Below are positions 1 to 40,922 of a DNA stretch of 40,922 bases, in pieces. Position 1 is the stretch's first letter. Every line of letters starts with the position of its first letter. A program made the position numbers and the translations under genes. Below the pieces are notes generated by a model. That model was not told where the DNA came from and made no database searches. It was given only the letters and a program-made list of their open reading frames with translations. Source of the stretch: an uncultured bacterium (GTDB taxonomy: Bacteria; Verrucomicrobiota; Kiritimatiellia; RFP12; UBA1067); NCBI GenBank assembly GCA_902799715.1, contig CADCBS010000032.1, positions 1 through 40,922 of the forward strand, read 5' to 3'.

Positions 1-38
1 GTGCGCCCCGCGAACGCGTCTTTCAAGTCTTCCGTCAT
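1..38 (-). CDS. 5' end of an unidentified protein, cut by the window edge
   Basis: Only the first 12 codons are present (MTEDLKDAFAGR). The ATG overlaps the stop of the ECF sigma factor gene in an ATGA arrangement, the same 4-base coupling seen at the two upstream junctions, so this is very probably the fourth gene of that operon. Genes directly after an ECF sigma factor often encode its anti-sigma factor, but nothing in 12 residues tests this. Confidence 0.55.
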   Translation of the reverse strand, partial: MTEDLKDAFAGR

Positions 39-592
39 GTCCGTGCGTCCTTTTTCCCGGCGGACAGCGCCGCCTTCAGTTTCGCGACGGCGTTGAACAT
101 TCTCGATTTCACGGTTCCCTCCGGGATGCCCAGCACGGCGGAAACCTCCGCGTACGGCATTTCCTGGAAGACCGCCAGCTCCACGACCTCGCGCAGCGGC
201 GGGGAGAGCGCGGCCACGGCCGCGCGCACCGCCGCGCCGGCGCGTCTGGGCGCGCCGGCGGCGGCGAGGACGTCGCGGTTTTCGCGCCATCCTTCCTCGA
301 CGCGCCTGCGCGCGTCCTTGCGCCGTATGTCGTCCACCCTTGCGCTTCGCGCGACCGTGAACAGGAATGTCGAGAACCTGGCGTCCGGCGAATATCCCGC
401 GCGCGCCTTCCACACGCGGATGAACGTCTGCTGCGCCAAGTCCTCGCCGTCATGGATTGAAACGCCCTGGCGGAGGAAAAAGTTCAATACTTTCGCGCGG
501 TATTTTTCGACAAGCCCTGAAAACGCGCCGGCGTCGCCGTTCCGGGCGACGGCCGCCATCGCGGCGGCGTCGGGATCGGGGGAGGCGTTCAT
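35..592 (-). CDS. ECF-type RNA polymerase sigma factor
   Basis: 185 residues, the usual size for an extracytoplasmic-function (RpoE-like) sigma factor. Residues about 20-92 match sigma region 2 (GEDLAQQTFIRVWKAR, then FSTFLFTVARSARVDDIRRK, the part that binds core enzyme and the -10 element). Residues about 131-176 match region 4 (LREVVELAVF, then the helix-turn-helix EVSAVLGIPEGTVKSRM, which reads the -35). The linker is alanine/arginine-rich. The frame is open further upstream, but the ATG at 592 overlaps the stop of the CvpA-like gene by 4 bases and starts exactly where homology to the family begins, so I chose it. It should direct transcription of a stress or envelope regulon; the target is unknown. 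Confidence 0.93.
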   Translation of the reverse strand: MNASPDPDAAAMAAVARNGDAGAFSGLVEKYRAKVLNFFLRQGVSIHDGEDLAQQTFIRVWKARAGYSPDARFSTFLFTVARSARVDDIRRKDARRRVEEGWRENRDVLAAAGAPRRAGAAVRAAVAALSPPLREVVELAVFQEMPYAEVSAVLGIPEGTVKSRMFNAVAKLKAALSAGKKDART

Positions 593-1068
593 CGCGGCGC
601 CGAGAGGTCGGCGTAGCGCGACGCGCATTCGTCGATCATGCGCACCGGCGCGGACGCGCCGGAGACGCCGGCGTCGATGCCGGCGGCGCGCGCGAAGCCC
701 AGCGCGAGAGCGCACAGGACGACGCCCTTGGCCGCGCCGAGGACCAGCCCCATGATCGCGTTCGTGGGCTGCGGGACGAGAAACGACACGAACCTGGCCA
801 CGAGCCGGTAGACGAGGCCGAACACGACGAGGCACGCCGCGAGGGAGGCGACCCAGGCGGCGATCCTTTCGGCGGCGCCCGGCTCGACGAGACGGTGCGC
901 CGACACGAACGAAGCCGCGAAGCGGTGCACGGGCAGGCCCGCGAAGAGCGCGGCCAGCAGGCCGCAGGCGTTGGCTATCTCGCCGGAAATGCCGCGCCAC
1001 AGGCCGATCCCGGCGAACGCCGCCACCGCCGCGTAGGCGCAGAAGTCTACCGGCTGCAAGGCGTTCAT
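589..1068 (-). CDS. CvpA-like inner membrane protein
   Basis: 159 residues with four hydrophobic segments (about residues 10-28, 32-50, 68-92 and 105-125) and the family's typical start (PVDFCAYAAVAAFAGIGLWRG), which resembles the CvpA/colicin V production family (DUF-like, about 160 residues). The final 35 residues are predicted soluble. It overlaps the TPR lipoprotein gene upstream and the sigma factor gene downstream by 4 bases each (ATGA), so translation is probably coupled across all three. CvpA proteins have been linked to envelope integrity; placement beside an ECF sigma factor fits an envelope-stress role, which is inference. Confidence 0.8.
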   Translation of the reverse strand: MNALQPVDFCAYAAVAAFAGIGLWRGISGEIANACGLLAALFAGLPVHRFAASFVSAHRLVEPGAAERIAAWVASLAACLVVFGLVYRLVARFVSFLVPQPTNAIMGLVLGAAKGVVLCALALGFARAAGIDAGVSGASAPVRMIDECASRYADLSAPR

Positions 1069-2231
1069 CTGCCGGAACCGGAGCGGTCTTTCCTTACTTC
1101 TTCCGCCATCGCGCGGTAGCGCGCGGCCGCGCGCCTGAACATGCCGTTGCTGCGGGTTTTCTCGAGGGCCGCCATCCGCCCCAAAACATCGAGGTCGGAC
1201 GAATCAGACACGAGCAGCCGCTCGAGGAACTGCACCGCCATGACTTCCTTCCTGTTCCTGACGGCGTACTCCGAGGCGTCGATGCACAGTTTCCTGCGCA
1301 GCTTCGGCGACGGCCGCCATTCGGAGACGGCGGTCTTGTACGTCTCTATCGGATTGTCGGCCGGGAAAGTCTTGCGGTTCCTTGAAATCAAGTCGATGAA
1401 AGCGGCGATCGCGTCGTCGTTGGAAGGATCGAGCGCGATGGCCTTCTTGAATTTCGCATGCGCTTCGCGCGTCTTCCTCTTCAGGCGGAGGGCGTTGGCC
1501 TCCTTGAGAAGCTCCATGGACTTCGCAGCGTCGGTCTTCGCGCTGCGCCGCGCCTCTATCTCCTTGATTTTGCGGCGGAGTGCGGGCAGGGCCGTATCTT
1601 CGACTATCTTGACGTGCCGCGGGTCGGCGCCGGGCATGCGGACGAACTGGCTGTACAGGTCTTTGGCCTCGAACGGGAACTTGTCGGCGACGAGCCCCGC
1701 CAGGTGGTATGTGGCGGCGGGGTTGCCCGGATCGAGATAGATTGCGTGCAGGAGGGCGGCGAACGCTTCGTCCTTGTCCGGATTCGACCCGTCTGCGCCC
1801 ACCACCACGGCGATGCCGTTCAGCGCGGACGCGCGCACTTCCCTGCTTGCGCCGGACTTCGGGTCGAGGAGTTTCCCGAACGATGCGGTCGCGCGCTTCC
1901 AGTCGCGCAGCGCGCAGGCGACCTTGCCGTCCATGAGGAGCGGGCCCGCGCCGTCGGGCCGCAGGCGCAGCGCGTCTTTCACGGCGGCGTCGGCCGCCTC
2001 GTTCTCGCCGCGCGCGAAGTGCGCCTCGGCAAGGCGCACGGCGGCGTCCACATCGCCCGGATTCTGCTTCACGGCGTCCGCCAGGAAGCTGGCGGCGTCG
2101 GCGTAGTTGCCTTCGGAAAGGGCCTTTTCGCCCTTGGCGGCGGAATCGGAGGAGCCGCCGCACCCGGCGAGGCACGACGCGGCCGCGACGAACGCGGACG
2201 CGGACAAAGAGAATATGTATGGATTGCGCAT
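1065..2231 (-). CDS. TPR-repeat lipoprotein
   Basis: 388 residues. The N-terminus is a lipoprotein signal with lipobox LAGC (cysteine near residue 23), followed by a Gly/Ser linker. TPR-like helices are visible at about residues 36-110 (GNYADAASFLADAVKQNPGDVDAAVRLAEAHF... style, ending in alternating A/L/G positions) and again near 245-275 (AHAKFKKAIALDPSNDDAIAAF). The middle is Lys/Arg-rich. It is the first gene of the operon with the CvpA-like and sigma factor genes. A GGGG-type ribosome site lies about 8 bases before the ATG and an extended -10 lies upstream at 2260-2268. Likely an outer or inner membrane-anchored scaffold facing the periplasm; partner unknown. Confidence 0.85.
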   Translation of the reverse strand: MRNPYIFSLSASAFVAAASCLAGCGGSSDSAAKGEKALSEGNYADAASFLADAVKQNPGDVDAAVRLAEAHFARGENEAADAAVKDALRLRPDGAGPLLMDGKVACALRDWKRATASFGKLLDPKSGASREVRASALNGIAVVVGADGSNPDKDEAFAALLHAIYLDPGNPAATYHLAGLVADKFPFEAKDLYSQFVRMPGADPRHVKIVEDTALPALRRKIKEIEARRSAKTDAAKSMELLKEANALRLKRKTREAHAKFKKAIALDPSNDDAIAAFIDLISRNRKTFPADNPIETYKTAVSEWRPSPKLRRKLCIDASEYAVRNRKEVMAVQFLERLLVSDSSDLDVLGRMAALEKTRSNGMFRRAAARYRAMAEEVRKDRSGSGR

Positions 2232-2259
2232 TTACGCCCCTTTGCAGTTTTTGCCCGCC

Positions 2260-2268
2260 AATATACCA
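2260..2268 (-). promoter_or_regulatory. Extended -10 promoter for the TPR lipoprotein operon
   Basis: On the minus strand TGG is followed directly by TATATT. The predicted transcription start lies near 2253, about 22 bases before the ATG at 2231. The surrounding 18 bases (TTTGGTATATTGGCGGGC) match the facing promoter at 2315-2332 at 16 of 18 positions, so the two divergent promoters are near mirror images. Confidence 0.6.
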
Positions 2269-2317
2269 AATCGCGCGCCGGAATGGAAGATTTCAGTGCC
2301 GGAATCCGCATGTTTTT

Positions 2318-2326
2318 TGGTATACT
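2318..2326 (+). promoter_or_regulatory. Extended -10 promoter of the UDP-glucose dehydrogenase gene
   Basis: TGG followed by TATACT, with no convincing -35 hexamer. The -10 ends only 7 bases before the ATG at 2334, so a normal start site would fall on or next to the A of the start codon and the mRNA would be leaderless. No Shine-Dalgarno sequence is present in those 7 bases (GCCGGGC). Confidence 0.6.
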
Positions 2327-2333
2327 GCCGGGC

Positions 2334-3686
2334 ATGAACAAAAATATCGTCTGCATCGGCGCCGGATACATCGGCGGCCCCACAATGGCTGTGATAGCCA
2401 AGATGAACCCGGACCGCAAGGTTGTCGTGGTGGACATCAACGAAGCGCGCATCGCCGCCTGGAACTCGGCGGACTTCGCGCTGCCGATATACGAACCCGG
2501 CCTCGCGGACGTCGTGAAGGAGGTGCGCGGGCGCAACCTGTTCTTCTCCACGGACATAAAATCCGCGGTGAAGGAATGCGACATCGTGTTCGTGGGCGTG
2601 AACACGCCCACGAAGATGTTCGGCCGCGGCGCCGGGCGCGCCAGCGACCTGCAGTACTGGGAAGCCACCGCCCGCGAGATAAAGGAATACGCCGAAGGCG
2701 ACAAGATCGTGATCGAGAAGTCGACGCTTCCCGTGCGCACGGCGGCGGCGATGGACGCCATCCTGAACGACAGGGCCAAGCACAGGTTCACCGTGCTGTC
2801 GAACCCGGAGTTCCTCGCCGAAGGCACGGCCATAAAGGACCTGCTGGAGCCGGACCGCGTGCTAATAGGCGGGCCGCAGGACGAAGCCGGCAGGGCGGCG
2901 ATGGCCGAGGCCGTGGAGATATACGCCGCCTGGACGCCGCGCGAGAGGATTCTCACGACCAACGTGTGGAGCGCGGAGCTGACGAAGCTCGCCGCCAACG
3001 CCTTTCTGGCGCAGCGCGTGTCTTCGATAAACGCCATCGCCGGGCTTTGCGAGGCGACCGGCGCGGACGTGGACGAAGTGGCGCGCGTGATCGGCGCCGA
3101 CAGGCGCATCGGCCCGAAATTCCTCAAGGCCGGCCCCGGCTTCGGCGGCTCGTGCTTCAAGAAGGACGTCCTGAACCTGGTCTACCTGTGCGAGACGTTC
3201 GGCCTGCACACGGCGGCCGAATACTGGACGGGCGTGATACGCATGAACGACCACCAGCAGGAGCGCATCGTGTCGCGCCTCTTCCGCGAGATGTTCAACA
3301 CACTGGCGAACAAGAAGATAGCGCTTTTCGGCTTCGCGTTCAAGGCCGACACCGGCGACACGCGCGAAACGCCCGCCGGCGCCGTCGCAAGGCTCCTCGC
3401 CGACGAGCACGTGCGCCTTGCCGTGACAGACCCCAAGGCCCTCGAAAACGCGAAGGCCGACCTGGCGGACCTCGACGGCACGGTTTTCGAGATCGACGAG
3501 TACAAGGCCGCCGAAGGCGCCGACGCCGTCGTGGTGATGACCGACTGGCGCCACTACCCGGACCTCGACTGGCGGCGCATCTTCGACGTCATGCGCAAGC
3601 CCGCGCTCGTGTTCGACACGAGGAACTGCCTCGACGCCGCCCGCCTGCGCGAAATCGGCTTCAAGGTGCTGAACACCGGCAAATGA
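2334..3686 (+). CDS. ugd: UDP-glucose 6-dehydrogenase, animal-type
   Basis: 450 residues. Oxidises UDP-glucose to UDP-glucuronate with two NAD+, feeding capsule, exopolysaccharide and pentose-sugar synthesis in the cytoplasm. The N-terminal Rossmann motif is IVCIGAGYIGG. The catalytic cysteine is Cys274 in GPGFGGSCFKKDVLN. The central helix (WSAELTKLAANAFLAQR) and the C-terminal NAD/UDP-binding part (KKIALFGFAFKADTGDTRET) resemble vertebrate UGDH more than the roughly 390-residue enzymes of most bacteria. The ATG at 2334 is chosen because the longer frame upstream encodes no family sequence and because the -10 lies just before it. The gene's TGA overlaps an ATG (ATGA, 3683-3686) in the frame of the next gene's body. 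Confidence 0.95.
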   Translation: MNKNIVCIGAGYIGGPTMAVIAKMNPDRKVVVVDINEARIAAWNSADFALPIYEPGLADVVKEVRGRNLFFSTDIKSAVKECDIVFVGVNTPTKMFGRGAGRASDLQYWEATAREIKEYAEGDKIVIEKSTLPVRTAAAMDAILNDRAKHRFTVLSNPEFLAEGTAIKDLLEPDRVLIGGPQDEAGRAAMAEAVEIYAAWTPRERILTTNVWSAELTKLAANAFLAQRVSSINAIAGLCEATGADVDEVARVIGADRRIGPKFLKAGPGFGGSCFKKDVLNLVYLCETFGLHTAAEYWTGVIRMNDHQQERIVSRLFREMFNTLANKKIALFGFAFKADTGDTRETPAGAVARLLADEHVRLAVTDPKALENAKADLADLDGTVFEIDEYKAAEGADAVVVMTDWRHYPDLDWRRIFDVMRKPALVFDTRNCLDAARLREIGFKVLNTGK

Positions 3687-3760
3687 CGCCCCCGCCCGGC
3701 CCCGGGCCGCTTCCGCGGACAGACAATATCCAACCCAAACAACGGACAAACAGACATACG

Positions 3761-3859
3761 AGGAAATCGACACCATGGACATCAACAGGCGTACTTTCAT
3801 ATTCGGCACCGCGGCGGCCGCCGCCCTCGCGGGACGCGCCGCCGGAAGCACCGGCGCGC
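3761..3859 (+). repeat. 99-bp perfect direct repeat, copy 1 (ribosome site plus Tat signal)
   Basis: Identical by eye to 5389-5487. It covers the Shine-Dalgarno region, the start codon and the first 28 codons (a Tat signal peptide) and stops abruptly after GGCGCGC. Flanks on both sides differ between the copies. The copies lie 1628 bp apart. Confidence 0.95.
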
Positions 3860-5317
3860 GGCGCGCGCACTTTGAAGCCCGGCGAAAAGCGCACCGCGGC
3901 GATAATCGGCTGCGGCGGGATGAACAGGGGGCTGATGGGACAGCTTCTCAACCGCGGCATCGCCCCCAACGTCAGGGTCGTCGCCGTCTGCGACTGCGAC
4001 AGGAGCCGCGCGGCGATGTTCGCGAAGATCGTCAACCAGAGGTACCGCGACAGCAAGTGCCGCGTCTCGTACGACTTCCGCGAACTCGTGGCCGACCCGG
4101 GCATCGACATCTTCTGCATCGCCACCCCGGACCACTGGCACGCCTACATCGCCGTCGAGGCGATGAAGCACGGCAAGGACGTATATTGCGAAAAGCCGCT
4201 GACCTACTCCATCGAGGAGGCGAAGCAGGTGATGGCGGCGCAGAAGAAGTACGGCCGCGTCCTCCAGACCGGGTCCTGGCAGCGTTCCGACAGGGTGTTC
4301 CGCGACGCTGTGGCGCTCGTCAGGGGCGGGCTGATCGGAAACGTCAGGTACGTCGACGCCAACTACGGCGCGATCGGCAAGTTCGGCGGCCCGTCGCATC
4401 CCGTCCGCTTCTGGAACGACCCCGCCAACGCCGCCAAGGAAGGCGCGCCCAATCCCGACATCGACTGGCCCATGTGGCTCGGTCCGGCCAGGATGCGCCC
4501 GTATTCGTCGGAGCTTTCGTTCCGCGGGCCGTCCCGCACGCCCATGTTCTGGCGCTGCGACGACGACCTGGCCTCCGGCATGAACGGCGACTGGGGCGCG
4601 CACCACCTCGACATCGTGCAGTGGGCGCTCGACATGGACGATGGCGGCCCGTACCGCGTGATCCGCTCGGACGAGCCCCATTCCACGAACCTCTACCACG
4701 GCGGGCGCCGCCAGTGGGGCATGGGCATGCTCTTCAAGAAGCCCTACGGCGACGTGAAGCTGTACCACGGGCCGTTCTCCGTGTTCTGGGCCGACAACCC
4801 CGCCGGAAGGAAGGAATGGGACTCGAGGGGGCACGGCTGGGGTGCGGTCTTCTACGGCGACACCGGCATCGTTGCCGTGAACCGCGGCAAGATCGCGGTC
4901 TGGACCGGCACCGGGCCTGTCAAGCCGGACCTGGAGATCCGCAGGCAGATCGAAAAGTGCACGTTCATGCCGGACAAGATCGCGTTCTCGTCCATAACCC
5001 CGGGCGCGCCGAAGCTCGGCAAGGTGCTCGACGGCATCGAGGCGAAATACAAAGCGGAGATCAAGAAGGCGAACCTCTACTACAGCGCGCACCACATGAA
5101 GGACTTCCTCGCGTGCGTCGAGTCGCGCCGCCTGCCGATCACCCACGCGGGCGTCGGCGGGCACAGCAGCATCCTGTGCCAGCTCTGCAACCTGAGCTAC
5201 AAGTACGACACCGGCTTCGACTGGGACCCGGAGAAGATGGAGTTCGCCAACGGCACCGGCAAGGGCATCCCGCTGGGGCGCGTCGGCGACTGCAACGGCT
5301 GGAAGGTCGAGGTCTGA
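3775..5317 (+). pseudogene. Gfo/Idh/MocA-family oxidoreductase with Tat signal, frame broken after the signal
   Basis: The start at 3775 (MDINRRTFIFGTAAAAA, with Tat motif NRRTFIFG) is in one frame, while the enzyme body (KPGEKRTAAIIGCGGMNRG onward, to the TGA at 5315) is in the next. A one-base gain or two-base loss within the GC-rich stretch about 3853-3870 would explain it. The body is otherwise complete: Rossmann motif GCGGMN, CDCDRSR, ATPDHWHAY, the EKP motif (YCEKPL), and a GDWGAHHLDI catalytic region. Proteins of this kind are NAD(P)-dependent sugar or inositol-type oxidoreductases exported folded by Tat. Possible causes are a real mutation, an assembly error, or a cytosolic form started from the ATG at 3683 that overlaps the ugd stop. 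In the start frame no stop occurs until 5328, so a gene caller may predict a false 517-residue protein. Confidence 0.8.
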
Positions 5318-5388
5318 CCGCCGCCTGAAACCGGCCCGGAACGCTTTCGCAATCCAACACGGACAATACAATCACACACCCACAAAAA

Positions 5389-5487
5389 AGGAAATCGACA
5401 CCATGGACATCAACAGGCGTACTTTCATATTCGGCACCGCGGCGGCCGCCGCCCTCGCGGGACGCGCCGCCGGAAGCACCGGCGCGC
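5389..5487 (+). repeat. 99-bp perfect direct repeat, copy 2
   Basis: Second copy of the repeat at 3761-3859, again covering the ribosome site, ATG and Tat signal peptide of a Gfo/Idh/MocA gene. The sequence after it differs completely at the base level from the first copy. Confidence 0.95.
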
Positions 5488-6809
5488 AGCACCTCGCCAA
5501 GGAATTCATGAAGGCGGGCGCCCTCGTGACGACCGTGTGCGACTGCGACAGGACGCGCGCCGCGGCCATGGCCAAGATGGTGGCCAAGACGCAGGGGGCC
5601 GTCTGCAAGACCACGCCGGAGTTCCGCGACGTGCTGGCCGACCCGAACGTGGACATGGTCTGCGTGGCCACGCCCGACCACTGGCACGCGTACATCTGCG
5701 TGGAGGCCATGAAGAGCGGCAAGGACGTCTACTGCGAAAAGCCCCTGACGTACTCCGTGCAGGAGACGAAGGAGGTGATCGCCGCCGCCCGGAAGTACGG
5801 CCGCGTGTTCCAGACCGGATCGATGCAGCGCAGCTCGCGCGAGTTCTTCACGGCGGTCTCGCTCGTCCGCGGCGGCCTGATCGGCAACGTGCGCTTCGTG
5901 GACGCCAATTTCGGCAGCGACAACAACCTGCGCGGCGGCCCGTCGCAGCCCTCGCGCTTCTGGGACGATCCTAAAAACGCCGCAAAGGAAGGCGCGCCGA
6001 ACCCCGACGTCGACTGGATCCGCTGGCTCGGCCCCGCCGCCCTGCGCCCGTACTCCGACCAGCTCGCCCCGCGCGGCGTGCACCGCTTCTTCCCCAACTT
6101 CTGGCGCTGCGACGACGACCTGGCCTCCGGCTACTGCGGCGACTGGGGCGCGCACCACTTCGACATCGCCCAGTGGGGCCTCGACATGGACAGGTCCGGC
6201 CCCGTCAAGGCGATCTGCTCCGACGAGCCGCACTCGACGAACCCGCTGCAGGGCGGCCGCCGCCAGTTCGGCATGCGCATGATATTCAAGAAGGACTACG
6301 GCGAAGTCGAGATGCGCCACGGCCCGTTCCGCCTGGGCTGGGGGACGGTGTTCTACGGCGACGACGGCATCGTGGCCGTGAACCGCGGCCGGATGGCGGT
6401 CTGGACCGGCACCGGCCTCGTGAAGCCAGAGCCGGGCATCCGCGCGAAGATCCGCGACTGCAAGTTCATGCCCGAAAAGATCGCCGCGAAGGGCTTCGGC
6501 AAGTCCCTGAACGCCGCGCTCGACACGCTCCAGAAACGCTTCGGCGACGTCATCGCGCGCGCCGGGCTGTACCGCAGCGAAAACCACGTCAAGAACTTCT
6601 GCGAATGCGTGGAGTCGCGCAAGGCCACGATCACCGACGCCGAAACCGGCGGCCGCGCCTGCACCCTGTGCCACATCGCCAACATGAGCTACAAGTTCGA
6701 CACCGGCTTCGACTGGGATCCGGTGAACATGGAGTTCGCCAACGGCACCGGCAAGGGAATCCCGCTGGCGCGCGTCGGCGACTGCAACGGCTGGACGGTC
6801 AAGGCTTGA
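5403..6809 (+). CDS. Gfo/Idh/MocA-family oxidoreductase with Tat signal, N-terminal Rossmann motif missing
   Basis: 468 residues. The first 28 residues are the same Tat signal as in the gene upstream. It then jumps directly to QHLAKEFMKAGALVTTVCDCD, which corresponds to the helix and second strand of the Rossmann fold. The first strand and the glycine loop (GCGGxx in its neighbour) are absent, so about 15-20 residues seem lost. The rest is intact: CVATPDHWHAY, YCEKPL, RGGLIGNVRFVDANFG, GDWGAHHFDIAQW, and the shared C-terminal NGTGKGIPL motif. Without the glycine loop, dinucleotide binding is doubtful. It is a paralogue of the preceding gene. The junction coincides exactly with the end of the 99-bp repeat. 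Confidence 0.85.
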   Translation: MDINRRTFIFGTAAAAALAGRAAGSTGAQHLAKEFMKAGALVTTVCDCDRTRAAAMAKMVAKTQGAVCKTTPEFRDVLADPNVDMVCVATPDHWHAYICVEAMKSGKDVYCEKPLTYSVQETKEVIAAARKYGRVFQTGSMQRSSREFFTAVSLVRGGLIGNVRFVDANFGSDNNLRGGPSQPSRFWDDPKNAAKEGAPNPDVDWIRWLGPAALRPYSDQLAPRGVHRFFPNFWRCDDDLASGYCGDWGAHHFDIAQWGLDMDRSGPVKAICSDEPHSTNPLQGGRRQFGMRMIFKKDYGEVEMRHGPFRLGWGTVFYGDDGIVAVNRGRMAVWTGTGLVKPEPGIRAKIRDCKFMPEKIAAKGFGKSLNAALDTLQKRFGDVIARAGLYRSENHVKNFCECVESRKATITDAETGGRACTLCHIANMSYKFDTGFDWDPVNMEFANGTGKGIPLARVGDCNGWTVKA

Positions 6810-9247
6810 ACCCCGGCCGCGGAAAAACGGTCCGGGCGGCCGCCCGGACCGCGCGCCGCGCGCTCTACGCGTGCGGCGCGTTCGCATCCGCGTTTCTCGC
6901 GGCGGGCGCGCTGCGCCTGCTGCCGGGATGGAGCGGACCCGTGGCCGGAACGTGGCTGCGGCCCGCCGCCATCCTCTCCGCCCTATGGCTCTGCACGTTC
7001 GCCGCCGCGCTGGGGATGCGCGCGCTCGCGCGCGGACGGTCCTTCGCCGCCTCGGCCGCGTTCTACATCCTGCTGGCGCCCGCGGCGTTCACCGCCGCGT
7101 GCGCCCTGGCGGCGGTCCTGCTTTCGCCGGACCACCTGTCGTGCGCCGCCGCGTTCCTCGCCGGGCGCTCCATGCCGGTCTCGTTCCCGCGGGAATTCGC
7201 CACCGGGGCGGAGTTCTCGTTCTCCCAGATCGCTTCGGCGCTCTCCGGCGAGTGCGCGCCTTTCGCCGACGCCCCCACGTGGATTTCGGCGCGCTGGAAC
7301 GCCTTCGCGCTCGACATGTCGCGCAGCGTCGCGCGCTGGCGCGAGCTGCTGGCGGCCTCCACCCTCCTTCTCGCAGGCCTCCACGCGGCGGTCTCCGCCG
7401 CGCTCGCGGCCGCCGTCCCGTCGCGGAACGCGAAAAAGGCCGCCCGGCGCGGCGCGCTTTTCCTCGTTCCTTCCGCCGCCGGCGCTGCGGCCGCGCTCGC
7501 ACTCGCCGCACCCGCGGGCAACCCGCGCATTTTCGAGCACATCGCCTGCAAGGACTCCACCTACGGCGGAAGCGCCGCCGTGCAGGCCGTGGACATCGAA
7601 GGCCGCGAGGCCGCATGGTGCGAGGACGTGCCCGCCGGCCCGGACGGCGATTTCAAGGGACGCGTCCTCGCGATCGACGGACGCCCCGCGATCGCCGGCA
7701 GGCGCTTCTTCGAGACGCGCGCGCTGCTGGCACTGCTGCCCGCCGCCGAACACGCCGGCGGCTCGCCGGCGTGGGACGCCGCGGCCGGATCCGGCGCCGC
7801 CGCCCCCGTCGCGTCCGTGCGCCTGGCCGCGCTCGGCGCCGATTCCTTCGCATTCCTCGACATCTGGCGCGAGCTCGGCTTCGATCCGGCGTTCTCGCCG
7901 TCGCTCGAACTCCCGGCGGACGGCGCGGCCGACATCCTTTTCGTGTCGCCGGAGCCGGACTGGATTTTCGGCGCGGAGCGTCCCGGACGCGGCTTCTGGC
8001 GGCGCGCCAAGGCCGCGCTGGCGCCCGGCGGCACGTGCGCGTACAGGATCGACGCGCGGCTGATGTCCGCCGGCCGCATGAAGACGCTGCTTTCGGATTT
8101 CGCGGAGGCGTTCCCGTCGTTCCGCGTCTGGTGCGCCGGCCCGCACGACTGGCTTTTCACGGCTGCGGCCGGCGGCGCGGAGCGCACGATGCGCCTGGCG
8201 AACGTCGCGGCGCTTTTCTCCGCGCCGCGGGCCGCGGCGATCGCCATACGGTGCGCCGGCCCGGCGGTCGAGCCGGGGCTGCTGTCCGCATTCGTCGGCT
8301 CCGCGCAGGACGTCATGCCCGCGTTCGCGCGGTTCGAAGGCGAAAGCGCGCTCGCGGCGTCGCTCGCCGCGCCGGACACGGCGTTCGGCGCGAACCGCGG
8401 CACGGCAGGCGCGGAAATCTCCTGCGCGCAGCTCATGCCCGCCGAAAGGCCGTCGATGGCCTGGTGCGCCTATTCCGCGAAAGACCCGGAAATCCCCGCC
8501 GCGCTCGCCGCGAAGGCCGACAGCTTCTTCGAGGCGCGGCGCAAGGCCGTGATGGGGGACATGAAGATCGAGGCCGGCGACGAAGACGCGGCCTACACCC
8601 TGCTGGCCGCGGCCGCCGCCGCGAACCCGCACGACGCCGTGCTGCGCTGCCGCCGCGACCTGATGGCGATCCACTGCCTGCAGATGCTCCGCAAGACCGC
8701 CACGCGCGACCGCATGCGCGCGCTCGGGACGCTCGAAAACCTGGCCGCCATCTTCCCGCGCGACGCCGCGTGGCAGTACAACCTGGGACGGCACTGCCTG
8801 GATTTCGGCGGAAAGGCAGACATCGCCGCCCAGCTTTTCCAGCGCGCCGCCGACCTCGCCGACGTGAAGTCCAACCCCGAGTACCGCGAAGCCCACGCCT
8901 CCACGCTTTTCAACGCCGGGCAGTACGAACTGGCCGCCAAGGCGTACCTGAAACTGGTGAAGGCGTTCCCGCGCGACCCGGACCGCCTGATGTCCCTCGC
9001 GCGCGCCCTGGCCGCCCGCGGCAATCCGTCCAGAAACGAAAAACAGGCGCTGGCCCTGGCCGAAAAAGCCGTGAAGTTCGCCGACGACGGCGGGAAGACC
9101 GCCCTGCGCTACGCCGACATGCTGATCGAAGACTGCGGACGCGTGAAAGAGGGCTTCGAGATGAAGCAGGCCCTCCGCGCGGCGCGGCAGGCGCGGACTT
9201 CCCCGCAAAAACCGCCGCCGCCGGAGCCGGCCGCCGCTTTTCCTTGA
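6806..9247 (+). CDS. Membrane protein with spermidine-synthase-like region and C-terminal TPRs
   Basis: 813 residues from a TTG start that overlaps the preceding TGA (TTGA); no better in-frame start exists before the first membrane segment. About five hydrophobic segments lie within residues 15-110 and 185-245. Residues about 250-470 look like a degenerate relative of membrane-fused spermidine synthases (a GRVLAIDG hairpin; ILFVSPEPDW, FWRRAKAALAPGGTCAYRID as the late Rossmann strands; a CAGPHDWLFTA end), but a clear SAM-binding GxGxG loop is not visible, so catalysis is unlikely. Residues about 590-770 hold TPR-like helices (AWQYNLGRHCLDFGGKADIA, EYREAHASTLFNAGQYELA). Function unknown. The next gene has its own promoter. 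Confidence 0.65.
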   Translation: MNPGRGKTVRAAARTARRALYACGAFASAFLAAGALRLLPGWSGPVAGTWLRPAAILSALWLCTFAAALGMRALARGRSFAASAAFYILLAPAAFTAACALAAVLLSPDHLSCAAAFLAGRSMPVSFPREFATGAEFSFSQIASALSGECAPFADAPTWISARWNAFALDMSRSVARWRELLAASTLLLAGLHAAVSAALAAAVPSRNAKKAARRGALFLVPSAAGAAAALALAAPAGNPRIFEHIACKDSTYGGSAAVQAVDIEGREAAWCEDVPAGPDGDFKGRVLAIDGRPAIAGRRFFETRALLALLPAAEHAGGSPAWDAAAGSGAAAPVASVRLAALGADSFAFLDIWRELGFDPAFSPSLELPADGAADILFVSPEPDWIFGAERPGRGFWRRAKAALAPGGTCAYRIDARLMSAGRMKTLLSDFAEAFPSFRVWCAGPHDWLFTAAAGGAERTMRLANVAALFSAPRAAAIAIRCAGPAVEPGLLSAFVGSAQDVMPAFARFEGESALAASLAAPDTAFGANRGTAGAEISCAQLMPAERPSMAWCAYSAKDPEIPAALAAKADSFFEARRKAVMGDMKIEAGDEDAAYTLLAAAAAANPHDAVLRCRRDLMAIHCLQMLRKTATRDRMRALGTLENLAAIFPRDAAWQYNLGRHCLDFGGKADIAAQLFQRAADLADVKSNPEYREAHASTLFNAGQYELAAKAYLKLVKAFPRDPDRLMSLARALAARGNPSRNEKQALALAEKAVKFADDGGKTALRYADMLIEDCGRVKEGFEMKQALRAARQARTSPQKPPPPEPAAAFP

Positions 9248-9263
9248 AGAACCGCGCGTTTTG

Positions 9264-9272
9264 TGGCATAAT
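9264..9272 (+). promoter_or_regulatory. Extended -10 promoter of the HtrA-like gene
   Basis: TGG followed by CATAAT, ending 9 bases before the ATG at 9282. The predicted start site falls 0-3 bases before the ATG, so the transcript should be leaderless or nearly so. The gap (TCCCGCACC) has no Shine-Dalgarno sequence. Confidence 0.6.
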
Positions 9273-9281
9273 TCCCGCACC

Positions 9282-10622
9282 ATGAACGCAAAAACCATTT
9301 TGGCCGTCGCCGCCCTGCCGTTCGCGGCAGGCTGCCTGTCCAACGTCGCCGATTTCCGCGACACGGTCGCCGAGGCCAAACAGTCGGTATTCCCGTCCCT
9401 CGTGTACATCAGCGTCGTCTCCGAAAGCGGATCGGACGGAAAGATCGAGAAAACGCAGGGCTCCGGCTCCGGCGTGATTGCCTCGGAAAAGGGCGAAGTG
9501 CTCACGAACCACCATGTCATCGACCGCGCCGCGCGCATCCGCTGCCAGCTCACGGACGGCTCTTCCTACGAAGCCAAGGTGGTCGGCTCGGACAAGGATC
9601 TCGACGTCGCCCTGCTGCAGCTCCAGGCGCCGGAGGGGACGAAGTTCCCGGCCGCGAAGCTCACGGAGCGCAAGCCGGAGGTCGGCGAAGTCGTGCTCGC
9701 CATGGGCGCGCCGTGGGGTCTGGCGCGCTCGGTTTCGATGGGCATCGTGTCGTGCAACGACCGCTATCTCGAAAACTGCGGCGACTACACGCTCTGGTAC
9801 CAGACCGACGCCGCGATATCCCCGGGCAATTCCGGCGGCCCGCTCGTCGACACCCACGGCTACGTGGTGGGGCTGAACGCCCGCGGCAACACAAGGGGCG
9901 CCCAGGGCTTCACGATCCCTTCGCCCATCATCCTGCAGGTCCTTCCCAACCTGCGCGAATACGGCGACGCGCACTGGGCGTGGCTCGGCATCGACTGGCA
10001 GCCGCTGCGCGACTTCTCCAAGGAGGCGTTCTTCGACGCCCCCGACGGCGTGATCGTGGCCGGCACCGACCCGCAGGGGCCCGCGCGCGCCGCCGGCCTG
10101 GAGCCGAACGACCGCGTGATCGCCGTGGACGGACGCTCCGTGACCGCGAAGTTCCGCGAAGACATCCCCGCGCTGAACAGGTCGCTCGCGCTTTCCGGCT
10201 GGGACAGGCCGCTGCGGCTCGACTACGTGCGCGGCTCCGTCACCAACTCCGTCGCGGTCAAGCCCGCCGCCAAGGGCGCCACGCAGGGGCGCGAGGCGGA
10301 ATTCAAGCGCTGGGGCCTGACGGCGAAGGACATCAACCGCTTCGAGACCCCGGACCTCGCGTTCCAGGCGCCGGACGGCGGCGTGTACGTCTCTTCGCTG
10401 GCATGGGAGGGCAACGCCGATTCCGCCGGGTTCAAGCGGCGCGACATAATACGCAAGTGGGACGGACAGGACGTGAAGAGCGTCGACGACCTCGAGAAAA
10501 TCTACAAGGCCGCCGTGGCCGACGTCGCCAGGAAGTCGCGCGCGAACGTCGACATCCTGCGCGGCGGCCGCCCCGCGCGCATCGTAATCGACTACAGGAA
10601 CGATCCCGAAAAAGACGACTGA
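9282..10622 (+). CDS. HtrA/DegP-like serine protease, lipoprotein, two PDZ domains
   Basis: 446 residues. A lipoprotein signal ends in FAAGC (Cys18). The trypsin-like domain has the full triad: His78 in LTNHHVID, Asp108 in KDLDVALLQL, Ser184 in ISPGNSGGPLVD. PDZ 1 begins near WLGIDWQPL (about residue 233) and PDZ 2 near RWGLTAKDI (about residue 343), ending in KSVDDLEKIYKAAV. HtrA proteases degrade or refold misfolded envelope proteins; the lipid anchor would hold this one at a membrane. The start at 9282 gives the lipobox at the right place, and the few codons before it are non-coding promoter sequence. A likely partner gene follows after 14 bases. Confidence 0.93.
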   Translation: MNAKTILAVAALPFAAGCLSNVADFRDTVAEAKQSVFPSLVYISVVSESGSDGKIEKTQGSGSGVIASEKGEVLTNHHVIDRAARIRCQLTDGSSYEAKVVGSDKDLDVALLQLQAPEGTKFPAAKLTERKPEVGEVVLAMGAPWGLARSVSMGIVSCNDRYLENCGDYTLWYQTDAAISPGNSGGPLVDTHGYVVGLNARGNTRGAQGFTIPSPIILQVLPNLREYGDAHWAWLGIDWQPLRDFSKEAFFDAPDGVIVAGTDPQGPARAAGLEPNDRVIAVDGRSVTAKFREDIPALNRSLALSGWDRPLRLDYVRGSVTNSVAVKPAAKGATQGREAEFKRWGLTAKDINRFETPDLAFQAPDGGVYVSSLAWEGNADSAGFKRRDIIRKWDGQDVKSVDDLEKIYKAAVADVARKSRANVDILRGGRPARIVIDYRNDPEKDD

Positions 10623-10636
10623 AAGGAGACGGCACC

Positions 10637-12859
10637 ATGATGAACAGACTCGCAATCGCGGCCGTGCTTGCGCAGGCGGCCCTGGCGCTTGCGGCGCAGC
10701 CTCGCGGCGGGGACGCCCCCGCGCCCGGAAAACAGTCCGGCGTTTTCGAAAAGGCCGCCAGGAACCGCAGGCTCGTGGCGAAATACGGCGATTCCTGCGC
10801 CACCGTGCGCTACTACACCAAAAAGGACGCCGAAGGGCGCGAGCCTTCCTTCAAGGTTCCGTACAAATGCCCCAACTGCAGCGACACTCACTGGCGCGAC
10901 TCCGGCGTGTCGGCGGAAAACGGCGTTCCGGGCGAATTCGCCGGATTCCTGGTCGCGCCCGACAGGGTTCTCATGCAGGATCTCTACATCGCGCCGGAAT
11001 ACGTCGACCGCATCGAAGTCGAATGCGCCGGCGAAACGATCTCCGCCGCGGAGTTCCTGCGCTGCCCGGACAACGGCGCCGTGGTGCTGAAGACGGACAA
11101 GCCTTTCTCGAAGGGCAGGCCGCTGGCGTTCGCCGCCAAGGGCAGGCCCGCCGATCCGCAGTACTTTTTCGTGGCGACCGAACCCGCAGGCCGCGTGTGC
11201 GGCGTGAAGGGCGGCGGCGCCGCCTCGTTCCGCCACTTCGCCGAAACCGGGCGCGACATCTACAAGGTCGCGCCGAACACGCTCGTCCTCGACGGCAAGG
11301 GGGACGCCGTCACCGTGGCGTTCCAGGAAACCGTGTTCATGGGCGAGGAGACTTTCACGCCCCCGGACAAGTGGAGGACGGAACCCGCCGGGGCGCGCGC
11401 GGCGCGCGACGCCGAAACGAAAAAACGCATCGCGCGCGCGGTGCTGCCCGCCGTCATACAGCTCGAATCCGAACACAAGACGCGCTCCCGCCGCATGTCG
11501 ATTCTTCTCGACAGCGACGAATCGTCCGGCAACGACATCGACACCTTGCTGGTGCTGATGGAGGACTCCGCCTTCCTGGCCGCCAACCTGAAACCCGGCC
11601 AGACCGAGCGCATATCGAAAATGGAGGCCACGCTTCCGGACGGAAAGAAGGCGGCGCTCGAATTCGCCGGCTCCATGCGCGAACAGGGCGCCATCGCCGT
11701 GAAATTCGCGGGCGGACGCCCCGCCGGCATAGAGCCTTTCAAGGTCTACCGCTCCGGGACGCGCGCGCTTTTCGGCCGCACCGTGAAATGCGCCTCGTGC
11801 AGCCTCGCCGGCGACAAGATAGACGTCCTGCTCGGCGAGGGCGAGGTGTGGGGCTTCAGCCGCGACAGGAAGGGCCGCCTCGAAACGAAACTCGACCGGG
11901 GACGCGGCCCCGCGTCCGAAACGGACCGCGGCGAGGGCCCGGCCGCGCTTCTCGGCATGACCGGCGACGGACTGCTGTTCTCCGCGTCGTTCCCCGAGCG
12001 CGAAAACGCGAGCCGCTTCAGCGACGGCATGAAATCGTACGAGGGCGAATGGCTGGCCGCGATGGTCGACAAGCCGGAATTCGACCCCGAAAACGTCCCG
12101 CGCGACGGCAAGGACCGCAAGCGCACGCCCTGGCTCGGCGTCGAGGCGCAGCCCGCCGGGCGCGAAATCGCCCGCCAGAAGGGCGCGCTGCAGTATCTCG
12201 GCAGCCGCGCCGAAAACGCGCCGCTCGTCACCGAAGTCGCACCCGGCTCTCCCGCCGCAAGGCTCGGCGTGAAACCCGGCGACATCCTGCTTTCCGTCCG
12301 CCGCCGCGGATCCGAAAGAGCCACCCGCCTGCGCGTGGAGCCGGACCGCACGGCCACGCTCGACTGGAACGAGGCGTTCGCCCACGAAGCGTTCATCGAA
12401 GTGGCCAACACCGGCGAAATCACTCCATGGCCTAACGTCGAAAGCGGCGTGAACTCCAGCCTGCCGGAATTCGGGATCGGCACCGAGGTCTCCGTGGCAT
12501 GGGTCTCCGGCGGCGTCCGCCGCGAGGGCGCCGTGCGGCTCGACGCCGCGCCCGTCCACTTCGCCAACGCGCCGCGCTCGCGCAGCAAGGCCCTCGGCAT
12601 GACCGTGGCCGACATGACGTACGAGGTGCGCAAGTACTACAAGTTCGCCCCGGGCGCCCCGGGCGTCGTAGTGGCCAAGGTACAGCCGGGCGGCGTGGCC
12701 GCCATCGCAGGCGTCCGCCCGCTCGAACTGGTGCTCCAGGTCGACGGCGCCGATGTCGTCTCCGCCAAGGACTTCGTCGAAAAGACGAAGGGCCGCAAGG
12801 AATTCACCCTGACCGTGCAACGCCTCACCACGACACGCGTCGTGCCGGTGAAAATGTAG
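10637..12859 (+). CDS. Secreted PDZ protein, probable inactive HtrA-like protease
   Basis: 740 residues with an N-terminal signal peptide (to about residue 20) and a good ribosome site (AGGAG, 9 bases before the ATG). The early part carries a CxxC (Cys78, Cys81 in YKCPNCSD) and then segments that line up in style with a chymotrypsin fold, but the usual NHH is replaced (FLVAPDRVLMQDLYI) and no GNSGG is present. PDZ-like regions lie at about residues 525-565 (VTEVAPGSPAARLGVKPGD) and 670-720 (VVAKVQPGGVAAIAGVRP). It follows the active HtrA-like gene with 14 bases between and is likely co-transcribed. A regulatory or substrate-delivery partner is a reasonable guess; the function is not known. 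Confidence 0.7.
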   Translation: MMNRLAIAAVLAQAALALAAQPRGGDAPAPGKQSGVFEKAARNRRLVAKYGDSCATVRYYTKKDAEGREPSFKVPYKCPNCSDTHWRDSGVSAENGVPGEFAGFLVAPDRVLMQDLYIAPEYVDRIEVECAGETISAAEFLRCPDNGAVVLKTDKPFSKGRPLAFAAKGRPADPQYFFVATEPAGRVCGVKGGGAASFRHFAETGRDIYKVAPNTLVLDGKGDAVTVAFQETVFMGEETFTPPDKWRTEPAGARAARDAETKKRIARAVLPAVIQLESEHKTRSRRMSILLDSDESSGNDIDTLLVLMEDSAFLAANLKPGQTERISKMEATLPDGKKAALEFAGSMREQGAIAVKFAGGRPAGIEPFKVYRSGTRALFGRTVKCASCSLAGDKIDVLLGEGEVWGFSRDRKGRLETKLDRGRGPASETDRGEGPAALLGMTGDGLLFSASFPERENASRFSDGMKSYEGEWLAAMVDKPEFDPENVPRDGKDRKRTPWLGVEAQPAGREIARQKGALQYLGSRAENAPLVTEVAPGSPAARLGVKPGDILLSVRRRGSERATRLRVEPDRTATLDWNEAFAHEAFIEVANTGEITPWPNVESGVNSSLPEFGIGTEVSVAWVSGGVRREGAVRLDAAPVHFANAPRSRSKALGMTVADMTYEVRKYYKFAPGAPGVVVAKVQPGGVAAIAGVRPLELVLQVDGADVVSAKDFVEKTKGRKEFTLTVQRLTTTRVVPVKM

Positions 12860-12889
12860 CACGGCCCCCGCCCGGAAGGAAAGCTGCTG

Positions 12890-13975
12890 ATGACGGACGG
12901 AGGCGAAAAAACTGCGGCAGGCGGACGCTTGAGCATCCGCGTGGGCGTGGCCGGTCTCGGCCGCGCCGCCATTCTGGAGCATATCCCCGAACTGCTCTCC
13001 TTGCCGGAGCGGTTCACCGTCGCGGCGGTCTGCGACCTTTTGAAGCCCCGCCGCGACCACGTCGAGAGCATCTGCCCCGACGCCAGGCCATACCGCCGCA
13101 TAGACGACATGCTGGACGATCCGGACCTCGACCTGATCGACATCTGCACGCGCAGCCCCGACCACGCCGCCCACGCCGCCGCCGCCCTCAAGCGCGGCAA
13201 ATGGACGGTCCTGGAATCGCCGATGGCGATGGACCACGCCGGAGCCGTCGCCCTGCGCGCGCAGGCCATCCACGCCGACAACCGCCTTATCGTGCGCCAC
13301 CCGTGCATCTTCGACCCCGATTTCCTGCTCGCCCGCAAGATGATGCGCGACAGGCGCCTCGGAGAAATCCACGAGGTGAAGATCCGCCATGAGGACTACA
13401 TCCGCCGCGGAGACTGGCAGAGCGTCCGCAAATGCGGCGGCGGCGTGCTGAACCACGCCATGCCGGGCGCGATGCTCCAGGCGCTCGCGCTGCTTCAGAC
13501 CCCTCCCGTGAAAATGTGGGCCGAGCAGAAGCATATCGTTTCGCTGGGCGACGCCGACGACTACGCGCGCGCCATCCTGCGCACGCGCGACGGCATGACC
13601 GCCGTCATCGAAGTGTCGGACGCGCACTTGCCGCCCCCGGAGCCGTCTTTCACGATCTGCGGCTCGCTCGGCCGGTTCACCGTCATGCCCGGCATGTCCG
13701 AGGGCGTCCTGCACGCAATCGACCCCGACCGCCCGCCGCCGCGCCGCAGGTGCAGCGTGCGGACTCCGCCGCTCGAAGCCCCACGCGAGGATTTGCGCAT
13801 AGTGGACATCCCCGTTTCACTCGACGAAGCGGAGAAAGCGCGCTCCGGGCGTGTCGCGTTCTGGAACGCCGTCTGGCGCGCCGTGCGGCTCGGGGAATAC
13901 TTCCCGGCCACGCTCGAGGATTCTATCGAGGTCTTGCGCTTTACGGGGCTGATGGTGCAGAACGCGTCTAAATGA
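12890..13975 (+). CDS. Divergent Gfo/Idh/MocA-family protein
   Basis: 361 residues, no export signal, so cytoplasmic, unlike the two Tat-signal paralogues at 3775 and 5403. The Rossmann glycine loop is present (VGVAGLGRAA). Family landmarks are altered: the EKP motif whose lysine is normally essential reads ESP (residues 109-111), and the usual GGG..D.G.H catalytic region reads GGGVLNHAMPG, so Asp becomes Asn188 and the His position is Pro192. The fold is likely kept while classic dehydrogenase chemistry is not. It starts 30 bases after the PDZ gene, with a purine-rich GGAAGGAAAG stretch before the ATG, and ends facing the secreted beta-repeat gene. Confidence 0.85.
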   Translation: MTDGGEKTAAGGRLSIRVGVAGLGRAAILEHIPELLSLPERFTVAAVCDLLKPRRDHVESICPDARPYRRIDDMLDDPDLDLIDICTRSPDHAAHAAAALKRGKWTVLESPMAMDHAGAVALRAQAIHADNRLIVRHPCIFDPDFLLARKMMRDRRLGEIHEVKIRHEDYIRRGDWQSVRKCGGGVLNHAMPGAMLQALALLQTPPVKMWAEQKHIVSLGDADDYARAILRTRDGMTAVIEVSDAHLPPPEPSFTICGSLGRFTVMPGMSEGVLHAIDPDRPPPRRRCSVRTPPLEAPREDLRIVDIPVSLDEAEKARSGRVAFWNAVWRAVRLGEYFPATLEDSIEVLRFTGLMVQNASK

Positions 13976-13988
13976 CGCCGCCACGCCC

Positions 13989-14017
13989 GCGGCGCTCCGG
14001 CGGATATCCGGCGCCGC
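13989..14017 (+). terminator. Hairpin after the Gfo/Idh/MocA gene
   Basis: GCGGCG pairs with CGCCGC, and inner CCGG with CCGG, 14 bases after the stop. There is no T run, so termination is possible but not certain. Confidence 0.4.
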
Positions 14018-14059
14018 GTCGCCCCGGGGATGGTTGTGCGGCGCTTGGCAGGGCGGCTT

Positions 14060-14114
14060 GGTAGGGCGGCTTGTCCCCAAGCCGCCGCGGCGCGTTGGGA
14101 CAACGCGCCCTACC
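14060..14114. repeat. Branched palindromic element (GGTAGGG family)
   Basis: An outer stem joins GGTAGGGCG to CGCCCTACC. Inside are two hairpins, GGCGGCTTG/CAAGCCGCC and GGCGCGTTG/CAACGCGCC, each with 9-bp arms, giving a three-way fold. The left half recurs at 18502-18530 and 19002-19030. It lies between two convergent genes, a common site for REP-like elements. Together with the flanking hairpins it fills 13976-14174, where I see no gene. Confidence 0.8.
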
Positions 14115-14158
14115 GGGAACCGGGCCGCGGCGCCTTCCGCAGGCGTCATCAATCCAGG

Positions 14159-14195
14159 ATACGGGCCGTAGCGCCTATTGCACTACGACCCGTAT
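14159..14195 (-). terminator. Hairpin spanning the stop codon of the beta-repeat gene
   Basis: ATACGGG pairs with CCCGTAT and CGTAG with CTACG around an 11-base loop that contains the TAG stop (14175-14177). No T run follows on the minus strand, so it may protect the 3' end of the message rather than terminate it. Confidence 0.4.
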
Positions 14196-17100
14196 GCGGA
14201 AAAAACAGCGCGTCTCGCCTTGCGGCATCGTAACGTTGAACGCCACCGCCCCCGAATCGAAGGTGCCGGCCGAGCCTTCCGGACTCCAGTTCACGCCGTC
14301 CGCCGACTTGTCGAGTTGCGCGACTACCGTAACTCCGTCGTGCTTCGCCGGCACGAATACGTTCTTCGCGCGGATCGCAATCTCCCCGGGCGTCCCGGGC
14401 TGCGATTCCGCCGCTTCGCAAAGCACCACCGATTCCGCGTTCCCGGGCTCCAGGCCAAGGCAGTAGCTCTGCCAGCGCGGAATGCCGTTCGCCCCGTTCT
14501 CCGTCATCGACGCCGCCACGCCGGCGAGATCCGACGTGAACCAGTCCGCCACTTCCGCGTCGATCCACTCCGCCGGTATGTCGAAATCCTTTTCCGCTAT
14601 GCGGATCGTCAGGAACCGCCTCACTTTCGCCACGAGGTTTCCGTCTTCGATCGCAAGCTCGAGCCTGCGGTCCGTCCCCGCGCCCGGGGACAGCCGGAAC
14701 TTCGCCAGGTCTTCCGCCTGGAGTTTCGTTTCGCCCGTCACTTCGATCAGCGTGAATACGTCGTCGAACTGCAGGCCGCTGCATGTGGACGCTTCCACGG
14801 TCACGGGCTTAGTGTCATAGCCGCTCGCCGCGAACACGACATTGGTGACCGTCAATTTCTTTGCGTCCGCCGTCGCGTTTATCGCGACGCGGAATGTCGA
14901 TCCGGGATCGAGCTTCGCGGTTCTCGCCCCCACCGTGCCGTTCGACGGGCAGAAGAGCGTGCCGCCGTCCCCGGCGCCGACCGTGCCCGCCGCGAAAGCG
15001 GCGTTCTGGGTGAGTTCGAGCGTCGCGCCCGTCTGCGCCGCCACCGCGATCGTGGCGTCCGCCGCGCAGGGCGCGTTCATTACGAGCCTGCCGCCGCCCG
15101 TCACGTTCAGCGAACCCGCGCCGGCGATCTTGCCGTTGAAAGTCACGACATGCGTTTCGGCGCCGCCGTCGATTTCCGGGTCGCCAACGGTGTAATGGTC
15201 CGTGTCGATCGCAAGCGCGGCGCCGGAATTGACATAAAGCGCCACGTTTGCCGCGTTGACGCCGTGCGCCGCAAGCGCCCAGTCTTCATAAGCGTATATC
15301 GTGCTCGAAAAGCCTACGAAAAACCTGGCGGCGCTGTTCGCACCGGAAACGACCTTCAAGCCCCCGGACCCCAAGGCGATCCTTCCTGCGCCGGTATATT
15401 CTTCCGTGCCGGCGGCAGACCCCGATACCGGATCCCGGTATCCCTGGCTCAGATGAACATACGGGCGACCCTTCCATGCGCCTGACAAGGCGGCCGTCGA
15501 GGCATTATTTATTCCTTTTGCCACTACGATACTTCCCTCTGCGGAAGAATTCGGCATAAAGCAATCGTACCCTGAAAACGACAGGCCGTCGAGTATGCGC
15601 AATGTCCCGTTGCATTCATCCGCAGCTCTCGTCCAATACGAGTACCATGTTTTGTAATTCACCATGAATTTGCTGCTGTAGCCGCCATTGGAGCCTCCGT
15701 AAAATCTGAGACTGGTCGTCAGATTGCTTACGCTTACCGTCGCTCCCTCTTCGATTTTGACCCAGTTGAGACATGCATTCGGAATGCGGACGTTGGAGCC
15801 TGACACGACGACCACTTTTGTCGTGAGGGTGTCTATGGTCCTGTCCGGGACCGCATATTTTGTTCCGTCCCAAAGATAATCGGTTGTCAGGACTTCGATA
15901 TCTCCCATGTAATACACGGAGTCTGAACTCAGATCCGCCGGGAAGGCAAGCGATTGCGTCTTGAGCCCGCCGGTAAACTTGGGATAGTTGTCCGACCCCG
16001 TCGGCATCGCAACCGCCGTTCCGCTTTCGCACTCTATGGCGCACTGGAACTCGTGATGGACTCTTTCGGCGACATCGATCTCGGCGACTTCGGTGAATTT
16101 GCCGCTCCCCGAAACAACGACCGGCAGACCGCCTTCGATTGAAATCCTGGAGACTGGTATGACGCCAATGTCATTGACCGCATTCGTGACGCTCGGCAGA
16201 AACACGATTTCGCCGTTCAGCGTTTCCGTGGAAGGCTTCACGCCGCCAAGCCAGTTGGACGCATCGCTCATAGCGCCGGACTTTATCATCTGCGGCGGAT
16301 TGCACTCGAATGCGCCAGGCACGTAAATCGACACAAAGGTATCGTTATGCATCGTCTCGTATTCGACGCCTTCAAGCGCCGCACCGCGCAGCGTTATGTT
16401 CGAGATGTCAGGGAGGGGCTCTCCTCCGGTAAACTTGAAAAGCGTATAAAACCCAGGCGCAAGCACGCTATCGCCTTCGATGGCGAATGTCGTAGTGGCC
16501 GGATTGGATAGCGTCATGCTCGCCGCTTTCGCCGCCGTCACGCCGGACGTAAGATTGCTGAAGACTACGGTATTGTCCCCTTCAAGGACGATCGCTCCCA
16601 TCTCTGCGGTCGTGCCGGTCCCGGCTTTTGGAAAGAGAAGCGTCGTTCCGCGCTCCATTTTCACCGCTCCCGACCCTGGCCTGGAAGCGTTGTTCACCGC
16701 GAGCGTCAAACTGTTCGTCACCGTCGTTCCGCCCGAGTACGTGGATGCGTAGTCGAACACGACCTCGCCGCCGCCGGAGAGGAGCATCCCGCCGGCGCCG
16801 TCCACCTTGCCGGTCAGAGTCACCTTGTGCGTTGCGGGCGTCTCCGCCGTTTCGTCGCCCGTGACGTAGTGGTCTGTATTTATTTCAAGAGTCGCGCCCG
16901 TGTCTATGTGAAGCGCCGTGTTTGCGGCGCCCCTACCCTGCGCGGCAAGAGTCCAATCGCCGAACGATTTCAGGAGTGCTCCGCAATTCGCGCCCACCCT
17001 GTATTTGGCGGCTGCTTCGCAATCGCTCGTGAACGTAAGCCCGCCCGGACCGATCGCCCAGGTGCCTGGCCTGGCGTGCGTCCAATTGTTGCCGTTTCGA

Positions 17101-18026
17101 TAGCCGCGGTTGAGCCATATATACGGCAGCCGCTGGTTTGTCGCGTTGGCCTCTCCGCTGTTCATCGTGCCGCCGTTCGTGATCTTGCCGGCCTCTATTA
17201 TGCCGCTCTCCCCGTAGGACGAAGTTGCATAGCTGTGGAAAAGATCGGGACTATCCTTTCCGGATGTCGCGACCTCGCCAACTTTCAATACGCCGCCGGC
17301 CCTCAGCGTGTCCGCGACAAGATACCACCGGCAGCTCCAGTTCCCGCCGCTCAACTTGTATCTGCAGCTCGAGCCGTCGCAAACGGCCTTTTCGACTTTG
17401 GCCGTGTTGGCGACGTTTTCCGCATCGTTGATTTTGAACCAGTTGAAATCGACCGTTTTTGCGGTAAACACCGTTCCGCCGGACGCGCCTGCAGGCGCTA
17501 CGAGAAGGTGGTCTGCATCGCGTCCAGGCCCCCACTTGGCGGTATTCTCCATCGTGATTTTTCCGCACCACCTCGACGGAGACCCGGTGGGAAGAGTGCT
17601 CGCCGTGAGACCGCCGGAAAATTCGACGTAATTGTTGGCGGCGCGGGAAATGTCGGGCGTCGTGCCGCTCCTGCAAACCACCCCGCACTGGAAAATGTGG
17701 TGGGCGGTGCTTGAATTCAGTATCTTGACGCAATCCGTCAGCGCCTGTCCGGAAATCGTCACCGGCGATGTTGCATTGGAGCCGAAAACGACATTCGTGG
17801 CGGCAAGCCCCGCGATATCGTTCACGAGCGACTTGCCGTTCGCAGCTCCGTTGAACTCGAGTCTGTAGCTGTCGGAACCGGCCGCCGGCGCAATATCTTC
17901 CTCCCAGTTCAGCGGGTCCGAGAAGTTTACGCCGTCTCCGCCGCCATCCCATTTGAGTGACGTCGCCTGCACGGCAAATGCCGCCGCGACCGCAATTATC
18001 GCGGCTAAACCTTTTCTTGCTTTCAT
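14175..18026 (-). CDS. Large secreted protein with autotransporter-type beta repeats
   Basis: 1283 residues with a signal peptide (about 1-21). Two homologous halves are visible: residues about 23-560 and 575-1080 share the order SD..NW near the start, HH.FQC...C.SGT..., a Y..F.GGL segment, IDTGATLEINTDHY versus VNSGAALAIDTDHY, and a GKVDGAGGMLLSGGGEVVF versus GKIAGAGSLNVTGGGRLVM strand pair. The latter, plus YSGGTTVTNSLTLAV, is typical of autotransporter-associated beta-strand repeats, which form a parallel beta-helix. There is no C-terminal beta-barrel; instead the last 150 residues form a separate domain (RWQSYCLGLEPGNAES and following), which might serve sorting or attachment (inference). 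A strong AAGGAGGAAAC ribosome site fixes the ATG. Likely cell-surface or matrix protein; the promoter carries a G tract. Confidence 0.85.
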   Translation of the reverse strand: MKARKGLAAIIAVAAAFAVQATSLKWDGGGDGVNFSDPLNWEEDIAPAAGSDSYRLEFNGAANGKSLVNDIAGLAATNVVFGSNATSPVTISGQALTDCVKILNSSTAHHIFQCGVVCRSGTTPDISRAANNYVEFSGGLTASTLPTGSPSRWCGKITMENTAKWGPGRDADHLLVAPAGASGGTVFTAKTVDFNWFKINDAENVANTAKVEKAVCDGSSCRYKLSGGNWSCRWYLVADTLRAGGVLKVGEVATSGKDSPDLFHSYATSSYGESGIIEAGKITNGGTMNSGEANATNQRLPYIWLNRGYRNGNNWTHARPGTWAIGPGGLTFTSDCEAAAKYRVGANCGALLKSFGDWTLAAQGRGAANTALHIDTGATLEINTDHYVTGDETAETPATHKVTLTGKVDGAGGMLLSGGGEVVFDYASTYSGGTTVTNSLTLAVNNASRPGSGAVKMERGTTLLFPKAGTGTTAEMGAIVLEGDNTVVFSNLTSGVTAAKAASMTLSNPATTTFAIEGDSVLAPGFYTLFKFTGGEPLPDISNITLRGAALEGVEYETMHNDTFVSIYVPGAFECNPPQMIKSGAMSDASNWLGGVKPSTETLNGEIVFLPSVTNAVNDIGVIPVSRISIEGGLPVVVSGSGKFTEVAEIDVAERVHHEFQCAIECESGTAVAMPTGSDNYPKFTGGLKTQSLAFPADLSSDSVYYMGDIEVLTTDYLWDGTKYAVPDRTIDTLTTKVVVVSGSNVRIPNACLNWVKIEEGATVSVSNLTTSLRFYGGSNGGYSSKFMVNYKTWYSYWTRAADECNGTLRILDGLSFSGYDCFMPNSSAEGSIVVAKGINNASTAALSGAWKGRPYVHLSQGYRDPVSGSAAGTEEYTGAGRIALGSGGLKVVSGANSAARFFVGFSSTIYAYEDWALAAHGVNAANVALYVNSGAALAIDTDHYTVGDPEIDGGAETHVVTFNGKIAGAGSLNVTGGGRLVMNAPCAADATIAVAAQTGATLELTQNAAFAAGTVGAGDGGTLFCPSNGTVGARTAKLDPGSTFRVAINATADAKKLTVTNVVFAASGYDTKPVTVEASTCSGLQFDDVFTLIEVTGETKLQAEDLAKFRLSPGAGTDRRLELAIEDGNLVAKVRRFLTIRIAEKDFDIPAEWIDAEVADWFTSDLAGVAASMTENGANGIPRWQSYCLGLEPGNAESVVLCEAAESQPGTPGEIAIRAKNVFVPAKHDGVTVVAQLDKSADGVNWSPEGSAGTFDSGAVAFNVTMPQGETRCFFRIRVVVQ

Positions 18027-18067
18027 TTCTTGTTTCCTCCTTATTGAAAGACGCGGTTACGGTTCCC

Positions 18068-18089
18068 GGCGGAGAAGCGTTTCTCCGCC
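18068..18089 (-). promoter_or_regulatory. 5' UTR hairpin of the beta-repeat gene
   Basis: A perfect 9-bp stem (GGCGGAGAA with TTCTCCGCC) and 4-base loop lie about 40 bases upstream of the start codon in the roughly 143-base leader predicted from the promoter at 18176-18208. It ends well before the ribosome site. Confidence 0.5.
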
Positions 18090-18175
18090 GCAGCGCATCT
18101 CTGCCCGCAGCGAAACATGCCCGTCCGGACGCTTTCCGGCACCGGCCGGGAACATTCCTTCTGCGCGCAGTTGAA

Positions 18176-18208
18176 AGTATACTTCACCCCCCCCCCCCCA
18201 TTAGGCAA
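18176..18208 (-). promoter_or_regulatory. Predicted promoter with a G13 spacer, upstream of the beta-repeat gene
   Basis: Reading the minus strand: TTGCCT (18208-18203, a 4-of-6 match to TTGACA), ATT-side bases, 13 consecutive Gs (18199-18187), TGAAG, then TATACT (18181-18176). The spacer is 21 bases, 4 longer than optimal; nine Gs would give 17. Homopolymer length changes by slipped-strand mispairing would therefore tune or switch this promoter, as known for porA and opc of Neisseria. The promoter assignment itself is from sequence only. Confidence 0.55.
18187..18199. repeat. Homopolymer of 13 C (13 G on the coding strand)
   Basis: The longest homopolymer in the window, 161 to 173 bases upstream of the beta-repeat gene's ATG and inside its predicted promoter. 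Confidence 0.95.
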
Positions 18209-18381
18209 GGCTAATATTCATCCCGCAACATTTTTTTCGCATTTTAGATTACGGTGCGTATGAAATCCTGTTCCGCCCCCTCCACGGAGCTCAAACCACC
18301 CCCAAAACCCAAATAAGATTACGGTGCGGATGAAATCCTGTTCCGCCCCCTCCCACGGGGCTCAAACCACCCCCAAAACTG

Positions 18382-18534
18382 AAATAAGATTACGGTGCGT
18401 ATGAAATGCAATTGCGAATGTTGCGACATTCGACTGCCGGCAGCCGACATCCCGCTGTGGACATTCGACAACCGACATCCCGCTTCGGGCAGTCGGCATC
18501 TGGTAGGGCGGCTTGTCCACAAGCCGCCGCAATC
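18382..18534 (+). repeat. 153-bp direct repeat, copy 1
   Basis: Matches 18882-19034 with two mismatches (18400 and 18435), at an offset of exactly 500 bp. It contains one 20-bp repeat, CGACATT-type heptamers and half of the GGTAGGG palindrome. Confidence 0.93.
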
Positions 18535-18881
18535 CCAGCCGAAAATGAGATTACGGTGCGTATGAAATCGAATTCCGGCTACTGTATGCGGCCGTTTCTC
18601 GCACAGAGACGCGGAGGCGCGGAGTTTCCTCTGCGCTCTCCGCCTCTCTGCACCTCTGCGTGAGGCCCTCCCGCGAAATGAGATTACGGTGCGTATGAAA
18701 TCCTGGTCCGCCCCCCACGGGGCTCAAACCACCACCAAACCCGAAATAAGATTACGGTGCGGATGAAATCCTGTTCCGCCCCGAAGGGCTTGAACCACCC
18801 CAAAAACCTAAGTGAGATTACGGCGCGGATGAAATCCTGTTCCGCCCCCTCCCACGGGGCTCAAACCGCCCCCCAAACCCA

Positions 18882-19034
18882 AAATAAGATTACGGTGCGG
18901 ATGAAATGCAATTGCGAATGTTGCGACATTCGACAGCCGGCAGCCGACATCCCGCTGTGGACATTCGACAACCGACATCCCGCTTCGGGCAGTCGGCATC
19001 TGGTAGGGCGGCTTGTCCACAAGCCGCCGCAATC
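18882..19034 (+). repeat. 153-bp direct repeat, copy 2
   Basis: Second copy of 18382-18534. Past 19034 the two sequences diverge at once, after CCGCAATC. Confidence 0.93.
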
Positions 19035-19048
19035 GCTTGAAGGTTTTG

Positions 19049-19180
19049 ACTTCAGACTTCGGACTTCAGACTTCGGAAACCGACCGTGTAGAAGTGTAAT
19101 TGGCCCGTGGAAAATTGGCCGTGTAGAACATGTAGAGCGCCTGCGCCGTACATATTGGAAATTGGAATTGGCTATTGGCA
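19049..19180. repeat. Short 7-bp tandem tracts of two further types
   Basis: 19049-19076 is four units of ACTTC(A/G)G. 19154-19180 is ATTGGAA twice followed by TTGGCT and ATTGGCA. Both keep a 7-bp period like the TGTCGNN arrays but with unrelated unit sequences. Confidence 0.8.
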
Positions 19181-19284
19181 ACATTTTCACACTGGCAACA
19201 TTCCCCCTGTCCCAACGCGCCGCGGCGGATGTCCGACGCGGGCTGTCGGATGTCGAATGTCGGATGTCGAAACCTTCAACCACG

Positions 19285-19394
19285 ATTTCATACGCACAGA
19301 GACGCGGAGGCGCGGAGTTCACTCTGCGCTCTCCGCCTCTCCGCACCTCTGCGTGAGGCCTTCCCGTGAAATAAAATTACGGTGCGTATGAAAT
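19285..19394. repeat. MITE-like unit with 13-bp terminal inverted repeats
   Basis: The left end is ATTTCATACGCAC (19285-19297), the right end GTGCGTATGAAAT (19382-19394), which is its exact reverse complement and is part of the last 20-bp repeat. The interior is the AGAGACGCGGAG...CTCTGCGTGAGG palindrome that also occurs at 18602-18668 and, inverted, at 31034-31096. Confidence 0.65.
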
Positions 19395-19473
19395 CCAATC
19401 GCAAGGGTGCGAGGGGGAAATTGCGCGGGAGAAAGGCGGCCGGGGCGGGTGTCGCGGGGGAGGAAGCGGGGGC

Positions 19474-20034
19474 TTAGAACAAGCCGGAGGAAAGGCATCC
19501 GGGGCGGGTCCTGCGCATGAAATCGAGAAGGACCGCGGCGGCGAATGCGTCATAGAGGGCGTCATGCCATTCCCCGCCGCCGGAAGCGGCGTCGACTTCG
19601 CCTTGCAGGCCGAGAGCCGCCACAAGATCGCCGAGCGCGTACGACTTCATACCAGGGTACAGTCTGCGGGCGAGGGGAAGGGTGTCGATCCAGGGGCCGA
19701 AGCGTGAAACAGGGGCGAGCGAGCGGAGGACGGTACGCTCTGTGGAAGCGTTGTGGGCGACGAGAGGGACGCCGCAAAGGCGCGCGGACAACGCGTCCCA
19801 GATGGCGTAAGGCTCCGGGGAGGAGGCAAGGACGTCCCTGATCGAGGCCCAGCGCCCCGGCGCGCGGCGCGAAAACGGGCGGTCGGGCGATATCCTGAAG
19901 AAAGCCGAAAACGCGCTGCCCGGAACGATGCCGCCGGGGCCGAGCGAGACGATTCCGACCTGCCACGGCTCGTTGGGGAAGCCGGCGACGTGTCCCGTGG
20001 TTTCGAAATCGAGAACTGAGAAGATTTCCGGCAT
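19474..20034 (-). CDS. DnaQ-like 3'-5' exonuclease
   Basis: 186 residues, one RNase T/DnaQ-type domain of the DEDDh class. Exo I is LDFETTG (Asp8, Glu10). Exo II reads LVAHNASTERTVL, where the usual Asp of HNxxFD is Glu. Exo III is EWHDALYDAFAAAVLL with the His and Asp in place. Such stand-alone domains trim DNA or RNA 3' ends or act in proofreading and repair; the substrate here is unknown. It lies 57 bases downstream of secY but beyond that operon's terminator, so it needs its own promoter; a TATACC sequence lies 8-13 bases before the ATG on the minus strand. Confidence 0.85.
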   Translation of the reverse strand: MPEIFSVLDFETTGHVAGFPNEPWQVGIVSLGPGGIVPGSAFSAFFRISPDRPFSRRAPGRWASIRDVLASSPEPYAIWDALSARLCGVPLVAHNASTERTVLRSLAPVSRFGPWIDTLPLARRLYPGMKSYALGDLVAALGLQGEVDAASGGGEWHDALYDAFAAAVLLDFMRRTRPGCLSSGLF

Positions 20035-20048
20035 GAGAGGGGTATACG

Positions 20049-20078
20049 AAAAACGGCGCGTCGTTCGACGCGCCGTTT
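20049..20078 (-). terminator. Intrinsic terminator after secY
   Basis: A 13-bp perfect stem (AAACGGCGCGTCG with CGACGCGCCGTTT) begins 14 bases after the secY stop and runs into a T5 tract on the minus strand. It marks the end of the S10-spc transcript. Confidence 0.85.
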
Positions 20079-20091
20079 CCGTTTCTGGCGA

Positions 20092-21465
20092 TCACCTGCG
20101 GCCGTGGATCGTGCCGTGCCGTAGGAATCCTTCGTACTTGCGCACGAGCAGGTGGGATTCCATGATGCGCAAGGTATCGAGGGCGACGCCGACGATAATC
20201 AGGAGCGACGTGCCGCCGAAGAAGGAAGACACCACCCACGGCACGCCCATGAGGTTGCTCATGAGTTCCGGGATGAGGGCCACCACGAGAAGGCCGGTTG
20301 CGCCGATGAGCGTGACGCGCGTCATCACGGCGTCGAGGTACTCGGCGGTGGCGCGTCCGGGGCGTATGCCGGGGACGTAGGAGCCTTCCTTCTTGAGATT
20401 CTCGGAGATTTCAATCGCGTTGAACTGGGTCGCGACCCAGAAGAATGCGAAGAACACGATCAGCACGGCGTAGACCACAGTATGGGCGGCGCCGCTCTGG
20501 AGGTGCACGCCGATCTCGCGGAGGACGCCGCGGACGCCGGTTGCGTCGGGGTCGATCCGGGCCATGAAGGCGGCGGGGAAGGAGATGAGCGGCTGTGCGA
20601 AGATGATCGGCATGACGCCGGTGTAGTTGACGCGAAGCGGCATGTAGGTCTGCTTCAGGCCGAACCCGGCGCCGCCGGACACGGAGCGGCGGGTGGTGTG
20701 GATCGGCACCTTGCGCATGCCCTGGGTGAGCATCACGGTGCCCATCACGACCGCGAAGCCGAAGATGACGAGCAGGCCGACCTGTGTGACGGCGCTGAGC
20801 ATCGGAATCTCGTTGGCGGTATAGTGGCTGTACCCCACGGCGATCGCCGTAGGCAGGCGGGAGGCGATATTGATCATGATGATCAGCGACGCGCCGTTGC
20901 CGATTCCGTGCGTGGTGATCTGGTCGGCGACCCACATCACGAAAAGGGCGGCGGTGGTCATGCCGAGAACCGTCATCGCCTGGAAGCCGAACCCGGGATT
21001 GGCCACGAGCTGCAGACTCTCCGGAAGCCCCAAGGACGAGGGATTCATGAGAGCGGAAGATATGGCCCATGACTGCGCGATGCAGAGGACGATGGTGAGC
21101 AAGCGGGTGATCTCGGCGAGCTTGGCGCGGCCGGTCTCGCCCTCGCGCTTGTATTTCTCCAGGACGGGGACGACGGAGGAGAGAAGCTGGATCACGATCT
21201 GTGCGGAGATGTACGGCCATATCGACAGGAAGCCGATGCCGCACTGGCTGAGAGCGCCGCCGGTGAAGACGTCGAACCATCCGAGAAGGCTGCCGCCCTC
21301 GGTCTGCCCGGCCTCAACTATTTCGCGGAGTGCGCCTGCGAGGACGCCGGGAGTGGGGATTTGCGCGATGAGACGGCAGACGAAAACGAGACCGAGCGTG
21401 ATCAGGATCTTCTTGCGGAGTTCCGCAATCCTGAAAGCGTTCGCGAAACCTGACATCATGGGCAT
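20092..21465 (-). CDS. secY: Protein translocase subunit SecY
   Basis: 457 residues, normal for SecY, with ten hydrophobic segments forming the SecYEG channel in the inner membrane. Family landmarks: FRIAELRKKILITLGLVFVCRL at the N-terminus with the IPTPGV loop, the plug region after GGALSQCGIGFLSIWPYISAQI, and MRKVPIHTTRR in the cytosolic loop that contacts the ribosome and SecA. An AGGAG site 9 bases upstream supports the first of three nearby ATGs. It is the last gene of the operon, 98 bases after rplO, and is followed directly by a terminator; infA, rpmJ, rpsM and rpoA do not follow. Confidence 0.98.
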   Translation of the reverse strand: MPMMSGFANAFRIAELRKKILITLGLVFVCRLIAQIPTPGVLAGALREIVEAGQTEGGSLLGWFDVFTGGALSQCGIGFLSIWPYISAQIVIQLLSSVVPVLEKYKREGETGRAKLAEITRLLTIVLCIAQSWAISSALMNPSSLGLPESLQLVANPGFGFQAMTVLGMTTAALFVMWVADQITTHGIGNGASLIIMINIASRLPTAIAVGYSHYTANEIPMLSAVTQVGLLVIFGFAVVMGTVMLTQGMRKVPIHTTRRSVSGGAGFGLKQTYMPLRVNYTGVMPIIFAQPLISFPAAFMARIDPDATGVRGVLREIGVHLQSGAAHTVVYAVLIVFFAFFWVATQFNAIEISENLKKEGSYVPGIRPGRATAEYLDAVMTRVTLIGATGLLVVALIPELMSNLMGVPWVVSSFFGGTSLLIIVGVALDTLRIMESHLLVRKYEGFLRHGTIHGRR

Positions 21466-21563
21466 TGTTGAAACTCCTATGCAGGATGCCGCTTGGCGGC
21501 TGGTTCACTACAGACCCGCCGCGCGCCCCTGCGCGAGGGGCGTGCGGCGGACCGCGCTTTGCG

Positions 21564-22022
21564 TCACTTCGCGGGCGCGGAGGGAAGGACTACCGTGCCG
21601 CCGGCCTGCTCGATCTTGGCGCGGGCCGAAGCGGAGACGGGGACCTTCACCGTGAGCTTCTTGGTGAGTTCGCCGTCGGCGAGAATCTTCACGCGCGGGC
21701 GCTTGGGGTCGACGAGACCCTTTGCGGCGAGCGTCTGCGGGGTGATCTCGTCGCCGGCCGCGAAAGCGGTTTCGAGGACGCCAACGTTGACGCCGAAGGA
21801 GGCCACGCGGAAGCGGGCGTTGGAGAAGCCGCGCTTGGGCAGGCGGCGGACGAGCGGCATCTGGCCGCCTTCGAACCCGAGCTTGCCCTTGTGGCCCTTG
21901 CGGGCGTACTGGCCCTTGGCGCCGCGCGTGGACGTCTTGCCCATGCCGGAGCCGCAGCCGCGGCCGACGCGCTTGCGGCTCTTGCGCGCGCCTGGGGTGT
22001 TGGTGAGACTGGAGAGATCCAT
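21564..22022 (-). CDS. rplO: 50S ribosomal protein L15
   Basis: 152 residues. The Gly/Arg-rich N-terminal tail (GRGCGSGMGKTSTRGAKGQYARKG) and the GGQMPLVRRLPKRGF segment are diagnostic of L15, which binds 23S rRNA late in subunit assembly. The start at MDLSSLTNTPGARKS (22022) follows an AAAGGAAA site; a longer frame begins 54 bases earlier without family sequence. It follows rpsE directly, so rpmD (L30), usually found between them, is missing here. Confidence 0.97.
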   Translation of the reverse strand: MDLSSLTNTPGARKSRKRVGRGCGSGMGKTSTRGAKGQYARKGHKGKLGFEGGQMPLVRRLPKRGFSNARFRVASFGVNVGVLETAFAAGDEITPQTLAAKGLVDPKRPRVKILADGELTKKLTVKVPVSASARAKIEQAGGTVVLPSAPAK

Positions 22023-22088
22023 TGGAATTTCCTTTCTTCCGGCCGCGGCCGGGGGGCCGGCCGCAGCCGATGGCAAGCGACTTTGGGA

Positions 22089-22586
22089 TTACGCCCTGAG
22101 GGCGGCGATCTCCTCCTGGGAGCGGAGCTTGGAAAGCGCGTCGAGCGTCGCCTTGACCACGTTCAGGCGGTTCTTGGAGCCGAGCGACTTGCCGATGGCG
22201 TCGCGGACGCCCGCCGCCTCGAGGACGGGGCGCATTCCGCCGCCGACGATCAGGCCGGCGCCGTCGGGCGCGGGCTTGAGCAGCACGTAGCCGCCGTCGC
22301 ACACGCCGGTGACCTCGTGCGGAATCGTCTTGCCGGAAAGCTTGATGCTCGTCATGGCCTTGCGGGCCGCGTCGCCGCCCTTGCGGATGGCATCGGAGAC
22401 CTCGTTGGCCTTGCCGAAGCCCAGGCCGACCTTGCCGGCGTGGTCGCCCACGACGACGGTTGCGGAGAAGGACATGCGGCGGCCGCCCTTGACGACCTTG
22501 TTGCAGCGGTTGATGAACACGAGGCGTTCGTCGAGATCGTCGCGCTCCTCGCGCGGACGGCGGTTCGGTTGGTTGGCCATGGTCAT
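22089..22586 (-). CDS. rpsE: 30S ribosomal protein S5
   Basis: 165 residues, with the double-stranded RNA-binding-like N-terminal domain ([21 protein letters not shown]) and the [17 protein letters not shown] helix typical of S5, a protein of the mRNA entry site that affects decoding accuracy. Its ATG overlaps the rplR stop (ATGA). A second ATG two codons later is also possible; the AGGAGG in the end of rplR lies 4 and 10 bases from the two. Confidence 0.97.
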
Positions 22587-22969
22587 TCAGCCTCCTGTGC
22601 GGATGATTCTTCGTTGGCCGGCTTCAAGGATATCTTGATTCCGTTTTCGACGGCGGACTCCACGATGGCGGCGATGCGTCCGGTGTAGGGATTGCCGCCG
22701 CGGTCGACGACCACCAGCGAGATACCCTTGGCCTTGGCGGCGTCCGCCGCGGCCGCGCCGAGAGTCTTGGCGCCGTCGAGGTTCGCCTTTATGCCCTTCA
22801 AGGTGGAGGCGGAGGCGAGGGTGCGTCCGGCCGCGTCGTCGATGAACTGCACGTACATGTGCTTGTTCGTGACGCAGATGGACATGCGCGGGCGTTCCGC
22901 CGTGCCCGCCACGCGCCTGCGCAGGCGCATGTGGCGGATTTGCTTCTGCTGTTTGCGGTTGAAACTCAT
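22583..22969 (-). CDS. rplR: 50S ribosomal protein L18
   Basis: 128 residues. RMRRRV-like start here reads [33 protein letters not shown], then the conserved [16 protein letters not shown] close to the end. L18 binds 5S rRNA in the central protuberance. The C-terminus is about 10 residues longer than usual and acidic ([11 protein letters not shown]); these extra codons contain the ribosome site of rpsE. Confidence 0.97.
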
Positions 22970-22992
22970 TTGCTTGTGCTCCGGTACCGCGG

Positions 22993-23526
22993 TTAGGCGG
23001 TCTTCTTGCCCTGTTTGCGGCGGATTGTCTCGCCGACGTACTTGATGCCCTTGCCCTTGTAGGGTTCGGCGGGGTAGTACGAACGGATGCGGGCGGCCGA
23101 CTGGCCGACGACATCCTTGCGTATGCCGGTTATCGTGACCTGGAGGCCGTCGTTCTCGACGGTGACGGTCACGCCTTCGGGGATGGCGAATATCTTGGGG
23201 GAGGCGAAGCCGAGCGACAGGGCGAGTTCCTTGCCCTGGAGGGCGGCCTTGAAGCCCGTGCCTTCGATCGAGAGCTGCTTCTTGTAGCCTTCGGACACGC
23301 CGACCACGTTGTTGTGGACGAGTGCGCGGGCGAGGCCGTGGAAGTTCTTGATCTCGTCGTTGGCGCGCTTGAGCGTTATGGCGGACCCTTCGACTTCGGC
23401 GGTTATGCCGGCCGGAAGAGCGTAGGAGAGTTCGCCGAGCTTGCCCTTGACGGTCACCGTGCCGTCCTTGACGGACGCCGTGACGCCTGCGGGCAGAGCG
23501 ACTGGTTCTTTGCCGATGCGGGACAT
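22993..23526 (-). CDS. rplF: 50S ribosomal protein L6
   Basis: 177 residues, standard length. Starts SRIGKEPVALPAGV and ends in the conserved ARIRSYYPAEPYKGKGIKYVGE...RRKQGKK tail that binds 23S rRNA near the sarcin-ricin loop. A strong AAGGAGT site lies 8 bases before the ATG. Lies 13 bases after rpsH. Confidence 0.98.
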   Translation of the reverse strand: MSRIGKEPVALPAGVTASVKDGTVTVKGKLGELSYALPAGITAEVEGSAITLKRANDEIKNFHGLARALVHNNVVGVSEGYKKQLSIEGTGFKAALQGKELALSLGFASPKIFAIPEGVTVTVENDGLQVTITGIRKDVVGQSAARIRSYYPAEPYKGKGIKYVGETIRRKQGKKTA

Positions 23527-23539
23527 TGATTTGTACTCC

Positions 23540-23932
23540 TTACCAGACGGTGCAGACGAGTTCGCCGCCGAGTTTGCGTTTCCTGGCCTCGGCGCCGGAC
23601 ATCACGCCGGCGGAGGTGGAGACCACCGCCAGGCCCATGCCGCCGAGGACGGCGGGAATGCCCTGCACGCCGACGTAGCGGCGCAGGCCGGGCTTGGACT
23701 CGCGCTTGATTCCGCGGATGGCGGATTCGGCGGCGTCGGTGTACTTGAGGGTTATCACCAGCGAACGGGGGAACGCGTCGGTCTCGGAGTAGCCGGCGAT
23801 GTAGCCGGCTTCCTTCAGCACGCGCGCTATCTCCTTCTTGAGGTTGGAGGAAGGCGTGGCCACGGACACGAGACGCGCCTTGACGCCGTTGCGGATGGAT
23901 GTGAGCATGTCGGAAATGGGATCGACTGTCAT
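23540..23932 (-). CDS. rpsH: 30S ribosomal protein S8
   Basis: 130 residues. DPISDMLTSIRNG at the N-terminus and GGMGLAVVSTSAGVMSGAEARKRKLGGELVC at the C-terminus are diagnostic. S8 nucleates the 16S central domain and in E. coli represses the spc operon by binding its mRNA near rplE; whether this holds here is untested. AAGGAGA lies 6 bases before the ATG. Confidence 0.98.
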   Translation of the reverse strand: MTVDPISDMLTSIRNGVKARLVSVATPSSNLKKEIARVLKEAGYIAGYSETDAFPRSLVITLKYTDAAESAIRGIKRESKPGLRRYVGVQGIPAVLGGMGLAVVSTSAGVMSGAEARKRKLGGELVCTVW

Positions 23933-23954
23933 GTTTGTTCTCCTTGCTCCGACG

Positions 23955-24194
23955 TCACCAGGAAGCCTTGGTCACGCCCGGTATGAGTCCGTTCACGGCG
24001 AGCTCGCGGAAGCAGATGCGGCACACGCCGAACTTGCGGATGTAGGCGTGGCGGCGGCCGCAGCGCGAGCAGCGGTTGTAGGCGCGGACGGTGGCCTTGG
24101 TCAAAGGCTTCTTGCCCTGGGCCTTGCGGGCCGCATCCTTGGCTTTGGCGGCTTTCAGCCTGGCCGCCTTCTCAATCAGACACTGTTTAGCCAT
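23955..24194 (-). CDS. rpsN: 30S ribosomal protein S14, zinc-binding form with long N-terminus
   Basis: 79 residues from [10 protein letters not shown]. The C-terminal half has the zinc ribbon [20 protein letters not shown] followed by [18 protein letters not shown], as in the 61-residue type Z protein. The N-terminal extension ([21 protein letters not shown]) resembles the longer C-minus type, so the protein is intermediate in length. The longer open frame up to 24251 lies inside rplE and is rejected. It starts 1 base after the rplE stop. Confidence 0.96.
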
Positions 24195-24195
24195 A

Positions 24196-24735
24196 TCAGT
24201 TGTTCCTTCCGGCGAAAGGCATTCCGAGTTGCGCGAGCAGTTCCCTCGCACCCGCGTTGTCGGCCGCGGTGGTCACGAACGTGATGTCCATGCCGCTGTG
24301 CGAAGCCGTCACTTCGAGGATTTCGGGGAATATCGCGTGGTCCTTGACTCCGAGAGTGTAGTTGCCGCGCCCGTCGAAGCCGCGGTTCGACACGCCGCGG
24401 AAGTCGCGGATGCGGGGGAGGGCGGAATTGATCAGGCGGTCGCAGAACTCCCACATGCGGGAGCCGCGCAGCGTGACCTTGGCGCCGATGACCATGCCTT
24501 CGCGGAGCTTGAAGTTCGATATCGACTTCTTCGCCTTGCAGAGCATGGGGTGCTGGCCGGTGATCGCCTGCAGGTCGAGCACGAGAGCCTTCTGGTCGTC
24601 TTTCGAGACGATGCCGAAGGCCATGTTCACGACGACCTTGCTGAGGCGGGGCACGAGCATCTTGTTCTTCGTGCCGAGTTTGGCTTCGAGAGCCGGAACG
24701 ACGCGCTTGGCGTAATCTTCTTTAAGGTTTCCCAT
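24196..24735 (-). CDS. rplE: 50S ribosomal protein L5
   Basis: 179 residues, usual length. Landmarks: [14 protein letters not shown], the [25 protein letters not shown] segment and the MDITFVTTA strand near the C-terminus. L5 binds 5S rRNA and contacts S13 across the subunit bridge. AGGAGC lies 5 bases before the ATG. Confidence 0.98.
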
Positions 24736-24745
24736 TGTCAGCTCC

Positions 24746-25057
24746 TCAGAGGGCCTTGCCGGATGTTTTCAGGATGCGGACCTTCTTGCCGTCCTTTTCG
24801 CCGGTGCGCACGCGGGAACCCTTCTTGGACTCGGGGTCGAAAGGCATGAGCTTGCACAGGCGGATCGGAGCTTCGATGTCGATCCATCCGCCGGGCTGCT
24901 GCTCCGTGCGGCGGACCGCCTTCTTGCGCTTGTTCACGCCTTCCACGACGGCCGTGCCGTCTTTAGGGTTCACGGAGCGCACCGTTCCGGTCTTGCCGGC
25001 GTCGACGCCGCTCGCGACCCTTACGGTGTCTCCCTTCTTGATTCGGGCGATACTCAT
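24746..25057 (-). CDS. rplX: 50S ribosomal protein L24
   Basis: 103 residues with the KOW motif at the N-terminus (IKKGDTVRVASGVDAGKTG) and the KPGGWID-like EAPIRLCKLMPFDP segment. L24 starts 50S assembly by binding the 5' end of 23S rRNA. AAGGAG lies 10 bases before the ATG. Confidence 0.98.
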   Translation of the reverse strand: MSIARIKKGDTVRVASGVDAGKTGTVRSVNPKDGTAVVEGVNKRKKAVRRTEQQPGGWIDIEAPIRLCKLMPFDPESKKGSRVRTGEKDGKKVRILKTSGKAL

Positions 25058-25070
25058 TTCGTCAAACTCC

Positions 25071-25436
25071 TTACACCACTTCCGGTGCCATGGAAAGGAT
25101 TTTCATGTAGTTGCGGTCGCGCAGCTCGCGGGCCACGGGGCCGAATATGCGCGTGCCCTGGGGCTGGAGCTTGGAGTCGACGATCACGCACGCGTTCTGG
25201 TCGAAACGGACGGTGGAGCCGTCGGGGCGCCGGATCGGCTCGCCCGTGCGGATGATAACCGCCGTGCAGACCTGGCCCTTGCGGATCGAGCCCGTGGGCG
25301 ACGCCTCCTTGATCGCGACGCGGATGACGTCGCCGAGGTGGGCGTACTCCTTGTGCTGCTTCAGGATGCGGAAGCACATCGCGCGCTTGGCGCCGGTGTT
25401 GTCCGCGACCACCAGATTGGTAAGTTCCTGGATCAT
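25071..25436 (-). CDS. rplN: 50S ribosomal protein L14
   Basis: 121 residues, standard. Starts [20 protein letters not shown] and has the conserved [29 protein letters not shown] block. L14 binds 23S rRNA and is the site for the silencing factor RsfS. Its ribosome site GGAGG lies in the last codons of rpsQ, one base apart from this gene. Confidence 0.98.
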
Positions 25437-25437
25437 G

Positions 25438-25707
25438 TCACTTCGCCTCCGGCGCGACGATGCGCCAACGCTTCGTGGCCGAGAGCGGCCGCGTCTCCAT
25501 GATTGTCACGATGTCGCCCACCTTCGCGGTGTCGGCCTCGTCGTGGGCGTGGTACTTCTTGGAGCGCACCACGACCTTGCCGTAGAGCGGGTGGAGTTCG
25601 CGGTAGGAGACTTCCACCGTGACGGACTTTATGCCGCTCTTCGAGACGACCTTGCCCTTGCGGACCTTCCGGGCGCCGCGGACCGTGTTCTTTTCTTCGT
25701 TAGCCAT
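25438..25707 (-). CDS. rpsQ: 30S ribosomal protein S17
   Basis: 89 residues. [40 protein letters not shown] and the [20 protein letters not shown] block identify S17, an early 16S-binding protein. The gene abuts rpmC with no base between, and its GGAGG site lies in rpmC. Confidence 0.98.
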
Positions 25708-25914
25708 TTACTTCTTCGCCTCCGCTGCGGCCCTTTCGGCCTGGACGGTGAGCATGCGCGCGATTTCGCGGCGCATGCCGCGCATTCTGGCCGGCTTTTC
25801 GACTTCCACCCTGGAAGCGAGCTTCCTGCGGAGCGCGTCGAGCTCGGCCTTGGCCGAGACGATGCGCTGCGCCAGCTCTTCGGCGGCCATTTCCCTGTAT
25901 TCGGACGTTTTCAT
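25708..25914 (-). CDS. rpmC: 50S ribosomal protein L29
   Basis: 68 residues from [18 protein letters not shown]. Two long helices with LDALRRKLASR in the first and RGMRREIARMLTVQAERAA in the second are typical of L29, which sits at the peptide exit site and helps dock SRP and trigger factor. The ATG shares one base with the rplP stop (TGATG). Confidence 0.96.
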   Translation of the reverse strand: MKTSEYREMAAEELAQRIVSAKAELDALRRKLASRVEVEKPARMRGMRREIARMLTVQAERAAAEAKK

Positions 25915-26336
25915 CAGATCTTCGCTCCGTCTCGCGTGATGAACTTTGTGTGGAGGCCGATCTTGGTGTCGGCCAGGCGCAGGCATTCGCGCGCGACTTC
26001 CTCGGAGACGCCGCCGATCTCGAACAGCACCTTGCCGGGCAGTATCACGGCCGCCCAGAACTCCGGGTTGCCCTTTCCGCCGCCCATACGCACTTCGATA
26101 GGCTTGCGGGTGACGGGCTTGTCGGGGAACACGCGGATCCAGAGCTTGCCCTTGCGCTTCATCTGGCGGTTGATCGCGACGCGGCACGCTTCGATCTGCG
26201 TGGCGGTCAGAAGTCCGCGCGTGACGGACTTCAGGCCGAACTCGCCGTAGGCCAGTTCGGTTCCGGACGTCGCCCATCCGGCGCGGTTGCCCTTGGACTG
26301 CTTGCGGTACTTTACGCGCTTAGGCATGAGGGGCAT
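25914..26336 (-). CDS. rplP: 50S ribosomal protein L16
   Basis: 140 residues. [13 protein letters not shown] at the start, [24 protein letters not shown], and [24 protein letters not shown] identify L16, which lines the A-site tRNA pocket. The first ATG (26336) is preceded by GGAGG at 8 bases; MPKRV three codons later is the other option. The gene overlaps the rpsC tail by 17 bases. Confidence 0.97.
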
Positions 26337-27003
26337 GGCGGTTACCTCCTTCGCGGCGGCCGCCCTGGCGGGCGGGCTGGAAATCTTCCTTCTTGCAGAT
26401 CCACACCTTGATGCCGATCAGGCCGGCGGTGGTGTTGGCCTCTGCGAAACCATAGTCGATGCGGGCGCGCAGCGTGTGCAGCGGGACCTTGCCTTCCTTG
26501 GCCCATTCGACGCGCGCGATCTCCGCGCCGTTGATGCGCCCGGAGGCGTGTATCTTGATCCCGTCCACGCCCATGTCCATCGCGATCTTCTCGGCGCGCT
26601 TCATGACGCGCTTGAGCGAACCGCGCTTCTCGAGCTGCTGGGCGATCGATTCGGCCACGAGCTGCGCGTCGGCGTCGGCGTCGCGGACCTCCTTGATGTC
26701 GAGATAGATCTCCTTGCCCGTGAGCTTGGCCAGCATGGCGCGCACCTTGTCCGCGTCCTCGCCCTTGCGGCCGATGATGCGGCCGGGGCGCGCGGAGTAC
26801 AGCGACACGCGCACGCGGTTGGCGTAGCGCTCGATCTGTATCTTGGAGAGGCCCGCTTCGGAAAGCTGCTTCTTCACCGCTTCGCGGATCTTGCCGTCTT
26901 CGGCCAGGAAGGCGCCGAACGTCTTCTTGGGCGCGAACCAGCAGCTGCGCCACGCGCGGTCCACCGCTACGCGGAAACCTATAGGATTTACTTTCTGTCC
27001 CAT
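26320..27003 (-). CDS. rpsC: 30S ribosomal protein S3
   Basis: 227 residues. [20 protein letters not shown] start, KH domain with [17 protein letters not shown], and the [10 protein letters not shown]...[16 protein letters not shown]-terminal domain that lines the mRNA entry tunnel. The tail ([18 protein letters not shown]) is arginine- and glycine-rich and overlaps rplP. The start at 27003 is fixed by homology and an AGGAGA site; an open extension up to 27279 is a shadow of rplV. Confidence 0.98.
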
Positions 27004-27005
27004 GG

Positions 27006-27347
27006 TCAGTTGTTCTCCTCGGTTGTAAGGACTACCTTGCAGTGGCAGAGGCGCCGCGCGATCGGGTGGGCGGAGCCGCGGGCCGTGGGCCAGTAGCGGC
27101 GGATGCGCACCGATTCGTCGAACACGCAGAGCTTGACCTTGAGGTCCTCGGCGGGCACGCCGCGCGTGCTGCTCGCGTTCGCTATCGCGCTCTTGAGCGT
27201 GTTGCGGAGTATCCCCGCCGCCTTGCGCGGCGAAAACTCCACGACCTCCAGCGCGGAAAGCGCCGGCAGCCCCTGGCATTCCCGCGCCAGCGGACGGCCC
27301 TTGGCCGCCGACATGCGCGCGTTCCTGGTTGTAGCTGTGAATTCCAT
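27006..27347 (-). CDS. rplV: 50S ribosomal protein L22
   Basis: 113 residues. FSPRKAAGILRNTLKSAIANAS, then the beta-hairpin (CVFDESVRIRRYWPTARGSAHPI) that reaches into the exit tunnel, where macrolide-resistance changes occur in other bacteria. AAGGAG lies 10 bases before the ATG; two bases separate it from rpsC. Confidence 0.98.
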   Translation of the reverse strand: MEFTATTRNARMSAAKGRPLARECQGLPALSALEVVEFSPRKAAGILRNTLKSAIANASSTRGVPAEDLKVKLCVFDESVRIRRYWPTARGSAHPIARRLCHCKVVLTTEENN

Positions 27348-27360
27348 CTGGACTGGCTCC

Positions 27361-27642
27361 TTACTTCTTGGCCTTTTCTACATGCGCGCCGTGGCCCTTG
27401 AACGTGCGCGTCGGCACGAATTCGCCAAGACGGTGCCCGACCATGTTTTCCGTGATGAACACCGGCACGTGCTGGCGTCCGTTGTGGATCGCGAAGGTGA
27501 GTCCGACGAAATCCGGAATCACCATCGAGCGGCGGCTCCACGTCTTGATTGGCTGCTTCTGCTTGCCGGCCTGCGCCAGCTTGCCGACCTTGTCGAGAAG
27601 AGACTGTTCGACGTAAGGCCCTTTCTTGAGTGAACGCGACAT
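27361..27642 (-). CDS. rpsS: 30S ribosomal protein S19
   Basis: 93 residues. [41 protein letters not shown] and [15 protein letters not shown] are diagnostic. S19 binds the head of 16S rRNA next to S13. Its GGAGGAAG site lies in the end of rplB, 3 bases upstream. Confidence 0.98.
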
Positions 27643-27645
27643 GGC

Positions 27646-28476
27646 TTACTTCCTCCGCTTGATTATGACGCGATTCGAAGTCTTGCCGGGCTTGCGCGTC
27701 TTGCCGCCCTTGGCGAGCTTGCCCCACGGCGAACGCGGATCGCCGCCGCCGCTCGTGCGGCCTTCGCCGCCGCCCATCGGGTGGTCCACCGGGTTCATCG
27801 CCACGCCGCGGACCGTCGGGCGGATGCCCAGATAGCGCTTGCGGCCGGCCTTGCCCAGCTTGATCGAGCCCCATTCGCCGTTGCCCACGGCGCCGACCGT
27901 CGCGTAGCAGCGCGCGTCGAACACCCGGACTTCGCCGGACGGGAGCTTGAGCGTGACCTTGCCGCCGTCGCGCGCCATCACCTGGCAGTTGTTGCCGGCG
28001 CTGCGGCATATCTGCGCGCCCTGGCCGGGAACCAGCTCGACGCAGTGCACCTGCATGCCCAGCGGGATCTTGCCGAGCGGAAGGGCGTTGCCGGGGACGG
28101 CTTCGGCGTTATCGCCGCTGACCACCTTGTCGCCGACCTTCAGGCCGGCCGGGCACAGTATGTACGACAGCGTCTTCTTGTCGTCCTCGTAGCGGACGAG
28201 CGCAAGGTTGGCCGTGCGGATCGGGTCGTACGCGATTTCGACCACCGTCGCGGGCACGTCGCGCTTCACGCGCTTGTAGTCCACTATGCGGTAGCGCTGC
28301 TTCGCGCCGCCGCCGCGGTGGCGGACCGTGATGCGGCCGGCGTTGTTGCGGCCCGCGTTCTTGCGCACGGGTTCCGTCAGGCTCTTGACCGGACGCTTCT
28401 CCGTGATCTCCTCGAACGTCGGCGCCACGCGGAAACGCATGCCCGGCGAACGCGATTTGAATGTCTTGAGTGCCAT
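27646..28476 (-). CDS. rplB: 50S ribosomal protein L2
   Basis: 276 residues, standard. GRITVRHRGGGAKQRYRIVDYKR in the N-terminal part and NPVDHPMGGGEGRTSGGGDPRSPWGK near the C-terminus, including the conserved histidine-containing loop next to the peptidyl transferase centre. AAGGAAC lies 9 bases before the ATG. Confidence 0.99.
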   Translation of the reverse strand: MALKTFKSRSPGMRFRVAPTFEEITEKRPVKSLTEPVRKNAGRNNAGRITVRHRGGGAKQRYRIVDYKRVKRDVPATVVEIAYDPIRTANLALVRYEDDKKTLSYILCPAGLKVGDKVVSGDNAEAVPGNALPLGKIPLGMQVHCVELVPGQGAQICRSAGNNCQVMARDGGKVTLKLPSGEVRVFDARCYATVGAVGNGEWGSIKLGKAGRKRYLGIRPTVRGVAMNPVDHPMGGGEGRTSGGGDPRSPWGKLAKGGKTRKPGKTSNRVIIKRRK

Positions 28477-28488
28477 TTCTGCGTTCCT

Positions 28489-28764
28489 TTACACGATTTC
28501 CAGGCGCTCGCCCGCCTTCACGGTCACGATCGCGCGCTTCCACGCCGCGTCGCGCACCTGGCGGCGCGTTCCGCGCACCGTCCTAAGGCCGTTCTTCATC
28601 TTCGCCGTGTTGACCGAAAGGACGTGCACGCCGAATATGCGGGAAACCGCTTCCTTGATCTGCGGCTTGGTGGCTTTGGGGTCGACTTCCACGAAGAACT
28701 TGTTCAGGCCCGCGAGCCTCGAACCCTTCTCGGTCGTCTGGATGGCTTTTACCACGTTGTCCAT
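28489..28764 (-). CDS. rplW: 50S ribosomal protein L23
   Basis: 91 residues from MDNVVKAIQTTEKGSRL. The FFVEVDPKATKPQIKEAVSRIFGVHVLSVNT block and the KRAIVTVKAGERLEI end identify L23, the docking site for trigger factor and SRP at the tunnel exit. AGGAGG lies 8 bases before the ATG inside the rplD tail. The open extension up to 29163 shadows rplD. Confidence 0.96.
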   Translation of the reverse strand: MDNVVKAIQTTEKGSRLAGLNKFFVEVDPKATKPQIKEAVSRIFGVHVLSVNTAKMKNGLRTVRGTRRQVRDAAWKRAIVTVKAGERLEIV

Positions 28765-28766
28765 TT

Positions 28767-29408
28767 TCAGCCCTCCTTGGCGGAAGCCGCCAGCCTCGCG
28801 GAAAGCGCCTCGAACCCGGCCTTGTCGGCCAGCACCAGGCGGTTCGCGAGAAGTGTGTAGACGTCGACCGCCGTCGCGGTGGAAACCGTGACGCGCGGCA
28901 GGTTGCCGGACACGCGCGCGACGGTCTCGTCGGGCTGCGCGGTGACCACCAGGACGCTCCTGTCGGCGCCGATCTTCGCAAGCAGCGCCGCCATGTGCTT
29001 CGTCTTGGGCTCCGCGAAGCGGAACTCTTCGACGACGGCGACTTCGCCGTCCTTGATCTTGCCGGAAAGCGCGCGCGCGAAGGCGAGCTTCATCACCTTG
29101 CGGTTGATCTTCTGCTCGAACGAGCGCGGGTGGGGGCCGTGGGCCACGCCGCCGCCGCGCCACACGGGCGACTGGCGGAAGCCGGAACGGGCGTTGCCCG
29201 TGCCTTTCTGCTTCCAGGGCTTCTTGTTGGAGCCGGCGACCTCGCCCTTCGCGAGCGTGTCGGCCGTGCCGGCGCGCTTCGCGTTGCGGATCGCGGTCAC
29301 GGCGTCCTTGACGGCCTGGTCGCCGCGGTCGAGCGTGAGGCGGCCGTCGTCGACGGTCAGCTCCGCCGCCGCGGTTCCGTCCGCGGTGTATGTCTTGACG
29401 GTGCTCAT
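28767..29408 (-). CDS. rplD: 50S ribosomal protein L4
   Basis: 213 residues. GSNKKPWKQKGTGNARSGF and SPVWRGGGVAHGPHPRS form the extended loop in the exit tunnel; KINRKVMKLAFARALS follows. In E. coli L4 represses the S10 operon by acting on its leader; this operon also has a long leader, but a shared mechanism is not shown. The ribosome site is weak (GAAGGG) and the gene starts one base after rplC, so coupling is likely. Confidence 0.97.
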   Translation of the reverse strand: MSTVKTYTADGTAAAELTVDDGRLTLDRGDQAVKDAVTAIRNAKRAGTADTLAKGEVAGSNKKPWKQKGTGNARSGFRQSPVWRGGGVAHGPHPRSFEQKINRKVMKLAFARALSGKIKDGEVAVVEEFRFAEPKTKHMAALLAKIGADRSVLVVTAQPDETVARVSGNLPRVTVSTATAVDVYTLLANRLVLADKAGFEALSARLAASAKEG

Positions 29409-29409
29409 C

Positions 29410-30090
29410 TTACTTCTTGCCCTTCTTCTGCTGCTTGGCGGCGCGTATCGCCTCCGCCGCGTTCTTCAGGGACTTGCGCACGATCACGGTGCCGTTGCGG
29501 GCGCCGGGGACGGAGCCTTTCACCAGGATCGCGTTGTCTTCGGGCATGATGCGCACGACTTCGAGATTCACCGCCGTGCGGTTCACCGCGCCCATGTGGC
29601 CCGGCATCTTCTTGCCCTTCTCGATCCAGCCGGGCAGGTCGCGCGCGGCCAGGCCGCCCGTGCGCCGCTTGGAGTGGCCGCCGTGCGTAAGGTTGCCGCC
29701 GGAGAAGCCGTAGCGGCGGATGACGCCCGCGAAACCGCGGCCCTTCGTCACGCCCGTCACGTCGACCCACTTGACGTCCTTGAAATTGTCCACCGTCACG
29801 GTGTCGCCGACCTTCAGCTGCTCGTCGCCCTTCTCGAGCGCGAACTCTTTCAGCACGCGCGAGGGCGTCTCGATGCCGGCCTTGACGAAGCGCGTCGCCT
29901 CCGCCTTGGACAGGCGCGACGCCTTCTGCGTGCCGAACCCGAGCTGCGCGGCCGTGTAGCCGTCTTTCTCGGGCGTCTTGAGCTGCACGACAGGACACGG
30001 CCCGACTTCCAGCACGGTCACGGTTATCCGCGCGCCGTCGCCGTCGTAGACCTGCGTCATGCCGATCTTCTTCCCTATCAAGCCTTCCAT
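29410..30090 (-). CDS. rplC: 50S ribosomal protein L3
   Basis: 226 residues. MEGLIGKKIGMTQVYDGDG start, the GRGFAGVIRRYGFSGGNLTHGGHSKRRTG loop that reaches the peptidyl transferase centre, and KMPGHMGAVNRTAVNLEVV. AGGAGGAGCGC precedes the ATG. Lies 10 bases after rpsJ. Confidence 0.98.
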   Translation of the reverse strand: MEGLIGKKIGMTQVYDGDGARITVTVLEVGPCPVVQLKTPEKDGYTAAQLGFGTQKASRLSKAEATRFVKAGIETPSRVLKEFALEKGDEQLKVGDTVTVDNFKDVKWVDVTGVTKGRGFAGVIRRYGFSGGNLTHGGHSKRRTGGLAARDLPGWIEKGKKMPGHMGAVNRTAVNLEVVRIMPEDNAILVKGSVPGARNGTVIVRKSLKNAAEAIRAAKQQKKGKK

Positions 30091-30100
30091 GCGCTCCTCC

Positions 30101-30409
30101 TTACACCTTGATGGTGATGTCCACGCCGGCAGGCAGATTCAGCTTCTTCAGTTCTTCGATCGTCTTCGCCGTGGGGTTGACGATGTCGAGCAGACGCTTG
30201 TGCGTGCGCATTTCGAACTGGTCCATCGACTTCTTGTCGACGTTGGGCGAGCGGTTCACCGTGAACCGTTCGATTCGCGTGGGCAGCGGTATCGGACCCG
30301 CCACCTGCGCTCCGGTCGAGCGGGCCGTCTCGACGATGCCCCCCGCGGCCTGGTCTAGCAAACGGCTGTCGTATGCTTGAAGCCGGATGCGGACTCTCTG
30401 TTGTTGCAT
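30101..30409 (-). CDS. rpsJ: 30S ribosomal protein S10 (NusE)
   Basis: 102 residues. [38 protein letters not shown] and [23 protein letters not shown] identify S10, which also joins the NusB antitermination complex. First gene of the operon; rpsL, rpsG, fusA and tuf, often upstream, are not present. AGAGGAAAAACGA precedes the ATG, and a roughly 357-base leader separates it from the predicted start site. Confidence 0.98.
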
Positions 30410-30766
30410 TTCGTTTTTCCTCTTTGCGCCCGTTTGCTGCCGTCCGACGGCCGCGGATTCTGCGGACTCCTTTCACGGAGTTGCCGCCCCGGCTTTCGCC
30501 GTACCGCGGTTGAGTCTCGCGCCAGCCGGCGACCCGGCCCTGCAAAAAACACCCGCCGCCGCGGAAACCGGTTTCCCGTCTCCGCCGCAGCGAGTGTCCG
30601 CCGCTCTCCACCAGAAGCTTCGCCTCTATCGGTGGTGTCGCAACAGACACTCCCTGCTCGCGCCCGGAAGCACTTTGCTGCTCGCGCCCGCGCCGCGGAC
30701 GCCGCACCTGAGCCGTTGTCGCCAAGGACTCTTCGCCTCCGCCGGAACCCTTTTCCGGCAGAGCGA
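30410..30766 (-). promoter_or_regulatory. Long structured leader of the S10-spc operon
   Basis: About 357 bases lie between the predicted transcription start (about 30766) and rpsJ with no gene I can support. Visible structure: GCCGGAA/TTCCGGC near the 5' end (30740-30759), a long-range pair GAGTGTC (30592-30598) with GACACTC (30646-30652) enclosing CCACC/GGTGG, and a 14-base palindrome GGAAACCGGTTTCC (30563-30576). This is room for autogenous control by a ribosomal protein; no known leader family is recognised. Confidence 0.55.
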
Positions 30767-30772
30767 AACGCT

Positions 30773-30802
30773 ATTGTATCATAAAACCCGGTGGAAAAAC
30801 AA
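30773..30802 (-). promoter_or_regulatory. Predicted S10 operon promoter with A/T-rich upstream tract
   Basis: On the minus strand TTGTTT (30802-30797), an 18-base spacer, and TGA directly before TACAAT (30778-30773). Upstream to about 30835 lies a tract rich in A and T (AAAAATTTTTTCGATTTT), unlike the GC-rich surroundings and suited to an UP element for high expression. Confidence 0.65.
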
Positions 30803-31167
30803 GCAGGAAAATCCAAAATCGAAAAAATTTTTCAACCGCGCGCCTTGGCGATTTCCGGCCGTCGAACCGGCAGCCAAACCATCCGCCCCGGCCGGCGGAC
30901 AAAAACGGCCGGTCCGTCCGGCGAAAAGGCTTTCCATGTCGACGCGGCCGTTCTATGCAAACCGTCCCCCGCAACCGAAAGGCACCCACAATGATTTCAT
31001 ACGCACCGTAATCTCATTCCGGGGGAAGGCCTCACGCAGAGGCGCAGAGAGGCGGAGAGCGCAGAGGAAACTCCGCATCTCTGTGCGAGAAACGGCCGCA
31101 TCCGGCAGCCGGAATTTGATTTCATACGCACCGTAATCTCATTTTAGGCAATCTCATTGACAGCCGA

Positions 31168-31213
31168 CATTCGACAACCGACTGCCGGTTTGCCTGCTGC
31201 CGGTTGTCGAATG
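31168..31213. repeat. Inverted repeat at the edge of the heptamer array
   Basis: CATTCGACAACCG (31168-31180) is the exact reverse complement of CGGTTGTCGAATG (31201-31213), so the heptamer tract changes orientation here and could form a 13-bp stem with a 20-base loop. Confidence 0.85.
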
Positions 31214-31441
31214 CCGCCTGTCGGCTGTCGAATGTCGCCTGTCGGATGTCGCTTGTCGGATGTCGCTTGTCGGATGTCGAATGTCGCCTGTCGGTCGTCG
31301 GTCGTCGCCTGCCGGATGTCGGTCGTCGGTGGCCGGTTGTCGAATGCCGGCTGTCGGCTGTCGAATGTCGCTTGTCGGCTGTCGAATGCCGGCTGTCGAA
31401 TGTCGGTCATCGGTCGTCGGCCGCCGGCTGTCGGATGTCGC
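31197..31441. repeat. 7-bp tandem array, unit (N)(Y)GTCGN
   Basis: About 35 consecutive heptamers with core TGTCG or TGCCG and two variable bases (for example ATGTCGC, TTGTCGG, CTGTCGA), in phase throughout, then decaying into CCGCCAC-like units to about 31500. Shorter stretches of the same motif lie at 18424-18500, 18924-19000 and 19226-19272 in array A. Confidence 0.9.
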
Positions 31442-31751
31442 CCGCCACCCACCACCCGCCCGCTGCCACCTGCCGCCTGTCGCCTGTCTTGCGCCTGTCA
31501 TGCACCAAAACATCCGCAATCGGATTTCATCCGCACCGTAATCTTACTTCGGCTTTGGGTTTGGTTCCAGCCCTTTGGGAGTTGAAGCATGATTTCATAC
31601 GCACCGTAATCTTATTTCATGTGAACGGCGCATTTCACGCGAACGGCGCGTTTCGCATAAACCACACAGGTGCGTCAATTCGTCGCAGGTGCGACAACAT
31701 GGCGCAGCAGCATGGGCGGCGGATTGGGCTGCGCGGTTGTGGCATGTTATT

Positions 31752-31760
31752 TGCTACATT
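31752..31760 (+). promoter_or_regulatory. Predicted extended -10 of clpB
   Basis: TGC followed by TACATT, 40 bases before the clpB ATG. No heat-shock CIRCE operator is visible. An 18-bp near-repeat (GAACGGCGC..TTTC) at 31624-31656 and a GTCGCA/TGCGAC hairpin at 31682-31695 lie upstream. Confidence 0.45.
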
Positions 31761-31764
31761 GCAT

Positions 31765-31784
31765 CCGGCCCCGCAAAGGGCCGG
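31765..31784 (+). promoter_or_regulatory. 5' UTR hairpin next to the clpB ribosome site
   Basis: CCGGCCC pairs perfectly with GGGCCGG around a 6-base loop, ending 4 bases before the AAGAGGA ribosome site. It could influence clpB translation or message stability. Confidence 0.5.
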
Positions 31785-31799
31785 AAAAGAGGATTTGAC

Positions 31800-34385
<2,586 letters not shown>

Positions 34386-34434
34386 ACGCCCGCGCCCGGA
34401 GCGCGCGGCCGCCCCCGCCGGCCGCGCGGAAAAC

Positions 34435-34476
34435 GCCCCCGTCCCCTGCAATTGGCTCTTGCGCAGGGGCGGGGGC
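34435..34476 (+). terminator. Strong hairpin downstream of clpB
   Basis: GCCCCCG-T-CCCCTGC pairs with GCAGGGG-CGGGGGC (14 pairs, one bulged T). Followed by AAATAG and not by a T run, so a factor-assisted or weak terminator is likeliest. A TAAACT at 34483-34488 just beyond could be the -10 for the next gene. The rest of 34386-34554 shows nothing more. Confidence 0.5.
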
Positions 34477-34554
34477 AAATAGTAAACTCGTTGCAGAATT
34501 CCTCCGGCACCGGCCATTCCGGGGCCGGGCCAAACACACGGAGCAAAGACAACG

Positions 34555-35439
34555 ATGAAGAAAATCATTTTCGCCGCGGCCGTCGCCGCCGCGGCCGCCT
34601 CGCACGCGCAGGTCCTTTCCAGGGTTCCCGACGCCGACATCGCGAAAATGGAGAAGATCGTGTCGGCCTGGAAGCCGGCCGCGCCCGCCAAGCCCCGCAA
34701 CGCGCTCGTGTTCTACCGCTGCGAAGGATTCTGCCACAACCGCGCCATCGCCTACGCCCTGCGCGCGCTCGACATCGCGGCGCGACGCTCCGGCGCGTTC
34801 ACGTTCGACGAAACGACCGACTACAAGGCCATGTCCGCCGCCAACCTCGCCAAGTACGACGCCGTGGTGCTGCTGAACTGCACGCACCCCGACACGAAAC
34901 GCAACCCGAACCTCGAAAAAGACCTCGTCGACTACGTGGCGAAGGGCAAGGGCCTGTGCGTGATCCACGCCGGCTGCGACGGCTTCTACGACGCGCCCGC
35001 CGCCGCCGCGATGATCGGCGGCCGCTTCTGGGGCCACCCTTGGCATTTCGGCGGCACGTGGTCTTTCACGAACGACGAGCCGGACCACCCGCTGAACCGC
35101 GCCTTCAAGGGCGAAGGCTCCCCGTTCAAGCGCGTCGAGGAAGTCTACCAGCACTCCTCGCCGCCCTACGAGCGCGGCAGGGTGCGCGTGCTTCTTTCGC
35201 TCGACCTCAAGGACCGCGCCACCGCCAAGCGCCTGAAGGCGGTCAACCGCAAGAACCTGCGCAAAGACAACGACTTCCCCGTTTCGTGGGTGCGCCGGCA
35301 CGGCGCCGGCCGCGTCTTCTACACTACGTTCGGACACGAAGGCAACACCTTCACCGACCCGGGCCGGCTGACCCACATCCTCGACGCGCTGCAGTACACG
35401 CTCGGCGACCTCGACGTCCCCGACGAGGTGCGCAAGTGA
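34555..35439 (+). CDS. Secreted ThuA-domain protein
   Basis: 294 residues with a signal peptide (KKIIFAAAVAAAAASHAQ). The rest is one ThuA-like domain, a class I glutamine-amidotransferase-like fold: ALVFYRCEGFCHNRAIAYALRAL, KYDAVVLLNCTH, GKGLCVIHAGCDGFYDA, PWHFGGTWSF, and RVFYTTFGHEGNTF. ThuA domains occur with sugar-degrading enzymes in Planctomycetes and relatives, and the exact activity is not established. Its stop overlaps the GTG of the GH2 gene, so the two products are made together. Confidence 0.9.
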   Translation: MKKIIFAAAVAAAAASHAQVLSRVPDADIAKMEKIVSAWKPAAPAKPRNALVFYRCEGFCHNRAIAYALRALDIAARRSGAFTFDETTDYKAMSAANLAKYDAVVLLNCTHPDTKRNPNLEKDLVDYVAKGKGLCVIHAGCDGFYDAPAAAAMIGGRFWGHPWHFGGTWSFTNDEPDHPLNRAFKGEGSPFKRVEEVYQHSSPPYERGRVRVLLSLDLKDRATAKRLKAVNRKNLRKDNDFPVSWVRRHGAGRVFYTTFGHEGNTFTDPGRLTHILDALQYTLGDLDVPDEVRK

Positions 35440-38288
35440 CGCCGGCGGTCCGCGCAGCGGCGGCCTTCGCCTCCTCGCTCGCGGCGGCGGCCTGCCTTTG
35501 CGCGGCCGCCGCACCGCGCGAACACGCGATATTCGATTCCGTCCCGCTCGACGGCGAATGGGAGATGGCCTACGCGCCGTCCGCCCCCGTGAAGCCCGAC
35601 CCGCCGCGCTTCAAGGGCGTCAGGATCGCCCGCGCCGTCCCGGGCTTCTGGGAGGACATGGTCCCCGCGTTCCGCGCCGCCGGGATGGACTGCTCCGCAT
35701 TCCGCCAGAACCCGTACCTGACGGTGCAGAAACTCCCGCTGTCCGGACAGGCCGAGGACACGACTATTCCCGGCATAATGGGGTGCTTCTTCTACCGCAG
35801 GACCGTCGCGCTGGACCGCACGGGGACTGCTACGGTGCGCTTCGCCGGCGTGCGCAACCGCGTGCGGATGTGGGTAAACGGCGCGTACGCGGCGTCGCAC
35901 GCGGGCTTCTCCACGCCGTTCGAGCTGCCCGTCCCGTCCGGCCTGCTGAAGAAAGGGACCAACGAAATAGTCCTCGCCGTGGACAACGACCCCGTGCAGG
36001 GGTTCTGCGCCCCGGTCTCGGGGCTTTCCACGCGCGGACTGTTCCGCGCCACCGGCGGCATCGACGGCAGCGTGGAGCTGCGCTTCCCGCGCAACGGGAT
36101 CGGCGACATCCACGTCACCACCGCGGCGGATCTTTCTTCGTTCACCGTCCACGTCTCCGGCGCCGGCGGGAAGCCTTTCGGCTGGACGGTGTCGCGCGGC
36201 GGCAAGGTCGTCGCGAAAGGCTCCGCGAAAGGCGATTTCACCGTGCCGTCCAAAGGTTTCGAATTCTGGTCGCCGGAATCCCCCGCGCTCTACGACCTGG
36301 AGATATCCACGCGCCAGGGCTCCGCGAAGCGCAGGTTCGGGATCCGCCGCCTGACGGCGAAAGGGGAGGGGTTCCTGCTGAACGGCAGGCCGGTCTACCT
36401 GCGCGGCGTGACGGACCACTGCTACTTTCCCGAGACCGTCCACATCCCGCGCGACCTTGGATACTACCGCAAGGCCATGGCCCGCCGCAGGGAGCTGGGC
36501 TTCAACTTCGTCCGCACGCACACGTTCGCGCCGCCGGACGAATATCTGCAGGCCGCCGACGAAGCGGGCGTGATGGTGCACGTGGAGTCGCCGAACTTCA
36601 CCACCGAAGCGGAATTCGCCGCCATCGTGGCCGCCTCGCGCGGCCATCCGTCCGCAGTCGCATACTGCGCCGGCAACGAATACCGCATCGACCGCCTCGT
36701 GGAAGCGTATCTTTCCGACGTCGCCTCGATCGTGCATTCCATGTCCGACGCCCTCTTCACCCCGATGAGCGCCATGCGCGGCGTGGAATACTGCCTGGCC
36801 GGCGGCAAGGACCCGGTCGTGCGCAGACCCTTCGCCCACAACGCGCAGCGGATGGCGCGCCTCGCCAGGTACAGCGACTACTTCACGTCGTACCAGCTCG
36901 GCGCGACGAGCTACAACTCGCTCGACGGCCCGGGCGCAGGCGCGCTCGACGCCTGGGGCGACGCGTACTGCGGCAAGCCCCGCACTTCGCACGAAATCTG
37001 CATCGACGGCGGATTCATCGACCTCGAGACCGAAAAGCTCTATCCGCCCGGCTCGCCCGTCGTCGCCGCCGGGATATTCTCCGAACCGCGGCGCGTCCTC
37101 GCGGAAAAAGGCCTGCTCGGCCGCGCGCCCGCGTATGCGCGCAATTCCGCGGAATGGATGCGCCGCATCCGCAAACACTGCTTCGAGAAGGTCCGCTCGT
37201 CCGCCCGCACCGCGGGATACGACTTCCTCGGCGACGCCGACTGCCACTGGCACACGTTCGGCTACTGCGTGGGGATGATGGACGAATTTTTCCGCCTGAA
37301 GCCCGGCGAGACGGTCGAGAACGTCCTGCGCTACAATTCGCCGGCGGTGATCCTTTGCAGCCTCGGCAGCGACTTCAACTTCGCCGCCGGGACGGAGAAG
37401 AGCGTGACGTTCCGCATATCGAACTACGCCGCCGACGCGAAAGGCGCGTTCCTGGACCTGTCGCTCGCGGACGCCGCCTCGGGCGCGACGGTGTGGTCGG
37501 GGCGGCTCGGGCCGTTCGACGCGCCGGCAGGGCGCATCACGCGGATCGGCTCCGCCGCGGTGAAGTTCCCCGCGTCCGCCATGCCGGCGAAATACCTTCT
37601 GCGCGCCTCGCTGTCGGGCGCGCAGACGAAAGCCGCGAACGAATGGGAGACATACGCGTTCCCGCCCGCAGCCGCGGAACCGGCGCCGGCGGGCGTCACC
37701 GTCGCCGCGTCGATGGACAAAAAGTCGCTGCTCGCGGCGATGGAGCGCGGCGACCGCGTGCTGCTTCTCGGACCCGGCCCGTTCAAGTCGCTGAAGACGA
37801 CGTTCCGCATCGGCCTGGCCGGCCGCTGCTCCGGAAACTACGCCACCGTGATAAAGGCCGGGCATCCCGCGCTCGCCGGATTCCCGCACGAAGGCTTCTG
37901 CGGCTGGCAGTTCCGCAGGCTTCTCGAAGGGGCGCGCGCGGTCCAGCTCGAGGCGGGCGTGCCTTTCGACCCGGTGATAGACGTCGCCGCGTCGGACAAG
38001 TTTCCGGTAAAGCAGTCGGTTCTTTTCGAATACAAGGCGGGGAAGGGGCGGCTGCTCGTCTGCCCGCTCGCGTTCGGGGAAAACGACCCTGCGGCGCGCT
38101 GGCTCAAGGCGCAACTCGTCCGGTACGCGGCTTCGCCCGAGTTCGAGCCTGCGCACTGCGTCTCGACCGCGCAGCTGGCCGCGGCGATCGACGCCCCGCT
38201 GAAGTCGGGCGACCGCGACGCGAACCGCGCCCGCAACCCGAACGACCCCGCGTCGGAAGTCCGCGCCGGCGCCTTCGCGCGCCCGTGA
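35436..38288 (+). CDS. Secreted glycoside hydrolase family 2 protein
   Basis: 950 residues from a GTG that overlaps the ThuA gene's TGA (GTGA); the following 25 residues form a signal peptide (RAAAAFASSLAAAACLCAAAA). Domains: GH2 sugar-binding beta-sandwich (about 30-200), immunoglobulin-like domain (about 200-300), TIM barrel (about 300-620) beginning FLLNGRPVYLRGVTDHCYFPE. Glu415 in CAGNEYR is in the acid/base position and Glu520 in TSHEICID is a good nucleophile candidate. The C-terminal 200 residues look like a glutamine-amidotransferase-type fold (GKGRLLVCPLAFG). The substrate (beta-galactoside, glucuronide or mannoside) cannot be told. A frame open from 34452 is a shadow. Confidence 0.88.
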   Translation: MTPAVRAAAAFASSLAAAACLCAAAAPREHAIFDSVPLDGEWEMAYAPSAPVKPDPPRFKGVRIARAVPGFWEDMVPAFRAAGMDCSAFRQNPYLTVQKLPLSGQAEDTTIPGIMGCFFYRRTVALDRTGTATVRFAGVRNRVRMWVNGAYAASHAGFSTPFELPVPSGLLKKGTNEIVLAVDNDPVQGFCAPVSGLSTRGLFRATGGIDGSVELRFPRNGIGDIHVTTAADLSSFTVHVSGAGGKPFGWTVSRGGKVVAKGSAKGDFTVPSKGFEFWSPESPALYDLEISTRQGSAKRRFGIRRLTAKGEGFLLNGRPVYLRGVTDHCYFPETVHIPRDLGYYRKAMARRRELGFNFVRTHTFAPPDEYLQAADEAGVMVHVESPNFTTEAEFAAIVAASRGHPSAVAYCAGNEYRIDRLVEAYLSDVASIVHSMSDALFTPMSAMRGVEYCLAGGKDPVVRRPFAHNAQRMARLARYSDYFTSYQLGATSYNSLDGPGAGALDAWGDAYCGKPRTSHEICIDGGFIDLETEKLYPPGSPVVAAGIFSEPRRVLAEKGLLGRAPAYARNSAEWMRRIRKHCFEKVRSSARTAGYDFLGDADCHWHTFGYCVGMMDEFFRLKPGETVENVLRYNSPAVILCSLGSDFNFAAGTEKSVTFRISNYAADAKGAFLDLSLADAASGATVWSGRLGPFDAPAGRITRIGSAAVKFPASAMPAKYLLRASLSGAQTKAANEWETYAFPPAAAEPAPAGVTVAASMDKKSLLAAMERGDRVLLLGPGPFKSLKTTFRIGLAGRCSGNYATVIKAGHPALAGFPHEGFCGWQFRRLLEGARAVQLEAGVPFDPVIDVAASDKFPVKQSVLFEYKAGKGRLLVCPLAFGENDPAARWLKAQLVRYAASPEFEPAHCVSTAQLAAAIDAPLKSGDRDANRARNPNDPASEVRAGAFARP

Positions 38289-38305
38289 CCGCGCGCGGCG
38301 GCGCG

Positions 38306-39010
38306 TCAAGCCTCGTAGGTCCCGCCCCTCTCGAGGAGATCGGGGCGGCGGCGCGCCGTCAGGTCGATCGCCTGGCGCCGGCGCCAATCCGCGGCGCGCG
38401 CATGGTCGCCCGACACCAGCGCCTCCGGCACGCGCATCCCGCGGTACTCCGGCGGCCTCGTGTACTGCGGCGCCTCCAGGATGCCGTCCTCGCCGAAAGA
38501 CTCCAGGCGCGAAGCCTCCGCGCCGCCGCCCAGCGCGCCGGGCAGCAGCCTTATCACGGCGTCGGCAATCGCCGCCGCCGCGATCTCGCCGCCCGAAAGC
38601 ACGAAATCGCCGAGCGAAATCTCTTCGTCGGCGAGCCGCCGCACGCGCTCGTCGAACCCTTCGTAGTGCCCGCACATCAGTACGATGTGGCGCTCGGCGG
38701 CGAGCTCCTGCGCGACGGGCTGGGCGAACGTGCGCCCCGCCGGCCCCAGCAGGATTACGCGCGAATGCGGACGGCGCACCGTCTCCACCGCGCGGAACCA
38801 CGGCTCCGGCTTCAGCAGCATTCCGGGGCCGCCGCCGTACGGGCGGTCGTCCACCGTGCGGCGCCGGTCGTCCGAGAAGTCGCGCAGGTCCACGGTCCTC
38901 ACGCGCACGAGCCCGGCGCGGGCGGCCCGCGCGGGGATGCTTTCCGAAAGGAAGCCCTTGAACGCCTCCGGGAAAACGGAGATTATGTCTATGTGCAGCG
39001 GTTCCGCCAT
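38306..39010 (-). CDS. trmD: tRNA (guanine-N1)-methyltransferase TrmD
   Basis: 234 residues. Makes m1G37 in tRNAs, preventing +1 frameshifts. The SPOUT trefoil-knot motifs are present: DDRPYGGGPGMLLKPEP, LMCGHYEGFDERV, and SLGDFVLSGGEIAAAAIADAVIRLLPG. MAEPLHIDIISVFPEAF at 39010 matches the family's N-terminus; an open extension to 39073 would run through the terminator at 39030-39061 and is rejected. It converges with the GH2 gene 17 bases away. Its ribosome site is weak (GGTGGA). Confidence 0.96.
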   Translation of the reverse strand: MAEPLHIDIISVFPEAFKGFLSESIPARAARAGLVRVRTVDLRDFSDDRRRTVDDRPYGGGPGMLLKPEPWFRAVETVRRPHSRVILLGPAGRTFAQPVAQELAAERHIVLMCGHYEGFDERVRRLADEEISLGDFVLSGGEIAAAAIADAVIRLLPGALGGGAEASRLESFGEDGILEAPQYTRPPEYRGMRVPEALVSGDHARAADWRRRQAIDLTARRRPDLLERGGTYEA

Positions 39011-39029
39011 GTCCACCGGCCCGCGGCGC

Positions 39030-39061
39030 AAAAAAAATCCGCAGCGGACGCTGCGGATTTT
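39030..39061 (-). terminator. Intrinsic terminator between rplS and trmD
   Basis: On the minus strand AAAATCCGCAGC, a 4-base loop, GCTGCGGATTTT, then T continuing to eight in a row. It lies 23 bases after the rplS stop and 20 before the trmD ATG, so trmD depends on read-through or its own promoter. Confidence 0.88.
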
Positions 39062-39083
39062 CCCATGCCGCAACTTGCGGCTC

Positions 39084-39452
39084 TCATTTCTTCACGAGCT
39101 TGCGCACCGCCTTGTGGCTGCAGAACGTGCGCTCGTTGTAGAGCTTCGCGCGGCGCGAAGGGTTGCTCTTCTTCACCACGATCTTCTCGATCGCCGGCGA
39201 GCTGAACGGGAACAGCTTTTCGATGGCCACGCCGTAGGATTCGCGGCGCACCGTGAAAGTGCCCGAAGCGTTCTTCTGGCCGTTGTCGACGGCGAGGACC
39301 TTGCCCTCGAAATCCTGCACGCGGGTCTTCTCGCCTTCCTTGATGCGGATGGACACCACTACGGTGTCGCCGGCGTGGATGGCGGGGAACTTCTTGGCGG
39401 CGTTCGTCGCGACCGTCTCCGCGTTGATCTTCTCTATCAGTTTTATAGCCAT
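39084..39452 (-). CDS. rplS: 50S ribosomal protein L19
   Basis: 122 residues. FPAIHAGDTVVVSIRIKEGEKTRVQDFEGKVLA and GVAIEKLFPFSSPAIEKI...RRAKLYNER identify L19, which contributes to the subunit interface. Follows rpsP after 24 bases; the common order has rimM and trmD between them, and neither is there. Confidence 0.98.
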   Translation of the reverse strand: MAIKLIEKINAETVATNAAKKFPAIHAGDTVVVSIRIKEGEKTRVQDFEGKVLAVDNGQKNASGTFTVRRESYGVAIEKLFPFSSPAIEKIVVKKSNPSRRAKLYNERTFCSHKAVRKLVKK

Positions 39453-39476
39453 TTTGACACCTGCTTCCTTGCCGGC

Positions 39477-39767
39477 TTACTTGGCCTCTTCGGCCTTCTT
39501 GGCCTTGCGGGCGTGGTGCGGTTTCAGGGCGGGGTTGCGGGCGCGGCGCACCAGGCTGGCCACGGTGGTGCTCATCTTGGCGCCGCGGGACAGCCAGTCG
39601 TCCACGCGCTCCAGATCCACCTTGAAATTGTTCTCCTTGAGGGCGGTGTCGTACCAGCCCAGGATCTCCAGGAACTTGCCGTCGCGCGGCGAACGTTCGT
39701 CTGCCGCGACTATGCGGTAGGCCGCGTGGTTGCGGCAGCCCGTGCGGCGCATTCTTATCTTGACCAT
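39477..39767 (-). CDS. rpsP: 30S ribosomal protein S16
   Basis: 96 residues. MVKIRMRRTGCRNHAAYRIVAAD, SPRDGKFLEILGWYD and KVDLERVDDWLSRGAKMS identify S16, needed for 30S assembly. AAAGGAAAAAC precedes the ATG and an extended -10 lies upstream at 39807-39815. The tail (HARKAKKAEEAK) is charged. Confidence 0.98.
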   Translation of the reverse strand: MVKIRMRRTGCRNHAAYRIVAADERSPRDGKFLEILGWYDTALKENNFKVDLERVDDWLSRGAKMSTTVASLVRRARNPALKPHHARKAKKAEEAK

Positions 39768-39806
39768 GTTTTTCCTTTTGCCCTGTTGCGGTTGTTTGGT
39801 TTGGGA

Positions 39807-39815
39807 AGTGTAGCA
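39807..39815 (-). promoter_or_regulatory. Extended -10 promoter of rpsP-rplS
   Basis: TGC followed by TACACT on the minus strand; start site predicted near 39800, giving a leader of about 33 bases with a normal ribosome site. Confidence 0.6.
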
Positions 39816-39853
39816 ACTTCGCCGCCCCGGCGCAAGCAGAAAATACGTAAACG

Positions 39854-39882
39854 AAAAAGCGCCCCGGGGAGGGGGGGGGGCG
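39854..39882 (-). terminator. Likely terminator of the HAD gene, containing a 10-base homopolymer
   Basis: On the minus strand CGCCCC, an 11-base C-rich loop and GGGGCG are followed by C and T5. The plus strand has ten consecutive Gs at 39871-39880. It begins 12 bases after the HAD gene's stop. Confidence 0.6.
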
Positions 39883-39894
39883 GCAGGCAGGCGT

Positions 39895-40922
39895 CTACCG
39901 TCGCCGGCGCACGCCAGGTCCGTAGATCGTCTTCCAGTCGTCGCGCATCGAAACCGGCGTCCAGCCGTTCTCCGCCGCGGCCTTGCGCATCCCGTCCGCC
40001 CGCGCCATGTTCCCGTATTCCCGCTCCAGGTCGTCGCAGAGGACCATGAACGCCATCGCCTTGCGGCGCTTGTTCTGCACGGTGTAGTTTAGCATGCTCG
40101 CGTCGCTCGAACTGTTGCCGAACGCCAAAACGGGGCGGACGCCGATTTCGCGCTCTATCGCCGACACCTTGTTCATTTGCAGATTCTTGACGAGCAGGTT
40201 CCCGCCGAGGACGAGTTCGTCGTCTTTGCCGTAGACGTGTTCAAGTCCGTCCCGGCCGTTCTGCGCGCGGGCGGCGAGGCCGGAATCGGAGCCGATGATC
40301 TGCCGCGGCGGCAGGGAAAGGCCGTCTTCGACTATCGGGCGAAGAAGCATTCTGTCGGTGCCGCTGCAGACGTAGACCGTGAATCCGGCGGACTGGAGGA
40401 ACCGCACCGCCTCGACCATCGGGCGGTAGAAAGCCTCGCCGCGCTTCATGCCGCTGAAACCCGGCTGCGGCGTTTCCGCGAACCTGCGCACGTATGCGGC
40501 GAGCGCCTCCGGCGTCATCCCCTTCCATGCGCGCGCCATGGCGCGTTCCCGCGCGAGGCTCAGGCCCGGCCATCTGCCCGTCTCGCGGGCCGTGCGCGCC
40601 ATCTCCGCCTCTTCCGGCGCGGCATGGTGCGAAGGATCGTCGAGAACCCGGTGGTCGAAGACCATCCAGTCGATGTACGTCGGATCCGTCTCGCAGAAAA
40701 GCGTGCCGTCGAAATCGAAGACTGCAATCCTGCCGGCAGGCGGGATGTAGTCCGGCGACTTTTCGTCCGTCACCGACTCGACATATCCGACAAGCGCCGT
40801 GCGCGCCGGCGCGTCCGCGCGCCAAAGCGCCAGCGGCGCGTCCGCCAGGTGCCACACATCGCCGCCTTCGTCCACGGCCACGTCCAGCACCCTGGCTTCG
40901 TTCAGCGTGCCGGTATCGTAGG
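39895..40922 (-). CDS. HAD-superfamily hydrolase, 5' end outside the window
   Basis: At least 342 residues; the frame stays open to the window edge, and the GTG at 40890 is internal-looking, so the true start lies beyond 40922. HAD motifs: I FDFDGTLF (nucleophile Asp), II YVCSGTD, III the Lys in MNKVSAIE, IV FGNSSSDASML. A cap of about 120 residues follows motif I, as in phosphoserine-phosphatase-like C1 enzymes. The segment before motif I (ALVGYVESVTDEKSPDYIPPAGRIAVFD) matches a class of secreted or periplasmic HAD phosphatases, but the signal region is not visible. Substrate unknown. Confidence 0.85.
   Translation of the reverse strand, partial: YDTGTLNEARVLDVAVDEGGDVWHLADAPLALWRADAPARTALVGYVESVTDEKSPDYIPPAGRIAVFDFDGTLFCETDPTYIDWMVFDHRVLDDPSHHAAPEEAEMARTARETGRWPGLSLARERAMARAWKGMTPEALAAYVRRFAETPQPGFSGMKRGEAFYRPMVEAVRFLQSAGFTVYVCSGTDRMLLRPIVEDGLSLPPRQIIGSDSGLAARAQNGRDGLEHVYGKDDELVLGGNLLVKNLQMNKVSAIEREIGVRPVLAFGNSSSDASMLNYTVQNKRRKAMAFMVLCDDLEREYGNMARADGMRKAAAENGWTPVSMRDDWKTIYGPGVRRRR

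Follow-up and report, generated by a model that had tools for sequence, protein, structure and literature searches.

A G13 tract in the promoter spacer of a predicted secreted-protein gene belongs to a repeated module and is a candidate phase-variable switch in a Kiritimatiellae genome

We sought to investigate whether a run of 13 Gs in front of a gene for a large predicted secreted protein could act as a phase-variable promoter switch. The window, the whole 40,922-nt stretch of DNA that was analysed, is contig C32 of a MAG of 2.55 Mb (G000; 172 contigs, 89.6% complete). The promoter lies on the minus strand and reads TTGCCT-AAT-G13-TGAAG-TATACT from 18208 to 18176. Its -35-like hexamer TTGCCT (18203..18208) and its -10 box TATACT (18176..18181) are separated by a 21-nt spacer that holds the G13 tract (18187..18199), and a homopolymer is thus found between -35 and -10, as in promoters of the porA/opc type. 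Re-reading of the sequence returned the two hexamers, the thirteen Gs and the 21-base spacer exactly as the sequence-only reading had described them. The -35 hexamer is included in a conserved element, TTAGCCTTGCCTAA (18201..18214, minus strand), which forms the dyad TTAGNC-TT-GNCTAA and is one of 17 exact copies in the genome. The transcription start is predicted near 18169 from the expected -10-to-start geometry, giving a predicted leader of about 143 nt up to the ATG at 18026, and the strong ribosome site claimed for the 1283-residue gene is present as GGAGG (18036..18040, minus strand), 9 nt 5' of the ATG. A promoter scan with 16-18-nt spacers gives no match at this promoter, as its 21-nt spacer would lead one to expect. 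Runs of at least 13 Gs are rare by chance, with one observed in the window against 0.0022 expected on either strand under a first-order Markov model. A SecY gene (20095-21465, minus strand) lies a short distance upstream, so the locus adjoins core chromosomal genes and not an evident mobile element. A G10 run elsewhere in the window (39871-39880, plus strand), near a HAD-family gene (39895-40890, minus strand), carries neither the motif nor a -10 box.

About 17 promoters of the genome repeat this one design, nearly all of them before large predicted secreted proteins. The motif TTAGNCTTGNCTAA has 17 exact matches in the genome, and the reversed-pattern control has 0. In 16 of the 17 copies the motif is followed by one pyrimidine and then directly by a pure tract of G8 to G30; the seventeenth copy (C58) has a G-rich spacer that is interrupted, and a -10-like hexamer follows the tract at all 17 copies. 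Inspection of all contexts of the 51 tracts of at least nine Gs in the genome shows that many are preceded by AAATTAGCCTTGMCTAAC. Strong -10 boxes (score of at least 9.5) accompany 15 of 15 motif-linked tracts of at least nine Gs, compared to 2 of the 34 other such tracts. The TTAG upstream and the AA downstream of the -35 hexamer are invariant and lie outside any sigma-70 hexamer; the invariance of the motif core is partly a product of the search pattern, and the three As 5' of the motif are conserved although the pattern left them free. Across unrelated module members the sequence upstream of the AAATTAG element is unconserved, which argues that the module is a constrained element, maintained by selection or gained as a short segment, and probably not the product of one recent duplication with long flanks. 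The modules lie upstream of ORFs of 400 to over 2300 aa with signal-peptide-like starts in 16 of 17 cases, the exception being C81, where the module precedes a phosphoserine-aminotransferase-like gene and not a surface gene. Family matches among the putatively switched genes here and in related genomes include GH31, GDPD, FGE-sulfatase-like, Laminin_G_3/PKD and, weakly, PATR.

The optimal spacer of sigma-70 promoters is 17 +/- 1 nt. The spacers from TTGNCT to the -10 box in this genome are 16 nt in one copy, 17 nt in three, 18 nt in six, 19 nt in three, 21 nt in two, 23 nt in one and 35 nt in one. Thirteen module copies therefore have a spacer of 16-19 nt, and the window promoter is one of the two at 21 nt. 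The variable part of the spacer is the G tract. The non-G part is 8 nt in 11 of 16 cases, so a tract of nine Gs yields the textbook spacer of 17 nt. Most module copies appear to be near the active spacing, and the G13 of the window would be four Gs over it. Because its 21-nt spacer is a long outlier, the window promoter as assembled is predicted to be weak or OFF. The centring of the spacers on 17-19 nt is consistent, and only consistent, with tract length setting the transcript level. A permutation test for compensation between the G and non-G parts that would hold the spacer constant is not significant (P = 0.26).

Poly-G tracts are also found at the start of coding sequences. Seven genes of the genome (on contigs C31, C35, C57, C63, C103, C113 and C129) begin with ATGACAAAA......AAA..GTCA, and all seven carry G9-G13 directly after it, at about codon 9. 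All seven thus have a tract near the start, and in each of them a long frame (over 500 aa, including a signal-peptide-like stretch) is read at just one of the three tract-length classes modulo 3. As assembled, C35 (G10) is the 1 of 7 whose frame is open, and reading stops after 12-24 residues in the other six. Such a set, of large and otherwise intact genes that a poly-G tract at about codon 9 alone keeps closed, would be a classical sign of phase variation at the level of translation. The C-terminal domain of the window protein recurs in five of the seven. At two paralogous loci on contig C48 (L053 and L056), paired G tracts surround CTTGACAAAACCYCTATTAAY and are followed directly by the start MDPKQPNTEQRTIPAPR, and the tract lengths differ between the copies (G12/G11 vs G10/G8).

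The window gene (14175..18026, minus strand) encodes a 1283-aa protein that had been called a secreted beta-repeat protein. The length is borne out, as is a signal-peptide-like start, MKARKGLAAIIAVAAAFAVQA, judged by eye; the beta-repeat part fared less well, and the protein has no match in Pfam or NCBIfam at E<=0.1. Residues 1-600 give a low-confidence model (pLDDT 63) whose best matches are the autotransporter passengers EspC, IgA1 protease and Hap (E about 0.005), a likeness that is suggestive only. Together, the start and this model may point to a secreted or surface protein with a beta-rich, passenger-like body. No match to PATR (PF12951 / TIGR02601) above the cut-off was found for it, and paralogous switched proteins show weak PATR/autotransporter-repeat matches, below the cut-off only. 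The C-terminal domain of about 175 aa (14178..14702, minus strand) is common to about 25 other secreted proteins of the same genome. Its model is confident (pLDDT 85), and there is no PDB match at E<=0.001 by fold and nothing significant in a PDB sequence search. Family members of this domain were found with an alignment, and a later alignment was built from exact DNA references. Among the members with a readable 5' end, eight or nine are preceded by the promoter module (C1, C22, C32, C42, C43, C50, C89, C110 and perhaps C140) and five have a coding poly-G tract (C31, C57, C63, C103 and C113), and most of the checkable proteins with this domain are putatively switched by poly-G, at the promoter or in the frame. 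Some genes of the domain family have neither the module nor a coding tract, such as C15:25507, which has an ordinary promoter, TTGACC-18-TATAAT.

Poly-C tracts on the gene strand lie 200-450 nt upstream of three same-domain genes, at about 10384-10398 of C27, about 31592-31608 of C4 and about 15035-15107 of C26. No clear -35/-10 context is seen at these three tracts, which are a possible third tract class, and the C26 tract abuts a scaffold gap. The genome also carries 128 copies of an interspersed 20-22-bp repeat, GAGATTACGGTGCG(T/G)ATGAAATC, in intergenic clusters whose copies share one orientation and are irregularly spaced, about 50-160 bp or more apart. In the window the repeat is found at 18246-19395 (plus strand) and 30993-31612 (minus strand), and it lies just upstream of several poly-G promoters, including that of the window. 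The congener G001 has no copies, G002 has 7 and G009 has 2.

We compared tract lengths between paralogs of this genome. The C10 and C122 promoters have G8 and G10, and their flanks align without gaps, at 269 identities to 7 mismatches. C9 and C43 have G30, which may be inflated by assembly, and G10, with 124 of 132 downstream positions identical and no gaps. The tracts are G10 and G11 in C63 and C113, G10 and G9 in C35 and C103, and G11 in both C50 and C138. Because paralogs with ungapped flanks differ in n, tract length appears to change faster than the flanks acquire indels. These lengths come from one MAG consensus, with one genome per species, and homopolymers of at least 13 are uncertain in short-read assemblies; some long G runs of this MAG abut scaffold gaps in C26 and C58 and may be artefacts.

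The module is also present in related genomes. Among 115 genomes of the family, G013 (four loci), G026 and G091 carry the motif followed by a G-rich spacer, with the -10 box 16-19 nt away, and the same arrangement is found in G155, from another family of the same order. Interrupted tracts at 17-19 nt are present in relatives at G013 C90, G013 C180 and G026 C77 (GGGGAGGGGGG, GGGGGAGGGG and GGGGGGTGGGGGGG), and such tracts would be locked. Public contigs that match the motif come from MAGs titled as Kiritimatiellae or Lentisphaerae, and goat gut is the source of two of these MAGs. The motif is absent from the congener G001, an uninformative result because the genes with the shared C-terminal domain are found there at the ends of contigs. 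On C65, C120, C137, C153, C165 and C169 of G001, the domain or a related match stands at a contig end, as if this gene family breaks assemblies. A Lachnospiraceae match (L119) was rejected as chance, having a tract of G7 and lacking a -10 box where one is expected. Genomes of genus g15, in the same family, were rejected as relatives of the system, and their tracts of at least ten Gs (102 in G015 to 426 in G028) are scattered and share no architecture, those of G028 lying without the module.

We consider it likely that the G13 tract is a contingency locus, in which slippage within a shared module would shift the -35/-10 spacing at about 16 promoters, together with seven frame switches. In the module, AAATTAGCCTTGMCTAAY-Gn-(about 5 nt)-TATACT, n would set the distance from -35 to -10, and slipped-strand mispairing during replication would add or remove Gs. 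Tracts of about 9-11 Gs would give spacers of 17-19 nt and an active promoter, and the assembled n = 13 would give 21 nt and a weak or OFF promoter. In the sister set of seven genes, the G tract at about codon 9 would switch translation through the frame, and with both sets together each cell would show its own random selection from a large repertoire of secreted/surface proteins. The architecture, its repetition, the spacing distribution, the gene class, the divergence of paralog tracts and the recurrence in related genera are directly observed. From these we infer slippage in the population, an effect on transcription, the start site and the surface location of the products. The phase-variable, porA/opc-like promoter proposed by the sequence-only reading is supported by the module at 16 places with G8-30, by the -10 boxes (15 of 15 vs 2 of 34), by the tract differences between paralogs and by the seven frame-switch tracts.

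The conserved dyad centred on the -35 in the module is a putative operator, and it is possible, though we hold it doubtful, that tract length moves a regulator bound to TTAGNC-TT-GNCTAA relative to the -10 box. The locus would then still be a switch, worked by the position of the regulator and not by sigma-factor spacing alone, and this is compatible with slippage. The invariant TTAG and AA outside the sigma-70 hexamer and the three unconstrained but conserved As fit such an operator, and the Bordetella fim box with its C-stretch is a precedent (PMC1891110); the clustering of the spacers at 17-19 nt, however, is explained by sigma-70 spacing without a regulator, and the core invariance is partly built into the search pattern. 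MerR-type long-spacer activation was dropped on inspection, because the centre of the dyad falls on the -35 instead of within the spacer. An invertible promoter was likewise dropped by inspection, with no inverted copies flanking the promoter seen in the sequence read. An extended, two-layer form of the system, in which one trans-acting regulator would read the dyad at about 17 promoters and independent poly-G spacers would randomise each gene, with the translational poly-G set besides, is put forward tentatively.

It is unlikely that, instead of being a slippery switch, the G-rich spacer serves some fixed function (through DNA shape, a G-quadruplex or a protein site). Some relatives do keep an interrupted G-rich spacer at a constant 17-19 nt, and the C58 copy of this genome is interrupted, but 16 of its 17 tracts are pure and range from 8 to 30, the mostly constant 8-nt non-G part leaves the total spacing unfixed, paralogs differ in n between ungapped flanks, and the frame-switch set needs no promoter spacer. 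An origin of the tracts in assembly or sequencing, through collapsed repeats or a two-colour chemistry that lengthens G runs, is very unlikely. This 172-contig MAG does contain signs of the kind (G24-N25-G24 and G34-N-G16 around scaffold gaps, G14 where a contig ends and the G30 of C9), but tracts of 8-13 recur in the same context, at 16 promoters as well as at 7 starts, and also in separately assembled genomes. Least credible of all is a functionless chance homopolymer. The genome is GC-rich with its 51 runs of at least nine Gs, and the g15 relatives have hundreds of scattered ones; against this stand the expectation of 0.0022 for a G13 in the window, the tract at 16 of 17 motif copies and the -10 box at 15 of 15 such tracts vs 2 of 34. 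Slippage in the shared module remains our preferred reading.

The window promoter resembles porA, opc and fetA of Neisseria meningitidis, in which an unstable homopolymer lies between -35 and -10 (PMC2791445; opc poly-C, PMC3960869), here before a putative surface-protein gene. Unlike the few single promoters of Neisseria, one conserved module stands at about 16 genes, with a dyad over the -35 and in an unrelated phylum. In Bordetella fim2, fim3 and fimX, the length of a C-stretch influences transcription and a conserved 'fim box' adjoins it (PMC1891110). The likeness is a homopolymer in a promoter element common to several paralogous genes for surface or, here, putative surface proteins, beside a conserved box, but Bordetella has three or four such fimbrial promoters, and the motif here is unrelated. 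Genome-wide poly-G sets with translational and promoter members are known from Helicobacter and Campylobacter: in H. canadensis, 16 poly-G candidates are of the translational and 5 of the promoter type, with length variation in reads (PMC2823697), and C. jejuni NCTC11168 has 29 poly-G/C loci (PMC4965091). Promoter tracts are a minority there and are not described as one module, whereas promoter members dominate here (16 vs 7) and share one element. For Akkermansia muciniphila, of the PVC superphylum, mononucleotide-repeat phase variation has been proposed, with tracts of >8 bp in 17 genes, including capsule genes (PMC3048395); in the consulted portion of that paper the tracts are intragenic, and no promoter-spacer set or shared element is described. 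The claim that no case is described in the lineage accordingly stands where the class or promoter tracts are meant, and fails at the level of the superphylum, where the Akkermansia proposal precedes it. No paper joining Kiritimatiellae and phase variation was found in the open-access literature, subscription journals being outside this scope, and open-access papers on Lentisphaerae, judged by title, have nothing on poly-G switching. What is new is the use of one module by about 16 promoters, together with a translational sister set; phase variation by SSRs is already well known.

Kiritimatiellae-type bacteria are a lineage found in animal guts. If the tracts switch, this 89.6%-complete genome holds a contingency set of Neisseria/Campylobacter size, counting no fewer than 16 switches at promoters and 7 in reading frames, whose targets are very large secreted proteins, among them enzymes (GH31, GDPD). 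The shared module provides about 16 natural spacer lengths of one promoter, which makes the spacing rule of the lineage's main promoter directly testable, and public metagenome reads could reveal the ON and OFF states in animals without culture. Should the two-layer reading be true, spacer phase variation would here take a modular form that spans a whole regulon, and Kiritimatiellae would have their first contingency-locus system. Switching of these tracts would extend bet-hedging to a rarely studied, uncultured class of gut commensals, and would suggest that phage, immune or substrate variation selects for switching in Kiritimatiellae too.
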